Notes under the pieces: model-generated
What the model saw: the letters and a program-made list of their open reading frames with translations, nothing else
Told to the model about the DNA's origin: nothing
The model's database searches: none
Source: Hymenobacter metallilatus
Lineage (GTDB): Bacteria > Bacteroidota > Bacteroidia > Cytophagales > Hymenobacteraceae
Assembly: GCF_003944705.1 (NCBI RefSeq)
Contig: NZ_RWIS01000001.1
Span: 124,001 to 188,000 of the forward strand
Length of the DNA: 64,000 nucleotides
Direction of reading: 5' to 3'
Made by a program: the position numbers and the translations under genes
Shown here: one piece after another, positions 1 to 64,000 of the stretch
Position numbering within the stretch: the first letter of the stretch is position 1
How the letters are laid out: every line of letters begins with the position of its first letter

Positions 1-666
1 GCCGTACAGCAGGGCCTCGCCGATGCTGCGGTGCGCGGGATGATTCTGACCGGCAGCGGAGAAAAGTCGTTTGTGGCCGGGGCCGATATTGCCGAGCTGA
101 CCAAGCTGGACGACGTGGGAGGCCGCCGGGCGGCGGTGCAGGGCCAGGAGGTGTTTCGCCTAATTGAGCGCAGCCCCAAGCCCGTAATTGCCGCCGTAAA
201 TGGCTTTGCACTGGGCGGCGGCTGCGAGCTGGCCATGGCCTGCCACCTGCGCATTGCCGCCGAAAACGCCCGTTTTGGTCAGCCCGAGGTGAACCTGGGC
301 CTGGTGCCCGGCTACGGTGGTACCCAGCGTCTCACCCAGCTCATCGGCAAGGGTAAGGCCCTGGAGCTGTTGCTGACGGCCGATATGATAAAAGCCGACG
401 AGGCGCTGCGCCTGGGCCTGGTGAACCACGTAGTGCCCCAGGCTGAGCTGCTGGGCTTCACGCGCCAGTTGCTGCTGCGCATCCTCACCAAAGCCCCCAT
501 TGCCCTGGGCCTGTGCATTGACGCCGTGGATGCCTATTTCGACAAAGGCCGGGACGGCTACCAGGCCGAGGCTGACGCCTTCGCCCGCTGTTTCGCCTCC
601 GAAGATTTTAAAGAAGGCACTACGGCATTTCTGGAAAAGCGTCCGGCAGCATTTACGGGGAATTAA
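1..666 (+). CDS. Enoyl-CoA hydratase/isomerase, 5' end missing
   Basis: Crotonase-family enzyme that hydrates trans-2-enoyl-CoA in beta-oxidation-type pathways in the cytoplasm. The frame is open from base 1, so the true start lies outside the window; a GTG at 31 is internal. Seen: the oxyanion-hole segment SFVAGADIAEL, the second hole segment with the first catalytic Glu (GGGCELAMAC), and the second catalytic Glu in FGQPEVNLGLVPGYGGTQRL, all in the usual crotonase order. Both glutamates are kept, which favours a hydratase over other crotonases. About 221 residues are visible of a usual 255-265. The stop codon TAA (664-666) lies inside the first arm of a heptad repeat. Substrate chain length cannot be told. 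Confidence 0.93.
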   Translation, partial: AVQQGLADAAVRGMILTGSGEKSFVAGADIAELTKLDDVGGRRAAVQGQEVFRLIERSPKPVIAAVNGFALGGGCELAMACHLRIAAENARFGQPEVNLGLVPGYGGTQRLTQLIGKGKALELLLTADMIKADEALRLGLVNHVVPQAELLGFTRQLLLRILTKAPIALGLCIDAVDAYFDKGRDGYQAEADAFARCFASEDFKEGTTAFLEKRPAAFTGN

Positions 667-782
667 AAATTGAGAATTAAGAATTAAAAATTGCAACTAG
701 GTTTTCTCGCTTTTAGCCACAACCAGCTGCACGATAATTTCTTAACATCCGGTTTTTAATTTTTAATTCTCAATTTTTAATT
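661..782. repeat. Inverted pair of heptad arrays, site A
   Basis: Left array 661-692 reads in 7-base steps as AATTAAA, AATTGAG, AATTAAG, AATTAAA plus four bases. Right array 753-782 is its reverse complement with about one mismatch; the outer 20 bases match exactly. The loop of about 60 bases (693-752) has no gene. The left array contains the stop codon of the upstream gene, and the right array ends 7 bases before the next start codon. Confidence 0.85.
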
Positions 783-789
783 AAAGTAG

Positions 790-2289
790 ATGAGTATTGC
801 CAAACGGCTGGCTTCGCAAACGGCTATTTATGGCGTAAGCAGCATTCTGGGCCGGGTACTAACGTTTCTGCTGGTGCGGGTGTACACGGGGCGGTTTGCG
901 GCGGCCGAGTATGGCATCGTGACGGGCATGTACGCCTACGTGTCGTTTCTGAACGTGGTGTTCACCTACGGCATGGAAACCACCTTCTTCCGCTTTGCCA
1001 ACCGCCCCGGCACCGACAGGCGCGAGTTGTACGACCGGGTAATGACGCTGCTGCTGCTTTCCAGCGCCGTGCTGACCGCCGGCCTGATGCTGCTGGCCCG
1101 GCCCCTGATGAGTTTGCTGAGCTTGCCGCCGGGCCACGAGCGGTACGCCGTCTGGATTGCGGCCATTCTGGGGCTTGATGCGGTGGCGGCCATTCCGTTT
1201 GCCCGGCTGCGGCTGGAAAACAAAGCCCGCAAGTTCGCCGGTATCCGGCTGGCCAACATTGGGCTGAACATTGCGCTGAATCTGTTTTTCATCGTGCTCT
1301 GCCCCGATGTGCTGGCGGGCAAGTACTTGGCTGGCCTTCGCCCGCTGGTAGCGGCGGTATACGACCCCACCGTGGGCGTGGGCTACGTGTTTCTCTCGAA
1401 CCTGGCGGCCTCAGCCTTCACGCTGCTGCTGCTGGGCCAGGAGCTGCTCGATTTCCGCTTCCGCCTGAGCCTGGAGCCGATACGGCCCCTGCTGCGCTAC
1501 GCCTACCCCATTATGCTCATGGGCCTGGCCGGCATGGTAAACGAAACGCTGGACCGGATTCTGCTGCCCCGCTGGCTGCCCGAGGGCTTCTATCCTGGCC
1601 AGAGCAATCTGGCGGCGGTAGGCGTTTACGGGGCCTGCTACAAGCTCAGCATTCTGATGAGCCTTGTCATTCAGGCCTTCAAATACGCGGCCGAGCCATT
1701 CTTCTTCGCCCAGAGCACCGAACAGAACTCGCCGCGCACATTTGCGCTGGTGCTCAAATGGTTTACGCTCTGCTGCGCCATGCTGTTCGTGGGCGTGAGC
1801 GTGAACGTGGATGTGGTGGCGCAGGTATTTCTGGGACGGCCCGAGTACCGGCAGGGGCTGGGCGTAGTACCAGTGCTGCTGTTGGCCAACCTGTTTCTGG
1901 GCGTGTACTGGAACCTCTCGGTGTGGTTTAAGCTCACTGACAAAACTTACTACGGTACCTACCTGGGCTTTGCCGGCGCGGTGCTCACCATTGCCCTCAA
2001 CTTCCTGCTGATTCCGGTGCTGGGCTACATGGGCTCGGCCCTGGCCACGCTGGCCTGCTACTTTATGATGGCAGCACTGTGCTGGTGGCTGGGCGAGCGG
2101 CACTACCCCATTCCTTATCCTGTGGTGCGCCTGCTGCTGTGGCTGGGCCTGGCCGTGGGCATAGTGGCCCTGAGCTGGTGGGTGCCGGTAGCCGAAGGCT
2201 GGCCCCGCTACGGCTTCCATGCCCTACTCACGCTGGGCTTTGTAGGCGTGGTGGCTGCCGTGGAAGGCCGGCGCCTGCGGGTTATCTAG
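790..2289 (+). CDS. Polysaccharide/lipid-linked oligosaccharide flippase (MOP superfamily)
   Basis: Integral inner-membrane protein of 499 residues, fitting Wzx/MurJ-type flippases that move lipid-linked sugars across the membrane. Seen: an N-terminus (ASQTAIYGVSSILGRVLTF) typical of the family, and about 12-14 hydrophobic segments spread over the whole length with short charged loops. The start is the ATG at 790, directly after repeat site A. The substrate cannot be read from sequence. The neighbouring sugar nucleotidyltransferase (2997-4007) is consistent with surface polysaccharide work. A second protein of the same type is encoded at 38474-39883. No catalytic residue can be checked, because the family is recognised by topology and N-terminal similarity. 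Confidence 0.85.
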   Translation: MSIAKRLASQTAIYGVSSILGRVLTFLLVRVYTGRFAAAEYGIVTGMYAYVSFLNVVFTYGMETTFFRFANRPGTDRRELYDRVMTLLLLSSAVLTAGLMLLARPLMSLLSLPPGHERYAVWIAAILGLDAVAAIPFARLRLENKARKFAGIRLANIGLNIALNLFFIVLCPDVLAGKYLAGLRPLVAAVYDPTVGVGYVFLSNLAASAFTLLLLGQELLDFRFRLSLEPIRPLLRYAYPIMLMGLAGMVNETLDRILLPRWLPEGFYPGQSNLAAVGVYGACYKLSILMSLVIQAFKYAAEPFFFAQSTEQNSPRTFALVLKWFTLCCAMLFVGVSVNVDVVAQVFLGRPEYRQGLGVVPVLLLANLFLGVYWNLSVWFKLTDKTYYGTYLGFAGAVLTIALNFLLIPVLGYMGSALATLACYFMMAALCWWLGERHYPIPYPVVRLLLWLGLAVGIVALSWWVPVAEGWPRYGFHALLTLGFVGVVAAVEGRRLRVI

Positions 2290-2406
2290 CTAGCAGCTGA
2301 TGGCTACTAGCTATTCGCTTTGTTCCTCCTATCTTTCGTTGCGGTAAGCAGCCAGCAGCTGGCCGTCCTGAAAAGCCAACAGCTAACCCTCACTAGCTAA
2401 CAGCTT
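2284..2406. repeat. Inverted pair of heptad arrays, site B
   Basis: Left array 2288-2315 steps as AGCTAGC, AGCTGAT, then GGCTACT, AGCTATT. The reverse complement of the right array (about 2373-2406) steps as AGCTGTT, AGCTAGT, then GAGGGTT, AGCTGTT. The arms share the word AGCT plus three bases and are not exact copies. A further CAGCAGC pair lies in the loop near 2349-2360. The flippase stop TAG (2287-2289) is inside the left arm. A possible -7 box (TATCTTTC, 2330-2337) sits in the loop before dut. Confidence 0.75.
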
Positions 2407-2416
2407 TAAAAAAACC

Positions 2417-2851
2417 ATGCGTATTCCCATCATCAATCAGTCGCGGCATGCGTTGCCCGAGTACCAAACGGCCCATGCCGCTGGTATGGATGTGCGCGCC
2501 AACCTCCCCGAGCCGATTACGTTGAAGCCCCTGCAACGCGCCCTCATTCCCACAGGCCTGTTTCTGGAAATTCCGGTTGGCTACGAAGTGCAGGTCCGCC
2601 CCCGTAGCGGATTGGCCTACAAACACGGCATTGGCATCGTTAATAGTCCCGGAACCATTGATGCCGACTACCGCGGCGAGCTAAAAGTACTATTAGTAAA
2701 TCTGTCGGACCAGGAGTTTGTGGTACAGGATGGGGAGCGGGTTGCACAGCTGGTAGTAGCCCGCCACGAAACCGTGGTATGGCAGCCGGCCCAGGAGCTC
2801 AGCGAAACCCAGCGGGGCAGTGGCGGCTATGGCAGCACAGGCACCGTTTGA
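2417..2851 (+). CDS. dut: dUTP diphosphatase
   Basis: Trimeric cytoplasmic dUTPase of 144 residues that converts dUTP to dUMP and diphosphate, keeping uracil out of DNA and feeding dTMP synthesis. All five family motifs are visible in order: motif 1 [10 protein letters not shown], motif 2 PRSGLAYK, motif 3 [17 protein letters not shown] (with the catalytic Asp), motif 4 GERVAQLVV, and the glycine-rich C-terminal motif 5 [10 protein letters not shown]. The length is normal for bacterial Dut. The ATG at 2417 follows repeat site B by about 10 bases, and the stop TGA (2849-2851) forms the edge of repeat site C. Confidence 0.97.
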
Positions 2852-2982
2852 ATTAAAAATTGAGAATCAGGAAGTAAAAACCGGCCATTGTAATAGCTGA
2901 AAATCTGCTCAGATATGATGTTAAACGGTTTTTTTATTTCCTGACTCGTGACTTTTAATTCTTCATTTTTAATTTTTAATTC
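2849..2982. repeat. Inverted pair of heptad arrays with unequal arms, site C
   Basis: Left array (about 2850-2884) has five units such as GAATTAA, AAATTGA, then GAATCAG, GAAGTAA. The reverse complement of the right array (about 2926-2982) has eight units with the same outermost and innermost words and about three extra units (for example AAGTCAC, GAGTCAG) in the middle. The loop is about 45 bases. The arm touches the dut stop codon and ends 14 bases before the next start. Confidence 0.82.
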
Positions 2983-2996
2983 CTAACTGACCCCAC

Positions 2997-4007
2997 ATGA
3001 AGATTATCGTCCCGATGGCTGGCATGGGCAAGCGGATGCGGCCCCACACGCTTACCGTTCCCAAGCCGCTCATTCCTATTGCCGGCAAACCCATTGTACA
3101 CCGCTTGGTGGAAGATATTGCCAAAGTGTGCGGGGAGCCGGTAGAGGAAGTTGCGTTCATCATCGGGCGCTTCGGTAGTGAGGTTGAGAAAAGCCTGGTG
3201 CAGATTGCCGAATCGGTGGGCGCCACGGGCACCATTCACTACCAGGATGAGCCCCTGGGTACGGCCCATGCCATCCTATGCGCTCAGTCGGCCCTGGATG
3301 GCCCCGTGGTTGTAGCCTTTGCCGACACGCTGTTCAAAGCCGATTTTATCCTGGATGCCTCGGCCGAGGGCACCATCTGGGTGCAGCGCGTAGACGACCC
3401 CAAGCCGTTTGGAGTGGTAAAGCTTGACGAGCAGGGCCAGATTACCGACTTCGTAGAGAAACCCCAGGAATTCGTTTCCGACCTGGCCATTATCGGCATC
3501 TATTACTTCAAGGATGGCGAGTACCTGAAGCGGGAGCTGCAATACCTGCTCGACCATGACATCAAGGACAAAGGCGAGTACCAACTCACCAACGCCCTCG
3601 AAAACATGAAGAATAAGGGTACCAAGTTTGTACCCGGCCGCGTAACCGAGTGGCTCGACTGCGGCAATAAGGATGCTACCGTTTTCACCAACCAACGCTA
3701 CCTGGCTTACCTGGAGGAGCGCGGTGAGCAACTGGTGGCCGAATCTGCCAAAATCACCAACTCCGTGCTTATCCCGCCCGTGTACGTGGGCGAAGGAGTG
3801 GTCATTACCGACTCGGTAGTGGGCCCGCACGTTTCGCTGGGTGCTCATACCAATGTGCGGCATTCCGTCGTTTCCAACTCCATTGTGCAACAGTCGGCCT
3901 CCATCCTGCACGCCAATATTACCAACTCAATGGTAGGCAGCCATGCCAGCGTGGCCAGCCAGCCCAACGATTTGAGCGTGGGCGACTATAACACGCTGCG
4001 CGTGTGA
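2997..4007 (+). CDS. Sugar-phosphate nucleotidyltransferase
   Basis: Cytoplasmic enzyme of 336 residues expected to make an NDP-sugar from a sugar 1-phosphate and an NTP. Seen: the N-terminal signature with the nucleotide-binding loop (MKIIVPMAGMGKRMRP followed by TVPKPLIPIAGKP), the region around FADTLF that carries the metal-binding Asp, and a C-terminal part from about residue 255 with hexapeptide-like repeats (NSVLIPPVYVGEGVVITDSV) typical of a left-handed beta helix. The best match in memory is the glucose-1-phosphate thymidylyltransferase/uridylyltransferase group; the exact sugar is not decidable. ATG start at 2997. It lies between the flippase/dut genes and the TPR operon on the same strand. 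Confidence 0.88.
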   Translation: MKIIVPMAGMGKRMRPHTLTVPKPLIPIAGKPIVHRLVEDIAKVCGEPVEEVAFIIGRFGSEVEKSLVQIAESVGATGTIHYQDEPLGTAHAILCAQSALDGPVVVAFADTLFKADFILDASAEGTIWVQRVDDPKPFGVVKLDEQGQITDFVEKPQEFVSDLAIIGIYYFKDGEYLKRELQYLLDHDIKDKGEYQLTNALENMKNKGTKFVPGRVTEWLDCGNKDATVFTNQRYLAYLEERGEQLVAESAKITNSVLIPPVYVGEGVVITDSVVGPHVSLGAHTNVRHSVVSNSIVQQSASILHANITNSMVGSHASVASQPNDLSVGDYNTLRV

Positions 4008-4028
4008 TATTTTTGCGTCTTCTGACGT

Positions 4029-4103
4029 TTAGTAGTTGGTCACGGGTAGTTGGTAATTGGATTCCCAATCATTATCCTACTACCAACTACCCAGTGCTAC
4101 CTA
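4029..4103. repeat. Inverted pair of heptad arrays, site D
   Basis: Left array (about 4031-4060) steps as GTAGTTG, GTCACGG, then GTAGTTG, GTAATTG. The reverse complement of the right array (about 4075-4103) steps as GTAGGTA, GCACTGG, then GTAGTTG, GTAGTAG. GGGTAGTTGGTA is shared exactly. The loop is only about 15 bases, so this one could fold as a simple hairpin. It lies 22 bases after the stop of the nucleotidyltransferase and ends just before the TPR gene. A possible -7 box (TATTTTTG) is at 4008-4015. Confidence 0.78.
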
Positions 4104-4110
4104 CCTTTCC

Positions 4111-5925
4111 ATGAGTCGATTTGGTGCGTTTTCCCTGCTGCTGCTGCTGGGCCTGCTGCTGGCCGGGCCGGGGTATGCCCAACAAACACCAGCACCTGCT
4201 GAAAAGGCCGACCCCGTAAAGCCCCGCAAGCTGACCCGTAAGGAGCGCAAGGAGCTGGCGCGGCGGGCGGCCCTGGATGCTGCCTCCCGGCAGCGGGTGA
4301 ACCTCTCGGAGAAAGACCGGGAGATGAGCGAGGCTTTTTTTGTGGACGGGGTGCGGTTTCTGCTGCTTGAAGACTACAATAAAGCTCTGGAGCGGCTGCT
4401 CAAGGCCTACGCCCTCAACCCCACCAACGCGGCCGTTAACTACAAAATAGCCGAAACCAACCTGCTGAGCGGCAACCTCAAGGATGCCACCAACTTTGCG
4501 CTGGCGGCCGTGAAGCTCGACCCGCAAAATGCCTACTACTACCTGTTGCTGGCCCAGATTTACGCCTCCCAGAAGCAGTACGACGAAGCCGCCCAGACCT
4601 ACACCACCCTCATTAAGACGGTTTCCAACTCGGGGCCCTACCTGTTCAACCTGGCCGACCTGTACCTGGCCCAGGGCAAGCTGAACGAAGCGCTGGCCAC
4701 GTTTGAGGAAGCCGAGAAGAAATTTGGCCCCCTGGATGAGGTATCCTTCAAAAAGCAGCAGATTTACCTCAAGCAGAACAACCTGGATAAGGCCCTGCAG
4801 GAGGGGGAAGCGCTGATTACCGCCAACCCCGATGAGGTGCGCTACGTGCTGGCCCAGGCCCAGCTCTACGCCACCAATAACCGCCTGCCCGATGCCATCC
4901 GGGTGTCGGAACAGGCCCTGAAGCAGGACCCCGACAACCCCCGGGCCCGTATGATTCTGGCCGACGTATACCGGCAGCAGAAGAACGCGCCGGAATCGGA
5001 GCGGCAGCTGAAGCTGGCATTTGAAAGCCCGGCCCTGGATATTGACAATAAGGTGCGCATTCTGATTGACTACATCAAGCAGCTGCCCAATCCCGACCTG
5101 AACCAGACCGCCCAGGAGCTGGCGGCCATTACCACCCGGGTACATCCCAAGGAAGCCAAGGCCTTTTCTATTGCCGGCGACATTCAAACGGTAACCGGTA
5201 ACCGCCGTGAGGCCCGCGCGAACTACTCCAAAGCCATCCGCCTCGATAACTCCCGCTACCAGATCTGGCAGCAGGTGGTGCTCATTGATGCCGAGCTTAA
5301 CCAAGTGGATTCATTGCTGGCGCACACCAGCCAAGCCCTGGAGCTGTTCCCGAACCAGGCACCGCTCTGGTTTTATAACGGCGTGGGCTACCAGCTGAAA
5401 AAACAGCCCGCCAAAGCTGTAAAATCTCTGGAATACGGCCGCAAGCTGGCCACCGACAACCCCGAGCTGCTGGCCCAGTTCGACACCCAACTGGGCGACA
5501 CCTACCACGAGTTGAAGGACTATGCCAAGTCGGATGCGGCTTATGAGGCGGCCCTGACCTTTGATGCCAATAATGCTCAGGCGCTTAATAATTACAGCTA
5601 TTACCTTTCTTTGCGGGGCGAAAAGCTGGACCGGGCCAAGGAAATGGCGGGCAAGCTGGTGAAACAGAACCCCGACAACGATACCTACCTGGATACCTAC
5701 GGCTGGGTGCTCTACCGCCTGAAAGACTACGCCGGGGCCCGGCAACAGCTTGAAAAAGCCCTGAAAACCACCACCGACGCTACCGTGGTGGAACACTACG
5801 GTGACGTGCTGTTCCAGCTGGGCGAGACGGATAAGGCCCTGGCCGAATGGCAGCGTGCCCGGAAGCTGGGCGGCGCCTCCCCGCTCATCGACCGTAAGAT
5901 CAAAGACAAAAAATTATATGAGTAA
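4111..5925 (+). CDS. TPR-repeat protein, exported
   Basis: Protein of 604 residues made almost wholly of tetratricopeptide repeats; such proteins act as assembly scaffolds. The start chosen is ATG 4111 because it gives a clean signal peptide (FGAFSLLLLLGLLLAGPGYAQ); a TTG 54 bases upstream lies in repeat site D. A Lys/Arg-rich stretch follows the signal (KPRKLTRKERKELARRAA). At least ten TPR-like units follow, such as DYNKALERLLKAYALNPTN and KSLEYGRKLATDNPELLAQF. It overlaps the next gene by 8 bases (ATGAGTAA), indicating translational coupling with the DUF4292 lipoprotein and the EnvC-like protein. A role at the envelope, perhaps organising this trio, is inference. Confidence 0.88.
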   Translation: MSRFGAFSLLLLLGLLLAGPGYAQQTPAPAEKADPVKPRKLTRKERKELARRAALDAASRQRVNLSEKDREMSEAFFVDGVRFLLLEDYNKALERLLKAYALNPTNAAVNYKIAETNLLSGNLKDATNFALAAVKLDPQNAYYYLLLAQIYASQKQYDEAAQTYTTLIKTVSNSGPYLFNLADLYLAQGKLNEALATFEEAEKKFGPLDEVSFKKQQIYLKQNNLDKALQEGEALITANPDEVRYVLAQAQLYATNNRLPDAIRVSEQALKQDPDNPRARMILADVYRQQKNAPESERQLKLAFESPALDIDNKVRILIDYIKQLPNPDLNQTAQELAAITTRVHPKEAKAFSIAGDIQTVTGNRREARANYSKAIRLDNSRYQIWQQVVLIDAELNQVDSLLAHTSQALELFPNQAPLWFYNGVGYQLKKQPAKAVKSLEYGRKLATDNPELLAQFDTQLGDTYHELKDYAKSDAAYEAALTFDANNAQALNNYSYYLSLRGEKLDRAKEMAGKLVKQNPDNDTYLDTYGWVLYRLKDYAGARQQLEKALKTTTDATVVEHYGDVLFQLGETDKALAEWQRARKLGGASPLIDRKIKDKKLYE

Positions 5926-6676
5926 CCGCCTTGTGCTGGTGCTGCTGAGCGCCCTGATGCTGCTGGGCAGCTGTACCCGCAAACTGCTGCCCGGCCGCAA
6001 ACCAGCTGCCACGGTTCCCATGCCGGAAGCCATCAAAGCGGCCAATGTGGATTTTCGCTTTCTGGCAGCCAAGGGCAAAGCGCAGTTTGGTGACCAGGGC
6101 GGCAACATCAACGTGCGCATTCGGAAGGATAGTGTTATCTGGATTTCGGCCTCGCTGGTGGGCATTGAGGGCGGCCGCATCTACATCACCCGCGACTCGG
6201 TACAGGTGCTTGATAAGTTGCACAAGGAGTATTACGCCGGCGACTTTGCCTATCTGAGCCAGCGGCTGAATGTGCCCGTGAACTTTGAAACCATTCAGGC
6301 CCTGCTGCTGGGCAATTACCTGGCTCCGTTGAGTGCTGGCGTTCAACCTACCGTTGCTACCGAAGGCCCTATGCAGCGCGTGAGCTACGAGCAGGCCGGC
6401 CTGCTCGTACAGCAGCTCGTAAACCTGGAGCGGGGCCGCATCCAGCAGCTGCAGGTACAGGCTCCGGCCAACCAGAACAAGCTCACGGTGGACTACTCCG
6501 ATTTCCGGGCGCTGGAGCGCAACCCATTGCAGTTTGCCTTTAATACGCTGGTGCAGGTGCAACAGGGCCAAACGCCTCCCACCACCGTTACCATTACCTA
6601 CCGCTCAGTAGATGTGGATAAGGAGCGGCTGCAGTTCCCGTTCTCGGTTCCGAAAGGCTATGCGCGTAAAAAGTAA
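5918..6676 (+). CDS. DUF4292 family lipoprotein
   Basis: Predicted outer-membrane lipoprotein of 252 residues. The start ATG 5918 overlaps the TPR stop and gives a short signal ending in a lipobox (MLLGSC, lipidated Cys at residue 19). The body matches the DUF4292 family of Bacteroidota, whose members recall LolA/LolB-like beta folds: repeated short beta strands such as VNVRIRKDSVIWISAS-like segments and IYITRDSVQVLDKL. Function is not established. It is sandwiched between the TPR gene (8-base overlap) and the EnvC-like gene (17-base overlap), so all three should be one transcript with coupled translation. A role in cell-envelope lipid or protein traffic is inference from fold and context. 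Confidence 0.82.
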   Translation: MSNRLVLVLLSALMLLGSCTRKLLPGRKPAATVPMPEAIKAANVDFRFLAAKGKAQFGDQGGNINVRIRKDSVIWISASLVGIEGGRIYITRDSVQVLDKLHKEYYAGDFAYLSQRLNVPVNFETIQALLLGNYLAPLSAGVQPTVATEGPMQRVSYEQAGLLVQQLVNLERGRIQQLQVQAPANQNKLTVDYSDFRALERNPLQFAFNTLVQVQQGQTPPTTVTITYRSVDVDKERLQFPFSVPKGYARKK

Positions 6677-8006
6677 CTACTGGTGGGTGGGCTTGTGTGC
6701 ACTGCTTGTGCTGCTGACATTTCAGTCAGCCTGGGCGCAGCGCAAATCCAAGGCCCAGCTGGAGCGGGAGCGGCGGGCCACGCTGCGCCGCATCCAGGAA
6801 ACCAGCCGCATCCTGGCCCAGACGCAGAAGCAGAAACAGGCTTCAGTGGGGCAGTTGAATGCTCTGAAAGAAAAGCTGACGGTACAGCAGGGCGTTATTA
6901 AGAATATCAGCAACGAGCTGCACTACATTGAAACCGATGTAGTACAGACCGAAACGCAGGTGCAGAAAACCCAACAGAGCCTGGAGCAGCTCAAGGCCGA
7001 GTACGCCCGCCTGATTTATGCCGGCTCCAAAACGGCCAACGGTTACAACCGGCTGATGTTCCTGTTTGCCTCGGAGTCATTCAACCAGTTTCTGCTGCGC
7101 CTGCGCTACATCCGGCAGTACACCGAAGTTCGCCAGGCCCAGGCCGCACAGATTACCCACACCCAGCAGCGGCTCAGCACCCAGCTGCTGGGGCTTAAGG
7201 AGAAGCGCCAGGAGAAAGGTAGCCTGCTCAACAACCAGATTTCGGAGAAGAAAAACCTGCTAACGCTCAAAACCCAGCAGGCGGAGGTAGTTACCAAGCT
7301 CACGCAGCAGGAAGAAGGCTTACGGAAAGAGCTGGCCGCGCGCCAGCAGGCCGTAAGCCGCCTCGATAATCTGATTGCCCAGCGTGTGCGCGAGGAAATT
7401 GCCCGCGCTGCCCGGGCGGCGGCCCGTCGGGCGGCCGCTGCCTCTGCGGCCCGCGCGTCGGCGGCTACGGCTCCGGGCCGCAGCCCGGCGGCTACAACCC
7501 GCGCCAGCCCCACAGCCGAAGCCGAAGCTGCCGCTGCCAGCGCCGCCGAGCGGGTCGACCGCGTCACGCTTACCCCGGAAACGGCCGAGCTGGCTGCTTC
7601 CTTCCACGACAACCGGGGCAACCTGCCCTGGCCGGTAGGTCGGGGCTTTATCAGCCAGCGGTTTGGGCGCCACAACCACCCCGTGCTGAAAAACGTGGTA
7701 GTTGAAAACCGGGGCGTAGATATTCAGACCAGCGCGGGTGAGCCGGTGCGGGCCGTGTTCGGAGGTAAAGTGCTAACCGTAGCCAGTGTGCCCGGCATGA
7801 ACACCATTGTAATGGTGCAGCATGGCGACTACTTCACAGTGTATGCCAAGCTGCGGAGCGTGAGCGTGAGCGAGGGCCAGACCGTACAGGCCCGGCAGGC
7901 TATTGGCACGGTATCCACTGATGCGGAGGGCACCTCTGAAGTACAATTTCAGGTGTGGCACAACAGCTCCAACCTTAACCCCGAAAACTGGCTGGGGCGG
8001 AAATAG
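6660..8006 (+). CDS. EnvC-like murein hydrolase activator with degenerate LytM domain
   Basis: Exported protein of 448 residues: signal peptide ending SAWAQ, a long coiled coil (about residues 25-255), an Ala/Arg-rich linker (about 250-305) and a C-terminal M23/LytM fold. The zinc-site residues are lost: the HxxxD position reads NRGVD, the HxH position reads EVQ, and the active-site His of the YxHL segment reads YAKL. This pattern fits EnvC/NlpD-type regulators that switch on amidases rather than cut peptidoglycan. ATG 6660 overlaps the DUF4292 gene by 17 bases. The stop is followed by a weak repeat and a terminator. A role in daughter-cell separation is inferred from the family. Confidence 0.88.
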   Translation: MRVKSNYWWVGLCALLVLLTFQSAWAQRKSKAQLERERRATLRRIQETSRILAQTQKQKQASVGQLNALKEKLTVQQGVIKNISNELHYIETDVVQTETQVQKTQQSLEQLKAEYARLIYAGSKTANGYNRLMFLFASESFNQFLLRLRYIRQYTEVRQAQAAQITHTQQRLSTQLLGLKEKRQEKGSLLNNQISEKKNLLTLKTQQAEVVTKLTQQEEGLRKELAARQQAVSRLDNLIAQRVREEIARAARAAARRAAAASAARASAATAPGRSPAATTRASPTAEAEAAAASAAERVDRVTLTPETAELAASFHDNRGNLPWPVGRGFISQRFGRHNHPVLKNVVVENRGVDIQTSAGEPVRAVFGGKVLTVASVPGMNTIVMVQHGDYFTVYAKLRSVSVSEGQTVQARQAIGTVSTDAEGTSEVQFQVWHNSSNLNPENWLGRK

Positions 8007-8062
8007 GCTGCAAGCTGCAATTCACTCGTCGGCTGGCAGCTTACCGCGGCTGGTTTGCAGCC
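8004..8062. repeat. Short inverted repeat with heptad-like words (weak)
   Basis: GGCTGCA, AGCTGCA follow each other from the stop codon TAG (8004-8006), and the inverted copy ends at 8062 (TTGCAGCC). The right side also carries an AGCTGCC-type word. It has the same stop-codon placement as the clearer heptad sites but only two units, so it is a tentative member. Confidence 0.45.
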
Positions 8063-8095
8063 AAAAAAAAACACCGTGCAATGCGCGGTGTCTTT
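8063..8095. terminator. Hairpin terminator after the EnvC-like gene
   Basis: An A tract (8063-8070), stem ACACCG (8071-8076) pairing with CGGTGT (8086-8091), then TCTTTCT. It can act in both directions, between the + strand operon and the convergent LytTR gene. The rest of 8096-8302 shows no gene, tRNA or riboswitch that I recognise. Confidence 0.65.
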
Positions 8096-8302
8096 CTGAG
8101 CTATGAAAACAAACTTAGCTATCAGAATCCCTCCCCTGGTGCAGCGCTACTCGGGCTGAGTCAGCACTGCTCCCAAGGTTAATCCCCGATAACCATTCGA
8201 AAGATACGGGGGATGGCCACAGCCGGATGGGCAAATTCGCCGAAACTGTTTTTTCCCTCGATGAATTATCCAAATTAGGACCCTGCTACTCCAGCATCAG
8301 AA

Positions 8303-9256
8303 TTAAATCAGATTCAGCCGGCCCAATAGCGCTGATTTAAACGAATTACCGATGGGTACTGGCAGCAGGGTGCTCCCCTGGTCGGCATTGCGCCCGGCCT
8401 CCACAATCAGGGCGTCGCTCTCAATGGAGATAATACGGTCCAGGCGCACGATGTACTTCCGGTGGACGCGGGCAAACTCCCGATTGGGCAGCTTGGCCTC
8501 CAGCTCCTTCATGGTGCTGTACACGGTGTACCGCTCCCGGCCGGAGTAAATGTTCACGTAGTCGCCCAGAGCCTCCACATACCGAATATCACAGGTTTTA
8601 ACGCGCACCAGCTTGTGGTCCTGCTTGATGAAGATTTCGTTCTGGCCTCCGTTCAGATACAACGATTCGGCGGCATCATTGGCCATACGCAATAGTCCTT
8701 CCAGTTTGATTTTTTCTTCCTCCAGCTGCCGCTGCATCCGGCGCAGCTCCAGATGAGCCACTACTTCCCGCGCCAGAATCCGCAGGGCCTCGCGCTGGGC
8801 CGCATTCAGGCGGCGGGGTACCTGGTCGATGGCGCAGATTGTGCCCAGGGCCTGGCCTTCGGGCGTAATTAGCGGATAACCCGCATAGAAGCGGATGTGC
8901 GGGTTGCCGGTTACCAGCTCATTCTGCTGAAATAAGGGGTCGGCCAAGGCATCTTCCACTTCATACAACGTATCGGCCTGAATAGTGTACTGGCAAAATG
9001 CTATTTCCCGGGCAGTACTTTGCACTCCCGGCAGGCCGGTTTTGGCCTTGAACCACTGCCGCTGCCCATCCAGCAAGGATACCAGGGAAATAGGGGTATC
9101 ACAGATAAAGGCTGCCAGCCGCACCAAATCGTCGAAGGCCGATTCAGGAGGGGTATCCATAATCTGATACGCTTCCAGCGCCTCCAGCCGTCTTACTTCT
9201 TCCGCCTGCGCAGGCTTCGACTTTATTTTTCGGGAAGAAATCTGTTTTGTGGGCAT
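8303..9256 (-). CDS. GAF-LytTR transcription regulator
   Basis: Cytoplasmic one-component regulator of 317 residues. Residues about 20-170 form a GAF domain of the type found in Bacteroidota sensor proteins (ALEAYQIMDTPPESAFDDLV, DGQRQWFKAKTG, GTICAIDQVPRRL). A short helix (LEEEKIKLEGLLRMANDA) joins it to a C-terminal LytTR DNA-binding domain from about residue 210 (YVEALGDYVNIY, FARVHRKYIVRLDRI). The GAF ligand is unknown. Usually such proteins bind paired direct repeats upstream of targets. No target is evident here. Transcribed alone, divergent from the tatA genes, with a 324-base gap between. Confidence 0.9.
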   Translation of the reverse strand: MPTKQISSRKIKSKPAQAEEVRRLEALEAYQIMDTPPESAFDDLVRLAAFICDTPISLVSLLDGQRQWFKAKTGLPGVQSTAREIAFCQYTIQADTLYEVEDALADPLFQQNELVTGNPHIRFYAGYPLITPEGQALGTICAIDQVPRRLNAAQREALRILAREVVAHLELRRMQRQLEEEKIKLEGLLRMANDAAESLYLNGGQNEIFIKQDHKLVRVKTCDIRYVEALGDYVNIYSGRERYTVYSTMKELEAKLPNREFARVHRKYIVRLDRIISIESDALIVEAGRNADQGSTLLPVPIGNSFKSALLGRLNLI

Positions 9257-9580
9257 TGGAAAAAGGGGAGCGGAGTAGAGTAGTGCACTAAATCGGGCGG
9301 GAAACTTTTTTCAAAATAGCATAGTAGCCAGAGTATTCCGGCTGCTCAACCGCTGAATATGGGCATTTTGCCGCCTAATGCCGGGCTTTTCTGGTTAGGG
9401 TTAGGGCAGGCAGATGAATACCACATGAAAGGGCCGCGGCACCCAGCTGATTGCCGGAAGAACCCGGCAAAACGGGAACTGATTTTGAAATTATGCGGTA
9501 CCTTTATCAATCCTAACGCGCATAAAGCTGCGTATAAGTAGCTTTGCCACCCCAAACTGGCCTAACGGCCTGCCCTTCGT
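9257..9580. promoter_or_regulatory. Divergent intergenic region with tatA -7 box
   Basis: Non-coding gap between the LytTR gene (-) and tatA (+). A Bacteroidota -7 box TAGCTTTG is at 9539-9546, 34 bases before the tatA ATG; no good -33 element is seen. A 7-bp hairpin (TTGCCGG 9451-9457, CCGGCAA 9464-9470) lies in the middle. Short ORFs here have no family features. Confidence 0.55.
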
Positions 9581-9805
9581 ATGAATTTTGCCACTCTTTT
9601 ACTTGGTATTGGCGGCTTAGGCGGCACCGAGATTCTGCTTATCGTGCTGGCTATTGTCCTGCTGTTTGGTGCCAAGCGTATTCCGGAGCTGTTCCGGGGC
9701 ATGGGCCAAGGCATCCGGGAGTTCAAGGATGCTTCCCGCGACGATAAGCCTGAGTTCCGGGACCGGCCCACCAACCCCAACGACCCGAACGCCCCCCGCG
9801 TGTAA
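9581..9805 (+). CDS. tatA: Twin-arginine translocase subunit TatA/E type
   Basis: Small inner-membrane protein of 74 residues that forms the TatA part of the Tat pathway for folded proteins. Seen: a single N-terminal transmembrane segment (EILLIVLAIVLLFGA), the conserved FG hinge (LLFGAKRIPEL) and an amphipathic helix (FRGMGQGIREFKDA), followed by a short charged tail. The second gene 12 bases downstream encodes a related protein sharing the string GIREFKDAS, so the pair looks like a tandem duplication. tatC is not in this window. ATG start at 9581, after a -7 box at 9539-9546. Confidence 0.93.
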   Translation: MNFATLLLGIGGLGGTEILLIVLAIVLLFGAKRIPELFRGMGQGIREFKDASRDDKPEFRDRPTNPNDPNAPRV

Positions 9806-9817
9806 CTGCTTGTAGCC

Positions 9818-10186
9818 ATGCACACTCCCATTTTTCTGTTTCTGGAAGGTATTGGCGGCGGTGAGCTGATGGTCATCGTGCTGTTCATTCTGATTTTCTT
9901 CGGGGCTAATAAGATTCCGGAGCTGGCACGCGGCCTGGGCAAAGGCATCCGCGAGTTCAAGGATGCCTCCCGCGAAATCCGTAGCGAGATTGAAAATGCC
10001 GGCAACCCCCAACAGCCGTACCAGCAGCAGTTTCAGCAGCAACCGTATCAGCAGCCCGTGTACCCGGCTCCGCCAGTAGCCGACGCCCCGGCTGCCGCTC
10101 CCCTGGCGCCTCCTATGGATGGCGGCATTACGCCCCCGGTAACGCCCGCGCCCGAAGAGCGCCCCCGCCCCGACCAGTTGAACTAA
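9818..10186 (+). CDS. Second TatA/E-type subunit with Gln/Pro-rich tail
   Basis: Protein of 122 residues with the same Tat architecture as its upstream neighbour: transmembrane segment (ELMVIVLFILIFFGA), hinge FFGANKIPEL and amphipathic helix (ARGLGKGIREFKDA). It differs by a long C-terminal tail of about 65 residues rich in Gln, Pro and Tyr (QQPYQQQFQQQPYQQPVY), likely unstructured. The tail is the only odd part; in TatA/TatB families tails vary in length. It starts 12 bases after tatA and ends 13 bases before gatA, so the three are probably cotranscribed. Whether it acts as TatA, TatB or TatE cannot be decided from sequence. Confidence 0.9.
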   Translation: MHTPIFLFLEGIGGGELMVIVLFILIFFGANKIPELARGLGKGIREFKDASREIRSEIENAGNPQQPYQQQFQQQPYQQPVYPAPPVADAPAAAPLAPPMDGGITPPVTPAPEERPRPDQLN

Positions 10187-10199
10187 ATTTTCTATCGTC

Positions 10200-11639
10200 T
10201 TGAGACGTTTTAACTCCCTCACGGAAGTTCGCCACGAGCTGACGGCAGGCACCACGACCTGCCGTCAGCTCGTGGAGTATTATCTGGATAATATCCGCCG
10301 CAAAGAGCACCTCAATGCCTTTCTGGAAGTGTGGCCCGAGGAAGCCCGGGCTCAGGCCGAGGCCGTAGATGCCAAGCTGGCCGCCGGTACGGCCGGTAAG
10401 CTGGCGGGCATGGTGCTGGGCCTGAAGGACGTGCTGGCCTACGAAGGCCACGCCCTGCAGAGCAGCAGCCACATCCTCGACGGATTCAAGTCGTTGTTTA
10501 CTGGCACGGCCGTACAGCGCCTGCTCGATGAGGATGCCATCCTGATTGGCCGCCAGAACTGCGACGAGTTTGCCATGGGGGCCTCCAACGAAACCTCATA
10601 CTTCGGGCCGGCCCGCAACGAGCTGGACCCCGAGCGGGTGCCCGGCGGTTCCTCGGGGGGCTCGGCCGTGGCCGTGCAGGCCGATATGTGCCTGGCATCC
10701 ATCGGCTCTGATACGGGCGGCTCGGTGCGGCAGCCGGCAGCGTTTTGCGGCATTGTGGGCTTCAAGCCAACGTATTCGCGCATTTCCCGCTACGGCCTGA
10801 TTGCCTACGCCTCTTCCTTCGACCAGATTGGCACCCTCACCCGCTCGGTGGAGGATGCTGCCCTGCTGCTGGAAGTAATGGCCGGCCCCGACCAGTTCGA
10901 CAGCACCGTGAGCCAGCGCGAGGTGCCGGCCTATAGCCAGCAGCTTACGCCCGCCCCGCACTACCGCATCGGCTATATCCGGGACTGCCTGGAGCGGCCG
11001 GGGCTGAACCCGGAAATCAAGGCCGCCACCGAGCAGGCCCTGGAGCAGCTGCGGGGGCAGGGCCACGTAGTAGAAGCCGTGGATTTCCCCTACCTCGACT
11101 TCATTGTGCCCACGTATTACATTCTCACCACGGCCGAGGCCAGCTCCAATTTGAGCCGCTACGACGGGGTGAAGTTTGGCTACCGCGCCCCGGATGCCAC
11201 CGACCTGGAGTCGTTGTACAAAAAGACGCGGGCCCAGGGCTTCGGGCCTGAGGTGCAGCGCCGCATTCTGCTGGGCACCTTCGTGCTGAGCGCCAGCTAC
11301 TACGACGCCTACTACACCAAGGCCCAGCGGGTGCGCCGCCTCATTAAGGAGAAAACCGACGAGCTGCTGCGCGAGTACGATTTCCTGGTGCTGCCTACCA
11401 CGCCTACTACGGCCTTCCGCATTGGCGACGTGAACAAGGACACGCTGGCCATGTACCTGGCCGATATTTTCACGGTGCAGGCTTCGTTGGCCGGGGTGCC
11501 GGCCATTTCGGTGCCCAACGGCACCGATGCCCAGGGTTTGCCTATTGGCTTACAGATACTGAGCGGAGCGTTCCGGGAAGAGCAGTTGCTGGCGTTTGCC
11601 AACTCGCTCACCTCAACGCTGACACCGGAGCTGGCTTAA
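10200..11639 (+). CDS. gatA: Asp-tRNA(Asn)/Glu-tRNA(Gln) amidotransferase subunit A
   Basis: Glutaminase subunit of GatCAB (479 residues), which supplies ammonia to amidate misacylated Glu-tRNA(Gln) or Asp-tRNA(Asn). The amidase signature is complete: catalytic Lys in GLKDVLAYEG, the Gly/Ser-rich loop PGGSSGGSAVAVQ, and the nucleophile Ser in SDTGGSVRQPAAF. The start is a TTG at 10200, since family similarity (RRFNSLTEVRHEL) begins there and no ATG occurs before 10314. It follows the tatA pair by 13 bases; gatB and gatC are not in the window. A strong hairpin lies 42 bases after the stop. Confidence 0.95.
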   Translation: MRRFNSLTEVRHELTAGTTTCRQLVEYYLDNIRRKEHLNAFLEVWPEEARAQAEAVDAKLAAGTAGKLAGMVLGLKDVLAYEGHALQSSSHILDGFKSLFTGTAVQRLLDEDAILIGRQNCDEFAMGASNETSYFGPARNELDPERVPGGSSGGSAVAVQADMCLASIGSDTGGSVRQPAAFCGIVGFKPTYSRISRYGLIAYASSFDQIGTLTRSVEDAALLLEVMAGPDQFDSTVSQREVPAYSQQLTPAPHYRIGYIRDCLERPGLNPEIKAATEQALEQLRGQGHVVEAVDFPYLDFIVPTYYILTTAEASSNLSRYDGVKFGYRAPDATDLESLYKKTRAQGFGPEVQRRILLGTFVLSASYYDAYYTKAQRVRRLIKEKTDELLREYDFLVLPTTPTTAFRIGDVNKDTLAMYLADIFTVQASLAGVPAISVPNGTDAQGLPIGLQILSGAFREEQLLAFANSLTSTLTPELA

Positions 11640-11680
11640 GGCGCTAGCCCGAAGCCCTGCCTAGGCCGTCGTTGCCCTTG

Positions 11681-11703
11681 CCCCCGGAGCACAGCTCCGG
11701 GGG
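11681..11703 (+). terminator. GC-rich hairpin after gatA
   Basis: A perfect 10-bp stem, CCCCCGGAGC (11681-11690) with GCTCCGGGGG (11694-11703), and a 3-base loop. No long T tract follows, so termination strength is uncertain. Confidence 0.6.
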
Positions 11704-11745
11704 ACACGTTCTGCCACCACTGGAGGGTGTTTTAAAGAATTCGTT

Positions 11746-11785
11746 TATTTTTGACAAAACGCTGGGCTGATACTCAGCGTTTTGT
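11746..11785 (+). promoter_or_regulatory. -7 box followed by a leader hairpin
   Basis: TATTTTTG at 11746-11753 matches the TAnnTTTG -7 box. Directly after it comes a perfect 11-bp inverted repeat, ACAAAACGCTG (11754-11764) and CAGCGTTTTGT (11775-11785), ending 33 bases before the transglycosylase start. If the box is used, most of the hairpin lies in the 5' leader. Confidence 0.5.
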
Positions 11786-11818
11786 GTCTTCGGCTGCTTT
11801 GCCCCAGCTCCCAGGTAA

Positions 11819-13771
11819 ATGATGAAGAAGTCGTTGTTGCGCGTTGCGGTACCTGCTCTCCTAGCGTCGGCCCTGACTCTGCCACTGGCGGCGCAGGTAC
11901 GGCCTCAGCTACCACCCGTGCCACCCGCCGCGCCCACCAACGACACGGTGCAGGTGAACCTGGAGCTGCTGCCCGATTCGCTGGCCGCCGCACCCGCACC
12001 CATCGACTCGTCCCGGCTGGCCTGGCTCCGTACGCCGCCCGAGCTGCGCGACCTGGTGGGGGACCGGATTGGGTGCATCGAGACGGAAATGCCCCACGCC
12101 TTCAACAACCACGTGCTGGCCTTCGTGCGGCTGTTTACGGAGCGGCAGCGGGGCTACACCCAGCGGGTACTGGAGCGGGAAAACCTGTACTTTCCGCTGT
12201 TTGAGAAGTACCTGGCCAAGTACAACCTGCCCCTCGACCTGAAGTACCTGGCCGTGGTGGAATCGGCCCTGATTCCGACAGCCAAGTCGCGGGTGGGCGC
12301 TACGGGGCTGTGGCAGTTCATGGGCCCCACGGCCAACGACCTGCGCCTGCGCCGCGACGAGTGGGTGGACGAGCGCATGAACCCGGAAAAAGCCACTGAG
12401 GCGGCCTGCAAGCACCTGCGCTACCTCTACGGGGTGTTCCATGACTGGGAAATGGTGCTGGCAGCCTACAACTGGGGTGCCGGAAACATGCAGCGGGTAG
12501 TGCGCCGCACCGGTAAGAAAACCTACTGGGAGGTACACCCCAACCTCCCGGCCGAAACCCGCAACTACGTGCCCACCTTCACGGCCATCATGTACGCCAT
12601 GAAGTACGCCAACGAGCATCAGCTGCACTCCCCTACCCTGCACTACCAGCAGGCGGAGGCAATGGACACGCTGCAGCTGGGGGGGCGGGCCTTCGATATG
12701 ACCCGCCTGGCCCGGGCCTGCGGCTACGCCGACTCCCTGGCCCTGCTGCGCCTGAACCCGGAGCTGCGCAAACCCTGGCTGCCCACCGGCTACCGGCCCT
12801 ACACCGTGCAGCTGCCCGCGGCGGCCCGCCCGGCCCTGGCTGCGGTGGACCGGGAAACGCTGTTTGACTACTGCCGGCCCCAGGCCGAACTACCCGCTCC
12901 GCTGCCCTTGCGTTCCGTGCTGCTGGCCGGAGTTGAGCCTTTCCCGACCCCTAACAGCCCCATAGCCGCTAAACCAGCCGCCGCGCAGCCGCGCTACCGG
13001 CGCGTACGCCACACGGTGAAGCGCGGGGAAACGGTAGCCTCGGTGGCCGAGCAGTACGCCGTTACAGCGGCTCAGGTACGGCGCTGGAACGAGCTGGGCC
13101 GAAGCAACTCCCTGGCGTCGCGGCGGCAGCTGGTAGTATTTGTACCCTCGGCCGCGCCTGCACCGGCTCCGCAGCCCAGCGCCCCCACTGCTGCCACTAT
13201 AAAACGGGCAGCACCGGTACGGGCAGTAAAAGCTGCAGCTGTTCCGGAGCCCGAGGACACCACCGAAGCGCCGGCTCTGGTCCGTACGGCTGCGGCCCGC
13301 CCTGCTACGCGGCCCGTAGCCCGGAAAGCATTGCCCGCGGAGGCTGCCCCACCCAAAACGGCCGAGGCCGACGACACCGTACCGGCTACCTACCTGGTCC
13401 GCTCCGGCGACTTCCTGGAGAAAATAGCCCGCACCCATGGTCTCACCATTGCGCAGCTGAAAGCCTGGAACGCCCTAAAGGGTGAAACTGTGCAGCCCGG
13501 CCAGCGGCTGAACCTGCGTGCCACGGCCGAAGCTACTATCGAGCTGGCTGCCGCTACCCGTGAGGTGGCCACGCAGCGCCCGGCAACCCGGCCGGCTTCC
13601 GCTGCCAGTGGGGGTACCCCGGTGCCCCAGGTGCATCTGGTGCAGCCCGGCGACACGCTCTACAACATTTCCCGCCGCTACCAGGGTCTCACGGTGGAAA
13701 AGCTGCGGGAGCTAAACCACCTGCAGTCGGATGAGGTGAAGCCCGGCCAGAAGCTGATTGTACGCAGCTAA
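11819..13771 (+). CDS. LysM-containing lytic transglycosylase (MltD-like)
   Basis: Exported peptidoglycan-cleaving enzyme of 650 residues. Signal peptide at the N-terminus (SLLRVAVPALLASALTLPLA). SLT domain around residues 120-240, with the catalytic Glu in YLAVVESALIPTAKSRVGA and the family motifs GLWQFMGPTA and AAYNWGAGN. Three LysM domains follow, at about residues 395-440 (HTVKRGETVASVAEQYAV), 520-570 (YLVRSGDFLEKIARTHGL) and 600-648 (HLVQPGDTLYNISRRYQGL), separated by Ala/Pro-rich linkers. This order is that of MltD. The start is ATGATG at 11819. It stands alone between two strong non-coding structures, so it is probably monocistronic. Confidence 0.94.
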   Translation: MMKKSLLRVAVPALLASALTLPLAAQVRPQLPPVPPAAPTNDTVQVNLELLPDSLAAAPAPIDSSRLAWLRTPPELRDLVGDRIGCIETEMPHAFNNHVLAFVRLFTERQRGYTQRVLERENLYFPLFEKYLAKYNLPLDLKYLAVVESALIPTAKSRVGATGLWQFMGPTANDLRLRRDEWVDERMNPEKATEAACKHLRYLYGVFHDWEMVLAAYNWGAGNMQRVVRRTGKKTYWEVHPNLPAETRNYVPTFTAIMYAMKYANEHQLHSPTLHYQQAEAMDTLQLGGRAFDMTRLARACGYADSLALLRLNPELRKPWLPTGYRPYTVQLPAAARPALAAVDRETLFDYCRPQAELPAPLPLRSVLLAGVEPFPTPNSPIAAKPAAAQPRYRRVRHTVKRGETVASVAEQYAVTAAQVRRWNELGRSNSLASRRQLVVFVPSAAPAPAPQPSAPTAATIKRAAPVRAVKAAAVPEPEDTTEAPALVRTAAARPATRPVARKALPAEAAPPKTAEADDTVPATYLVRSGDFLEKIARTHGLTIAQLKAWNALKGETVQPGQRLNLRATAEATIELAAATREVATQRPATRPASAASGGTPVPQVHLVQPGDTLYNISRRYQGLTVEKLRELNHLQSDEVKPGQKLIVRS

Positions 13772-13817
13772 GCCCTGCCTCTGTCCACCCGCCTGACCGG
13801 GCGCTGCCTATTTTCAT

Positions 13818-13924
13818 GTAGCGCGCAGCTCCGCTTCGGGCACGAGCCGCAGGCGAGTTCCCCGCGGATGGAGCAATACCGGGATACTCGCTCCGCTCGT
13901 GCGCGAAGCGGAGCTGCGCGCTAC
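13818..13924. repeat. REPIN-like palindrome with GTAG/CTAC ends
   Basis: A 29-base arm at 13818-13846, starting GTAGCGCGCAGCTCC, matches the reverse complement of 13896-13924 with one mismatch. Each arm can also fold on itself (clear in the right copy: GCGCG, AGC, loop, GCT, CGCGC). A GTAG tetranucleotide next to a small hairpin, doubled in inverted order, is the layout of REP doublets mobilised by RAYT transposases. No RAYT gene is in the window. Confidence 0.72.
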
Positions 13925-13935
13925 TGCCTGGCTTT

Positions 13936-13965
13936 TTTGTATCCGGGCGGCGGGGCGTACCTTTG
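13936..13965 (+). promoter_or_regulatory. Promoter for malic enzyme
   Basis: -33 element TTTG (13936-13939), an 18-base spacer, and -7 element TACCTTTG (13958-13965): both match the Bacteroidota consensus. The malic enzyme ATG lies about 70 bases downstream. The right arm of the REPIN-like repeat ends just upstream. Confidence 0.7.
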
Positions 13966-14034
13966 ACGCGGGTTGATTTTGCCCCATCTTGCTTCCTTGC
14001 CCATTGGCAGGAAGTCCACCCACCGCCCTCCCGT

Positions 14035-16311
14035 ATGCTGAAAATAAATAAACAGGACGCCCTCAACTACCACTCCCAGAGCCCCGCCGGCAAAATTGAG
14101 GTAATTCCCACCAAGCCCGTGAGTACCCAGCTGGACCTGGCCCTGGCTTACTCGCCGGGGGTAGCGGAACCCTGCAAAGCCATTGCCGCCAACCCCGATG
14201 ATGTGTACAAATATACCGCTAAGGGTAATCTGGTGGGCGTTATCAGCAACGGCACGGCGGTGCTGGGCCTGGGCAACATTGGGCCCGATGCCTCTAAGCC
14301 GGTGATGGAAGGCAAAGGCGTACTGTTCAAGAAGTTTGCGGGCATCGACTGCTTCGATATTGAAATTGACGCCACCGACCCCGACGAGTTCATCCGCATT
14401 GTAAAGAGCCTGGAGCCTACGTTTGGGGGCATCAACCTGGAGGATATCAAGGCCCCGGAATGTTTCCGCATCGAGACGGCCCTGCGGGAACAGATGAACA
14501 TTCCGCTGATGCACGACGACCAGCACGGCACGGCTATTATCTCCTCGGCGGCGCTGCTGAACGGCCTGGAGCTGGTGGGCAAGAAAATTGAGGAAATCCG
14601 GATGGTGGTGAGCGGGGCGGGAGCCGCGGCCATCAGCTGCCTGCGCCTGTACGTGGCCCTGGGCCTCAAGCGGGAAAACGTGGTGGTGTTTGATAAGGAC
14701 GGCATCATTACGCCTCAGCGCACCGATTTGGCCGAGCTACAGCTGCAGTTTGCCACTACCCGCGCCATCAGCACCCTGGCTGAAGCCCTGGATGGAGCCG
14801 ACGTGTTCCTGGGCCTCTCGGCGGCCAACGTGCTGCCGGCCGAGCTGCTGCTGAAAATGGCCCACGACCCCATCGTGTTTGCCCTGGCCAACCCCGACCC
14901 GGAAATTGCCTACGAGGTGGCCATGGCTACGCGCCCCGACATCATTATGGCCACCGGCCGCTCCGACCACCCTAACCAGGTGAACAACGTGCTGGGCTTC
15001 CCCTATATTTTCCGGGGGGCGCTGGACGTACGGGCCACCGAAATCAACGAGGCCATGAAGCTGGCGGCCGTGAAAGCGCTGTCGGACCTGGCCAAGGACG
15101 CTGTGCCGGAAATGGTGAACAAGGCCTACGGCGACAACACCCTGAGCTTCGGGCGCACCTACCTGATTCCGAAGCCCCTGGACCCGCGCCTGATTACGGC
15201 CGTGAGCCCCGCCGTGGCCAAAGCCGCCATGGACAGCGGCGTGGCCCGCATCCACATCGACGACTGGTTTGCCTACGAGGACGAGCTGCGCGCCCGCCTG
15301 GGCGTGAATCAGAAGCTGATGAACCGCATTACGCAGGCGGCCCGCAGCAACCCCAAGCGCGTGGTATTTGCCGAGGGCGACACCTACAAAATCCTCAAGG
15401 CCGCCCAGATTCTGCACGACGAGGGTATTGCCCAGCCCATTCTGCTGGGCAACCGGGAGAAAATTGCCCGCATTGCCCAGGAGAATTCCCTGGACCTGGA
15501 AGGCTGCCAGATCATCGATATTCTGCAGGAGGAAGCCAAGCGCGAGGAGTTTGCCAACCTGTTTTATGAGAAGCGGCAGCGCCGGGGCATTACGCTCTAC
15601 GAGGGGCGCCGCCTGCTGCGGGAGCGGAACTACTTCGGCTCGATGATGCTGGAGACCGGCGAGGCCGACGCCTTCATCACCGGCCTGAGCAAAGACTACG
15701 GCAAGAGCATTGTGCCTTCCCTGCAAGTCATTGGGGTGGCCGAGGGCGTGAAGCGGGTGGCTTCCATGTACATCATCCAGCACAAGAAGGGCCCCTTCTT
15801 CTTCGCCGATACCACTGTGAACATCGACCCCACGGCCGAGGAAATGGTGGAAATTATCGGCCTCACGGCCCGGGCAGTGAAGTTTTTCGATGCCGAGCCG
15901 AAAGTGGCGGTTATCAGCTACTCCAACTTCGGCTCCAACCCCGGTGAGCTGCCCGACAAGGCCCGTCGCGCCACCGAGCTGGCCAAAGCCCGCTTCCCCG
16001 AGCTGCTACTGGACGGGGAAATGCAGGCCAACACGGCCCTCAACCCCGATTTGCTGCGCGAGCAGTACCCCTTCTCGGAGCTGGCCGCCCACGGCGGGGC
16101 CAACACCCTCATCTTCCCCAACGTCATCAGCGGCAATATCGCCTACAAGGTCATTCAGGAAATCGGGGGTGCCGAGGTAATCGGGCCCATCCTGATGGGG
16201 ATGCGCAAGCCGGTGCACATTTTGCAACTGGGCGCTTCGGTGCGGGAAATTGTGAACATGGCCGCCATTGCGGTGGTAGATGCCCAGCAGCCCGACGGGA
16301 AGGGGCTGTAA
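14035..16311 (+). CDS. maeB: NADP-dependent malic enzyme with phosphotransacetylase-like C-terminus
   Basis: Two-domain enzyme of 758 residues that decarboxylates malate to pyruvate with NAD(P). Residues about 10-400 form the malic enzyme part: the malic motif SPGVAEPCKAIA, the metal-site segment with HDDQHGTAII, and the Rossmann loop VVSGAGAAAISCLRLY. Residues about 430-755 form a PTA_PTB-like domain (RVVFAEGDTYKILKAA, YSNFGSNPGELPDKA), thought regulatory in MaeB-type enzymes. The ATG at 14035 is chosen because it gives the usual MaeB length and N-terminus (LKINKQDALNYHSQSPAGKI); an upstream TTG overlaps the promoter. Length and order are normal. Confidence 0.96.
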   Translation: MLKINKQDALNYHSQSPAGKIEVIPTKPVSTQLDLALAYSPGVAEPCKAIAANPDDVYKYTAKGNLVGVISNGTAVLGLGNIGPDASKPVMEGKGVLFKKFAGIDCFDIEIDATDPDEFIRIVKSLEPTFGGINLEDIKAPECFRIETALREQMNIPLMHDDQHGTAIISSAALLNGLELVGKKIEEIRMVVSGAGAAAISCLRLYVALGLKRENVVVFDKDGIITPQRTDLAELQLQFATTRAISTLAEALDGADVFLGLSAANVLPAELLLKMAHDPIVFALANPDPEIAYEVAMATRPDIIMATGRSDHPNQVNNVLGFPYIFRGALDVRATEINEAMKLAAVKALSDLAKDAVPEMVNKAYGDNTLSFGRTYLIPKPLDPRLITAVSPAVAKAAMDSGVARIHIDDWFAYEDELRARLGVNQKLMNRITQAARSNPKRVVFAEGDTYKILKAAQILHDEGIAQPILLGNREKIARIAQENSLDLEGCQIIDILQEEAKREEFANLFYEKRQRRGITLYEGRRLLRERNYFGSMMLETGEADAFITGLSKDYGKSIVPSLQVIGVAEGVKRVASMYIIQHKKGPFFFADTTVNIDPTAEEMVEIIGLTARAVKFFDAEPKVAVISYSNFGSNPGELPDKARRATELAKARFPELLLDGEMQANTALNPDLLREQYPFSELAAHGGANTLIFPNVISGNIAYKVIQEIGGAEVIGPILMGMRKPVHILQLGASVREIVNMAAIAVVDAQQPDGKGL

Positions 16312-16320
16312 TAAAACGGG

Positions 16321-16350
16321 TGTCATTCCGAGCAGCGCGAGGAATCTGGG
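16321..16350. repeat. Half of a TGTCATTCCGAGC interspersed element
   Basis: TGTCATTCCGAGCAGC followed by GCGAGGAATCTGGG resembles a widespread bacterial interspersed palindrome and is related in style to the element at 29101-29203. Only one half is present; no inverted partner was found nearby. Confidence 0.5.
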
Positions 16351-16733
16351 AGGGCCTTTCCACGAAGGCAACCCGGGTTTCTGGCGCTGCCGGCGTTTGT
16401 GGGCAGTAGCACAAAGTCCCGCGCCTGCCGGCTACCACGTGCGTTTTGCCTGATTACCATGACTCCTGCGGCGTTCCGATACTATTTTCAGTTCCTGGGA
16501 AAGTCTGATTCACGGCAATTTTTCTGGTGATGCCCTTCCCGGCTTCGTAATTTCCTCCTTATTCCTGCCTCTGTGCTGCACATTTCCTCGCCGGCCACCA
16601 GCCGGGCCCGGAATTAGTCCCTTGCCTCCTTCACTCTTCCTATTGCTCTACTTTGTCCCTCGTTGTGTGGCCGGTGGCCGCGGCGGCCACCGGCGGGACA
16701 AGCTTTTTTGTTTTACCCTATTCTCTTATTCCA
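16351..16733. other. Non-coding stretch with leader hairpin
   Basis: No gene is supported here. A TACTTTG string (16649-16655), close to a -7 box, is followed by an 11-bp GC-rich hairpin (GCCGGTGGCCG 16670-16680 with CGGCCACCGGC 16684-16694) and a T-rich run, ending about 20 bases before the lipoprotein ATG at 16734. It could be a terminator for upstream reads or an attenuator in the lipoprotein leader. The rest is plain GC-rich DNA. Confidence 0.45.
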
Positions 16734-17294
16734 ATGAGACTGTACCCCATTCCCTGGCTGCTGCTGCTGACGCTGGCGGCCTGTAAAAAAGATGAAGTAG
16801 ACGCCCTGCCCAAAGCCACGCAGGACGGGCGCGGTACAATGGGCTGTTTGGTGGAGGGCAAAGCCTGGACGCCCTACATCGCCCCCCAACTGGGCGGCGG
16901 CAGCCCCTACGTGGCGTATTACCGGTACCGCACGAGCCCAGGCGTGGCGCTAACGATGCTTTTCACCCGCAACGCGCGCGATAAAACACCTGCCTCCAGC
17001 ATCTATTTTTTTCTCCCCAATACCGTAGGCCCTGGTTCTGTGGCGCTAGACCAGCCAGCCGACCCCATACGCGCTTCTTTCAATCCAGCTTATGCTAACT
17101 ACTCTGACTATAAAACCGGCTTACAAGTGGATTATCTAACCGGCCCAACGGCCCCGGGCACGCTCACACTTACACGCTTCGACACGGTGGCCCGGGTGGC
17201 CTCCGGCACGTTCAGTTTTACGGCCCGTGCCCTCGATGGTAGCACCGTACAAGTAACCGATGGCCGCTTTGACGTGCGCTTAGAAAAGCGCTGA
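16734..17294 (+). CDS. Small exported lipoprotein, unknown function
   Basis: Protein of 186 residues with a lipoprotein signal (WLLLLTLAACKK, lipidated Cys at residue 17). The mature part starts with a charged spacer, then GTMGCLVEGKAWTPY, a string recalling a group of Bacteroidota lipoproteins of unknown function, and continues as a probable beta sandwich ending in TDGRFDVRLEKR. The ATG at 16734 is chosen over an in-frame upstream start because it gives the lipobox at the right place. It precedes the large secreted lipase-like gene by 45 bases on the same strand, so they may be cotranscribed. No catalytic motif is seen. Confidence 0.75.
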   Translation: MRLYPIPWLLLLTLAACKKDEVDALPKATQDGRGTMGCLVEGKAWTPYIAPQLGGGSPYVAYYRYRTSPGVALTMLFTRNARDKTPASSIYFFLPNTVGPGSVALDQPADPIRASFNPAYANYSDYKTGLQVDYLTGPTAPGTLTLTRFDTVARVASGTFSFTARALDGSTVQVTDGRFDVRLEKR

Positions 17295-17367
17295 TTGGCG
17301 TTTTCCCTTACTTTTTCTCATTTTTTTCTACTCCATCCTATGACCAAACTTTATCACGTGTACCGCA

Positions 17368-17377
17368 TTTTTTTTTT
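17368..17377 (+). repeat. T10 homopolymer separating signal peptide from its protein
   Basis: Ten T residues. The ATG at 17340 begins a good Sec n-region (MTKLYHVYRIFF) in one frame; after the tract the rest of the signal (WLVLCLGISPTFAQQ) continues in another frame. Nine T would join them exactly. Either a slippage switch or a sequencing error. Confidence 0.8.
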
Positions 17378-17382
17378 GGCTG

Positions 17383-20300
17383 GTGCTGTGTCTCGGTATC
17401 TCACCCACTTTTGCTCAGCAAATAGCTTCGCGGGCTACATCATCCAATCTAACCACCGAGCCACATTTCACCCACGTCATCGACAGCTTACTGCAAAACG
17501 TCAGCAAAACTCCAGTGCCGGGCGGCATTCTCTACGACCGTACCCCACCCTCCGCCATGCTGCACGTATTCAGCCAGGGCCGCATAGATACGTCTTTCTC
17601 CGAGCATTTTCAGCAGGCGTATCAGGACTTATATACGGCCGCCTACAACCGCGCCACCTTTTCTCTCACGCCGGAGCAATTGATGCAACAAGCGGAGCAC
17701 CCGCAACTCTCCACCCCCGTGCGCCTGGGGGTACTTGATTATCGGTTTGGTGTGCTCGATACGGCCGCCGTAGATGCGGGCTTGCTGGAGTTTCGCAACG
17801 GCTTATACTATGACCCGGCGCAACGATTCCGCTCCCCTTTCAAAATACGCGACCTAACGCTGACTGCCGCGCTGGCCGACAGCGTTCCGCAAACGACCAG
17901 CCTACTGTTGGCTTCCGACTTATGTCTAAGCAACCGGGGACGCACCGTAGCCAGTGTGCAGGTGCAGGTAGGCACCAACGGCCTCACGTTGTCTTGCAGC
18001 CCCAATCAGGCAGTGAATGTTGTGTTTGCCAGCACCGGGTTGCAGTTGCTTCGCTACACGGTGCAATTTACGGATGGCAGTAGTGCCCAGGCGGCATCGG
18101 CCGTATGGGTAGTCCCTAATCTACCTGCGGCCCGCGAGCCTAACTTAAGGCTTTTTGTTCGCTCACGCGAAACTTTTACCAATTATGAACAAACTGAGCG
18201 AACCTTTGGAGAAGGTGAAGCTGGTATCTGGTGGCACAATCCTGCCAGTGATGCTGATGGCAAGTTACGTCATCCTATCATTGTCTTAGATGGCATTGAT
18301 GATGGGGATAAACGAAAACTTAGAGAAATATACGACGAGCGGCTTACTGGCTTGGTACAGCTTATAGACAACAAAACTGCGCCAGCCAATACAGCCAACC
18401 GGGACCTGATTATCCTGAACTTCCCCAAAAATGAGCGGAATGTTATTTCAACAGCAGGAGGGCTCAGTAGCAGAAAGTGGATAGACGGCGGCGACGACTA
18501 CATTGAGCGCAATGCCCTTGTGTTGATACAGTTGCTTAATGAGTTGAAACCCCGGCTGGCCGACCCCAACGAGAAGTTTACCATCATTGGCCCCAGCATG
18601 GGCGGCGTCATTTCGCGGTATGCGCTGGCCTACATGGAGAAGGAGTTTGCCCGCACCGGCGACCCGTACTTCAACCATCAAACCGATTTGTGGATATCGT
18701 TCGATGCTCCTCACCAGGGCGCCAACGTACCCATCGGCGTGCAGGCTTACGTGGAGTATCTGAAATTCACGTCCAGCGCCCGTAATCTGTACGATGAGAA
18801 CCTGTTGTCGCCGGCCTCGCGGCAGCTGCTGCTCAGCCACGTACTGGCCGGCGAGGGCACGGCACAGGGGGCACCCGGCTACCGCGACCGGTTTATGCTG
18901 GCTCTGCGCGACAACGGCCTGCCCGGCTCCCTGGGCTACCCTCTGAACGTGCGCCGGGTAGCGCTGGCAAATGGCAGCTTGCAAGGCACCTCGCGCAACG
19001 AAAGCGCGTGCAGCCGGACCCTCAAAATGCGGGGGCGCATCCGCTGGCCCTACATGGTGGCCTACTTTGCGGCGGCAGCCGTTATGCCCGCGCTGTTCTT
19101 CCTGCCAATTCGGTCGGATGGCGAGTTTTTGGAAACGGATGTCAACTTCGCGCCGGGTCCCAACTCCTCCTGCACCGTGTTTCATGGCCGGCTTAAGCTG
19201 GGCATCCGGCAGCTTGGCGGCGTCATTTCATTGCCCGTGCGCAACCGCACGTTCCTGGCCACGTCGGGGGCGCATGGGAGCTTCGACCTGGCCCCCGGTG
19301 GCTACTACGACGCGCAGCGGCAGGCTAAGCTAGCGGGCGAGGAAGCGGATAATGGCTGGTGGAAGGGCCGCATTTCCCCTTATGATCTGAAATTCACGGA
19401 CGTGAAAGAATTTCACAGCTTTATTAGCCCGGTTAGCGCCATAGGCTACAACTATCAAACGTTGAGCAACTATCAGAACACGCAGAGCTTGCCCACGCCC
19501 TACCAGAATCTGGCCTTGCAGAACCTGATATGTACCGGCCAGACTCCTTTTGATGCCTATTACGCGCCCCTAAATAGCAATACCGAGCACGTAACGCTCA
19601 GCGACGCCGGAATGCAGCAATTTCTCGGATTGGAGCTGTTCCGCGTCACCCCTGCTCCCATCTTCACCCAAGCACCCAATGCCTTGTGCCCCAACGGTGG
19701 CACCGGCACCTTTCAGGTGCAGGAAGAATGCTCCCGGCTGAATGCCAGCGGACAGCCCCTGTTCCCGGTTACCTACACCTGGACGCTGAGCGGCCCGGCT
19801 GTATTCGTGAGCAACAACGGACAAACCATTCAGGGGGCGGCCGCGCAGCAAACCATTCGCAGCACGGCCGCCGGCGGCGAAGTCACGCTTACCGTTACGG
19901 CCCAGCGGCAAGGATTTAGCGGTAGCGCGCCCGCAGCCCGCACCATTGTGGTGGCCCCGGCCAGCGTAGATGTGGCTGCCTACGAGGCGTCGCCGGTGTG
20001 TGAGTTTACGCCCGTCAACCTGCGGGCCAATGCGTTCAACCTCGATGCGGCCTCCCTGCGCTGGTACATCAAGCCCACCAGCAGCAGCACGTTCTCGCTC
20101 CGCCCGGAGTACAACGGCCTGACGGATATTGTGGTGGATGCCCGCAAGCGCGGCACCCTGCGGGCCTACGTAACCGGCGGCAGCATCTGCACCCCCGGCC
20201 AAACGCTTACTTCGCCCACGCTCAGCGTGCAGGTAGCGGTGTGCAACTACGCGGTACAGTTTTACCCCAATCCCGCCGACGGCTACACCGAAGCCCGCCT

Positions 20301-20547
20301 CACCGACGACGACGGAAACGCTCCGGCCTCTACCACCTCTCCGGCTTCTACCACTGCCCCTGCGGCTCCCGCGTCGGGTAGCTGGCGGATCCAGCTCTAC
20401 GATGGGCAGGGCCGCCTGCGCCACGATGCCAGCACCACTACCGCCACCCAGCGCCTGGCGACGCACGCGCTGCCCGCCGGCATCTACCATGTCCTCATCG
20501 ACTATGGCGGCAAAGTGAAGCGCTACAATTTGCAGGTGCGACACTAA
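17383..20547 (+). CDS. Secreted lipase-like protein with T9SS sorting tail, start out of frame
   Basis: Large exported protein (1054 residues from the GTG at 17383). Seen: an alpha/beta-hydrolase core with the nucleophile elbow GPSMGG (in FTIIGPSMGGVISRYAL) and a lipase-type string ISFDAPHQGANVP; a PKD/Ig-like domain around residues 765-870 (YTWTLSGPAVFVSNNGQ); and a C-terminal type A sorting domain (VQFYPNPADGYTEARL ... LPAGIYHVLIDYGG) with an inserted Ser/Thr/Pro linker. The GTG start leaves only a stub of the signal peptide. The likely real start is ATG 17340, in another frame, separated by the T10 tract. Bases about 18130-18560, just before the elbow, are clearly AT-richer than the rest. 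The substrate is unknown; lipid ester hydrolysis is inferred. Confidence 0.8.
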   Translation: MLCLGISPTFAQQIASRATSSNLTTEPHFTHVIDSLLQNVSKTPVPGGILYDRTPPSAMLHVFSQGRIDTSFSEHFQQAYQDLYTAAYNRATFSLTPEQLMQQAEHPQLSTPVRLGVLDYRFGVLDTAAVDAGLLEFRNGLYYDPAQRFRSPFKIRDLTLTAALADSVPQTTSLLLASDLCLSNRGRTVASVQVQVGTNGLTLSCSPNQAVNVVFASTGLQLLRYTVQFTDGSSAQAASAVWVVPNLPAAREPNLRLFVRSRETFTNYEQTERTFGEGEAGIWWHNPASDADGKLRHPIIVLDGIDDGDKRKLREIYDERLTGLVQLIDNKTAPANTANRDLIILNFPKNERNVISTAGGLSSRKWIDGGDDYIERNALVLIQLLNELKPRLADPNEKFTIIGPSMGGVISRYALAYMEKEFARTGDPYFNHQTDLWISFDAPHQGANVPIGVQAYVEYLKFTSSARNLYDENLLSPASRQLLLSHVLAGEGTAQGAPGYRDRFMLALRDNGLPGSLGYPLNVRRVALANGSLQGTSRNESACSRTLKMRGRIRWPYMVAYFAAAAVMPALFFLPIRSDGEFLETDVNFAPGPNSSCTVFHGRLKLGIRQLGGVISLPVRNRTFLATSGAHGSFDLAPGGYYDAQRQAKLAGEEADNGWWKGRISPYDLKFTDVKEFHSFISPVSAIGYNYQTLSNYQNTQSLPTPYQNLALQNLICTGQTPFDAYYAPLNSNTEHVTLSDAGMQQFLGLELFRVTPAPIFTQAPNALCPNGGTGTFQVQEECSRLNASGQPLFPVTYTWTLSGPAVFVSNNGQTIQGAAAQQTIRSTAAGGEVTLTVTAQRQGFSGSAPAARTIVVAPASVDVAAYEASPVCEFTPVNLRANAFNLDAASLRWYIKPTSSSTFSLRPEYNGLTDIVVDARKRGTLRAYVTGGSICTPGQTLTSPTLSVQVAVCNYAVQFYPNPADGYTEARLTDDDGNAPASTTSPASTTAPAAPASGSWRIQLYDGQGRLRHDASTTTATQRLATHALPAGIYHVLIDYGGKVKRYNLQVRH

Positions 20548-20568
20548 CTATTCGGTTCCTGCTTTCTG

Positions 20569-20611
20569 AAAAAGGCGCTTTTCCCGCTGCAACCGGGGAA
20601 AGCGCCTTTTT
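20569..20611 (+). terminator. Strong terminator after the lipase-like gene
   Basis: AAAAAGGCGCTT (20569-20580) pairs with AAGCGCCTTTTT (20600-20611), with further CCC/GGG pairing inside. A long stem ending in a T tract. Confidence 0.85.
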
Positions 20612-20756
20612 CGTGGGTAAACGTCTTAACTTGCCCAACCAGATGCGGCTGCTCCGGCCGCGGCTACCGTGGTTAGAACTACTAACTGGTTTGGCACAAA
20701 ACCCGGCCCGGCGGTGTTCTGCTGGTTCTGATAACTCCCCACTTCACCACCCGCGC

Positions 20757-21362
20757 ATGATTGCCTACGTCGACGGTAAACTCGCTTATAAAGACCCTAC
20801 CCAAGCCATTCTGGATGTGAACGGCATCGGCTACGAAATCCGGATTTCGCTGGCTACCTACTCCAAGCTGGCCCCCGAGGGCGAAAAGGCCAAACTCTAC
20901 ACTTACCAACACGTGAAGGAAGACGGGCAGACGCTCTACGGATTCCTGGACCCCAATGAGAAGGCCCTGTTCCTGCAGCTGATTTCGGTATCGGGTATCG
21001 GGCCGGGCACGGGCATTGTGATGGTGTCGTCGATGTCGGTGGGCGAGATTCGGCAGGCTATTGTGAACGAGGACGTGCGCTCTATCCAGAGCATCAAGGG
21101 CGTGGGGCCCAAAACTGCCCAGCGCGTGGTGCTGGAGCTGAAAGACAAGCTCCGCAAAGACGAGCTGCTGGCCAAAGCCGGCATTGATACCGTGCCGCTG
21201 GCCAAGGCGCACAATACCAACCGCAGCGAAGCGTTAGCAGCCTTGGTAACCCTGGGCTTCGCGCGGGCGGCGGCCGAGAAGACTCTCGACCAAATCCAGC
21301 ACAAGCACGGCAACGACCTGAGCGTGGAGGAATTGATTAAATTCGCTCTTAAGTCTCACTAG
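20757..21362 (+). CDS. ruvA: Holliday junction branch migration protein RuvA
   Basis: DNA-binding subunit of the RuvAB branch-migration machine, 201 residues, the usual RuvA length. Domain I starts with IAYVDGKLAYKDPTQAILDV and contains YGFLDPNEKALF. Domain II has the two helix-hairpin-helix motifs (LISVSGIGPGTGIVMV and IQSIKGVGPKTAQRVVLELK). Domain III at the C-terminus reads EALAALVTLGFARAAAEKTL. The ATG at 20757 is chosen from the family N-terminus; the frame is open further upstream, but that part has no similarity. ruvB is not adjacent. Heptad repeat site E begins 8 bases after the stop. Confidence 0.97.
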   Translation: MIAYVDGKLAYKDPTQAILDVNGIGYEIRISLATYSKLAPEGEKAKLYTYQHVKEDGQTLYGFLDPNEKALFLQLISVSGIGPGTGIVMVSSMSVGEIRQAIVNEDVRSIQSIKGVGPKTAQRVVLELKDKLRKDELLAKAGIDTVPLAKAHNTNRSEALAALVTLGFARAAAEKTLDQIQHKHGNDLSVEELIKFALKSH

Positions 21363-21370
21363 GCCTGTTT

Positions 21371-21486
21371 CGTTTTTCGTTGCTCGTTATTCGATTTTAG
21401 CTGCTTTTCAACGGGAGCAGCCTGGCTTTCCATGTAGCTCGTAGCTTAACAAAATCGAAAAAACCGACAACGAGCAACGAAAAACG
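21371..21486. repeat. Inverted pair of heptad arrays, site E
   Basis: Left array 21371-21398 steps as CGTTTTT, CGTTGCT, then CGTTATT, CGATTTT. The right array 21451-21486 is its reverse complement with an extra unit: 18 bases (21469-21486) and 9 bases (21451-21459) match exactly. The loop of about 52 bases holds a small GCTGC/GCAGC hairpin. It lies between ruvA and sprA. The string GACAACGAGCAAC is shared with site I, 30 kb away. Confidence 0.88.
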
Positions 21487-21520
21487 CACTCCTCTCCTTT
21501 CGCCCTTCGCTTATTGACGT

Positions 21521-24500
21521 TTGAATACCGGTAAGAAGTCCCTGGCTGCCTCGGCGGTGGCCGTTGTGTCGTTGGTGGCGTGGTGGTCCCAGGCCCGGCC
21601 GTTAGGCGGGTCGGCCGCGCCGTTTGTTATGCGTCAGCTGTGGTCCGACTGGCTGCCTGCCGGGCAGCGGCTGCCGCGTCTGTCGTTCGGATTCAGCCCC
21701 GATACGCCCCGCACCGACACCACCCGCTACCGTCCCAGTACCCGGCCCCGGGTAGCGCCGGCGGATCGGGTGGGTACGCCGTTTTCGCCCCAGCGCCGCC
21801 GTTCCCCGCTGGTACTGCCCCTGCCTTCCAACGTACAGCTGGATGTGCAGGCCGACGACAGCCTGCAGAATTTTGATATCCGCGAAAAAGTAGGGCCTGA
21901 ATTCGACTTCCGGGACCCAAGCCGGATGACGTTTGAGGAGTACGCGCGCTGGCAGCAGCAGCAGGCTGTGCGCGACTACTTCCGGCAGCGCTCCAATGGG
22001 GGCGTGGCCGGGGATGCCAACCAGCCCGAAAACCGCCGCCTTATTCCCAAAATTTACCTGGGGCCCATGGCCGACCGGATTTTTGGGGGCAGCTACGTGG
22101 ACATCCGGCCCCAGGGCGCCGTGACGCTACGCATGGGCTACCGGGGTAACCGCAACGAAAACCCCACCCTGACGCTGCGGCAGCAGCGGGTGGGCGACTT
22201 CCAGTACGACCAGAACCTCAACCTGAACCTGACCGGGCAGATTGGGGAAAAGCTCAAGCTGGCCTTCAACTACGACACCCGCGCGGCCTTCGATTTCGAG
22301 AACAACATGAAGCTCGATTACACGGGCTACGAAACCGATATCATCCGGAAGGTGGAGCTGGGCAACGTGAGCCTGCCCCTGAACAACTCCCTGATTACGG
22401 GGGGCCAGAACCTGTTTGGGGTGAAAACCCAGCTGCAGTTCGGGCGGCTGGGCGTAACGGCCCTGGCCAGCACCCTGCGCGGGCAGGCCGATGCCGTGCG
22501 CATCCAGAACGGGGGCCAGGCCCGGCAGTTCGAAATCAAGGCCAGCCAGTACGAGCGGGACCGGCACTTCTTCCTCAGCCAGGCTTTCCGCGACCGGTAC
22601 GACGCCGCCCTGCGCAACCTGCCCACTATTCAGAGCGGGGTGGAAATTACCCACCTGGAAGTGTGGGTGACCAATGACAACCGCCAGAGCGACAACCTGC
22701 GCAACGTGGTGACGCTCATGGACGTGGCCGAGCCCAAGCGCCTGTACCGCCGGCAGTTCATCAAACCCAGTGGCCCCAATGCGCTGGCCGATAACAAGGC
22801 CAACTTTCTGTTCGACCGGATTCAGGGCGCGGCCGGCTTCCGGGGCAACCTGACGGTGGACGGGGCGCTGGCCAGCCTGAGCCTGGCCAAGAACGTGGAC
22901 TTCGAGCACGTGCGGGCCCGCAAGCTCGACCCGCGGGAGTACACCTACAATGCCCAGCTGGGCTACCTCTCCCTGAACACGCAGCTGCTGCCGGAGCAGG
23001 TGCTGGGCGTGTCGTACCAGTACATCTACAACGGTAAAACCTACACCGTTGGCGAAATTCAGAACGACTACACCAACGTGGGCCAGGAGGAAGTCATCTT
23101 CCTGAAGATGCTGAAGGCCACCAACCCCGGCGTGGGCCTGGCCAACCTCACCGACCCGACGGTAAACGCGCCTACCCCCGGCGTGCCCAACAGCGGCAAC
23201 GAGAACCTGCTCACCCGCAACCTGCCGACCTGGGATTTGATGATGAAAAACATCTATCCCCTGAACGCCAACCAGCTCAACCGGGACAACTTCCAGCTCC
23301 AGCTCATCTACAAGGACGATGTGACAGGCGTGGATCTGATTTCCTTGAAGGAAGGCCAGCGTATTGCCAACCGGCCTCTGGTTGAAGTGCTCAACCTGGA
23401 CAACGTAAACCCTAACAACGACCGGAACCCCGACGGCAACTTCGACTTTTTCCCGGGCGTGACGGTGGATACGGAGCTAGGCAAGATCATCTTCCCGGAG
23501 GTGCAGCCTTTCGGCAGCTACCTGGCGGCGCAGTTTGATACCACGGCTTCCACGGCCGAGCGGGACCTGGCGCGCAAATATGTGTACCAAGAGCTGTACA
23601 ACCAGGTGCAGAGCGACGCCCAGCAGCGCCAGGAGAAGGACAAGTTCTATTTGCGCGGCCGGTTCCAGGCCACCTCCACCGACGAAATCAACCTGCCCGG
23701 CATTGGTATTGCCGAGGGCTCGGTGCGGGTATTTGCCGGCAGCACCCTGCTCACGGAAGGCACCGACTACCAGGTATTCTACGACCAGGCCAAGGTAAAA
23801 ATTCTGAACCCGGCCTACCTGAACTCGGCTAATGAGCTGCGGGTGGAGTTTGAGAAAAACGCCTTGGTGCAGGTGCAGCCGCGCAAGCTGCTGGGGGCCC
23901 GTTTCGATTACCGCCTCTCCCCCGATATCAACTTCGGGGCCACGGTGCTGCACCTGCGCGAAAACCAGGCCCCCGGCATCAACCGGGTGAACATCGGCGA
24001 CGAGCCCGGCAACAACACCATTTACGGCTTCGACGTGAACCTGCGGCGGGAGTCCCGGGCCCTGACCAAGTACTTGGACGCTCTGCCCTTCGTGAGTACC
24101 AAGGAAATTTCGACGGTGGCCTTCAGCGGGGAGTTTGCGCAGCTGCTGCCCAGCCAGAGCAAGCTGGGCACCAGTGACAGTGGGGGCGAAAACGGCGTGT
24201 CCTACCTCGACGACTTCGAAAATGCCCGCACGCCCTACACCCTGGGTGGCGTCAGCTCGGCAACTACCTGGCGGCTGGCCTCCACGCCGGCTCCGTTGGT
24301 GGGCACGGCCCAGGGCCTGGCCGTGGCCTACAGCCGCGCTAAGCTGGCCTGGTACACCATCGACCAGACCTACTACACCAACGGCCAGAGCAAGCCCAAC
24401 AACATTGGCGTGGCCGACCTGAAAAACCACTACGTGCGCGGCATCAAGCGCACGGAGGTATTCCCGAACAAGGACGTGGGCACCACCGGCAACTCCTTCG

Positions 24501-27500
24501 AGACGACCCTGGACCTGGCCTACTTCCCCGACCAGCGCGGGCAGTACAACTACACGCCCCAGATTAACCCCACCAACCCCAGCTTCTTCGCTACTACCTC
24601 GCCGGCGGCCAATGCGGCCCGCCATGGCGGTATTGCCCGCGAAATCACCTTCGATACTGACTTCGACAACGCCAACGTGGAGTTTCTGGAGTTCTGGATG
24701 ATGGACCCCTTCCTAGCCGGCGACAATGGCCGGGTGGTGGATTCCGATGGACACAACACCAACAACACCACCGGCGGGGAGCTGTACATCAACCTGGGCT
24801 CGGTGTCGGAGGATGTGCTCAAGGACGACAACCGATATGAGTTTGAGAACGGCATTCCGGTAGACCCGGCCAACCTGCCGCTGGAGACCCAGCCTACGGA
24901 CTGGGGCCGCGTGACCAAGCAACAGTTCCTCACCGATGCCTTTAGCGCCGCCCCCGGAGCCCGGGCCCGGCAGGACGTGGGCCTGGATGGGGTGAATGAT
25001 GGCGAGGAGCAGGCGCTGGGCGGCCTCAGCCCCGTGTACCAGACCGTGCCCGACCCGGCCGCCGACAACTTCCGCCACCACCTGGATGGCAGCTACGACC
25101 AGCAGGACGCCAAAATTCTGGCCCGCTACAAGAACTTCAACGGCCTGGAGGGCAACTCGCCCGAGGGCAGCCAGCTCAGCTCCACGGCCTTCCCCGACAA
25201 GGAAGACCTGAACCGGGACAACGTGCTGAGCGACACGGAGCGGTACTACGAGTACCGTTTGCAGCTGAACCCCACCAGCATGGAGGTGGGACAGAACTAC
25301 ATCGTCGACAAAATCACGAATACCAACACCGACACCAACAACGAGCCCGTTACCTGGTACCAGTTCCGCATTCCGGTGCGGCAGCCCACGGGTGTGGTGG
25401 GCGTACCGGCCGGGCAGGATTTCGGCTTCAAGTCCATCCGCTTCCTGCGCATGTACCTCACGCGCTGGCAGCAGCCGGTGGTACTGCGCATGGTGCAGCC
25501 CCAGTTTGTGGCCAACCAGTGGCGGCGCTACCTCAACAAGCTGGCCGAGCCCGGCCAGACCATCGTCAACCCCGATACCGACGCCGACGGCTTCAGCATT
25601 TCTACCGTTAGCATTGAGGAAAACGGCGTTTCGAGCACCGCCAACGACGCTATTCCCTACGTGCTGCCGCCCAATATCCGGCGTGACCGGGAATACGGCT
25701 CCAGCACCTTGAACCGCCAGCAGAATGAGCAGAGCCTGCGCCTGGTGATTGAGGGCCTGCGCGACGGGTTTGCCAAGGCCGCTTATAAGAACGTAAGCCT
25801 GAACATGCTGCGCTACAAGCGCCTGCGCATGTTTATGCACGCCGAAAGCGAAGACCGCACCGTGCGCGACGGGCAGCTGCGCGGCTTTGTGCGCCTCGGC
25901 ACCGACTACAACCAGAACTACTACGAGTACAGCAAACCCCTCACGCTCACCCCGCAGCCGGGCACCTCGGGCGCGCCGGCCCGCTACACCGCCGACGAGG
26001 TGTGGCCCCTGGAAAACCGCATCGACCTGCCCTTCCAGGCCTTTATCGATGCCAAAGCGGCCCGCAACAAGCAGGCGGCCTCCAGCATCGACTACACCAA
26101 GCCCTTCACCGTAACCCTGGCCGATGGCTCTACCATTACGGTGGTTGGCAACCCCGACCTCTCGGCGGTGCAGGGTGCCATGGTTGGCGTGCTGAACCCC
26201 CGCAACGACGGGGCGAACAAGTCGGTAACCTTTTGGGCCGATGAGCTGCGGGTGCTGAACTTCGACACGGAAAGCGGCTGGGCCGCCACGGCCCGCTTCA
26301 ACGCCAGGCTGGCCGATGTGGCCAACGTAACGGCCACGGGCAGCTTCATCAGCACGGGTTTTGGGGGCTTGCAGGACAAAGCCCAGCAACGCTCCACCGA
26401 CAACATCACCCGCGGCGACATCAACGCCACCGTGGCGGCCGAGAAGTTCTTCCCCGAGAAGCTGGGTCTGCGGGTGCCGGTACTGGTGCAGGCCGGCGTT
26501 GAAACCCGTGCCCCCAAGTACGACCCGCTGGACCCCGACACCAAGCTGACGCAGTCGTTGGAGAAGTTTAAGTCGGAAGATGAGCGGGCTGCCTACCGCA
26601 AGGAGGTGATTGACCAGACCAGCCAGCGCAGCATTTCTCTGCTGAACGTGCGCAAGGAGCGCACCAACCCCGAGAAGAAAGTGCGGCCCTACGACATCGA
26701 AAACTTCGCGGTGAGCTACTCCCTTACGGAGCGCCTGCACACCGACATCCGCACCGACCGGGACTACACCCGTACCTACACTGGGGCCCTAGCCTACGTG
26801 TACCAGACCACGCCCAAGAACTACACGCCCCTGGCCCGCATCAAGGCCTTCGACTCGCCTTACCTGGCCATGTTCAAGGAGGTGAACTTTACGCCCCTGC
26901 CCTCCCGCTTCTCCTTCCGGGCCGACCTGGACCGACGGTATAACGAACGGTTCCTGCAGCGTACCCTGGAGCCCGGTCAGGTACCCGTTACTACTGGTAT
27001 TCCGGGCGTGTTTCAGAAGTCGTTCTTCTTCAACCGCATCTACGACCTGCGCTGGGACCTGACCAAGGCCCTGGCCCTGGACTATACGGCCAACAACCGC
27101 GCCGTGGTGGACGAGGGTGTGGGCCGCAGCATCGGCAGCTCCGACGAGGCCCAACGCAACCGCCAGCAGCTGCGCGACAACCTGCTGCGCAACGGGGGGC
27201 GTACCACCAACTTCAACCAGACGGTGGCCCTCACCTACCGCCTCCCACTGGACAAGTTTCCGCTCACCGACTGGCTGTCGGCCGATGCCCGCTACGCGGC
27301 CAACTACACCTGGCAGGCCGCCTCCACGGCATTGCGCCGCCCCGTAAATCCCGCCGACCCCAACGATACAACTACTGTACCGCTGAACCTGGGCAACACC
27401 ATTCAGAACAACGGGGAGCTGAGCGCCAACGGCAAGATTGACTTGGTGAAGCTATACAACAAGGTGCGCTTCCTCAACATCATCAACAACGCGCCCCCGC

Positions 27501-29080
27501 CCCAGGCCCGGGTGAAAGCCGACGAGGCCGGCAAGCCCGACCCGCGCGCCGCCCTGGGCCGCAAGGCTCCCGGCCAGGCCGCCGCGCTTGCCGACCAGGC
27601 CGCCCCGGCCGACTCCAGCAAAGGCCCCGAGCTGCGGGTACTCAAGGGCATTCTTCGCTCCCTGATGACGGCCCGCTCCCTGAACTTTACCTACGCCCGC
27701 TCCAACGGCACCCAGCTGCCCGGCTACCTGCCCCGCACCCGCTTCTTTGGGATGAACAGCGACTTTGACGCGCCGGGCGTGCCCTTCCTGCTGGGCAAGC
27801 AGTACGATTTGGATGGCCTGTTCCAACGCGCCTACCGCAACGATTGGTACACCACCGAAAGCCAGTACCTCAACACCCCACTTAGCTCCCTGCTCACGGA
27901 GGCCCTCACCCTGCGCACCACCCTGGAGCCCTTCCGCGACTTTAATATTCAGCTGGATGCCCGCCGCAACCTGGTGCGCAACCGGGAGGTGTTCTACCGC
28001 AACCCGGTAGACACAACCACTTTACAGCCGACACCAAACGCCGTACCCACAGCCAGCAATGCCCTGGGCTCCGGCACCTTCACCACCTCGTTCATCTCCA
28101 TCCAGACGCTGTTCGGGGATTTGAGCAAGGGCGGAGAAGTCTCGCGGGCATTTGACCGTTTCATTGAGAACCGGGAATTTGTGCAGCAGCGCCTCCAAGA
28201 GGCGCGGGGCACCACTGCTACAGGCCGGTACGGCTACAACTCCCAGGATGTGCTGCTGCCGGCCTTCCTGGATGCCTACCGGGGCAAGTCGTCGAGTAGC
28301 TACAAGGCCAAGGGCTTCAACCCCTTCTCGGTGCTGCCGGTGCCCAACTGGAACGTGCAGTACAATGGCCTGGCCGAGCTGCCCTTTATGCAGCGGTATT
28401 TCCGCTCCTTCACCCTCAACCACGTGTATACCTCCCAGTACAACATTGCGGGCTACACTACTTCGGCCAACTACACCCGGGAGCCGAACAAGGATGAGTT
28501 TTCCACCCTCACCAACCAGGCGGGCCAGTACATTCCCTATTTCATTCTGGGGCAGGTGAGCATAGCCGAGCGGCTGGCCCCGCTATTGGGGGTGAATTTC
28601 CAGACCACCGGCAAAATAACGGGCGGGATGGAGTACCGCATCGACCGGACTATTGGCCTGAACACCACCAACGCCCAGGTCACGGAGCTGCACCGCTCCG
28701 ACATTGTCATCCGCTTCGGCTACTCCACCAACCGCCTCAAGCTGCCCTTCCGGGTGGGTGGGGAGCAGCGCATTCTGCGCAACGAGCTAACCGCCCGCCT
28801 CGACCTGAGCATCAGCGACAATTACGCCGTGCAGCGCACCATTCTGGACGTAGTGGACCCCACCGGTGCCAACCCTGGCAACAAGGGCCGGGCCTCCAGC
28901 CAGGTAACCAGCGGCACCCGCCAGGTGCAGCTGCGCCCCACCATCGACTACGTGCTGAACCAGCGCCTGAACCTGCAATTCTTCTTCACCCAGAACATCA
29001 CCGAGCCCCGGGTGCAGAACGCCTTCCGCAACACGGCCACCGAGGGCGGTATTCAGCTGCGCTACAGCTTGTCGCAGTAG
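21521..29080 (+). CDS. sprA: Type IX secretion system outer-membrane translocon SprA
   Basis: Giant outer-membrane protein (2519 residues) forming the export channel of the type IX secretion system. The size, the N-terminal exported part and the long run of beta-strand-rich sequence with many Tyr/Asn/Asp motifs match SprA (Sov). Recognisable strings include RIFGGSYVDIRPQGAVTLRM near residue 190, FNYDTRAAFDFENNMKLDY, and GENGVSYLDDFENARTPY around residue 890. The start is a TTG at 21521, with an acceptable signal-type segment (SLAASAVAVVSLVAWW); no ATG lies upstream in frame. Its likely clients in this window are the genes at 17383, 36757, 41863 and 61551. Long antisense ORFs here are composition shadows. 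Confidence 0.95.
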   Translation: MNTGKKSLAASAVAVVSLVAWWSQARPLGGSAAPFVMRQLWSDWLPAGQRLPRLSFGFSPDTPRTDTTRYRPSTRPRVAPADRVGTPFSPQRRRSPLVLPLPSNVQLDVQADDSLQNFDIREKVGPEFDFRDPSRMTFEEYARWQQQQAVRDYFRQRSNGGVAGDANQPENRRLIPKIYLGPMADRIFGGSYVDIRPQGAVTLRMGYRGNRNENPTLTLRQQRVGDFQYDQNLNLNLTGQIGEKLKLAFNYDTRAAFDFENNMKLDYTGYETDIIRKVELGNVSLPLNNSLITGGQNLFGVKTQLQFGRLGVTALASTLRGQADAVRIQNGGQARQFEIKASQYERDRHFFLSQAFRDRYDAALRNLPTIQSGVEITHLEVWVTNDNRQSDNLRNVVTLMDVAEPKRLYRRQFIKPSGPNALADNKANFLFDRIQGAAGFRGNLTVDGALASLSLAKNVDFEHVRARKLDPREYTYNAQLGYLSLNTQLLPEQVLGVSYQYIYNGKTYTVGEIQNDYTNVGQEEVIFLKMLKATNPGVGLANLTDPTVNAPTPGVPNSGNENLLTRNLPTWDLMMKNIYPLNANQLNRDNFQLQLIYKDDVTGVDLISLKEGQRIANRPLVEVLNLDNVNPNNDRNPDGNFDFFPGVTVDTELGKIIFPEVQPFGSYLAAQFDTTASTAERDLARKYVYQELYNQVQSDAQQRQEKDKFYLRGRFQATSTDEINLPGIGIAEGSVRVFAGSTLLTEGTDYQVFYDQAKVKILNPAYLNSANELRVEFEKNALVQVQPRKLLGARFDYRLSPDINFGATVLHLRENQAPGINRVNIGDEPGNNTIYGFDVNLRRESRALTKYLDALPFVSTKEISTVAFSGEFAQLLPSQSKLGTSDSGGENGVSYLDDFENARTPYTLGGVSSATTWRLASTPAPLVGTAQGLAVAYSRAKLAWYTIDQTYYTNGQSKPNNIGVADLKNHYVRGIKRTEVFPNKDVGTTGNSFETTLDLAYFPDQRGQYNYTPQINPTNPSFFATTSPAANAARHGGIAREITFDTDFDNANVEFLEFWMMDPFLAGDNGRVVDSDGHNTNNTTGGELYINLGSVSEDVLKDDNRYEFENGIPVDPANLPLETQPTDWGRVTKQQFLTDAFSAAPGARARQDVGLDGVNDGEEQALGGLSPVYQTVPDPAADNFRHHLDGSYDQQDAKILARYKNFNGLEGNSPEGSQLSSTAFPDKEDLNRDNVLSDTERYYEYRLQLNPTSMEVGQNYIVDKITNTNTDTNNEPVTWYQFRIPVRQPTGVVGVPAGQDFGFKSIRFLRMYLTRWQQPVVLRMVQPQFVANQWRRYLNKLAEPGQTIVNPDTDADGFSISTVSIEENGVSSTANDAIPYVLPPNIRRDREYGSSTLNRQQNEQSLRLVIEGLRDGFAKAAYKNVSLNMLRYKRLRMFMHAESEDRTVRDGQLRGFVRLGTDYNQNYYEYSKPLTLTPQPGTSGAPARYTADEVWPLENRIDLPFQAFIDAKAARNKQAASSIDYTKPFTVTLADGSTITVVGNPDLSAVQGAMVGVLNPRNDGANKSVTFWADELRVLNFDTESGWAATARFNARLADVANVTATGSFISTGFGGLQDKAQQRSTDNITRGDINATVAAEKFFPEKLGLRVPVLVQAGVETRAPKYDPLDPDTKLTQSLEKFKSEDERAAYRKEVIDQTSQRSISLLNVRKERTNPEKKVRPYDIENFAVSYSLTERLHTDIRTDRDYTRTYTGALAYVYQTTPKNYTPLARIKAFDSPYLAMFKEVNFTPLPSRFSFRADLDRRYNERFLQRTLEPGQVPVTTGIPGVFQKSFFFNRIYDLRWDLTKALALDYTANNRAVVDEGVGRSIGSSDEAQRNRQQLRDNLLRNGGRTTNFNQTVALTYRLPLDKFPLTDWLSADARYAANYTWQAASTALRRPVNPADPNDTTTVPLNLGNTIQNNGELSANGKIDLVKLYNKVRFLNIINNAPPPQARVKADEAGKPDPRAALGRKAPGQAAALADQAAPADSSKGPELRVLKGILRSLMTARSLNFTYARSNGTQLPGYLPRTRFFGMNSDFDAPGVPFLLGKQYDLDGLFQRAYRNDWYTTESQYLNTPLSSLLTEALTLRTTLEPFRDFNIQLDARRNLVRNREVFYRNPVDTTTLQPTPNAVPTASNALGSGTFTTSFISIQTLFGDLSKGGEVSRAFDRFIENREFVQQRLQEARGTTATGRYGYNSQDVLLPAFLDAYRGKSSSSYKAKGFNPFSVLPVPNWNVQYNGLAELPFMQRYFRSFTLNHVYTSQYNIAGYTTSANYTREPNKDEFSTLTNQAGQYIPYFILGQVSIAERLAPLLGVNFQTTGKITGGMEYRIDRTIGLNTTNAQVTELHRSDIVIRFGYSTNRLKLPFRVGGEQRILRNELTARLDLSISDNYAVQRTILDVVDPTGANPGNKGRASSQVTSGTRQVQLRPTIDYVLNQRLNLQFFFTQNITEPRVQNAFRNTATEGGIQLRYSLSQ

Positions 29081-29081
29081 A

Positions 29082-29236
29082 GTGGTGAGGTGGTGAGTTC
29101 CTGTCATCCTGAGCTTGCGCAGGATCTTACAATGGTGGCACGAATTGTTGTTACGACGGCCGTTCACGCTTGATAAGATCCTTCGCTCCGCTCAGGATGA
29201 CAGAAACTCACCACCTCACCATTTCACCATCTCACC
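29082..29236. repeat. Nested palindrome: octamer arrays around a TGTCATCCTGAGC element, site F
   Basis: The outer layer is a repeat with an 8-base period: GTGGTGAG, GTGGTGAG on the left (29083-29098) and CTCACCAC, CTCACCAT and two more units on the right (about 29207-29236). The inner layer is a known-type interspersed palindrome: CTGTCATCCTGAGC (29101-29114) against 29190-29203, and AGGATCTTA (29122-29130) against 29174-29182, both perfect. It lies between sprA and gcvH and starts 2 bases after the sprA stop. Confidence 0.85.
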
Positions 29237-29253
29237 GCTTCCCTGTACTTTTG
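29222..29253 (+). promoter_or_regulatory. Likely gcvH promoter
   Basis: -7 box TACTTTTG at 29246-29253. A TTTC at 29222-29225, 20 bases upstream, could serve as the -33 element. The latter falls inside the right octamer array, so the repeat may have supplied half of the promoter. Confidence 0.5.
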
Positions 29254-29307
29254 ACCTGAGGCGCCACCGGGCGCTTTTCCTCACTCACCCTTCAAGTACC
29301 GCACCCC

Positions 29308-29688
29308 ATGAATCTGCCTGCCAGCCTGAAGTACACGAAAGAGCACGAATGGATCCGCGTGGAAGGCGACGTTGCCTTCATCGGCATCACCGACCACGCC
29401 CAGAAGGAACTCGGCGACATCGTGTACGTGGACATTGATACGCTCGACAAAGAAGTAGCCCAGAACGAAGTATTTGGCACCGTGGAGGCCGTAAAAACGG
29501 TTTCCGACCTGTTCAGCCCCATCACCGGCACCGTGCTGGAAATCAACGACAAGCTCGACGGCAGCCCCGAGCTGGTAAACTCCGACCCCTACGGCGACGG
29601 GTGGATGATTAAGATGTCCATTGGCAACCCCGCCGAGCTGGATGCCCTGCTCACCGCCACTACCTACGGAGAGCTGGTAGGCGCTTAG
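29308..29688 (+). CDS. gcvH: Glycine cleavage system H protein
   Basis: Lipoyl-carrier protein of the glycine cleavage system, 126 residues. It shuttles the aminomethyl group between the P, T and L proteins. The N-terminus (LKYTKEHEWIRVEGDVAFIG) and the lipoylation site are clear: Lys63 in the string TVEAVKTVSDL. The C-terminal part GDGWMIKMSIGNPAELDAL is standard. It uses ATG 29308, about 55 bases after a consensus -7 box. gcvP and gcvT are not nearby. The next gene starts 11 bases after its stop, so a shared transcript with the VanZ and M28 genes is likely. Confidence 0.97.
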   Translation: MNLPASLKYTKEHEWIRVEGDVAFIGITDHAQKELGDIVYVDIDTLDKEVAQNEVFGTVEAVKTVSDLFSPITGTVLEINDKLDGSPELVNSDPYGDGWMIKMSIGNPAELDALLTATTYGELVGA

Positions 29689-29699
29689 CCAGCCCCTGC

Positions 29700-30119
29700 T
29701 TGTTGTTGGCCGTGTTAGCCACTGCGCCGCCCCCGCCCCGCCGCCGAGCCTTCGTGGCTCTGCCGCTGGCGTGGGCGGCGTTTGTGTTGGTAAGTACTCT
29801 AACGCCGGCCCGCTCCATGCCTGACACCCCACATTGGGAGCTGCTGTCCTTCGACACGGCCGCTCATGCCTTCGTGTTCTGGGTGCTGGCGGTATTGGCG
29901 GTTTTCTCGGCCGGCCGGCAGCGGTGGTCGGCCTGGCTGCGGGCCCGGGCCTTCCAGTGCGTGCTGCTGGGCACGGTAGCTATGGGGGCCGGTATCGAGT
30001 TCCTGCAGATGGGCATGGACCTGGGCCGCCACGGCGAGTGGTCGGATATGCTCAGCGACTCCCTGGGCGTCGTGCTGGGGCTACTACTGATGTGGGCCAC
30101 TAAGCGGTTCTGGCAATGA
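29700..30119 (+). CDS. VanZ family membrane protein
   Basis: Small membrane protein of 139 residues with four hydrophobic segments and the VanZ-like signature: an Arg/Pro-flanked first helix (FVALPLAWAAFVLVSTLTPA), then FDTAAHAFVFWVLAVLAVF, and AGIEFLQMGMDLGRHGEWSDM, with the conserved Glu/Gln and Asp that mark this family. VanZ proteins have been linked to resistance to glycopeptide-type drugs, but most members have no known role. The start is taken as TTG 29700 (three TTG codons in a row), 11 bases after gcvH; a later start is possible. It overlaps the following M28 peptidase gene by four bases (ATGA), a sign of coupled translation. Confidence 0.82.
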   Translation: MLLAVLATAPPPPRRRAFVALPLAWAAFVLVSTLTPARSMPDTPHWELLSFDTAAHAFVFWVLAVLAVFSAGRQRWSAWLRARAFQCVLLGTVAMGAGIEFLQMGMDLGRHGEWSDMLSDSLGVVLGLLLMWATKRFWQ

Positions 30120-31477
30120 AGCAGGCTGGTGTTTTTGGTTGCTTGCTGGTACTGGCACTACTGGGGTTTCACCCTGGCTGGGGCCAGGACATGCCCCGGG
30201 TACGACGCACCATTGCCACGCTAGCCTCCCCGGCTTTTCAGGGCCGGGGCTACGTGCGTGGCGGGGACAGGAAGGCCGCTGGATACCTCGGCCAACGGTT
30301 CCGGCAGCTCGGGTTGCAGCCCCTGGCTCCCGGCTACCACCAGCCGTTCACACTCGACGTCAACACTTTTCCGGGCGCGCTGCGGCTGGAGCTGAGCTTC
30401 GGCATCGGGCGTTTTCCCGGGCTGGGCAGCTCGCAACGGCTGCGCCCTGGCCTCGATTTTATTGCGGCTCCGGCTTCGGGCAGCGGCAAGGTGGGCGGCC
30501 CGTTCTCGGCCGTTCCGATAGTCCGCTTTGATACGCTCACGTTTACCAGCGCCACCGCCCAGCAGCAGTTACTGCGGCGTCCCTGGCACGGCGGTGGGCT
30601 GGTACTACGGGCTGCCGATGAACCGCGGCTGGCTACCCTGCCCCTGGCTCTGCGTCAGCACCTGGACTCGGCGGCCCTCCGCCTGACGCTGGTACCGAAG
30701 CTCACGGCCTCCCTCGCCCCCAGCCAAGCCAGCCAGATGCAGCTGGAAGTACTGGAATCGGTCTGGAACAGTATCCCGTCTACCGCAAGCGGCCCCACGG
30801 TGGCGTTGGTGGCCGCCCGCGTAGAAGCCAGGCTGCAGCGCCAGTACCCCACCCAGAACATTGTGGGCTATCTGCCCGGCCGCGTGCAGCCCGACTCGTT
30901 TCTGGTGGTAACGGCCCACTACGACCACCTAGGCACGATGGGCCGGCGCGCCTACTTCCCGGGCGCCAACGACAACGCCAGCGGTACGGCCATGCTCCTG
31001 GAACTGGCCGCTTACTACGCCCGCCCCGAAAACCGGCCTGCTTATTCGCTGGTGTTTATAGCCTTTGGGGCCGAAGAAGCGGGCCTGATTGGCTCCCGCT
31101 ACTTCGTGGAGCATCCGTTGGTGCCGCTCAGCCGCATCCGCTTCCTGCTGAACCTAGACTTGCTGGGTACCGGCTCGGAGGGTGCTACCGTAGTAAACGG
31201 CCGGGTATTCGAGCGGCCGTTTCGGCAGTTGCAGCAACTTAACGCAGCCCAGCATTACCTGCCTTCTCTGGCGGCCCGGGGTCAGGCCGCCAACTCCGAC
31301 CACTACTATTTCTCTGAGCAGGGCATCCCGGCCTTTTTCCTCTACACCCGCGGCGGCCCAAGCGCCTACCACGACGTGCATGACCGCCCTGAAGGCTTGC
31401 CCCTGACGGCTTTTCCGCAGCTGTTTCAGCTGCTGCGGGACTTTTTGAACGCCCAGGGCGCGGCTAGTACGCCATGA
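30116..31477 (+). CDS. M28 family zinc aminopeptidase, exported
   Basis: Exported protein of 453 residues with a signal peptide (VFGCLLVLALLGFHPGWGQ). The C-terminal half (from about residue 245) is the M28 catalytic domain with visible zinc ligands: His and Asp in VVTAHYDHLG, Asp in GANDNASGTAMLLELA, the catalytic Glu pair in FGAEEAGLIGSRYF, the Asp in LLNLDLLGTG, and a distal His in SAYHDVHD. The N-terminal 240 residues contain an inserted region like the PA/lid part of similar peptidases. It probably trims peptides in the periplasm or at the surface. ATG 30116 overlaps the VanZ stop by four bases. A bidirectional terminator lies about 300 bases downstream. Confidence 0.92.
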   Translation: MKQAGVFGCLLVLALLGFHPGWGQDMPRVRRTIATLASPAFQGRGYVRGGDRKAAGYLGQRFRQLGLQPLAPGYHQPFTLDVNTFPGALRLELSFGIGRFPGLGSSQRLRPGLDFIAAPASGSGKVGGPFSAVPIVRFDTLTFTSATAQQQLLRRPWHGGGLVLRAADEPRLATLPLALRQHLDSAALRLTLVPKLTASLAPSQASQMQLEVLESVWNSIPSTASGPTVALVAARVEARLQRQYPTQNIVGYLPGRVQPDSFLVVTAHYDHLGTMGRRAYFPGANDNASGTAMLLELAAYYARPENRPAYSLVFIAFGAEEAGLIGSRYFVEHPLVPLSRIRFLLNLDLLGTGSEGATVVNGRVFERPFRQLQQLNAAQHYLPSLAARGQAANSDHYYFSEQGIPAFFLYTRGGPSAYHDVHDRPEGLPLTAFPQLFQLLRDFLNAQGAASTP

Positions 31478-31560
31478 GTGCCGCAAGGCAGGCTCACCTT
31501 TCAACAACAAACTAACCCCTGCCAAGCACCCGGCAGCCTGCGAAGCTGCAGCGCGCCCAA

Positions 31561-31737
31561 TGTAGCACGGGCTTCAGCCCGTAGCTCCTATCCGTTGCCC
31601 AATAGCAGCGAATGGTACGGAGCTACGGGCTTTCATTTCTCGCAGTGTTTCGCAGTGGGCTACGCGGGGTCACGCAGTGAGCAGATAGCCGCACAAGTTC
31701 TGGCTTTATACGGTTTTGCGCCCGATGTAGCACGGGC
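31561..31737. repeat. Decayed REP cluster (GTAG plus hairpin)
   Basis: TGTAGCACGGGC occurs at 31561-31572 and again at 31726-31737. The first copy continues into a self-paired hairpin (ACGGGCT, TC, AGCCCGT). AGCCCGTAGCTCC (31576-31588) is exactly inverted at 31619-31631. The layout is that of GTAG-type REP units, partly eroded. No gene is supported in 31478-31833. Confidence 0.6.
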
Positions 31738-31775
31738 GAAGACAATGCGACGCTTCACGTAAGCCCGAAAAGCAA

Positions 31776-31810
31776 CATTGCCCGGCCTGTTCAGAACAGA
31801 CCGGGCAATG
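31776..31810. terminator. Bidirectional terminator, near-perfect 35-base palindrome
   Basis: CATTGCCCGG (31776-31785) pairs with CCGGGCAATG (31801-31810), and the inside (CTGTTC, GAACAG) pairs too. It sits between the convergent M28 peptidase gene (+) and the unknown exported gene (-). Confidence 0.8.
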
Positions 31811-31833
31811 TGTTATAAGGGGAAGTCGTGCGA

Positions 31834-32379
31834 CTAGCTATTGGCTTTGAACGAGCCCATGATCTGCTTGGCTACGTTTTCCCACTCCGGCTTCTGACGG
31901 TCGGCGCAGGTGAAGGTGCACATCAGCAGCTTGCCTTCCACATCGGTGAAGAAAATCAGCTGATACACCTCGTGGCCCAGTTCCGGCTTCATCAACTCCA
32001 TGTAGCCTACTTTGCGGCCGTTCACTTCTTTCACGCCGTGGTTGAACCACTTGGCTTCTTTGAACTGCTTGGCGTAGATTTTATAGAAGTTGTCCGAGTA
32101 CATGTCAATCATGTCCTGGTCAGCCGTGTTATCGGTGTACGAGAAGGCAATGCTAGCCTCCTTGTTGTTGGTGTAGATAACGCTGGGGCGGCTCTGGGCT
32201 TTAGCGTAGTTAAAGTCCATTTGCTGCTCGCTCATCACCTCAAAACCCTTGGGAATAAGGATTTCTACACGCTCGCTCAGCACGCGCTTCTTTACCAGCT
32301 CTACTTCGGCAAAAGGACGGGCAGCCATCAGCAACAGCATCAGGCAAAACAATGGGGCGGAGAGTAAGACTTTTTTCAT
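31834..32379 (-). CDS. Exported protein of unknown function
   Basis: Protein of 181 residues with a signal peptide (KKVLLSAPLFCLMLLLMAARPFA). I do not recognise the family. The mature part has the layout of small Bacteroidota periplasmic proteins that resemble PsbP/MOG1-like folds: RVEILIPKGFEVMSEQQ near the start, alternating beta strands with ASIAFSYTDNTADQDMIDMY in the middle, and a C-terminal helix (EWENVAKQIMGSFKAN). Two Cys are present (one in the signal, one in MCTFTCAD along with a second). The start at 32379 is the ATG that gives the signal peptide. Transcribed alone, with a 335-base AT-rich upstream region. Confidence 0.78.
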   Translation of the reverse strand: MKKVLLSAPLFCLMLLLMAARPFAEVELVKKRVLSERVEILIPKGFEVMSEQQMDFNYAKAQSRPSVIYTNNKEASIAFSYTDNTADQDMIDMYSDNFYKIYAKQFKEAKWFNHGVKEVNGRKVGYMELMKPELGHEVYQLIFFTDVEGKLLMCTFTCADRQKPEWENVAKQIMGSFKANS

Positions 32380-32714
32380 AATCCTAGACTGAAAAAAGAT
32401 GAGATTCAAGGCAAGCTGATGGTCCTACGAGAGCAAAGTCACTCTGTTTGGATAACACAATTTACGCACAAAAACGTAAGCTGCAAGTATTTTACAAAAA
32501 AATAATCCAGAGCCTCATCTACTCCCTGAACACTTTTTGTCAAAAAACCGCATTTAAAGAACGCAGAGGGAGATTATTCGTTTTTATCCAGTTGCAGCTT
32601 CAAAAAACACAACCTCGAAAAATCCCAATGCTGTATCAAGAATAGCCAATACGATATAGTACCCACAAAGTTCAATTTAGGTACTGCGCTGACTGCCTGA
32701 CCGGGCCTTGGTAT
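32380..32714. other. AT-rich non-coding region
   Basis: A stretch markedly AT-richer than its surroundings (strongest at about 32440-32660, with several A5-A7 runs) between yicC and the exported protein gene, both on the minus strand. A 65-codon ORF on the plus strand has no family features or signal. No clear -7 box, tRNA or hairpin was found. It may hold a promoter or small RNA, but nothing specific is supported. Confidence 0.5.
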
Positions 32715-33611
32715 TCAGAGAATGTTATTGATTTGTTCCTTTATTTTTTCGAGCTCTTCCTTCATGCTTACCACCAAATGCTGGATGGTAGAGTCGTTGG
32801 CCTTGGAACCAATGGTATTGATTTCACGACCAATTTCTTGCGAAATAAACGCTAATTTCTTGCCGGTGGGTTCGGGTAAACCGGCCGTTTCGGTGAAGTA
32901 GTGCAAATGGTTGACTAACCGCACCTTTTCCTCGGCAATATCCAGCTTCTCGATGTAGTACAACACCTCCTGCTCGAAGCGGATAGGATTGAAGTTTTCA
33001 TTCCCGGCAATGTCAGCCAAGTGGCTTTCCAGGCGCTGCCGCACCTGCTCAATGCGGGTGGGGTCGTGCTTCTCCACTTCGGCCAGCAGAATGCGGATCC
33101 GGTCCACGTAGCCTAGAATTTCACTGGTAAGCGCCTGGCCTTCGTCGCGGCGGAATTGATTGACGCGGTCCAGGGCCTGCTGGAGTAAGGGCAGAAGCTC
33201 TTCCCAGGGCGTTTCTTCCTCTTCCTCGGTGGCGGCAGTGGCATCGGTAGGGATGCGCAGGGCCCCGGGCAAAGCGTGGGCCACGGCCGTTACCTGCTCC
33301 AGGCTTAAACCGGTAGCCAAACTAACCTGCAGTAGCTCCTGGCAGGCCGCCGTGACGGCAGCCCGGTTGACAATAAACCCCTGCGCGCCCGTTGCGCGCG
33401 GGCGCGTGAAGTCCAGGTTCAGGTTCACCTTGCCCCGCTGCAGGCTCTTGGTAACCAGGTTGCGGATCTCCAGCTCCCGATCCTGAAGGAAGCGAGGCAG
33501 GCGCAAACTCAGGTCGAGGGTTTTGGAGTTGAGCGACTTAATCTCGACGGTGGCGGCGTAAGAATCGGTTTCGCGGGAGGCGATACCATAGCCGGTCATG
33601 GACTGGAGCAT
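32715..33611 (-). CDS. yicC: YicC family endoribonuclease
   Basis: Cytoplasmic protein of 298 residues of the YicC/DUF1732 family, reported to act as an endoribonuclease. The N-terminus LQSMTGYGIASRE and the string VEIKSLNSKTLDLSLRLP are diagnostic. The C-terminal DUF1732 part has RFEQEVLYYIEKLDIAEE and the very conserved KLAFISQEIGREINTIGSKA. The start is ATG 33611; codons upstream in frame lack similarity. A minus-strand -7 box (TACTTTTG, 33636-33643) lies 25 bases upstream, fitting a short leader. It is divergent from the TonB-dependent receptor gene. Confidence 0.94.
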   Translation of the reverse strand: MLQSMTGYGIASRETDSYAATVEIKSLNSKTLDLSLRLPRFLQDRELEIRNLVTKSLQRGKVNLNLDFTRPRATGAQGFIVNRAAVTAACQELLQVSLATGLSLEQVTAVAHALPGALRIPTDATAATEEEEETPWEELLPLLQQALDRVNQFRRDEGQALTSEILGYVDRIRILLAEVEKHDPTRIEQVRQRLESHLADIAGNENFNPIRFEQEVLYYIEKLDIAEEKVRLVNHLHYFTETAGLPEPTGKKLAFISQEIGREINTIGSKANDSTIQHLVVSMKEELEKIKEQINNIL

Positions 33612-33635
33612 GGGCAGAAACGGGCAAAGTGGGCG

Positions 33636-33643
33636 CAAAAGTA
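33636..33643 (-). promoter_or_regulatory. -7 box of yicC
   Basis: CAAAAGTA on the plus strand reads TACTTTTG on the minus strand, a full TAnnTTTG match, 25 bases before the yicC start. No clear -33 element. Confidence 0.5.
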
Positions 33644-33728
33644 CGGGTTTCCCGCAGACGGTGAACCGCTTAGCAGGGCGGTAACACAAGCATAACGTGG
33701 CCGCAATATTAGCATAACAGGGCTGGTC

Positions 33729-33736
33729 TAGCTTTG
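33729..33736 (+). promoter_or_regulatory. -7 box of the TonB-dependent receptor
   Basis: TAGCTTTG, a full TAnnTTTG match, 24 bases before the ATG at 33760. The first codon of the longer in-frame GTG option (33736) overlaps this box, which supports the later ATG start. Confidence 0.55.
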
Positions 33737-33759
33737 TGAAACCTTTTTACGACCCCCGT

Positions 33760-36585
33760 ATGCGGCGTTCTTTCCTCGTAGCTTTTTTTCTGACAATCAG
33801 CCACTTACTCTGGGCACAACAGGGTACTCTGGTCGGAAAAGTAACGGATAAAAAAACTGGTGAAGGTGCCATTGGGGCCACCGTGCTGGTAACCGGCACC
33901 ACCCAGGCGGCCCCGGTAGAGCTGGATGGCAGCTACGCCCTCAAGCTAGCCGCCGGCACCTATAATATCACCATTCAATCTATCGGCTACAAGCCGCTCA
34001 CCTTTAGCGGCATTAGCATTCAGGCCGATCAGAAAACCACGCTCAACGGGGCGCTGGAAGAAAACGCTCAGGCCCTGAAGGAGGTAGTAGTAACCGGCCA
34101 GAAGCAAACCGGCACCGAGGTAGCCATGATTCAGGACCTGAAAAAGGCTGAAGTGGTGGTGAGCGGCATGAGCAACGACCAGATTGTGAAAACCCTGGAC
34201 CGGGACGCGGCCGAAGTGGTAAAGCGCATTCCGGGCGTGACGGTGCAGAGCAACAACTTCATTGTAATCCGGGGCTTGGCGGAGCGCTACAACACCGTAA
34301 TGCTCAATGATGCCCTTACGCCCTCGGCGGAAGTTGACACCCGTTCGTTTTCGTTTGACATTCTGCCCAGCTCGGTAATTGACCGGGTATTGATTTTTAA
34401 ATCCGGCTCGCCGGAGCTGCCCGGGGAAATGGGTGGCGGTGTGGTAAAGGTGTACACGAAAAACTCGGTGCTGGAAGATGCGACCAGCCTGAGTGTTTCG
34501 GGCTGGGCCCGCAGCAGCACCACCTTCCAGAACAACTACCAGGTAAGCCCTGGCCGCAGCACGGACTGGCTGGGCTACGATGCCGGCAACCGCCAGCTGC
34601 CCGCAGGCACTCCGGAGCAAGTGAGCACCAGCAACCAGCCCACGTTCCGCAACGAATGGCTGCCCCAGCGCATTACGGCCCGCCCCGATTTGCGCGTGTC
34701 GCTGGGCCTGAGCCGCAAGTTTGAGCTTGGCAAGGTGTATCTGAGCAACGTAACTTCCATTTCGTACTCGAACACTCACGAGCAGAACAACATCACCCGC
34801 AACCGCTACCTGATTGAGCGGGACCCGGCTACCAACCTGCCCGTGCAGCAGTACGCCTACACTGATGAACGCTCCCTGACGGGTACCCGCCTGGGTATCA
34901 TCCATAACTGGCAGGCCCGCCTTAACGACCGGAACCGACTGGAGTTCCGCAACTTCCTGAACCAGTACGGCACCGATGAGGTAACGCACCGCACCGGCCA
35001 GACGCTGGACCAGGGCTTTGACCGGGACGACTACGCGCTGCACTACCAGAGCCGTACCATCTACTCAGGCCAGTTGCAGGGCTCCCACGATTTGGGGGCC
35101 GGTGAGCATACCAACGTAACTTGGGCTGCTGGCTACAACTACGTGTACAAGGATGAGCCCGACTACAGCCGCTACCGGAGCCAGCGTATTACGCCCCAAC
35201 CCGGTGAAACGCCCCGTCCTTTCCTGGTGGTAGTGCCTCCGGATGGTAACCCCTACGATGCCAGCCGCTTCTTCTCCGACCTCAAGGAAAACACTTACAT
35301 GGCCAGCGGGCAGTGGGAGCGGCGCTTTGCCGGCCGCGACACGACCAAGGAAAACGCCTTCAAGCTGCGGGCCGGCTTCTACACGGAGCAAAAGGAACGG
35401 ACTTTCCAGAACCGTTATTTCTCCTACGTAATTGGCAACCCCAGCACGTTTTACCGGGACCAGGCCCGGGCCAACCGCCTGCTGACCCTGCCCATCAACC
35501 AGATTTTTGCGCCTGAAAACCTTGACCCCAGAACTGGTTTTGTACTGGATGAAGGTACCTCACCCAAAGACCGGTACACCGCCGAAAACACGTTGGTAGC
35601 CGGCTATATTGGAGGCGTAGCCCCTTTGTCGGACCGGTTTAGCCTCTCGGGCGGGGTGCGCGTGGAATACAACCGCAAGTACCTGCAGAACGGCGACCCT
35701 CAGGATACGGCTTACCTGGAGCGTCGCGTGATTCCAATGCCCTCGCTGAATGCGACGTTCAACTTCAACCAACGCTCCTTGCTGCGCCTGGGCAGCAGCG
35801 TAACCGTAAACCGGCCCGAGTTCCGAGAAGTGGCTAACTACCCATACTTCGACTATACCAGCAACGCCATCATCACGGGTAATAAGAACCTGAAGACGGC
35901 CACTATCTACAATGCCGATCTGCGCTACGAGTTCTACCCGACCCGCTCCGAAATGCTGTCGGTGGGCGTGTTCTACAAGTATTTCAAGGACGCCATCGAG
36001 CAGACTACCCAGTCGGTTTCGACGGAGCAGATGTACCTGACCTACCAGAACGCCGACCACGCCTACGATGTGGGCCTGGAGCTGGAGGCGCGCAAATCGT
36101 TGCTGGAGCTAACGGAAAACCCAGTATTGCAGCGCTTCTCGCTGGTGCTGAATGCCTCCCTCATCAAGAGCCGGGTGAAGCTGGCCAACAACAACACGAA
36201 CAACAACTTTGCCCTCACGGACCGGGCACTGCAGGGACAGTCGCCCTACGTGGTGAATGCCGGCCTGTTTTATCAGGATGATGAAGGCAAGTGGCAGGTA
36301 TCCGCCCAATACAACGTAGTAGGGCAGCGCATTCAGTTTGTGGGCGACAAGCAGTTCAACTACTCGGTAATTGAAATGCCCCGCAACGTGATTGACTTGG
36401 CCGTAACCAAGGGAATTGGCAAGCACCTGCAGGTGAAGGCCGGCATTCAGGACCTGCTGAACCAAAAAGTGCGGCAGTACTACGACTTCGACCGCAACGG
36501 CAAGATTGGCCGCAACGAGCGGGGCGCATTTGGCGAATACCGCCGTGGCAACTACTCTACCTTGGGCCTGACCTACAACTTCTAG
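33760..36585 (+). CDS. TonB-dependent receptor with CarboxypepD_reg-like domain
   Basis: Outer-membrane active transporter of 941 residues. Signal peptide (RRSFLVAFFLTISHLLWAQ), then a carboxypeptidase-regulatory-like beta domain (TLVGKVTDKKTGEGAIGATV), a TonB box region (LKEVVVTGQKQ), the plug (DRDAAEVVKRIPGVTVQSN, FIVIRGLAERYNTVMLND) and a 22-stranded barrel ending in an aromatic residue (YSTLGLTYNF). No SusD partner follows, so it is not a SusC-type glycan system. The next gene on the same strand (36757) encodes a T9SS-secreted protein and may be a functional partner. The ligand is unknown. Confidence 0.93.
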   Translation: MRRSFLVAFFLTISHLLWAQQGTLVGKVTDKKTGEGAIGATVLVTGTTQAAPVELDGSYALKLAAGTYNITIQSIGYKPLTFSGISIQADQKTTLNGALEENAQALKEVVVTGQKQTGTEVAMIQDLKKAEVVVSGMSNDQIVKTLDRDAAEVVKRIPGVTVQSNNFIVIRGLAERYNTVMLNDALTPSAEVDTRSFSFDILPSSVIDRVLIFKSGSPELPGEMGGGVVKVYTKNSVLEDATSLSVSGWARSSTTFQNNYQVSPGRSTDWLGYDAGNRQLPAGTPEQVSTSNQPTFRNEWLPQRITARPDLRVSLGLSRKFELGKVYLSNVTSISYSNTHEQNNITRNRYLIERDPATNLPVQQYAYTDERSLTGTRLGIIHNWQARLNDRNRLEFRNFLNQYGTDEVTHRTGQTLDQGFDRDDYALHYQSRTIYSGQLQGSHDLGAGEHTNVTWAAGYNYVYKDEPDYSRYRSQRITPQPGETPRPFLVVVPPDGNPYDASRFFSDLKENTYMASGQWERRFAGRDTTKENAFKLRAGFYTEQKERTFQNRYFSYVIGNPSTFYRDQARANRLLTLPINQIFAPENLDPRTGFVLDEGTSPKDRYTAENTLVAGYIGGVAPLSDRFSLSGGVRVEYNRKYLQNGDPQDTAYLERRVIPMPSLNATFNFNQRSLLRLGSSVTVNRPEFREVANYPYFDYTSNAIITGNKNLKTATIYNADLRYEFYPTRSEMLSVGVFYKYFKDAIEQTTQSVSTEQMYLTYQNADHAYDVGLELEARKSLLELTENPVLQRFSLVLNASLIKSRVKLANNNTNNNFALTDRALQGQSPYVVNAGLFYQDDEGKWQVSAQYNVVGQRIQFVGDKQFNYSVIEMPRNVIDLAVTKGIGKHLQVKAGIQDLLNQKVRQYYDFDRNGKIGRNERGAFGEYRRGNYSTLGLTYNF

Positions 36586-36671
36586 CTGCCAACAGTCCCG
36601 TCTGCCCGCCTAATGCTGCTACCGGCTCTACCGGAGTACACAATACGATAACATAGGCGCAACGAAAGCAT

Positions 36672-36697
36672 AACGCCCATCGATACCGGTGGGCGTT
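36672..36697 (+). terminator. Hairpin terminator between receptor and T9SS gene
   Basis: AACGCCCA (36672-36679) pairs with TGGGCGTT (36690-36697), followed by TTG. An off-consensus -7 box (GACCTTTG, 36707-36714) comes 10 bases later, so the two genes may be separately transcribed. Confidence 0.65.
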
Positions 36698-36756
36698 TTG
36701 CTTTAGGACCTTTGCCACACCGAATTATCCTTCCTCTCAATACACCCGCACTACCC

Positions 36757-38406
36757 ATGAAAAAGATTCTACTTCCTGCTTTGCTGGCTTGCGCAGTGGC
36801 TGCGGCGACTCCCGCTTTGCGGGCCCAGGCCCAAACGGTTTGCCCCGCGGCTCCCACGGCAACGGTAGTTTCCGGCAACATTACCCAGAACACTACCTGG
36901 TCCAGCACGAACGTGTACCTGCTGTCGGGCTTTGTGTACGTGAAGGCCGGCGCTACTCTGACCATTCCGGCCGGAACTATCATTAAAGGTGACAAAGCCA
37001 CCAAGGGCTCCCTGATAGTGGAGCAGGGTGGCCGCCTGATTGCCGAGGGCACGGCCAGCCAGCCCATCGTATTCACCTCCAACGAACCAGCCGGCTCCCG
37101 GGCCCGCGGCGACTGGGGGGGCATTATCATCTGTGGCCGGGCACCGGTAAACCTGGCGGGTACGCCGGTAGTAGAAGGCGGTGTAGGCTCCACCTACGGA
37201 GGCACCGATGCCAACGACAACTCGGGTATTCTGAAGTATGTGCGTATTGAGTTTCCTGGCATTGCCTTCCAGCCAAACTCCGAAATCAACGGTCTGACAC
37301 TAGCGGGCGTGGGTGCCGGCACTCAGATTGACTACGTGCAGGTATATGGCTCCGGCGACGACTCGTTTGAGTGGTTTGGGGGCACTGTGAATGCCAAGCA
37401 CCTGGTAGCCGTAGCGGCCACCGACGACGACTTCGATACCGACAACGGCTTTCAGGGCAAGGTGCAGTACGGTCTCATCATTCGGGAGCAAAACACCGCC
37501 GACGTATCAGGCTCTACGGCCTTTGAGTCGGACAACGATGCCGGTGGCTCCGCTAACACGCCCCAGACGGCGCCGGTTTTCTCTAACGTAACGGCTCTGT
37601 TGCGTACGCCCATTGGGGCCGCGGCCAACTTTACCCGCGCCATGCACCTGCGCCGCAACACGTCTATTTCCATCTTCAACACAGTACTCAGCGGCTGGCC
37701 CACCGGCCTGACGCTGGACGGGGCCGCGGCCCAGGCCAATGCCACCAATGGCGGGCTGGTGCTGAAGAACAACGTAATGGCCAACATGACCACCCGCAAC
37801 TTCGAGGCGGCTGGCGTTACGACCTACGACGTGGCCGGCTTCTGGAATGCAGCAGCCAACAGCAACACGCTGTATACCAACGCCTCAGACCTGGGTCTTG
37901 ATGCTGGCAACTTCACCCCGGATGCTGACGTGACGCAGAACTTCACCCCGTTGGCTACCTCGCCGCTGCGCACCGGTGCAGCCTTCACCGATGCCAAGCT
38001 GGCCGACAGCTTCTTTGAGAAGACCGGTACGTTCCGGGGTGCTTTTGGTACTACTAACTGGGTGGCCGGCTGGACCAACTTCAACCCCCAGACCACTTGC
38101 TACAACCGCCCCGGCCAGACGCTGGCCGTGAAGTCGACCTCCGACCAGCTCCAGCGGCTGACCGTTTCGCCGAACCCCTCGGCCGGCGAGGCTCTGCTGA
38201 ACTTTGAGCTGAAGCGCGGCGGTACGGCTTCGGTGCGCGTACTGGACGTAACCGGCCGCACCGTGGCCACTCTGCTGACCAATGGCAAACTGGCCGCTGG
38301 CACGCAGCAGGTAGCCCTGCCCACCACGCTGAAAGCTGGTGTGTACATGGCCCAGGTAACTACCAACGAAACCAGCCAGTCGGTACGCTTCGTGGTGGCA
38401 AAGTAG
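36757..38406 (+). CDS. Secreted beta-helix-like protein with T9SS type A sorting domain
   Basis: Exported protein of 549 residues. Signal peptide (KKILLPALLACAVAAATPALRA), a body with Gly/Asn/Asp-rich beta-strand repeats suggestive of a right-handed beta helix (GNITQNTTWSSTNVYLLSGF, VYGSGDDSFEWFGGTVNAKH, NTSISIFNTVLSGW) and a C-terminal sorting domain from about residue 470 (LTVSPNPSAGEALLNFEL ... LKAGVYMAQVTTNETSQSV). It should leave the cell through SprA and be attached at the surface or released. Its place directly after a TonB-dependent receptor suggests a shared nutrient, which is inference. ATG 36757. No enzyme signature is seen. Confidence 0.87.
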   Translation: MKKILLPALLACAVAAATPALRAQAQTVCPAAPTATVVSGNITQNTTWSSTNVYLLSGFVYVKAGATLTIPAGTIIKGDKATKGSLIVEQGGRLIAEGTASQPIVFTSNEPAGSRARGDWGGIIICGRAPVNLAGTPVVEGGVGSTYGGTDANDNSGILKYVRIEFPGIAFQPNSEINGLTLAGVGAGTQIDYVQVYGSGDDSFEWFGGTVNAKHLVAVAATDDDFDTDNGFQGKVQYGLIIREQNTADVSGSTAFESDNDAGGSANTPQTAPVFSNVTALLRTPIGAAANFTRAMHLRRNTSISIFNTVLSGWPTGLTLDGAAAQANATNGGLVLKNNVMANMTTRNFEAAGVTTYDVAGFWNAAANSNTLYTNASDLGLDAGNFTPDADVTQNFTPLATSPLRTGAAFTDAKLADSFFEKTGTFRGAFGTTNWVAGWTNFNPQTTCYNRPGQTLAVKSTSDQLQRLTVSPNPSAGEALLNFELKRGGTASVRVLDVTGRTVATLLTNGKLAAGTQQVALPTTLKAGVYMAQVTTNETSQSVRFVVAK

Positions 38407-38426
38407 GTAGCCAGGAAATCCGCTCT

Positions 38427-38468
38427 AAAAAGAAGAAGCCCGGGCCTCGTCCCGGGCTTCTTCTTTTT
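38427..38468. terminator. Strong bidirectional terminator
   Basis: A perfect 18-bp stem, A5 GAAGAAGCCCGGG (38427-38444) with its reverse complement (38451-38468), and a 6-base loop. It ends in T5 on both strands and lies between the convergent T9SS gene and the flippase gene. Confidence 0.92.
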
Positions 38469-38473
38469 GCGTG

Positions 38474-39883
38474 CTATCCGTCGGCGCGCCGGGCCTGCCA
38501 GAGCTGGGCGGCCAGCAGCGCCAGTACCACGCCGGCCCCGGTCCAGAGCACGCCGGGTTCCGGGAGCCAGCGCACCAGCACCTCGTGCAGCAGCAGCAAC
38601 CCCAGGCCAACGCCCAGCAGCTGCACCGCCCAGGCCCGTAGCGGCAGCAGCGCGGGCCACGGCTGGTTCAGCAGCCGGGCCGTGTGCCGGAGGTAGTAGC
38701 CCGCCTGCCACCAGGTGCTGACCACGAAAGCCAACGCCACACCGCCCAGCCCCAGCCAGCGGTAGAGCGGGTACATGAGCAGCAGGGCCAGCAGCAAATC
38801 GAGCACGGCCCCGGTAGTGATGATGCGGCCCTGACCCTTGTGCTGCAACAGGGCCGTGAAGTTGTAGGCCCGCAGCGGAATAACCAGGGAGGACAGCAGA
38901 AACAGCGGCACGGCCGCATCGTAACGGTGGGCAAACACGACGCCGAACAGCTCCCGCCGGAACAGCACCAGAAAAAAGAACAGCGGAAACACCAGCCGCC
39001 CCAGCAGCGTGGCCGTTGCTTTCAGGAGCTGTACCCGCTCCGCATCCGATACGTTGGGCTCGTGGAAGTGCAGCAGCAGGGCGCTACCGGCTGCCCCCAG
39101 CAGCAGGGGCAGAAACGGTACGTCGAGGGTGCCATTGAAGTAAAGCGCAAACAGGGCAGCCGGCAGCAGTAAACTTAGGGCCAGCTTATCCACCCACCGG
39201 AACAGAATCTGCACCACTTCGTTCAGGGCCGTGTGCAGCCATAGGTGGCGCAGGCCAACGGGTGGTGGTGTGCCCGTTTGATTCCGCCGGAACTGCTGCC
39301 GGGCCAGCCGGACCAGCAGCAGTAAGCGCAAGCCGTTGCCCAGCAGCAGCAGACCCATCAGCCACGAGCTACCAATGTGGTGCGTGGCCAGCAACCCATG
39401 GCTCAGGGCAAACAGTCCGGCGTACCCGAAACTCACCAGCGCCACCGACCGAAACTGCCGCCCCAGCAGCGCATAGGCTTCCAGCACTGCCACCGGCACG
39501 TTCAGCAGCAGAAACAGCGCCACCTGCCATCCGGCAAACGGTGAGCCGGTATACCGCTGCGTCAGGAGTAGTACCAGCGCGTTCAGCCCAGCCCAGGCAG
39601 CCAACCCCAGCCACTGCTTCCGGTGCAGTTGCTCCGCCAAGCCGTTCACGGCAGCGGCCGGATACGTGAGCAGCACCGTGGGCAGGCCCAGGCAGGCCAC
39701 CACGTGCAGCACCTGCCACTGTACCCAAAAACCCTGGTAACGCCCATACCAGGCCGGGGGCATTGTCCTTGACAGCCACACCAGCGCCAACACGCTGGCC
39801 AGTGTTGGCAGGAACCGAATGAGGAAGATAGAGGCGCTAGTGCCCAGCAGCGTGCTGCGCGTAGGTGCTGCGGGCTTGGGCAT
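38474..39883 (-). CDS. Oligosaccharide flippase-type membrane protein
   Basis: Polytopic inner-membrane protein of 469 residues, MOP/Wzx-like, with about 12-14 hydrophobic segments. The first helix is TSASIFLIRFLPTLASVLAL, followed by SRTMPPAWYGRYQGFW. Function by family: moving lipid-linked sugars outward. The start is ATG 39883, since a shorter form would cut into the first helix. This makes the gene overlap the 3' end of the upstream acyltransferase gene by 47 bases, an unusually long overlap. An acyltransferase that modifies sugars just upstream fits a small polysaccharide cassette. Substrate unknown. Confidence 0.82.
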   Translation of the reverse strand: MPKPAAPTRSTLLGTSASIFLIRFLPTLASVLALVWLSRTMPPAWYGRYQGFWVQWQVLHVVACLGLPTVLLTYPAAAVNGLAEQLHRKQWLGLAAWAGLNALVLLLTQRYTGSPFAGWQVALFLLLNVPVAVLEAYALLGRQFRSVALVSFGYAGLFALSHGLLATHHIGSSWLMGLLLLGNGLRLLLLVRLARQQFRRNQTGTPPPVGLRHLWLHTALNEVVQILFRWVDKLALSLLLPAALFALYFNGTLDVPFLPLLLGAAGSALLLHFHEPNVSDAERVQLLKATATLLGRLVFPLFFFLVLFRRELFGVVFAHRYDAAVPLFLLSSLVIPLRAYNFTALLQHKGQGRIITTGAVLDLLLALLLMYPLYRWLGLGGVALAFVVSTWWQAGYYLRHTARLLNQPWPALLPLRAWAVQLLGVGLGLLLLHEVLVRWLPEPGVLWTGAGVVLALLAAQLWQARRADG

Positions 39884-40370
39884 CACAGGCGGCGGGGTCA
39901 AGGTGACGGATAAGACGGGCGGGGTTGCCGGCCAGCACGCAATAGCCCGCCGGAAAGCTGCGCGTTACCACGGCCCCGGCCCCTACCACGGTAAAGTCGC
40001 CCAGCTCCACGCCCGGCAGCACTACGGCCCCCATACCCAACCAGCAGAAATTCCCAAGGCGCAGCGGGGCGGCCGGCAGCCGTTCGGCATTGGCTACGGC
40101 ATCATGATTAGCCGAAATCAGCCCCACGTGCGGGCCCAGGTTGGTAAAGTCGCCTACTTCCACGCCGTTGTCGGCGTTGATGTACACCCCGGGCGAATCG
40201 CCGGGGAAGGAGCCGCGGCCGGCCCGGAGCCGCTCGGGGCTGCGGATGGTGCTGGTGTGGTGTACCGCCCACCGCACACCTGCGTTCTGGCGCAGAACTT
40301 TTCGAAACAGCGCATCCAGCACATAAAAGCTCCACGGCATCTCCGGCCGCAGCCCCAGCACACGCTTCAT
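39837..40370 (-). CDS. Hexapeptide-repeat acyltransferase
   Basis: Cytoplasmic enzyme of 177 residues in the left-handed beta-helix acetyltransferase family (WbbJ/maltose acetyltransferase-like). Seen: hexapeptide turns in VYINADNGVEVGDFTNLGPH, the usual active-site His region (LISANHDAVANAE), and the tail with stacked turns LGNFCWLGMGAVVLPGVEL, FTVVGAGAVVTRSFPAGY and the closing AGNPARLIRHL. It likely acetylates a sugar in surface polysaccharide. The ATG at 40370 touches heptad repeat site G. The 3' end overlaps the flippase gene by 47 bases. Confidence 0.88.
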   Translation of the reverse strand: MKRVLGLRPEMPWSFYVLDALFRKVLRQNAGVRWAVHHTSTIRSPERLRAGRGSFPGDSPGVYINADNGVEVGDFTNLGPHVGLISANHDAVANAERLPAAPLRLGNFCWLGMGAVVLPGVELGDFTVVGAGAVVTRSFPAGYCVLAGNPARLIRHLDPAACDAQARSTYAQHAAGH

Positions 40371-40535
<165 letters not shown>

Positions 40536-40538
<3 letters not shown>

Positions 40539-41519
40539 ACTAATCGGCACTTTGCGCAGAATGGCCTCAATCATATCCTGGGTGCGGATGCCGTCGGCCT
40601 CGGCTTCGTAGTTGAGCAGGATACGGTGATTGAGCACGTCGGCGGCTACCTCCTTGATGTCTTCGGGCAGCACGTAGTCCCGCTCATCCAGGTAGGCCAC
40701 GGCCTTGGCGGCGCGGTGCAGGGCTATGCTGGCCCGGGGGCTCACCCCAAACTGCACGTACTGCTGAAACTCGGGCAAATCATACTCGGCGGGCTTGCGG
40801 GTGGCAAAGACCAGCTCGATGATGTACTTCTCCAGCGTTTCCGAAATCTGCACCTGGTTTATCTGCTGCCGGATACCGAAGATGTCTTCCTTGGTCAGCA
40901 CCGGGTTTACCTCGCCCACGTAGCTCATGTTGGCCATGCGGCGCATCACTTCCAGCTCATCGGCTTTCTTGAGGTAGTCGACGTGTATCTTCATCATGAA
41001 GCGGTCTACCTGTGCCTCGGGCAGCGGGTAGGTACCCTCCTGCTCCACCGGGTTTTGGGTAGCCAGTACCAGAAACGGCAAATCCAGCGGATACGTGGTT
41101 TCGCCAATGGTTACCTGCTTTTCCTGCATGGCTTCCAGCAGGGCACTCTGCACCTTCGCCGGGGAGCGGTTCACCTCGTCGGCCAGCACCAGATTGGCGA
41201 AGATGGGCCCCTTCTTTACCTCAAATTCTGACTGGTTCTGGTTGTAAATCATGGTGCCCACTAGGTCGGAGGGCAACAGGTCGGGGGTGAACTGTACCCG
41301 CTGGAAGTGCAGGTGCAATACCCTGGATAAAGTACTGATGGTAAGAGTTTTGGCCAGGCCCGGCACGCCTTCCAGCAGAATATGACCACCGGTGAACAGC
41401 CCAATCAGCAGCCGGTTCAGCATGTAGTGCTGGCCTACTACCACCTTGCCCACCTCGGCAAACACCTGCTTGATTTTCTGCGGATAATCGGGAGCCGAAC
41501 CAGACTGTGGAGGCATCAT
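40536..41519 (-). CDS. MoxR family AAA+ ATPase
   Basis: Cytoplasmic AAA+ ATPase of 327 residues, a chaperone-like family that often works with von Willebrand A-domain proteins in metal insertion or complex assembly. Seen: Walker A loop ILLEGVPGLAKTLTI (the family form GxPGxAKT), Walker B with LVLADEVNRSPAKVQSALLE, sensor 1 in FLVLATQNPVEQEGTYPLPE, and the C-terminal lid domain GVSPRASIALHRAAKAVAYL. The usual partner genes (DUF58, VWA proteins) are not adjacent, as the next gene downstream is the acyltransferase. Two start codons in tandem (41519, 41516). The stop codon is made by repeat site G. Confidence 0.94.
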
Positions 41520-41862
41520 ATGGAAGCAAAACAGATAGAACGAGCTTAAAGGTAGAAAAACGGGGCCATTAGCCGGTTGCTGCCCCGCCCCCCCTTTGGC
41601 ATCTGCTGCCGTTGACCGTCCAGCCCTGGCTGGACCATTGATTTATTTTATAATAAAATCTTTATTATTTATGATATAAACTATAAAGATTTTCTATCTT
41701 CAACGCCTTGAGCTGCTGATTCCGTGCGTTGCCGCCCAGTGTGGCCCTTCCTCCCCGCTACTTTTCCAGTAGCCCTGCCTGCTGTTCTGCCCTGTTTCGA
41801 CTCCGGTCTTCGGCTGGTTATGGCTTCCAGCATTTTCTGTACCCTTTATCCCACCTTTTCCT
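41520..41862. other. Divergent non-coding region with AT-rich palindrome
   Basis: Between MoxR (-) and the propeller gene (+). An 8-bp hairpin (GTCCAGCC/GGCTGGAC, about 41617-41634) is followed by a strongly AT-rich patch (41637-41700) with an exact 11-base inverted repeat, AAAATCTTTAT (41655-41665) and ATAAAGATTTT (41683-41693). TATCTTCA just after it may be a -7 box for the + strand gene. No ORF here is convincing. Confidence 0.5.
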
Positions 41863-43521
41863 ATGAAAGCACTTGTCCTGTTTCTATGCCTTTTGAGCAG
41901 TTATGCCGCCCATGCCCAGGCTACCTGGCAATGGGTAAACCAGCTCCACAGTACCACCGGGGCCGTTTCGGCCAAGAGTGTGGCCGCCGATGGTTACGGC
42001 GGCAGCTTCGTTACGGGCTCATTCCAGGGCACCATTCGCTTCAACCAGCTTACACTCACCAGCCGGGGCCAGCGCGACCTGTTTGTGGTGCGCTACGATG
42101 CGGCCGGCCGGGCGCTGTGGGCCGTGCAGGTGGGTCAGAACCCGGCCGTGCAGTCGTTTTACCAGAGCACGGCCGCCGGCGCCGATATTGCCGTGGATGC
42201 GGCCGGCAATGCCTACGTGGTGGGTAATTTTACAGGCACCTTATCCTATGCGGGTGGGGCGCTGCAGAGCTTCAGCGAGGGATTTAACACCGGGCTGGTG
42301 CTCAAGCTCAACGGCCGGGGACAGGTGCAATGGGCCCAGCGCTTCGGCATTACGCAGTTCGGCTGCTACGGCTACGCCATTGCCACCGATGCGGCCGGCA
42401 ACAGTTACATCACGGGGCAGTCGGACTACGGCAATATCCAATTCGGCAACCAGGTGTACGGACCCGGCAGCCGGCGCGTGATGTACGCGGCCTGTTACCG
42501 CCCCACCGGCACCGTGGCCTGGGCGCAGCTGTCTTCCAACTTCTCCACCTACGGGGCCAGCGGCGCCGATGTGGCCCTGGATGGCCGTGGCTCCTGCTAC
42601 GTGGGCGGTTTCTTCAACAACGACATGACGCTGGCCGGCACCTCCGTAACCACCGTGGGGGCCGACTCCTACCTGGCCAGCTTCAATGCCGTATCGGGGG
42701 GCTTGCAGTGGCTGCGGCAGGGCGGCGGCACCGGTACCCCAACCGCCAACAACAGCACCCATCTTAGCACACTGGCCACCGACCGGCTGGGCAACGTATA
42801 CGCGGCCGGTGATTTTTCCGGCACCAGCTCGGTGGGCGGCAAGGTAGTTACCGCCGTGGGTCAGTCGGATATATTTCTGGCGCGCTACACGCCGGCCGGG
42901 GCGGTGCAGTGGGTGAAAACCACCGGCACCAGCGCCCCCGAGTACAGCACCGCCCTGGTAACTGATGCCGCCGGCTACACCACCCTGCTCGGCCGCCGGC
43001 TCACGCCCAGCTACGACTCCCGCCTGCTGCTACACAGCTTTCAGCCCGATGGCAGCGCGTACTACGCCGATGTACTGGGCACCAGCGGCAGCTGCGCCGG
43101 CAACCGCCTGGCCCAGCAGCCCGATGGCCAGCTGTACCTGACCAGCGACGTGAGCGGTAGTGCCTCGTTCGGCTCCACCACGGTGCAGGTTCCCAGCGGT
43201 ACAGATGGGGTAGTGGGCAAATTTCGTATTCAGGTACCGGCCGTGGGCGGAGGCCGGCCGGGGTTTGAGGTGTTCCCGAATCCGGCCCGCGGCCGGCTGG
43301 TGGCCCGCCTCTCCTGGGCCCGGCCCGGTATGCCTTTGGAGGGCCAGGCCCTGCTGAGTACTACCCTGGGCCGGGTTGTAGCCTCCGCGCCCCTGCAGGC
43401 CAACAGCGCTGTGCAGTCACAGGCGGTTTTCGATGCCTCAGCCCTACCTGCCGGCTTGTACGTGGTACAGTTTCGTACCGCCGACGGTATGAGTCACACC
43501 CAGAGCGTGGAAGTAAAATAA
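41863..43521 (+). CDS. Secreted beta-propeller (SBBP-like) protein with T9SS sorting domain
   Basis: Exported protein of 552 residues. Signal peptide (ALVLFLCLLSSYAAHA), then about seven repeats of roughly 60 residues with the pattern DxxGNxYVxGxF ... FxxRYxxxGxxxW, for example AVDAAGNAYVVGNFTGTLSY and TDRLGNVYAAGDFSGTSSV, as in SBBP-type beta propellers. The C-terminal type A sorting domain is clear (FEVFPNPARGRLVARLSW ... LPAGLYVVQFRTADG). It should be exported through SprA and act outside the cell; a binding role is typical, no enzyme motif is seen. It ends 12 bases from the stop of the convergent RND pump gene, with no room for a long terminator. Confidence 0.88.
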   Translation: MKALVLFLCLLSSYAAHAQATWQWVNQLHSTTGAVSAKSVAADGYGGSFVTGSFQGTIRFNQLTLTSRGQRDLFVVRYDAAGRALWAVQVGQNPAVQSFYQSTAAGADIAVDAAGNAYVVGNFTGTLSYAGGALQSFSEGFNTGLVLKLNGRGQVQWAQRFGITQFGCYGYAIATDAAGNSYITGQSDYGNIQFGNQVYGPGSRRVMYAACYRPTGTVAWAQLSSNFSTYGASGADVALDGRGSCYVGGFFNNDMTLAGTSVTTVGADSYLASFNAVSGGLQWLRQGGGTGTPTANNSTHLSTLATDRLGNVYAAGDFSGTSSVGGKVVTAVGQSDIFLARYTPAGAVQWVKTTGTSAPEYSTALVTDAAGYTTLLGRRLTPSYDSRLLLHSFQPDGSAYYADVLGTSGSCAGNRLAQQPDGQLYLTSDVSGSASFGSTTVQVPSGTDGVVGKFRIQVPAVGGGRPGFEVFPNPARGRLVARLSWARPGMPLEGQALLSTTLGRVVASAPLQANSAVQSQAVFDASALPAGLYVVQFRTADGMSHTQSVEVK

Positions 43522-43532
43522 CCAGGCCGATC

Positions 43533-46500
43533 CTAGGTAACGGGCAGCACCGGGTTGGCATCACCGGGCGGGGTAAGCGGCGGCGCGTCCAGCTCCCGGG
43601 GGTGGTCGTCGAGGCCGGTTTCCCGGTGGGCCGCGAAATACTGCGCCAGCGCCTTTTCGCCCACCAGCCAGAATACCACCGGCGTCACGATGATATCGAG
43701 GAAGGTAGAGGATAGCAGGCCGCCGAGGATGACGGTGGCCACCGGGTAGAGGATTTCCTTGCCGGGCGCGTCCTTGGCCAGCGTGAGCGGCACCAGGGCC
43801 AGGGCCGCCACCAGGGCCGTCATCAGCACCGGCACCAAGCGCTCCAGAGAACCCCGGATCAGCATTTTTTTGCCGAACTGCTCCCCTTCGTGCTCTATCA
43901 GATGGATGTAGTGCGAAATCATCATGATGCCGTTGCGGGAGGCAATGCCGGTGAGGGTGATGAAGCCCACCAGTGAGGCAATGCTGAACGTGCCGCCCGT
44001 GAGCAGCACCGCCACCACCGAGCCAATCAGGGCCAGTGGAATATTGAGCATAATCTGGCCCACCATCCAGGAGGACTTAAAGTGCGAGAACAGCACCAGG
44101 AAGATGCCGGCCAGTGAAAACAGGCTCAGCCACAGAATCTTCTGGGAGGCCGACTGCTGGCTCTCGAACTGCCCGCCGTAGGTGAGGTAGTAGCCCGGCG
44201 GCAGCTTTACCTGCTGGCTGACTTTCTGCTGAATTTCCTTTACCGTGGAGCCCAAATCCCGCTCGGCCACGTTCAGCGAGATGGTGATGCGGCGCTGGGT
44301 GTTTTCGTGGTTGACGGTATTAGGGCCGGGCTCGTACACCACGTCGGCCACCTGGCTCACCGGAATCAGGGCCCCGCTGGGGGTTTCGATGCGGGTCTGG
44401 CTGATGGCGGCCATATCGTTGCGCTGGGATTCGGGCAGCTTCACTACTAGGTCGAAGCGCTTCTGCCCGTCGAGCATCTGCGACACCACCGCGCCCTGAA
44501 ACAGGGTTTCCAGGTCCTGCACTACTTCGCCGCGGGCCATGCCGTAGGCGCGCAGGGCTTCATCGCGGGGCCGGATGAGCAGTTGAGGAATCTGCACCTG
44601 CTTTTCTACCTGCAAATCTACCACGCCCGGCACCGTGCCGGCGGCGGCGCGCACTTCATTGGCGTAACGGCGCAGCTCCAGCAAATCATTGCCGAATACC
44701 TTGATGGCTACCTGGGCCCGCACACCCGACAAGAGGTGGTCGAGGCGGTGGGAAATGGGCTGACCGATATTCACGTTTACGCCCGTAATCAGGCTGAGCT
44801 TCTGGCGCATGTCGGCCAGAATTTCGTCGCGGCTGCGCATGGTTTTGCCTTCCTTCTCCAACTCTTCCTCGGTCTTAAAAGCCACCTCAATTTCCGAGTT
44901 GTTCACCGATTCGGCGTGCTCGTCCAGCTCGGCGCGGCCGGTGCGGCGGGCCGTGTAGGCCACTTCCGGAATCCGGAGCATCTGCTGCTCGCCTAGCGTA
45001 CCCAGGCGGTTGCTCTCGGCGAGTGAGGTGCCGGCGGGGGCCGAGAAATTGACCGTGAGCGAGCCTTCGTTGAAGGGCGGCAGAAACTCGGTGCCGAAAA
45101 ACGGGATAAGGGCCATGGCCGCCACAAATAGTGCCCCGGTAACTCCCAGTATGGCTTTAGGATGCCGCAGGCCCCAGTCCAGCAGGCGGGTGTCCTTCAT
45201 TTTCAACCAGCGCACCAGCGGCCCGTCGGTTTCGGGGTGGTCCATCTGTTTCATCTTCGGCAGCAGGTAGTAGCACAGCACCGGCGTTACGGTGAGCGAC
45301 ACGAACAGCGAGGCCACGATGCTGGTGATATAGGCAATGCCCAGGGGCGCGAAAATGCGGCCTTCCATGCCCTCCAGCGCAAACAGGGGCAAAAATACCA
45401 GCACCACAATAATGGTGGCGTACACAATGGAGTTGCGCACTTCCGAGGAGGCCGCGTAAATCACCTGGAGCACCGGCTGAGGCTGGGCCTTTCGCCGGTT
45501 TTCGCGCAGGCGGCGGTACACGTTTTCCACGTCCACAATGGCGTCGTCGACCAATTCGCCGATGGCAATGGCCAGGCCGCCCAGCGTCATGGTATTGATG
45601 CTGATGCCCGCCGCGCGGAACACCAGCGCCGTAACCAACAAGGACAGCGGAATGGCCACCAGCGAAATGAACGTGGTGCGCACGTTCAGCAGGAAGGCAA
45701 ACAGCACGATGACCACCAGAATGGCGCCGTCGCGCAGCGCCTCCTCCACGTTGCTGATCGAGGACTCAATAAACTCTGACTGCTTGAACAGCCGCGTGTT
45801 CACCTGCACGTCTGGGGGCAGGGAAGGCTGCAGCTCCACCAGGGCTTTTTCCACGGCTTCGGTGAGGCCCACGGTGGCGGCGCCGGGCTGCTTCTCGATG
45901 CTCAGAATCACGGCCGGGCGGCCGTTTACGCTCCCGTCGCCGCGCTTGAAGCGGGCCCCGAACTCCACCTTCGCCACCTCGGCCACCCGGATGGGCGACT
46001 GGTCGCGGTAGCCTACAATGATGTTTTCGATATCCTGCACCGAGCGTAGGCGGCCCAGGTTGCGGATGAGCACCTCCGAGCCGTTGCGGTCGAAGAAGTT
46101 GCCGGTGGTGTTCAGGTTGGACTGCCGCAGGGCTTCTTCCACCTGATTCACGGTGAGGCCGGTGGCATTCAGGCGGGGCATATCCAGCAGCACCTGATAC
46201 TGCAGGTTGTCGCCGCCGATGGGAATGACCTGGGCCACGCCAGGAATGCTGAGCAGGCGCTGGCGCACGGTGTAGTTGGCCAAGGTGCGCAGGTCGGCGG
46301 CGTTGGTTGGTTGGTGGTTGGTTGTTGGTTGTTGTCCGTTACCAGCAGCTGACTTCGTTTGGGGAGTAACATCAGCTTCTAACTTCTGACCTCTCGCTTC
46401 TGACTTCTCATCAATTGACGTCGAAAGCCCCACCAGCATAATCTGGCCCATAACGGAGGAAATGGGCCCCAGTACTGGCGTAATGCCTTGAGGAAGCTGC

Positions 46501-46856
46501 TCCCCAGTAGTTTGCAGCTTCTCGCTCACAATCTGGCGGGCCGTGAAGATGTCGGTGCCGTAGTCGAACTCCACGAACACCATGCCCAGGCCAATGGCCG
46601 AGTTGGAGCGCACTGCCGACACGCCGGTGGCGCCGTTCAGGGCCGTTTCCACGGGCAACGTCACCAGGGCTTCCACTTCTTCGGGAGCCATGCCGGGCGC
46701 TTCCAGAAACACGGTCACGCGGGGCCGGTCCAGGTCGGGCAGCACATCCACGGGCAATTGGCGGGCCGTGTACGTGCCGGCAATCAGGAGGCCCAGGGCA
46801 AAAGCCAGCATCAGCAGCCGGTTCTGCAGGGCAAAACGAATTATCTTATCAAGCAT
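43533..46856 (-). CDS. HME-type RND efflux pump permease with repeat-derived insertion
   Basis: Inner-membrane pump of 1107 residues of the heavy-metal RND family (CusA/CzcA-like). Seen: LPDLDRPRVTVFLEAPGMAP in the first porter domain, the TM4 proton-relay string GELVDDAIVDVENVYRRLRE, the HME string SHRLDHLLSGVRAQVAIKVF, and the second-half repeat helices (FITLTGIASRNGIMMISHYI). It works with the adaptor (47498) and TolC (49240) to push metal ions out. Residues about 147-187 form an odd hydrophilic insertion (EKSEARGQKLEA, QQPTTNHQPTN) that corresponds to two heptad arrays in the DNA. The start is ATG 46856. The ion is inferred as copper or silver from the neighbours only. Confidence 0.93.
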   Translation of the reverse strand: MLDKIIRFALQNRLLMLAFALGLLIAGTYTARQLPVDVLPDLDRPRVTVFLEAPGMAPEEVEALVTLPVETALNGATGVSAVRSNSAIGLGMVFVEFDYGTDIFTARQIVSEKLQTTGEQLPQGITPVLGPISSVMGQIMLVGLSTSIDEKSEARGQKLEADVTPQTKSAAGNGQQPTTNHQPTNAADLRTLANYTVRQRLLSIPGVAQVIPIGGDNLQYQVLLDMPRLNATGLTVNQVEEALRQSNLNTTGNFFDRNGSEVLIRNLGRLRSVQDIENIIVGYRDQSPIRVAEVAKVEFGARFKRGDGSVNGRPAVILSIEKQPGAATVGLTEAVEKALVELQPSLPPDVQVNTRLFKQSEFIESSISNVEEALRDGAILVVIVLFAFLLNVRTTFISLVAIPLSLLVTALVFRAAGISINTMTLGGLAIAIGELVDDAIVDVENVYRRLRENRRKAQPQPVLQVIYAASSEVRNSIVYATIIVVLVFLPLFALEGMEGRIFAPLGIAYITSIVASLFVSLTVTPVLCYYLLPKMKQMDHPETDGPLVRWLKMKDTRLLDWGLRHPKAILGVTGALFVAAMALIPFFGTEFLPPFNEGSLTVNFSAPAGTSLAESNRLGTLGEQQMLRIPEVAYTARRTGRAELDEHAESVNNSEIEVAFKTEEELEKEGKTMRSRDEILADMRQKLSLITGVNVNIGQPISHRLDHLLSGVRAQVAIKVFGNDLLELRRYANEVRAAAGTVPGVVDLQVEKQVQIPQLLIRPRDEALRAYGMARGEVVQDLETLFQGAVVSQMLDGQKRFDLVVKLPESQRNDMAAISQTRIETPSGALIPVSQVADVVYEPGPNTVNHENTQRRITISLNVAERDLGSTVKEIQQKVSQQVKLPPGYYLTYGGQFESQQSASQKILWLSLFSLAGIFLVLFSHFKSSWMVGQIMLNIPLALIGSVVAVLLTGGTFSIASLVGFITLTGIASRNGIMMISHYIHLIEHEGEQFGKKMLIRGSLERLVPVLMTALVAALALVPLTLAKDAPGKEILYPVATVILGGLLSSTFLDIIVTPVVFWLVGEKALAQYFAAHRETGLDDHPRELDAPPLTPPGDANPVLPVT
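46302..46411 (-). repeat. Heptad arrays inside the RND coding sequence, site H
   Basis: On the minus strand 46373-46411 steps as AGAAGTC, AGAAGCG, then AGAGGTC, AGAAGTT, AGAAGCT. 46302-46335 steps as CAACAAC, CAACAAC, then CAACCAC, CAACCAA. The two words differ, are not inverted copies of each other, and are joined by about 37 bases. The frame stays open through both. Confidence 0.82.
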
Positions 46857-46957
46857 CGGTTCTAGAGCGCAAAGAGGAACGAGCGGAGCACCCGGGGTGG
46901 TGCCTGGCTGCTGAATCAAGAGTGGCCGGGCGGCTGACCGTTAAGGCCCACACTGCC

Positions 46958-47482
46958 TTATTTCTTGGTTCGGGGCGTGCGGGCAGAGGTGTGCGTACTC
47001 AGTATCTGCCACCGACCGGCGGCGTTTTTGCGCAGCACCGACGTCGCTACCCCCCGGCGTACAATAGGGGCTTTAGCCTGCTTGTCCTGGGGGCCTTTCC
47101 TAAGGTCGATGGTGTAGGTATAGGTTTCCGTCGCAAAGGCGTAAGAACCATCTACCTGCACCTGAGACTTATAGTCACTGAAGGTGAAAGCACTGAACTC
47201 CTTGAGCTCGGGGGCCAGGTGGTGCGCCGCGTAGTGCCGATACGTACCCTCCACCCCACCCGACTCAAACACCTGCGAGTTGGCCGTAAAGAGGTGGTGT
47301 GTGCCCGTAGTATCAAGCTTCTGCACAGCCTGCTGGTACTGAGTCAGCACGGCTTTCACGGCAGCCTCGTCGGCAGTTACCGGAGCCGTCTGGGCCCGGG
47401 CCGCTGCGCCGGCCAACAGCAGAGCACCGCCGAGTAGTGCTACAGCCTGTTGGTTTGGGAGGGGAAAGCAGGAAAATATCAT
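46958..47482 (-). CDS. Exported NTF2/SnoaL-like (DUF4440-type) protein
   Basis: Protein of 174 residues with a signal peptide (AVALLGGALLLAGAAARAQ). The mature part looks like an NTF2-fold domain of the SnoaL/DUF4440 kind: a helix (EAAVKAVLTQYQQAVQKLD), then HLFTANSQVFESGGVEG, a stretch with several Tyr (YAFATETYTYTIDLRKG) and a final strand (RRGVATSVLRKNAAGRWQIL). No catalytic function can be assigned. It lies between the adaptor gene (15-base gap) and the RND gene (101-base gap), all on the minus strand, so it is most likely part of the metal efflux operon; a periplasmic role is inferred. Confidence 0.78.
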   Translation of the reverse strand: MIFSCFPLPNQQAVALLGGALLLAGAAARAQTAPVTADEAAVKAVLTQYQQAVQKLDTTGTHHLFTANSQVFESGGVEGTYRHYAAHHLAPELKEFSAFTFSDYKSQVQVDGSYAFATETYTYTIDLRKGPQDKQAKAPIVRRGVATSVLRKNAAGRWQILSTHTSARTPRTKK

Positions 47483-47497
47483 GAAAGAAGTCGGTTA

Positions 47498-48643
47498 TTA
47501 CTGATTGAGGTAGATGGACTTGAGCTGGTAGGTACCGGCCGTTACCACCCGGTCGTTTTCGTTTACCTGGCCCTGCACCAGTACAGTCTGCTGGCCGCTG
47601 ATGGCCCCAGGCTGCACATAGCGAATCTTGAACCGCTCGGGCTCGGTGTGCACAAATACCACCGGCTTGCCATTAAGGTCGGTGATGGCCGTGGTGGGTA
47701 CCACCAGCTGGGGAGTACCCCCTCCGGCCTGACCGACTACCTGCACGTTCACGGCCTGGCCGGCACGGTAGGCACTACCCGCCGGGGCATCCAGCTCCAG
47801 CACCAGCTGCCGGGCCTGGTTCACGGGGTTTACCACGTTGCTGAACACTACCAGCCGGGCCGGCACACCGGCCTGGCCCTGCAACCCCTCCACCCGAAAC
47901 TGCGCGCCGGGCGTGACTTTGGCCAGATCCTGGGCAAACACCTGGGCTTCCACGCGCAGCTTGCCGGGGTTGATGACCCGGAACAGCTCGTCGCCCTGAT
48001 TGACCTGCTGGCCCACGGCCAGACTAAACACATCCACGGTGCCACTTACCGGGGAGGTAATAGTCACGCGCCGCTGCTGGGCCTGCCCGTTGTAGATGGC
48101 TGCGTTCTGGCGGGCTTGGCGCAGGCGCAGCTCGGCGGCTACCACATCTTTGCGGGCGGCAATGTCGGCAATGCTCTGCAGGCGGGCATAGTCCTGTTGG
48201 GCGGCGCGCAACTCGGCCTGGGCGTTGGCCCGCTCGGTGCTGAGGCCAATTTGCTGGGTAGCATCCAGCGTCTGCTCGATGACGGCCAGCGTCTGCCCGG
48301 CCCGCACGGCCTGGCCCACCTGCGCGGCCAGGCTGACGATGCGCCCGGTCTGAGGCACCACAATGCGCCCTTCGCCTCCGGCCGCCGCCGATACCGTGCC
48401 GTAGAGCGTAGCCCGGCTGTAGGTGGTGGAGTAGGCGGCCAGCTGGGTGCGCACCTCGAACAGAAACTGGCTTTCCTTGGGCAGCAGCACCTCGTCGGTG
48501 AGGGCCACGCCGGTGCTGGCTTTAGCGGTGCCGCCGTGGTCTTCGCCCCCGTGGGCCTGCACCAGGCCGGGTGGGGGCAGCAGCACCGTCAGCACGAGGC
48601 CGGCGGCGGCGGTGGCGACCAGAAACTTATGCGTGGTTTTCAT
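47498..48643 (-). CDS. RND efflux periplasmic adaptor (membrane fusion protein)
   Basis: Membrane fusion protein of 381 residues linking the RND pump to TolC. N-terminal signal/anchor (KFLVATAAAGLVLTVLLPPP), then a His-rich start of the mature part (VQAHGGEDHGG), a barrel-sandwich half-lipoyl motif (GRIVSLAAQVGQAVRAGQTL), a coiled-coil hairpin (about residues 140-195), the second lipoyl half (RVTITSPVSGTVDVFSLAVG) and the beta-barrel/MP domains (VPTTAITDLNGKPVVFVHTE). The AHGGEDHG string also begins the mature form of the next protein upstream, suggesting metal capture. The ATG at 48643 overlaps that gene by 17 bases. Confidence 0.93.
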   Translation of the reverse strand: MKTTHKFLVATAAAGLVLTVLLPPPGLVQAHGGEDHGGTAKASTGVALTDEVLLPKESQFLFEVRTQLAAYSTTYSRATLYGTVSAAAGGEGRIVVPQTGRIVSLAAQVGQAVRAGQTLAVIEQTLDATQQIGLSTERANAQAELRAAQQDYARLQSIADIAARKDVVAAELRLRQARQNAAIYNGQAQQRRVTITSPVSGTVDVFSLAVGQQVNQGDELFRVINPGKLRVEAQVFAQDLAKVTPGAQFRVEGLQGQAGVPARLVVFSNVVNPVNQARQLVLELDAPAGSAYRAGQAVNVQVVGQAGGGTPQLVVPTTAITDLNGKPVVFVHTEPERFKIRYVQPGAISGQQTVLVQGQVNENDRVVTAGTYQLKSIYLNQ

Positions 48644-49238
48644 GGGCAGCGGCAGTAGTAGAAGTGGAAACAGAAGCAACCGCCCGGCGGCGCATAAGCA
48701 GGGCCGTGAGGCCAATACCCAGCCCGAAGGCCCCAAGCAGGGCGGCAATGGTTTTCCAGGAGGAAAAAAGTCCGGCAGTGGCTGCCACCGGCGCTTCGAC
48801 TACGGGCAGCTTCTCCCCCACCTTAATGCCTTCGAGTAGTACCAGGTCAGCCCGCTCCCCGGCCACGATGTTTGCCGCGAAGCTGTAGGCTTTATCGGCC
48901 GGAAACTCTCCTTCCACCAGGTAGATACCGGGCTCCTGCTCCGTTACGGCCCATTTCAGCGCCGCGTCTTCGGGGTTGGTGAGCGTGAGTTTGGCGCCTC
49001 TGATGGGGGCGTTGGTGGCGTAATCGGAGAGGAACAGGCGCAGGTCGGCGGGTTGGCCGCCTTCCAGAGGCTCGTAGCGCAGCAGTACCTCAAACTGTTC
49101 GGAAAGGGCCGCCACGGAAAAAGACGTGGCCCCGGCTGCAGTTGGGGCTTTGGCCGCGTCGCCGTGGTCTTCGCCCCCGTGGGCATAGGCCGTGCCGGTC
49201 AGCAGCAGGCTCAGCAGCAAAAAGAGTAGCTGTTTCAT
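48627..49238 (-). CDS. Exported membrane-anchored protein with HGGEDHG motif, unknown family
   Basis: Protein of 203 residues: signal peptide (QLLFLLLSLLLTGTAYA), then AHGGEDHGDAAKAP, an Ig-like beta domain of about 100 residues (FEVLLRYEPLEGGQPADLRL, GIYLVEGEFPADKAYSFAAN), and a C-terminal transmembrane helix (TIAALLGAFGLGIGLTALLM) followed by a short basic and His-ending tail (HENHA). I do not recognise a named family. It is in the efflux operon, between TolC (1-base gap) and the adaptor (17-base overlap), sharing its N-terminal His motif with the adaptor. A periplasmic metal-handling accessory to the pump is inferred. Confidence 0.8.
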   Translation of the reverse strand: MKQLLFLLLSLLLTGTAYAHGGEDHGDAAKAPTAAGATSFSVAALSEQFEVLLRYEPLEGGQPADLRLFLSDYATNAPIRGAKLTLTNPEDAALKWAVTEQEPGIYLVEGEFPADKAYSFAANIVAGERADLVLLEGIKVGEKLPVVEAPVAATAGLFSSWKTIAALLGAFGLGIGLTALLMRRRAVASVSTSTTAAAHENHA

Positions 49239-49239
49239 G

Positions 49240-50487
49240 TTATTCGCCCCGCAGGTAGTTGAGTTCGATGAGGGCCTGGCGGTAGTCACGGATGGTCGTC
49301 AGGTAGGTGTTCTGGATGGCAAAAGCCTGGTTCAGACTCAGGATCAGCTGCAGGTAGCTGGCTTCTCCGGCCTGAAACAGGCGCTGCGACTGGCTGATGA
49401 TGGCCCGCGACTGAGGCAGGCCGGTTTGCTCGTAGTAAGCCAGAGAGGCCGAGAACTTGCGCGTGTCGGCCAGGGCCTGCTGGTACTGGCTGCTGAGCTC
49501 CAGGCGCTGGGTCTGCAGCTGGTAGCTGGCCGCCTGGGAGCGGGCCGTAGCCGCCTGTAGCTGGGCGCGGTAGGTCCAGAACCATACGGGCACCGACACC
49601 CCAAACTGAAAGCGGTAGCGGAGCGCCGAGTTTTCAAACGCCTGGTTCTGGTAGCCCAGCGTGAGGGCCGGGGTGCGCCGGGCCCGCACCAGGCTAATGC
49701 CCGACTGGCTCAGGGCCACGTTCTGGGTGGCGGCGGCCAGGGTAGGGCTGCGCACCAGGGCGGCACTGTCTTCGGTGGGCAGGCCGCCGAGCAGGGCCGT
49801 GCCGGTTTGGGCCAGCTCCGGTCCACTACGGCCCAGGTCGGTGCTGGTGGCCAGGGCCGCGGTGGGGCGGCCCAGCAGTAGCCCCAGCCGGCGCTGAGCG
49901 GCCTGTTGGTCGGCGGTGGCCTGTTGCAGCAGCACGGTTACCTGCCGGGCTTCGGCGTCGGTGCTGATGCGCTGCAGGGAGGTGACTTCGCCGGCCGTAA
50001 ACAGCCGTTCCGTAGCCAGGCGTAATGCCCGAAACAGGCTGTCCTGGTAGGTGAGCTGGCGCACCTGGGCCTCGGCAAACTGCAGCGCCAGGTAAGCCAG
50101 GCGGGTATCGCGCAGTACCGTGGCCCGGCTCACGTCCTGGTTGCGCTCGGCCAGCGTTACGCCGGCCTCGGCCACCTGCCGCTGCCGCCGGTACACGTTG
50201 GGCAAATCGATGGTTTGCACCACGCCCGGGGCCCACATTTCGCCCGTAGGGGCCGAGAACAGAAAGTCCGGGTTGGCGGGGGCAAAGGAACCCCGCTTCA
50301 GGGCGCGCTGCTCCTCAATCTCCTGGGCCGACTGCCGCAGCCGGGGGTGGCGGCGCAGGGTCTGGGCCTCGGCGCTGTCCAGGCTGATAACGGTTTGGGC
50401 CCGCGCCCCAACCAGGCCCGGCCCTACCAGCAGCCCTACCACCGCCAGCCACCGGCGCAGCCCATAGGGTATTCTCAACGACTTCAT
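49240..50487 (-). CDS. TolC family outer-membrane efflux protein
   Basis: Outer-membrane channel of 415 residues (CusC/TolC type), the exit duct of the RND pump. Signal peptide (WLAVVGLLVGPGLVGARAQ), then the two-fold repeated OEP layout of long amphipathic helices (LDSAEAQTLRRHPRLRQSAQ, TSLQRISTDAEARQVTVLLQ, SYQLQTQRLELSSQYQQALA) and short barrel strands (FGVSVPVWFWTYRAQLQAA). No lipobox Cys is seen, so unlike E. coli CusC it may not be lipidated. ATG 50487. It is the gene after the HMBD protein and is followed at once by the HGGEDHG protein. Confidence 0.92.
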   Translation of the reverse strand: MKSLRIPYGLRRWLAVVGLLVGPGLVGARAQTVISLDSAEAQTLRRHPRLRQSAQEIEEQRALKRGSFAPANPDFLFSAPTGEMWAPGVVQTIDLPNVYRRQRQVAEAGVTLAERNQDVSRATVLRDTRLAYLALQFAEAQVRQLTYQDSLFRALRLATERLFTAGEVTSLQRISTDAEARQVTVLLQQATADQQAAQRRLGLLLGRPTAALATSTDLGRSGPELAQTGTALLGGLPTEDSAALVRSPTLAAATQNVALSQSGISLVRARRTPALTLGYQNQAFENSALRYRFQFGVSVPVWFWTYRAQLQAATARSQAASYQLQTQRLELSSQYQQALADTRKFSASLAYYEQTGLPQSRAIISQSQRLFQAGEASYLQLILSLNQAFAIQNTYLTTIRDYRQALIELNYLRGE

Positions 50488-50581
50488 ACAATCAGGATAA
50501 AAACCAGCCCAGGGGCCGCCCGCCGCGGCAAGCGGCCCGGCCAGAGCAAAACCGGCTGCCCGCCAGGGCAACCTCCGCCTC

Positions 50582-51121
50582 CTACTTTTTCACGAGGGCC
50601 ATGCCGCAGGTGGGGCAGCTGCCGGGCTTGGTGCTGGCGCTGCCGGCGCAGCCCATTGGGCAGGCGTAGCTCACGGCTTTTGCCTTGGCGGCGGTACTGG
50701 CCAGCTTATCGAAGCGGGCGTTAATAGTTTCGCTGCCCCGACGCAGGGTGATAATGGCCGTGGTGGGGGTAGCGCCGGCCGGCAGGGTACCACGCAGCTG
50801 GTCGGCGGCCGGCGTGAGAGCCACGGAGGTAGTTTTGCCGCCCTGCTGCACCATAGCCGTGCCCGTTAGGCCCGTGGTGGGCTGGGTTTTCTCCTGGCCA
50901 TCGAGCAGGTACACGGTCATCTGGCCGGCTTTAACCACCAGCTCCACATGGTACTTGCCCGCCGTGCGCACAATGCCTCCGTGCGGGGCCGAGTGAGCAT
51001 GGGTTTCGCCGGCGGCATTGTGGCCGTGACCGGCCGCGCCGGGCTTGTGCGTGTGCTGGGCCGAGAGGGTCAGCGGTGCGGCCAGCATTAGGGCGGCCGC
51101 AAACAGGTGCATCAGTTTCAT
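50582..51121 (-). CDS. Exported His-rich protein with heavy-metal-binding domain
   Basis: Protein of 179 residues. Signal peptide (HLFAAALMLAAPLTLSAQ), a His-rich stretch (HTHKPGAAGHGHNAAGETHA), a beta domain starting APHGGIVRTAGKYHVELVV, and a C-terminal HMBD-type motif, ACPMGCAGSASTKPGSCPTC with GMALVKK, which usually reads YxCPMHPxV ... CPxCGM. Here the His after CPM is Gly-Cys instead, a small departure. It probably binds copper or a related ion in the periplasm. In the metal operon between the DUF305 and TolC genes. ATG 51121. Confidence 0.87.
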   Translation of the reverse strand: MKLMHLFAAALMLAAPLTLSAQHTHKPGAAGHGHNAAGETHAHSAPHGGIVRTAGKYHVELVVKAGQMTVYLLDGQEKTQPTTGLTGTAMVQQGGKTTSVALTPAADQLRGTLPAGATPTTAIITLRRGSETINARFDKLASTAAKAKAVSYACPMGCAGSASTKPGSCPTCGMALVKK

Positions 51122-51178
51122 AAAAAAGAGGTAAAAAAGGGAGATTGAACGGGAACCAGAGGCTACTTAGCCGCCGGG

Positions 51179-51898
51179 CTACATCTTATCGGCGTTCTGC
51201 TGGTGCCACTCCTTGAACTGCTGGATTTCCTTCTGCTGAGCGTTGATAATCATCTGCGCCATTTCCTTGAGCTTGGTGTCCTTGCCGTGGGCCAGTTCGG
51301 CCCGGGCCATATCCACGGCGCTTTGGTGGTGCAGGGTCATGAGCATATTGAAGTTCATGTCTGGGTTGGCTACGGGCTGGGGCATGTTCTGCATCATCAC
51401 GTCCATGGAAGCCTTCATCTTGCTGGTGAAGGGGTCAGCAGGGTTGTTGGGCTGGTAGTTGGTGGGGGCGTTATCGAGGCGGGTGGCCGCAGCTTCCAGC
51501 GCCGTTATTTCCTGCTGCTGGTCGGCTTTAATTTTTTCGGCCATGCGGCGCATGGTAGCGTCTTTGCCGTCGCGCAGCTCCAGGTCGGCCATTACCACCG
51601 CGCCTTTGTGGTGCTCCAGCATGTGGTAGGCAAAGTCGTGGTCGGTGTTGCCCTTGGGCTTGGTGGCGTGCATCTTCTGCATCATCTCGTTCATGGCCAC
51701 CAGCTGGGGGGAGCCGCCGGCCGCCGCGCTGTCGTGGCCCATGGCCGCGTGGTCCATGCCGGCCATGTCGTGGGCCTCCGCAGCGGCGCCGGTTTCAGTC
51801 GTCGTGGCCGACGACCCGGTGGTTTTATCGGGGGTGCAGCTGGTGGTCAGAAGGGTACCTGCACAAAAGGCGGCGAGGAAAAAAGCAGACTGTTTCAT
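51179..51898 (-). CDS. DUF305 family lipoprotein (CopM-like)
   Basis: Predicted lipoprotein of 239 residues: signal with lipobox TTSC (Cys21). The DUF305 body has two similar halves, each with the typical His/Met cluster: DHDFAYHMLEHHKGAVVMAD and NMLMTLHHQSAVDMARAEL. It is also rich in Met (MAGMDHAAMGHDS near the N-terminus). DUF305 proteins such as cyanobacterial CopM bind copper; a similar role fits the surrounding genes. It is separated from the HMBD protein gene by 57 bases, and upstream lies heptad repeat site I. ATG 51898. Confidence 0.9.
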   Translation of the reverse strand: MKQSAFFLAAFCAGTLLTTSCTPDKTTGSSATTTETGAAAEAHDMAGMDHAAMGHDSAAAGGSPQLVAMNEMMQKMHATKPKGNTDHDFAYHMLEHHKGAVVMADLELRDGKDATMRRMAEKIKADQQQEITALEAAATRLDNAPTNYQPNNPADPFTSKMKASMDVMMQNMPQPVANPDMNFNMLMTLHHQSAVDMARAELAHGKDTKLKEMAQMIINAQQKEIQQFKEWHQQNADKM

Positions 51899-51900
51899 GG

Positions 51901-52013
51901 GTTGAGTGGTAAATGGCTGGTTGTTTGTGGATGGTTGCCACCTGCACGTTGTTAGTTGTTAGTCAGATTTTTAACAAGAACCCGACAACTGACAACGAGC
52001 AACTGACAACTCA
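51901..52013. repeat. Heptad arrays, site I
   Basis: Right array about 51983-52013 steps as CAACTGA, CAACGAG, then CAACTGA, CAACTCA. A shorter left array (about 51946-51968) reads CACGTTG, TTAGTTG, TTAGTCA, the inverted form. A second, looser 7-base array (GTGGTAA, ATGGCTG, GTTGTTT) lies at about 51906-51940. The region fills the gap between the DUF305 start and the stop of the next gene. GACAACGAGCAAC is shared with site E. Confidence 0.78.
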
Positions 52014-52027
52014 GATGAAAATGAGCA

Positions 52028-52975
52028 CTAGGCCTTCACGTTGATGGTGAAGTCGCCGGTGTGGATTTTGCCCGCGTGGTTAAACTGCAGGAACACGCGG
52101 TAGAGGCCGGGCTTCTCGAAGTTGGTATTGAAGCCGATGTTGGGGCCTTTGTCGGCCTGCTCGTTGGGGTGCACGTGCAGGTAGTTCTCGGTATCCTCGC
52201 TAATGACCACCACGTGGCCCAGGGCCCCGAGGTAATTGGCCAGGTCCGTCACGGGCTGTCCGTCTTTACTGATGTTGATTTTCATGCCCAGCAGCTGGCC
52301 CACTTTCAGCTCCTTGTCAAAGGAAAGGGTGGCCTGGTAGCCGTCCTGCTGCCACTGCATGTCGTCGTTTTTGAACTTGACCGGAGCATAAGCCGGGCCC
52401 GCCACCGTGAGCGGCTGGCGGCCCAGCTGGTGGCCCGAGCCGGTGGGCGTATAGTCCTGAAATAGCACGTAGTCGCCGCCCTTCGGGAAGGTGTACTGCA
52501 CTTTGTAGTCGCCCTGGGCAGTATACTCGGGGTGCTCGTGATAGAACTGGCCCAGGTCTTTGCTGACGATGATGAGGTGAATCTTCTTCTCGTGCACTAC
52601 GGCCAGGGGCACGGGGGCTGCTTCGTTACCGGTTTCCACGGGCATGAAGGCTAGGGTGACGGGCTGCCCGGCTGTTACCTGCGCGGGTGTGGGCACCAGC
52701 TTCATCTGGTAGGTTTTGCCGTTGCTCACCTGGTCATTGTGCTCCAGGTTCATGCCGCACTTGGGGCACTTCTGGCCCTCTTTGGTGCTGGTTACCTCTG
52801 GGTGCATGGGGCAGGCATAGGTGTGGCCGCCGCTGTGGTCGGCGGTGCCTTCGGCCGGGCCGTTGGTGGGAGTGGTAACGGCAGAGGTGGCACTGCTGGA
52901 AGCTGAATCGGAGGAGCAGTTGGCCGTGGTGAGCAGGCTGGCCACGGCCAGCAGAGAAAGTGGTAGGCGGTACAT
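52028..52975 (-). CDS. HMBD-containing lipoprotein (metal-binding)
   Basis: Protein of 315 residues with a lipoprotein signal (LSLLAVASLLTTANCSS). The N-terminal mature part has the heavy-metal-binding motif YACPMHPEVTSTKEGQKCPK followed by CGMNL. The rest forms two Ig-like domains with many His residues placed as in Bacteroidota proteins of copper/silver islands (VVHEKKIHLIIVSKDLGQFY, HEHPEYTAQGDYK, LGHVVVISEDTENYLHVHPN, FNHAGKIHTGDFTINV). Metal binding in the periplasm is inferred. The ATG at 52975 is used because it gives the signal; a C9 tract lies 12 bases upstream of it. Confidence 0.86.
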   Translation of the reverse strand: MYRLPLSLLAVASLLTTANCSSDSASSSATSAVTTPTNGPAEGTADHSGGHTYACPMHPEVTSTKEGQKCPKCGMNLEHNDQVSNGKTYQMKLVPTPAQVTAGQPVTLAFMPVETGNEAAPVPLAVVHEKKIHLIIVSKDLGQFYHEHPEYTAQGDYKVQYTFPKGGDYVLFQDYTPTGSGHQLGRQPLTVAGPAYAPVKFKNDDMQWQQDGYQATLSFDKELKVGQLLGMKINISKDGQPVTDLANYLGALGHVVVISEDTENYLHVHPNEQADKGPNIGFNTNFEKPGLYRVFLQFNHAGKIHTGDFTINVKA

Positions 52976-52986
52976 AACAGGAAAAT

Positions 52987-52995
52987 GGGGGGGGG
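52987..52995 (-). repeat. C9 homopolymer just upstream of the HMBD lipoprotein start
   Basis: Nine G on the plus strand, nine C on the coding strand, ending 11 bases before the ATG at 52975. Long C/G tracts this close to a start can change length by slippage and alter expression. Confidence 0.7.
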
Positions 52996-53077
52996 TGAAT
53001 ACAGAGCAGCCCGGCAAAAAGCCGTTCAAAGCTGCGCCCCGGAAACCGGGGCCTGGCTCCAGGGCCATTGCTACCCG

Positions 53078-53100
53078 GCCTCCGTGTCAGCACGGAGGCC
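53078..53100. terminator. GC hairpin between metal-binding protein genes
   Basis: GGCCTCCGTG (53077-53086) pairs perfectly with CACGGAGGCC (53091-53100), loop TCAG. It lies in the 306-base gap (52976-53281), which has no supported gene. No T tract follows on either strand, so it may be an mRNA-processing or attenuating structure. Confidence 0.5.
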
Positions 53101-53281
53101 GGCCGCAAAGCCGGGCCGATGCAAAGGGCGTGAGCAGCCCGGCTCAGAAGCGGAGTTCACCGGAACCGGAAATCAGGAGGAAAGCGTGGGCGCAAAACAG
53201 CGCGGCAGGACACACCATAGCAAAGGCCCGCCCCGGACATAGCACAGCTATGCCAGGACGAGCCTTGGGCGCGTCAATAAC

Positions 53282-53761
53282 TCAGACCGTCAGGGACTGA
53301 ATAAAAATCCGGATGTCGGGGATTTTGGGCGGCAGATGCTCCCGGGGCACCAATACTACCGCGTGAGTACGGTCCCAGTGGCCGGCGGCCGGCCGGAACA
53401 GGAAGTCGTGGCGGGCGGGCAGAAGAGCCGGGGCGGCGGAAAGCAGGTGTTTTTCGCCGGGTGCCGTAAGCGACTTAAGCACAGCCACCGAGCTGTCTTT
53501 GCAGCAGGAATCCTGGCCCGATGACTTAGACGTATGATGGCCGTGGGTGCCCTGGGCTTTGGCCGATTTCTGCTGGGCCGGTGCCTTTGCGTGGCCGTGG
53601 CAGCCCGGATGAGCGGGTTTCGGGGCCAGCGCCTGCGCAGTGGGCGCAGTGGGCCCTGGCTTGAGCGTAGCGCACCAGCACTGGCCCACCAACACGTTGA
53701 CGAAGACGAGCAGGAAGCTCGTCGACAGCAAACGGCGTAAGGGAAACAGGCTACGGAACAT
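53282..53761 (-). CDS. Small Cys/His-rich exported protein, HYC_CC_PP-like
   Basis: Protein of 159 residues with an N-terminal signal-like helix (LLSTSFLLVFVNVLVGQCWC). Then His-rich segments (PAHPGCHGHAKAP, GTHGHHTSKSS), a CC pair (DSCCKDSS) and a C-terminal PP followed by a hydrophobic end (PPKIPDIRIFIQSLTV). The order recalls the small HYC_CC_PP family of Bacteroidota found with metal genes; here the HYC motif reads CWC. It is the first gene of the minus-strand metal cluster and stands divergent to copA with 377 bases between. A metal-binding or sensing role is inferred, not shown. Confidence 0.65.
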   Translation of the reverse strand: MFRSLFPLRRLLSTSFLLVFVNVLVGQCWCATLKPGPTAPTAQALAPKPAHPGCHGHAKAPAQQKSAKAQGTHGHHTSKSSGQDSCCKDSSVAVLKSLTAPGEKHLLSAAPALLPARHDFLFRPAAGHWDRTHAVVLVPREHLPPKIPDIRIFIQSLTV

Positions 53762-53953
53762 AACAGGCGCTAAGCAACTGCAAAACTACGCTTCTGCTCA
53801 GAAAGTGCAGAGCATAAGTACTACTATTAATCAGCAGAAAGGGTTTCACCCTGGGGCGCACCTGTCACCGGCTCGTCGTCAGAATACTATTTACCACTTT
53901 GCCAGGGGTGATTTTCACATTTCCCCGTCTAGGCAAGCGCAGGCACACAGCCC

Positions 53954-54074
53954 CAAATTATGCAAGTGCGCCGCCCAAGTTTTGTAGCTGCGCGGCAGGA
54001 GGCTCCGGTACAAATTATGCAGGTTTTCGGGAAGGATTTCGTACCAACCCTGCCCGGTGGATGCCGTTCCTTTG
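53954..54074 (+). promoter_or_regulatory. copA upstream region with direct repeats
   Basis: CAAATTATGCA occurs twice, at 53954-53964 and 54011-54021 (57 bases apart, about 5.4 helical turns), each followed by (A/G)GT. TTCCTTTG at 54067-54074 is one base off a -7 box. The repeats are candidates for a metal-responsive operator shared by the divergent genes. The rest of the 53762-54138 gap shows nothing clear. Confidence 0.45.
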
Positions 54075-54138
54075 CAAGTAGGTTGTGAGACCCGGCTGCC
54101 GGTTGCGGCTGGCCGGATGCCCCCGCCCCCTCCCGTAT

Positions 54139-56412
54139 ATGGAACCAACCACCAAAACCGAAACCCTCGATATTGAAGGCATGACTTGCGCCTCCTGCGC
54201 CGCCTTCGTTGAGAAGTCCCTGACGCGCACGCCCGGCGTACAGCGGGCCATGGTCAACTTCGCCACTGAAAAGGCCACCATCGACTACCTCCCGGCCCAG
54301 GCCAGCCCCGCCACCCTCCGGCAGGCCGTGGTGGCGGCCGGCTACGGCGTAAGTGAGCGGGCCCCCGATACCAGCGCCGCCGACCGGCAGGCTGAAATAG
54401 ACGAGCAGAAAGCCCGGGCCTACCAGAAACTCAAGCACCGCTTCTGGGTAGCGGCCGGGCTGGCCGCCGTCATCATGCCCCTGAGCATGCTCATGCTGTG
54501 GCCAGCTCTGCTGCAGCGCGTGAATATGCACTGGCTTAACTATGGCCTGCTCCTGCTTACCCTGCCGGTGCTGCTGTATAGCGGGCGGGAGTTTTATACC
54601 TCGGCCTGGAACGGCTTCCGGCACCGGGCGGCCAATATGGATACGCTGATAGCCGTGGGCACTGGGGCGGCCTTTCTCTACAGCCTGGCGGCTACCGTGG
54701 TGCCGGGCTGGTTTATGCGCCGGGGCATCATGCCCGAGGTGTACTATGATACCACGGCCACCATCATTGCCCTGATTCTACTGGGCAAGGTGCTGGAGCT
54801 ACGGGCCAAAACCCAAACTTCGGCCGCCATCAAAGCCCTGATGGGCCTGCAGGCCAAAACGGCCCGGGTGGTGCGTCCCGATGGTCAGGAAGTAGACGTG
54901 CCCATTGAACACGTGCAACTCCACGACCTCATTGTGGTCCGCCCTGGTGAGAAAGTCGCCACCGACGGCCTCATCGAGGAAGGCCATTCGGCCGTGGACG
55001 AAGCTATGCTCACCGGGGAAAGCCTGCCCGTCGAAAAGAAAGCCGGCGACCCGGTGTTTGGGGCCACGCTCAATAAAACGGGCTCCTTCCGCTTCCGCGT
55101 GACCAAGGTAGGGGCCGATACCCTGCTTTCCCAGATTGTGAAGCTGGTGGAAGACGCCCAGGGCAGCCGCGCCCCCATTCAGCGCCTGGCCGATAAGGTC
55201 AGCGCCATCTTCGTGCCTAACGTGGTGGTCATTGCCATTCTCACGTTCGTGCTCTGGTTTGATCTGGCTCCGGTGGAAAGCCGCTTGCCGCTGGCGTTGG
55301 TCAACTTCGTGGCCGTGCTCATCATTGCCTGCCCCTGCGCGCTGGGCCTGGCTACGCCCACGGCCATCATGGTCAGCACCGGCAAAGGGGCCGAGCACGG
55401 CGTGCTGATTCGCAACGCCGAGGCACTGGAAAAAGCCTACCAGGTAACCACCGTGCTACTCGACAAAACCGGCACCATCACCCGCGGCGAGCCTACCGTC
55501 ACGGATTTTGTGCCGGCGGCCGGGCAAGAGGTGGGCTGGCTGCTGCAGCTGGTAGCGGCAGTGGAGCGGCAGAGTGAGCACCCGCTAGCCGAGGCCGTGG
55601 TGCGCTACGCCGATTCTCAGCATACTGCCCTGATTCCGGCCACGGGTTTTCAGGCCATTGAAGGCAAGGGCGCGCAGGCCGTGGTAAACAGCCAGCCCGT
55701 GCTTATCGGCAACTTCCGCCTGCTCGAAGAAGCGGGCATCGGGCTGCCCCCAGCCCTGCGCCAGCATGCCGATGAGCTACTAGTTCAGGCCAAAACGGTG
55801 CTCTACGTGGCCGTGGCCGGCCAGGCGGCCGGTGTTATCGGGGTAGCCGATACCGTGCGCGAAACGTCGGCGGCGGCCATTAAGCGGCTGCAAAGCATGG
55901 GACTGGAAGTGGTGATGATGACCGGCGACAACCCCCAAACGGCCGCCCAGGTGGCCGGGCAGGTAGGCATCAGGCGCTACTTTGCCGAGGTGCTGCCCAG
56001 TGGCAAGGCCGGCAAGGTACAAGAGCTGCAGGCCGAAGGCCGCGTGGTGGCCATGGTCGGCGACGGTATCAACGATGCACCTGCCCTGGCCCAGGCCGAC
56101 ATTGGTTTGGCCATGGGCGGCGGCACCGACGTGGCCATGGAGGCAGCTGGCATCACCCTCATGCGCTCCGACCTGCGGGGCGTGGTGACGGCCATCGACC
56201 TCTCGCGCCAGACCATTCGTACCATTCGGCAAAATCTGTTTTTCGCCTTCATCTACAATGTTCTGGGCATCCCCATTGCGGCGGGCCTGCTGTATCCGGT
56301 CTTCGGTATCCTGCTTTCGCCCATGCTGGCGGCCGGCGCTATGGCCCTGAGTTCCGTTTCGGTACTTACCAACTCGCTGCGCCTGCGCAGCTTCTCCCCG
56401 CTTCAAAACTAG
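54139..56412 (+). CDS. copA: Copper-translocating P1B-type ATPase (CopA-like)
   Basis: Inner-membrane ATPase of 757 residues that exports Cu(I). One N-terminal HMA domain with CxxC ([20 protein letters not shown]), eight expected membrane helices, the ion-channel motif [10 protein letters not shown], the phosphorylation site [12 protein letters not shown], the nucleotide-domain HP motif ([10 protein letters not shown]), the hinge [17 protein letters not shown], and the last helix [17 protein letters not shown], whose MxxSS pattern marks Cu(I)-type P1B-1 pumps. The ATG at 54139 is chosen from the HMA start. It is divergent from the minus-strand RND operon, and the cupredoxin gene follows 4 bases after its stop. 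Confidence 0.96.
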
Positions 56413-56416
56413 CCCC

Positions 56417-56794
56417 ATGGATACCACCGAAATCATCGTGACCCTGGCCGGGCTGGCCCTGGCTGGGTTTGTAGTCTGGTACTTTTTCTTTTCCGCCCGC
56501 CAAACGGTCAGCGCCGTATCGTCGTCCGGCGGCATCCAGCAGGTGGACGTCACCGTCAAAGGTGGCTACTCCCCAGACGTAATTGAGGTGGAGCGTGGCC
56601 GGCCCGTGCAGCTGAGCTTCTACCGCGACGAGGATAACTCCTGCTCCGAGGAACTCCTGCTGCCCGACTTCAGCATCCGCCGCGACCTACCGGCCTTTAA
56701 AACCACGCTGGTAGAGCTGCTGCCTCAACAGTCCGGTACGTTTCCGTTTACCTGCGGCATGGGTATGCTGCGCGGCAGTCTGGTGGTAAAGTAA
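56417..56794 (+). CDS. Membrane-anchored cupredoxin
   Basis: Protein of 125 residues: one N-terminal membrane helix (IIVTLAGLALAGFVVWYFFF), then a cupredoxin_1-like domain (VTVKGGYSPDVIEVERGRPV, LSFYRDEDNSCSEELLLPD) ending in the metal-loop PFTCGMGMLRG. The Cys and Met of CGMGM and an upstream Cys are candidate copper ligands, while the usual His of blue copper proteins is not seen at the loop. It likely accepts or holds copper on the periplasmic face for CopA. Cotranscription with copA is likely (4-base gap). Confidence 0.87.
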   Translation: MDTTEIIVTLAGLALAGFVVWYFFFSARQTVSAVSSSGGIQQVDVTVKGGYSPDVIEVERGRPVQLSFYRDEDNSCSEELLLPDFSIRRDLPAFKTTLVELLPQQSGTFPFTCGMGMLRGSLVVK

Positions 56795-56865
56795 ACACTT
56801 CATACTGGTTATGCGCCTCCCTCATTCGCCCTGGCCCATCCTAACGGTGGGTTACCCACCTCATA

Positions 56866-56903
56866 AACAAAAAACCTTCTCCACATTAAAGTAGAAAATG
56901 TTT
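56866..56903 (-). terminator. Terminator after tRNA-Leu
   Basis: On the minus strand AAACATTTTCTAC (56903-56891) pairs with GTGGAGAAGGTTT (56884-56872) with one mismatch and two G-T pairs, loop TTTAAT, followed by T6. It starts 2 bases after the tRNA 3' end. Confidence 0.75.
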
Positions 56904-56904
56904 G

Positions 56905-56988
56905 TACCAGAGACGGGACTTGAACCCGTACTTCCTTTCGGAAACGGCATTTTAAGTGCCGCGTGTATACCAATTTCACCACTCTGGC
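56905..56988 (-). tRNA. tRNA-Leu (anticodon UAA)
   Basis: 84 bases, class II tRNA with a variable arm. Acceptor stem GCCAGAG/CTCTGGT closes with one G-T pair at the end. Anticodon loop CTTAAAA gives UAA, reading UUA. T arm contains GGTTCAAGTCC. The variable arm reads TTTCCGAAAGGAA. CCA is not encoded. Its 5' end is only 5 bases after the stop codon of the HNH gene. Confidence 0.95.
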
Positions 56989-56993
56989 GGGTA

Positions 56994-57467
56994 CTATTTT
57001 GCAACTGCTTTGTTTCTCCCCCGATAGGTTGCGGTTAAAGCATGGCAATTTGGGCAAAGTAAGCGCAAATTCTCGATTCTGTTGTCATCATGTACTCCAT
57101 TGATGTGGTCTAATTCTAGCGGAATCAGTTGTTGACACCATTGAGTTAGCAGGCACGATGAGCACTTGCGTTCCAATAGACCGGCATTCAGCAACCTGTT
57201 TTTGAGCTTGAATGATTGATAGACAGAGCCTTTTACCAACAAGTCCGACAGGATAACTGCGGGCCGCAGTGGTTTATACCGCTCACCCTGATTCCACGCC
57301 TTCCCAGTGAAGTGCTCAATCCCTAACCCCAGCCGTTTGATACGGTCATGCACGGTTTTGTAGTTTCCACCAGCCGGTACCAGTCCTAGCCGCCCCAACA
57401 CTTGGGCTACTGACAGACACCCGGCCACAATAGTGGCAAATTCTGCATCCGTAATTTTAGCCTTCAT
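56994..57467 (-). CDS. HNH endonuclease between two tRNA genes
   Basis: Protein of 157 residues. The C-terminal HNH nuclease fold is clear: CSSC, the catalytic string LELDHINGVHDDNRIENL, and CPNCHALTATYRGRN with the closing Cys pair. The N-terminal 60 residues look like a helix-turn-helix element (LSVAQVLGRLGLVPAGGNYK, HDRIKRLGLGIEHFTG) as in a group of phage-type or free-standing HNH nucleases. The gene is distinctly AT-richer than its neighbours, suggesting transfer. It lies between tRNA-Gly and tRNA-Leu on the same strand and ends 5 bases before tRNA-Leu. ATG 57467. The target site is unknown; homing-like spread is an inference. Confidence 0.9.
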   Translation of the reverse strand: MKAKITDAEFATIVAGCLSVAQVLGRLGLVPAGGNYKTVHDRIKRLGLGIEHFTGKAWNQGERYKPLRPAVILSDLLVKGSVYQSFKLKNRLLNAGLLERKCSSCLLTQWCQQLIPLELDHINGVHDDNRIENLRLLCPNCHALTATYRGRNKAVAK

Positions 57468-57545
57468 ATTCTCTTACTCCTAGCGGGCCACTATAAGTGC
57501 TCTCGACTAAATGGGTCGCATGACAACTAGACTGGTGTAAAACAA

Positions 57546-57577
57546 AAAAAGGATGCTTCCGAAGAAACATCCTTTTT
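57546..57577 (-). terminator. Terminator after tRNA-Gly
   Basis: Perfect 10-bp stem CATCCTTTTT/AAAAAGGATG (57546-57555 with 57568-57577) next to an A-rich run that reads as T on the minus strand. It starts one base after the tRNA, so tRNA-Gly is likely its own transcript and the HNH gene needs another promoter. Confidence 0.85.
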
Positions 57578-57578
57578 G

Positions 57579-57651
57579 AGCGGGAGACGAGGTTCGAACT
57601 CGCGACCTCGACCTTGGCAAGGTCGCGCTCTACCAACTGAGCTACTCTCGC
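57579..57651 (-). tRNA. tRNA-Gly (anticodon GCC)
   Basis: 73 bases. D arm TAGCTCAGTTGGTAGAGC, anticodon loop TTGCCAA in a CGACC/GGTCG stem, T loop TTCGAAC. The acceptor stem GCGAGAG against CTCCCGC has one mismatch, A4 with C69, where most bacterial tRNA-Gly(GCC) have a G-C pair. CCA is not encoded. Confidence 0.93.
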
Positions 57652-57687
57652 TTTCGATCTTGGCGCCGTAATGGCGTTTTGATGTGA

Positions 57688-57718
57688 CAAAGGTAGTACA
57701 GGAATCCTTGAAGTCAAG
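57688..57718 (-). promoter_or_regulatory. Promoter for tRNA-Gly
   Basis: CAAAGGTA at 57688-57695 reads TACCTTTG on the minus strand, a full -7 match. CTTG at about 57715-57718 (minus strand), 19 bases upstream, may be the -33 element. The remaining gap to mutS (57719-57934) shows no gene. Confidence 0.6.
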
Positions 57719-57934
57719 TGCCCACCTTAAAAAAAGAAGCTCAAGGTACGCCCGAAATACTCTGTCGGCTGATTTTCAGGCAGAAAAATTTCAATAAAAA
57801 TATCCCGTTTCCTGTTCGCAGGAGGCTTCTGGTCACAGCTAGCCTCTTTTGGCACTGGCGTGTTCCCATACAAGTTAGAGGTAAACCGCGGCCGATAGCA
57901 TAAGTATTACGCAGGCCAAGATAAACGGAGATTT

Positions 57935-60736
57935 CTACTTGCTACCCGCGGCCAGCTTTAGCTCGTTTAGTTTCAGCAGGGCCTCAATAGGCGTGAGCGT
58001 ATTCACATCGAGGCGGTCCAGCAGCTCCCGGATTTTCTCCAGGGCTGGGTCGGTGGGCTCAAACATGCTCAGCTGCAGGCTGGGTCGGGGGGCCGAGTGC
58101 ACTGCCGCTGCAGGCTGCGCCTTCGGGCCCTTAAGGCCTGTATCGGTACGGGTAGCGGAGGCGTGCCCGTTTAGCGGCACGACTTTGCCCCCGGCCTCAT
58201 CTCCCAGCCCCGCCAGCACATCGTCGAACTCGGTGGTAGCGTCAGGATCCGCGCCGGCGGAAGTGCGCTCCTGCTCCAGGTGGTGCATAATTTCGTTGGC
58301 CCGCAGCACCACCGAAGCGGGCATGCCGGCCATACGGGCCACGTGAATGCCGAAGCTGTGCTCGGAGCCCCCCTCCCGCAGCTTGCGCAGGAACAGGATG
58401 CGCCCGTCGGCCTCTTTCACGGCTACGTTGTAATTGCGCACCCGCGGGCAGTCGTCGGCCAGCTGGTTGAGCTCGTGGTAGTGGGTGGCGAAAAGGGTTT
58501 TGGCGCGGGCTTTGGGCGAGTTGTGCAGGTGCTCCACAATGGCCCAGGCAATGCTGATGCCGTCGTAGGTGCTGGTGCCGCGCCCGATTTCATCCATCAA
58601 TACCAGGCTCCGGTCGGAGAGGTTGTTGAGGATGGAGGCGGTTTCGGTCATCTCAACCATGAAGGTACTCTCGCCCTTGCTTAGGTTGTCGGAGGCGCCC
58701 ACCCGGGTAAAAATCTTGTCGATGACGCCCACGTGGGCCGCGTCGGCGGGCACGAAGGAGCCAATCTGGGCCAGCAGCACAATCAGGGCCGTTTGCCGCA
58801 GCAGGGCCGATTTACCGGCCATGTTGGGGCCGGTAATCACCACAATCTGCTGCTCGTCCTGGTTGAGGCAGATGTCGTTGGGGATGTACTGCTCGCCGGG
58901 GGGCAGCTGGCGCTCAATTACGGGGTGGCGGCCAGCCTTGATGTCAAGATTAGTCGAATCGTCCACCACCGGCTTCACGTAGCGGTGCTGGCGGGCGGTG
59001 GCGGCGAAGGAAGCCAGGCAGTCGGCTACGCCAATGGCGCGGGCGTTCTGCTGAATCTGGGCCACGTACTCGGCGGCAAACAGCACCAGGTCGTTGTAGA
59101 TTTTCTGCTCGATGACGAACAGCCGCTCCTCGGCGTGCAGGATCTTCTCCTCGTACACCTTCAGCTCCTCCGTGATGTAGCGCTCCGCGTTTACCAGCGT
59201 CTGCTTCCGGATCCAGGTGGTGGGCACCTTGTCCTTGTGGGCGTTGGTGACTTCGAGGTAGTAGCCGAACACCTTGTTATAGGCCACTTTCAGCGACGAA
59301 ATACCAGTTTCCTGGATGGCCCGCTGCTGCAGCTGAAACAGGTAGTCCTTGCCCGAGAAGGCCATCTGGCGCAGCTCGTCCAACTCCCGGTCCACGCCGT
59401 CGTTCAACACCCCGCCCTGGTTAGTGAGAATGGGCGCATCGGGGCGGATTTTGGTCTGGATTTCCTCGCGCAGGGCGGCGCAGGGGTTGAGTTGGTCGGC
59501 CAGCTTTTGCAAGGCGCGCACGCCGGAAGCGGCCAGCTGCTCCCGAATGGGCCCAATAGCCTCCAGCGCCCGGGCCAGCTGCAGCAGCTCGCGGGGGTTG
59601 ATGCGGCGCACGGCCACCTTGGAAATCAGCCGCTCCAGGTCGCCAATCTGGCGCAGGTGCTGCAGCAGGTTTTCCAGCAGCTCGGGAGTTTGCAGCAGAG
59701 CTTCCACCGTATCGAGGCGGCGCTGAATCTGAGCGGGCTCCTTCAGGGGCAGCACCACCCACTTGCGCAGCAGGCGGGCTCCCATGGGCGTCACCGTCTG
59801 ATCCAGAATATCAATCAGAGGCACGCCGCCGGGGTGCTGGGGCTGCACCAGCTCCAGGTTGCGCACCGTAAACCGGTCGAGCCACACGTATTTGTCCTCC
59901 TCCAGCCGCCCGATGCTGCCGATGTGGCCCACGTCGGTGTGCTTGGTTTCGGCCAGGTAGTGCAGAATGCAGCCGGCGGCCGTAATACCCTCGCGCAGCC
60001 CGTCAATCCCGAAGCCTTTGAGGGACGTGGTGTTGAAGTGGCGGGTGAGCAGGTCGTAGCCGTAATCAAAGCCGAACACCCATTCTTCCAGGGCGAAGTG
60101 GCAGTAGTCGGGCCCGAAGTTCTCCTCGAAGTCGCGGCGGCTTTTCTTGCAGAACAGCACCTCGGCCGGCTGGAAGTTCTGGAGTAGCTTGCCCAGGTAC
60201 TCCAGGGTGCCCTGGGCCACCAGAAACTCGCCGGTGCTGATGTCCAGAAACGAAATGCCGGCTTCCTGCTTACCCAGGTGCACGGCGCAGAGGTAGTTAT
60301 TGCTCTTGCGCTCCAGCACGTTGTCGTGCAGGCTCACGCCGGGCGTCACCAGCTCGGTTACGCCCCGCTTCACCAGGCCCTTGGCCTGCTTGGGGTCTTC
60401 GAGCTGGTCGCAGATGGCCACGCGCTGCCCGGCCCGCACCAGCTTGGGCAGGTAGTTATCGAGGGCGTGGTGGGGGAAGCCGGCCAGCGGGGTTTCAGAG
60501 GCAGTACCCGCGCCGCGCTTGGTGAGGGTAATATCCAGAATGCGGGAGGCCGTGACGGCATCCTCCCCGAAGGTTTCGTAGAAGTCGCCCACCCGGAACA
60601 GCAGCACGGCCCCGGGGTACGTCTGCTTCAGCTGGTAATACTGCTGCATCAGGGGCGTATCGGCTACGGGCGCGGGGCCCAGGGAGCCATGCGTGCGGAC
60701 GGGCTTTTTGGTGGAGTCGGCGGATTTGATTTTCAC
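57935..60736 (-). CDS. mutS: DNA mismatch repair protein MutS
   Basis: Mismatch-binding ATPase of 933 residues. The mismatch-reading FxE motif is present (FYE at residues 52-54, in RVGDFYETFGEDA). The core and clamp follow, then the ATPase with Walker A GPNMAGKSALLRQ, Walker B region SLVLMDEIGRGTSTYDGISI and the downstream ATHYHELNQLAD. The C-terminal part has a low-complexity linker (about residues 825-880, GGKVVPLNGHASATRTDTG) before the tetramer-type helices (DRLDVNTLTPIEALLKLNEL). This makes it longer than the usual 850-870. The start codon is GTG at 60736. No mutL in the window. Confidence 0.97.
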   Translation of the reverse strand: MKIKSADSTKKPVRTHGSLGPAPVADTPLMQQYYQLKQTYPGAVLLFRVGDFYETFGEDAVTASRILDITLTKRGAGTASETPLAGFPHHALDNYLPKLVRAGQRVAICDQLEDPKQAKGLVKRGVTELVTPGVSLHDNVLERKSNNYLCAVHLGKQEAGISFLDISTGEFLVAQGTLEYLGKLLQNFQPAEVLFCKKSRRDFEENFGPDYCHFALEEWVFGFDYGYDLLTRHFNTTSLKGFGIDGLREGITAAGCILHYLAETKHTDVGHIGSIGRLEEDKYVWLDRFTVRNLELVQPQHPGGVPLIDILDQTVTPMGARLLRKWVVLPLKEPAQIQRRLDTVEALLQTPELLENLLQHLRQIGDLERLISKVAVRRINPRELLQLARALEAIGPIREQLAASGVRALQKLADQLNPCAALREEIQTKIRPDAPILTNQGGVLNDGVDRELDELRQMAFSGKDYLFQLQQRAIQETGISSLKVAYNKVFGYYLEVTNAHKDKVPTTWIRKQTLVNAERYITEELKVYEEKILHAEERLFVIEQKIYNDLVLFAAEYVAQIQQNARAIGVADCLASFAATARQHRYVKPVVDDSTNLDIKAGRHPVIERQLPPGEQYIPNDICLNQDEQQIVVITGPNMAGKSALLRQTALIVLLAQIGSFVPADAAHVGVIDKIFTRVGASDNLSKGESTFMVEMTETASILNNLSDRSLVLMDEIGRGTSTYDGISIAWAIVEHLHNSPKARAKTLFATHYHELNQLADDCPRVRNYNVAVKEADGRILFLRKLREGGSEHSFGIHVARMAGMPASVVLRANEIMHHLEQERTSAGADPDATTEFDDVLAGLGDEAGGKVVPLNGHASATRTDTGLKGPKAQPAAAVHSAPRPSLQLSMFEPTDPALEKIRELLDRLDVNTLTPIEALLKLNELKLAAGSK

Positions 60737-60743
60737 GGGGAAG

Positions 60744-60845
60744 TGTAGCGTAAGCTTTAGCTTGCGCCGTCAGAACGAATACAACTGCGTTTTAGCTCCG
60801 TTCCGGTCCACTTCACCGCCGGCACAGGCTAAAGCTTATGCTACA
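60744..60845. repeat. REPIN-like palindrome between divergent genes
   Basis: TGTAGCGTAAGCTTTAGC (60744-60761) matches the reverse complement of 60828-60845 with one mismatch. Ends are GTAG and CTAC. The left unit also folds alone (GCGTAAGCT, TT, AGCTTGCGC). It fills the gap between mutS (-) and the methyltransferase gene (+), so any promoters must lie inside or overlap it. Confidence 0.72.
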
Positions 60846-60850
60846 GTTTC

Positions 60851-61399
60851 ATGCGCAAACTTTCGATGGAAGAGCTGAACCGGCTGACGGTGGCAGACTT
60901 CAAAAATACGCGAAAATTCCCCCTCACCCTAGTGCTCGACAACGTGCGGAGCCTGCACAACGTGGGGGCCGCCTTCCGCACCTGCGACGCCTTTGCGGTG
61001 GAAAAAGTGTGGCTCTGCGGCATTACGGGCCGCCCGCCCCAGCGCGAAATCACCAAAACGGCCCTGGGTTCCACTGAGTCGGTGGCTTGGGAATATGCGC
61101 CTACTACCCTGGAGGCGCTGCAGCAGCTGAAAGCGGCCGGCTACCAGTTGGTGGCCGTGGAGCAGACCACCGGCAGCGTGCCCCTGCCCGAGTTCCAGGT
61201 AGCGCCCGACCAGCCCTACGCCCTGGTGATGGGCAACGAGGTGTTTGGGGTGGATGATGAGGTGCTGGCCCTGTGCGACGCGGCCGTGGAAATTCCGCAG
61301 TTTGGCACCAAGCACAGCCTGAACGTGAGCGTGGCGGCCGGGGTGGTGCTGTGGGAATTTATCAGTAAAATAACCAGCAGCAGCCAGCTACATGATTGA
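60851..61399 (+). CDS. TrmH/SpoU family RNA methyltransferase
   Basis: Cytoplasmic RNA 2'-O-methyltransferase of 182 residues. The three SpoU motifs are present: motif 1 LDNVRSLHNVGAAFRTCDAF, motif 2 YALVMGNEVFGVDDEVLALC, and motif 3 IPQFGTKHSLNVSVAAGVV. It is the short form without an N-terminal substrate domain, like TrmL/TrmH members that act on tRNA; the exact site is not readable. ATG 60851 comes 5 bases after the REPIN-like repeat. A strong hairpin (61482-61508) lies about 80 bases after the stop. Confidence 0.94.
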   Translation: MRKLSMEELNRLTVADFKNTRKFPLTLVLDNVRSLHNVGAAFRTCDAFAVEKVWLCGITGRPPQREITKTALGSTESVAWEYAPTTLEALQQLKAAGYQLVAVEQTTGSVPLPEFQVAPDQPYALVMGNEVFGVDDEVLALCDAAVEIPQFGTKHSLNVSVAAGVVLWEFISKITSSSQLHD

Positions 61400-61481
61400 C
61401 ATAAAATGAAAAGCTGACAATCTTTTCCGGGCTGCGGCAGAAATTTCTGTAAAAAATCAGCCATATGTTGCGTAAATTTGA

Positions 61482-61508
61482 AACGGGCTGCCCATTGTGC
61501 AGCCCGTT
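61482..61508 (+). terminator. Terminator after the methyltransferase gene
   Basis: AACGGGCTGC (61482-61491) pairs with GCAGCCCGTT (61499-61508), followed by T3. A TATAGTTG just after (61511-61518) is one base off a -7 box for the next gene. Confidence 0.82.
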
Positions 61509-61550
61509 TTTATAGTTGACCCCTCCGTTTCACACCTCTACCCACGGTTA

Positions 61551-64000
61551 ATGAAATCAACCTTTACCCTCCCCTGTGCCCGGGTGCTGGGAGTAGCGGC
61601 CTTCCTGGCCCTGCCCGCACTAGCGGCGGCACAAAATGCGCCGCTGGAGCAGGCGCTGAACGCCCTCAAAGCCCGCCAGGCCAGCCTGGGTCTGCTGGCT
61701 ACCGACTTAGCTGATGCGGCCGTAACCAGCCAGTACACGGATAAGCACAACGGTATTACGCACGTGTACCTGCGCCAGCGCGTGCAGGGGGTGGAAGTGT
61801 ACGGGGCCGTAGCCGATGTACATTTTAACCAGGCCGGCAAAGTGGCCAGCCTGCACAGCAGCTTCCTGACCAACGCGGCTGCGCAGGCGCGCAATGCTAC
61901 TCCCTCCCTGACGGCAGTACAGGCCGTAGCAGCAGCGGCGAAGGCCCTGGGGCTGCCGGCTCCCAGCAACCTGGAAGTACGGAAAGCGGGCACCCCGGCT
62001 TCGGGTATGGAATTCAACGAAGGCGGTATTTCGCTGGACAAGATTCCGGTGAAGCTGATGTACCAGCCCCTGGCCGATGGCTCGTTGCGGCTGGCCTGGG
62101 ATGTTACGCTGGCCCCCCTCAACGGGGAGCACTACTGGAACGCCCGCGTAGACGCAGCTACTGGTGCGCTGCTGGATAAAACCGACTACACCATTTCCGA
62201 CAGCTTCAGCCCCTCGGCCCTGACCCGGCCTATTGCCCAGGCAGTGGCGGCCAATGCCCGGGGCGCGGCTCCGGTAGCTGCCCCCACCGCGGGTAAGCCC
62301 ACGGCGGCCAACACCTACAATGTGTGGCCCATCACCACCGAAAGCCCCTCGCATGGTCCTCGTCAGCTGGTAGCCAACCCGGCCGATGCCACGGCCTCAC
62401 CGTTCGGCTGGCACGACATTGATGGCGTGACCGGGGCGGAGTACACTATTACGCGCGGCAACAACGTGCACGCCTACGATGACCGCTCCAACCGGAACGT
62501 GTACATCTCCAACAGCAGCGTGAGCCCCAACGGCGGTGCCAACCTGGAATTCAACTTTCCTTTTGACAACGCCCTGGCCGCTTCGGCCACCAACAACCTG
62601 AACGCAGCCGTCGTGAACCTGTTCTACTGGAACAACATGATGCACGACGTGATGGCCCGCAAAGGCTTCGACGAAGTAAGCGGTAACTTCCAGTACAAGA
62701 ACTACGGTGGTCAGGCCCTGGGCTTCGACCCCGTACAGGCAGAGGCCCAGGATGGCGCAGCCGCCACACCCGCCAAGCTGAACAACGCCAACTTCTCTAC
62801 CCCCGTAGATGGTGCGCGCCCCCGTATGCAGATGTACCTGTGGGATGCCAAGGAGCAGTCGTTCGCCATTACGGCCCCCGCTTCGCTGGCAGGCAGCATT
62901 ACCGCCCAGGAAGGTGCCAACGGCCGTACCCTGGCTCAGGTAGGCCCTATTACCGGCAACATTGTGCTGGCAAATGACGGCTCGGCCAACCCTGCCCGGG
63001 GTTGCAACCCTTTGGTGAATGCTACTGCCATCAGCGGCAACATTGCTTTGGTGCAGCGCGGTAAGTGCAACTTCTCCTCCAAAATCAAGAATGCCCAGAA
63101 TGCCGGTGCCCGCATGGTAATTGTGATGGACAGCATTCCGAACAACCCGCTGGTAACCATGGCCGGTACCGACCCGGATTCGATTGGTATCCGTATTCCG
63201 TCCATCTTCATCAGCAAGGCTGATGGAGACCGTATCCGGACGGCACTGGCGGCCGGCCAGACGGTTACCTTTGCGGCCAGCAGCAGCCTGTACTACCGCG
63301 ACGGGGACTTCGATAATGGCATTGTGGCCCACGAGTACGGCCACGGCATCTCCAACCGCCTCACGGGTGGCCCCGGCAACTCCAGCTGCCTGAGCAGCGC
63401 CGAGCAGATGGGCGAAGGCTGGAGCGACTTCTTTGCCCTCTGGATGACGACCAAGCCCGGCGACGTAGGGGCTACGCCCCGCGGTGTTGGAACTTATGCT
63501 GTATTTGAAGCTCCCACCGGCGACGGTATTCGCCGTAAGCCCTATACCACGAACTTCGCCCTCAACAACCACACTTACGCCTTCATTGGTACGGGCTCGG
63601 GCCAGTACAGCGAAGTGCACGATATTGGCGAAATATGGGCCGCAGTGCTCTGGGACCTGAACTGGGCTCTGATTGATAAGTACGGCTACAACGCCGACCT
63701 GAAAGCGGCTACCGGCGGCAACAACGTGGCCCTGCAGCTGGTACTGGATGGCTGCAAGCTGCAGAAGTGCAACCCTGGTTTCATTGATGGCCGCAACGCC
63801 ATTCTGCAGGCTGATTCCATTAACAACCGCGCTGCCAACTCGGCCGTTATCTGGCGCGTGTTTGCCCGCCGGGGCATGGGCTTCAGTGCCCGCCAAGGCA
63901 GCGCCAACAGCCTCACCGACCAAATAGCAGCCTATGACCTGCCAGCCGTGCTGAGCAGCACCAAGCAGCTCAGCGAAAAGCTGCTGGAAGTGTACCCGAA
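61551..64000 (+). CDS. M36 (fungalysin-type) metalloprotease with PA insert, 3' end missing
   Basis: Secreted zinc protease, frame open from ATG 61551 to the window end (about 816 residues visible). Signal peptide ending ALPALAAAQ, an FTP/PepSY-like propeptide (HNGITHVYLRQRVQGVEVYG), and the M36 catalytic domain with HEYGH at residues 594-598 (IVAHEYGHGISNRL) and the third ligand Glu at residue 622 (GEGWSDFFALW). A PA domain is inserted before the active site at about residues 465-565 (ALVQRGKCNFSSKIKNAQNA). Such proteins in Bacteroidota often end in a T9SS sorting domain; that part lies beyond the window. Antisense ORFs here are shadows. Confidence 0.93.
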   Translation, partial: MKSTFTLPCARVLGVAAFLALPALAAAQNAPLEQALNALKARQASLGLLATDLADAAVTSQYTDKHNGITHVYLRQRVQGVEVYGAVADVHFNQAGKVASLHSSFLTNAAAQARNATPSLTAVQAVAAAAKALGLPAPSNLEVRKAGTPASGMEFNEGGISLDKIPVKLMYQPLADGSLRLAWDVTLAPLNGEHYWNARVDAATGALLDKTDYTISDSFSPSALTRPIAQAVAANARGAAPVAAPTAGKPTAANTYNVWPITTESPSHGPRQLVANPADATASPFGWHDIDGVTGAEYTITRGNNVHAYDDRSNRNVYISNSSVSPNGGANLEFNFPFDNALAASATNNLNAAVVNLFYWNNMMHDVMARKGFDEVSGNFQYKNYGGQALGFDPVQAEAQDGAAATPAKLNNANFSTPVDGARPRMQMYLWDAKEQSFAITAPASLAGSITAQEGANGRTLAQVGPITGNIVLANDGSANPARGCNPLVNATAISGNIALVQRGKCNFSSKIKNAQNAGARMVIVMDSIPNNPLVTMAGTDPDSIGIRIPSIFISKADGDRIRTALAAGQTVTFAASSSLYYRDGDFDNGIVAHEYGHGISNRLTGGPGNSSCLSSAEQMGEGWSDFFALWMTTKPGDVGATPRGVGTYAVFEAPTGDGIRRKPYTTNFALNNHTYAFIGTGSGQYSEVHDIGEIWAAVLWDLNWALIDKYGYNADLKAATGGNNVALQLVLDGCKLQKCNPGFIDGRNAILQADSINNRAANSAVIWRVFARRGMGFSARQGSANSLTDQIAAYDLPAVLSSTKQLSEKLLEVYP

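Follow-up and report, generated by a model that had tools for sequence, protein, structure and literature searches.

How does a conserved metal pump come to carry tandem seven-nucleotide repeats within its coding sequence, and how does the protein accommodate them? The question is raised by a gene of Hymenobacter metallilatus that lies in the window, i.e. the whole stretch of 64,000 nucleotides analysed here. An earlier note on this DNA had proposed that two heptad arrays entered the gene in frame and were tolerated by its product. The gene belongs to a metal operon, for which the following features were recorded.

43533..46919, minus strand: HME-RND pump permease of the CusA/CzcA family (ORF, TIGR00914, CusA chains); likely start, the ATG at 46856.
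47498..48748, minus strand: periplasmic adaptor (CusB/CzcB-like) adjoining the pump gene (TIGR01730, 116 bits, cut-off 94.9).
49240..50571, minus strand: probable TolC-like outer membrane subunit (TIGR01845, 21.7 bits, below the cut-off of 210).

In a profile search, TIGR00914 matched residues 1-1068 of the pump with 825.9 bits (cut-off 701.45), which identifies a CusA/CzcA heavy-metal RND permease. Its best solved relative was CusA (E 1.9e-135), and the seven best Foldseek matches of its structural model were CusA or CusBA entries (best E 2.1e-61, TMq 0.75). At the position equivalent to 49240..50571, a TolC family protein is annotated in H. volaticus. In many Hymenobacter species, plasmids and chromosomes alike carry the metal operon and its neighbouring genes (window 43533-56409) as a group.

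The repeats are located in a loop bounded by GQIMLVGL and LRTLANYT, which consists largely of two period-7 arrays.

46293..46424, minus strand: variable loop of 44 aa, 9-12 aa in the relatives' short form (loop comparison, pLDDT).
46308..46421, minus strand: repeat-derived stretch of 38 aa (TSIDEKSEARGQKLEADVTPQTKSAAGNGQQPTTNHQP) in place of the short form's GGxx (comparison with L031).
46374..46410, minus strand: first heptad array, with coding-strand units of the AGAAGTC type (period-7 scan).
46306..46346, minus strand: second heptad array, with coding-strand units of the CAACAAC type (period-7 scan).

Compared with the nearest short gene (L031), the 38-aa stretch runs from the first Ser to TNAAD, where the short form SGGxxTNAAD has four residues, i.e. 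a net gain of 34 aa. Neither 5000 base shuffles nor 5000 codon shuffles, the latter run on the window's loop alone, ever attained the maximal lag-7 score of this loop (23/28); lag 4 likewise scored 23, because of the CAAC part. As the pump ORF runs uninterrupted through the loop over 1128 aa, the proposal of two heptad arrays with the frame kept is sound. Arrays of the same period occur outside genes in the window.

657..702, unstranded: heptad array of the GAATTAA type outside genes, paired with an arm at 748-782.
748..782, unstranded: heptad array outside genes, the arm opposite 657-702 (period-7 scan).
2942..2990, unstranded: heptad array outside genes, TTTTAAT type (period-7 scan).
40450..40545, unstranded: near-perfect heptad array, ATCATTC x11, probably outside genes.

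The last of these sits inside a 271-codon ORF that we judged not to be real, and the reverse complement of the array at 2942-2990 resembles, by eye, the loop starts of two other pump genes (L002, L014).

These arrays are a general feature of the genome. In 464 kb of it we counted 34 period-7 arrays vs 1 in Markov-simulated DNA, other periods from 5 to 14 giving 0 to 9 arrays, and a further 400 kb yielded 14 vs 0 in the control. Outside the pump loop, 25/32 arrays have a complementary partner (at least 17 of 21 positions complementary, within 150 bp) vs 0/96 control comparisons, and heptad arrays are therefore mostly hairpin-forming elements. Several inverted pairs outside genes form long imperfect hairpins (L125 3442-3648; L128 2266-2359; L123 2758-2832; window 657-782). 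The other arrays of the 464-kb sample showed no strand preference (14 with A > T and 17 with T > A on the plus strand). The pump loop of the window, for its part, holds single array arms without a hairpin (z +1.1). AGAAGT-type arrays lie at five other places of the same genome, allowing up to 3 mismatches. No source copy of the insert was found among eight genomes, the best other match being about 38 nt at 87% in another genome.

Occurrence within genes is rare. In the 464-kb sample, ORFs of 150 codons or more contain ten of the 34 arrays, of which three were kept after inspection, in two genes (pump, 2; a radical SAM gene, 1), so that intragenic arrays as a common class were rejected. Among these ten, two precede the likely start of genes with Pfam domains (L127, L125 3562), and five lie in ORFs judged antisense or due to chance, one of which was searched in Pfam with no match. 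In the next 400 kb, three arrays fell in coding-like ORFs; the one in MetH was kept, and L438 and L444 were judged not to be real genes. The 100 kb of contig C7, which carries a second, short-loop copy of the pump (G000:C7:1-100000, L117-L121), contained no period-7 array, the other contigs 34 in 364 kb. Arrays are generally rare around the metal island (0.7 per 100 kb beside short genes, 2.8 beside long genes), and for that reason the absence from C7 was not taken as proof.

The same site was then compared between relatives, using 120 genomes of the genus plus one genome per species (best 80 of 288 stretches). Loops were read for 108 of 110 loci; L085 and L098 were left out. With further loci added, identical genes collapsed and 14 genes from outside Hymenobacter set apart (also from the flank tests below), 80 distinct Hymenobacter pump genes were obtained, 18 with long loops (26-47 aa) and 62 with short ones (9-12 aa). 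The long state, whose uniqueness to this strain the earlier note had asked to be checked, is thus found in 18/80 genes at the same site with differing contents. The homologues of equal length in many genera that would have refuted the note's proposal were not encountered: each of the 14 genes read from other genera has 9 aa at this site. Among 40 additional pump copies, some of them genes already counted, 39 loops were read, all of them short; L250 (G075) and, elsewhere, L144 (G061) were left out. The word insertion fits the gain of residues, less so its manner: GG follows the first loop residue in 54/62 short loops vs 0/18 long ones, and the long loop therefore looks, at the sequence level, like a replacement of the short loop and not like a clean insertion. 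By eye, we recognised no target-site duplication at the long loops.

Replicon type was considered and rejected as the cause of loop length, since 19 copies read on contigs of at least 0.5 Mb comprised 8 long and 11 short loops. In 17 of 18 Hymenobacter plasmid records the query coverage (83-87%) was that expected for a short loop, a length inferred from coverage; the eighteenth was the 330-kb plasmid of H. volaticus, whose pump has a long loop equal to that of L012. Short loops in plasmid copies and long loops in chromosomal ones are only a tendency.

What fills the long loops differs between species. Several heptad arrays (TTAAAAA, AATTAGC, CAGTTAAC, AGCTAAC, CAACAAC, AGAAGTC-like) were found, together with a CTCCCCCTCTC..GAGAGGGGG palindrome, both kinds occurring as dispersed repeats too. 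The element GGCTCCCCCTCTC..GAGAGGGGGCCGGGGGGTGAGG, or a near form, is present in seven long loops (L002, L003, L006, L009, L010, L011, L014), eroded in L012 and probably so in L008. Exact dispersed copies of this palindrome were found in 91/120 genomes of the genus, with 0 matches to a reversed control pattern. In G009, which has 20 copies including one in the pump, the pump variant is the commonest central variant (10/20), and the loop of G012 likewise bears the commonest variant of its genome (6/12). The loop variant of G053 matches that of G012; the loop elements of G021 and G115 have diverged too far to fit the pattern. A fixed element made of heptads plus palindrome was not supported, an array lying within 150 bp of only 4/29 palindromes vs 44/1450 random points. 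Heptads, the content named in the earlier note, hold as contents of the loop, to which a palindromic element and two other genes (see below) have to be added.

Could such loops be an ordinary product of protein evolution? According to this explanation, a low-complexity hydrophilic linker would have evolved at the protein level and period 7 would be a by-product of Q/N/T/K-rich codons. Four of the 18 long loops, L015, L067, L079 and L141 (the last two of 29 aa), show no significant period 7 in base shuffles (p <= 0.001 in the other 14), which agrees with it. However, seven is no codon multiple, the window's loop (the one loop so tested) beat 5000/5000 codon shuffles, and seven loops hold copies of a dispersed palindrome. 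We regard this explanation as extremely improbable.

The number of origins was addressed with trees, identical genes being collapsed beforehand. A tree was built from 86 proteins without their loops (17 of them long); 12 changes are needed on it to explain the long state, at least 8 of them forced by starred branches. A single clade of the 18 long genes was rejected by the DNA flanks at 200, 300 and 400 nt per side (AU p 2.7e-4, 4.5e-20 and 3.0e-4, respectively). The sister of the window's pump is a gene with a short loop (L017/L031, Hymenobacter sp. BT190). The loops of the sister genes L005 and L006 start alike, with 17 matches in the opening 20 nucleotides, and then one continues with AGCTAAC-type heptads and the other with the palindrome; such a like start followed by unlike repeats shows turnover inside the loop.

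The interleaving of long and short genes might also result from a single event, and this is the main competitor to repeated acquisition. One ancient insertion in one pump copy would have been diversified by point mutation and heptad slippage, and short alleles, mostly on plasmid-sized contigs, would have recombined with it. Several observations go in this direction. Wherever a long loop has the palindrome (seven cases), the heptads come first and the palindrome after them, with strand and frame the same throughout, and several long loops begin IKNEELKIKN-like. This common order, frame and start suggests that part of the loop was inherited from a common ancestor or transferred, even though stop codons close all but one or two of the six frames in these loops. 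The short form is nearly constant (SGG or TGG in 54/62), so that losses of the loop would need recombination with a short allele. The metal island occurs on plasmids and chromosomes and is common to different species and replicons, and the trees of pump and rpoB disagree, from which it follows that the interleaving partly reflects transfer. Moreover, the loop palindromes of G053, G073 and G025 are not the common variants of their own genomes. Against a single insertion, a common clade of the long genes is already rejected by flanks of no more than 200 nt, the contents can be recognised as separate repeats and not as drifted versions of one sequence, and supported sister pairs at a second site, described next, have different occupants. 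On balance we hold the single insertion to be rather unlikely; some shared descent and transfer of loops is likely to have accompanied repeated acquisition.

Two more genes carry in-frame heptads at a linker.

L111 1816-4128 (G000:C11): radical SAM gene (L111/L321) of the B12-binding type, with a linker near residues 284-331 of P0002.
L448 12296-12344 (G000:C11:482296-482344): heptad array in frame in MetH.

In Pfam, the first protein matches Radical_SAM at 395-554 above the cut-off and B12-binding at 208-266 under it (E 2.8e-5), and an in-frame heptad hairpin (z -5.3) lies between the two matches. Fifty genes were compared at this site (the 30 best-scoring loci and 20 hand-picked ones, from 60 genomes with a match), and occupants were classified by a rule set for this analysis from motifs and lag-7 matches: 10 were empty (12-21 aa), 19 held GCTGAGC-type palindromes, 16 heptad arrays and 5 something else, three of these five being minisatellite-like. 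Long in-frame minisatellite-like repeats were seen at this linker in three species (L359, L360, L361). The GCTGAGC palindromes encode a recurring peptide here. On the tree of these genes the occupant changes 20 times vs a minimum of 3; shuffled labels averaged 25.4 changes and were as low in 1/200, which indicates that the occupant is partly inherited. Three pairs of sister genes differ in occupant (L331/L343, L327/L353, L364/L369). In genus g5 of the same family, four genes have long linkers as judged by match length (L383, L384, L385, L386), and most genera look empty. Of the 28 near-exact GCTGAGC palindromes in G110, a single one (L410) is located within a coding-like ORF, close to the N-terminus. 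As a candidate mover of the RAYT kind, a Y1 transposase (Y1_Tnp) was found in 7/9 genomes, G110 and G102 being the two without it.

MetH was identified by TIGR02082 (1755.8 bits, cut-off 1010.85). Its heptads encode residues 689-705, which places them after Pterin_bind (410-648) and ahead of the B12-binding_2 cap (711-784). Out of the best 30 of 61 genomes, 29 genes were read (L481 was left out): 21 have a 12-aa form (QKDKVEVVADAW or near) and 8 have 16-17 aa, six of which are heptad-like by eye. To judge from their sequences, the radical SAM and MetH linkers behave like the pump site, with contents that differ between species.

In the pump, the flanks of the loop are subject to strong purifying selection. 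In 11 long/short pairs, dN/dS was 0.00-0.05 before the loop and 0.04-0.18 after it, for which reason the long-loop genes look functional. The long loops are all hydrophilic (GRAVY from -0.53 to -1.71), and in all 18 A exceeds T on the coding strand, in contrast to the even split of the other arrays of the genome sample. AlphaFold2 gave pLDDT < 50 at residues 149-181 of the ATG-started pump (mean of the model 70), with means of 24-29 in three blocks from 151 to 180, a strand at 138-146 before the loop and a helix at 186-202 after it; the loop is thus predicted to be disordered. An in-frame gain of the same period-7 kind as that of the window's intergenic sites, tolerated by a protein, agrees with what had been claimed for this gene.

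Might the loop be adaptive, its variation tuning the contact with the adaptor or acting as a contingency locus? In the alignment with the ATG-started pump, CusA covers residues 1-140 and 185-1064 and skips the stretch between. In the 3k07 chain the gap is bounded by positions 148 and 160, i.e. native residues 140 and 152 when 8 is subtracted (the Met aligned with residue 1 being at chain position 9). In the PN2 subdomain of CusA, R147 and D155 are reported as CusB contacts (PMC3637150). Since R147 lies inside the gap and D155 is paired with the Asp at the end of the loop, the loop may have an effect on the adaptor. However, the same phenomenon occurs in two unrelated enzymes, no one peptide is common to the contents, and the loop is predicted to be disordered; it would also be a poor tuner, because adding or removing one 7-nt unit shifts the reading frame. 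An adaptive role thus seems to us very improbable.

The explanation that we consider probable is that a permissive PN2 loop has been repeatedly filled by copies of dispersed repeats, later swapped or eroded, under selection for contents that are in frame, stop-free and hydrophilic. It is backed by one site with different repeats, the frame kept, selection on the flanks, dispersed copies of the contents and interleaving on the tree. The sources would be single arms of heptad hairpins and a MITE-like CTCCCCC...GGGGG palindrome, and contents may be exchanged or eroded after entry. Entry itself might proceed by transposition, by template switching at hairpins, or by recombination or gene conversion between repeats. 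Selection would retain acceptable contents and leave a functional pump with a disordered, species-specific loop of 26-47 aa, and we infer that this loop is near neutral for the pump. A bolder version, which we put forward tentatively and find doubtful, is that an active process of Hymenobacter chromosomes writes dispersed hairpin repeats (heptad hairpins and palindromes) into a few linkers of conserved proteins that serve as fixed docking places, and goes on exchanging one repeat for another, heptad hairpins being a mobile or template-copied class of their own. If this were true, linker segments of conserved proteins would be composed by the repeat population of the genome.

In-frame insertion of repeats is best known from Rickettsia, intracellular bacteria with small genomes, and the likeness to their palindromic elements that had been suggested for this pump is apt. 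In the open-licence literature, we found no work on palindromic intergenic repeats of Hymenobacter, and for in-frame palindromic insertions in Bacteroidetes only unrelated work. Length variation of a PN2 loop, possibly the same one, has a precedent in two HME-RND pumps of Caulobacter: the PN2 loop is large in CzrA and small in NczA, and its length differs between HME-RND groups (PMC3637150). That difference separates two orthologous groups and is not described as repeat-derived in the part of the source available.

A degenerate seven-nucleotide unit is also known elsewhere. The heptamer TAACTGA has been reported from Beggiatoaceae, cyanobacteria and five Bacteroidetes, and P6b of the Nostoc tRNA-Leu intron is a hairpin of degenerate heptanucleotides that varies between genotypes (excerpts of PMC4679880, PMC3488679). 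The Hymenobacter arrays share the degenerate units, tandem 7-nt units being above chance in the genome of the window. They differ in that one genome has many different heptads, mostly with a nearby complementary partner, and that some are translated in conserved proteins.

RPEs are dispersed repeats in frame in unrelated genes, and orthologues may bear different RPE groups at or near one place, according to the parts seen of PMC3767692 and PMC10969869. Like them, the Hymenobacter loops are in-frame dispersed repeats inside functional genes. Unlike RPEs, they occur in a free-living genus of Bacteroidota, include heptad arrays among their contents, and swap unrelated repeats at one site with many changes on the tree; the palindrome of 100-150 bp with a conserved peptide that characterises RPEs has no counterpart in the pump loops, that of the window lacking a hairpin and the loops sharing no common peptide. 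REP/MITE sequences (GTAG and CGTC REPs) are palindromes that are mostly intergenic and sometimes intragenic; different REPs lie at about the same recB site in two Xanthomonas species, and flexible linkers or loops have been proposed as neutral places for REPs (PMC3733652, seen in part). Where those are GTAG or CGTC REPs, the Hymenobacter sites hold CTCCCCC...GGGGG and GCTGAGC palindromes and heptad arrays or hairpins, across many species of the genus.

RPEs and intragenic REPs are the closest known kind for the Hymenobacter loops. The new aspect is a free-living genus in which the same linker, in many species, holds unrelated repeats in each other's place. Such natural replicates may serve to study how repeats move, how linkers gain non-coding DNA sequence and what makes a site permissive.
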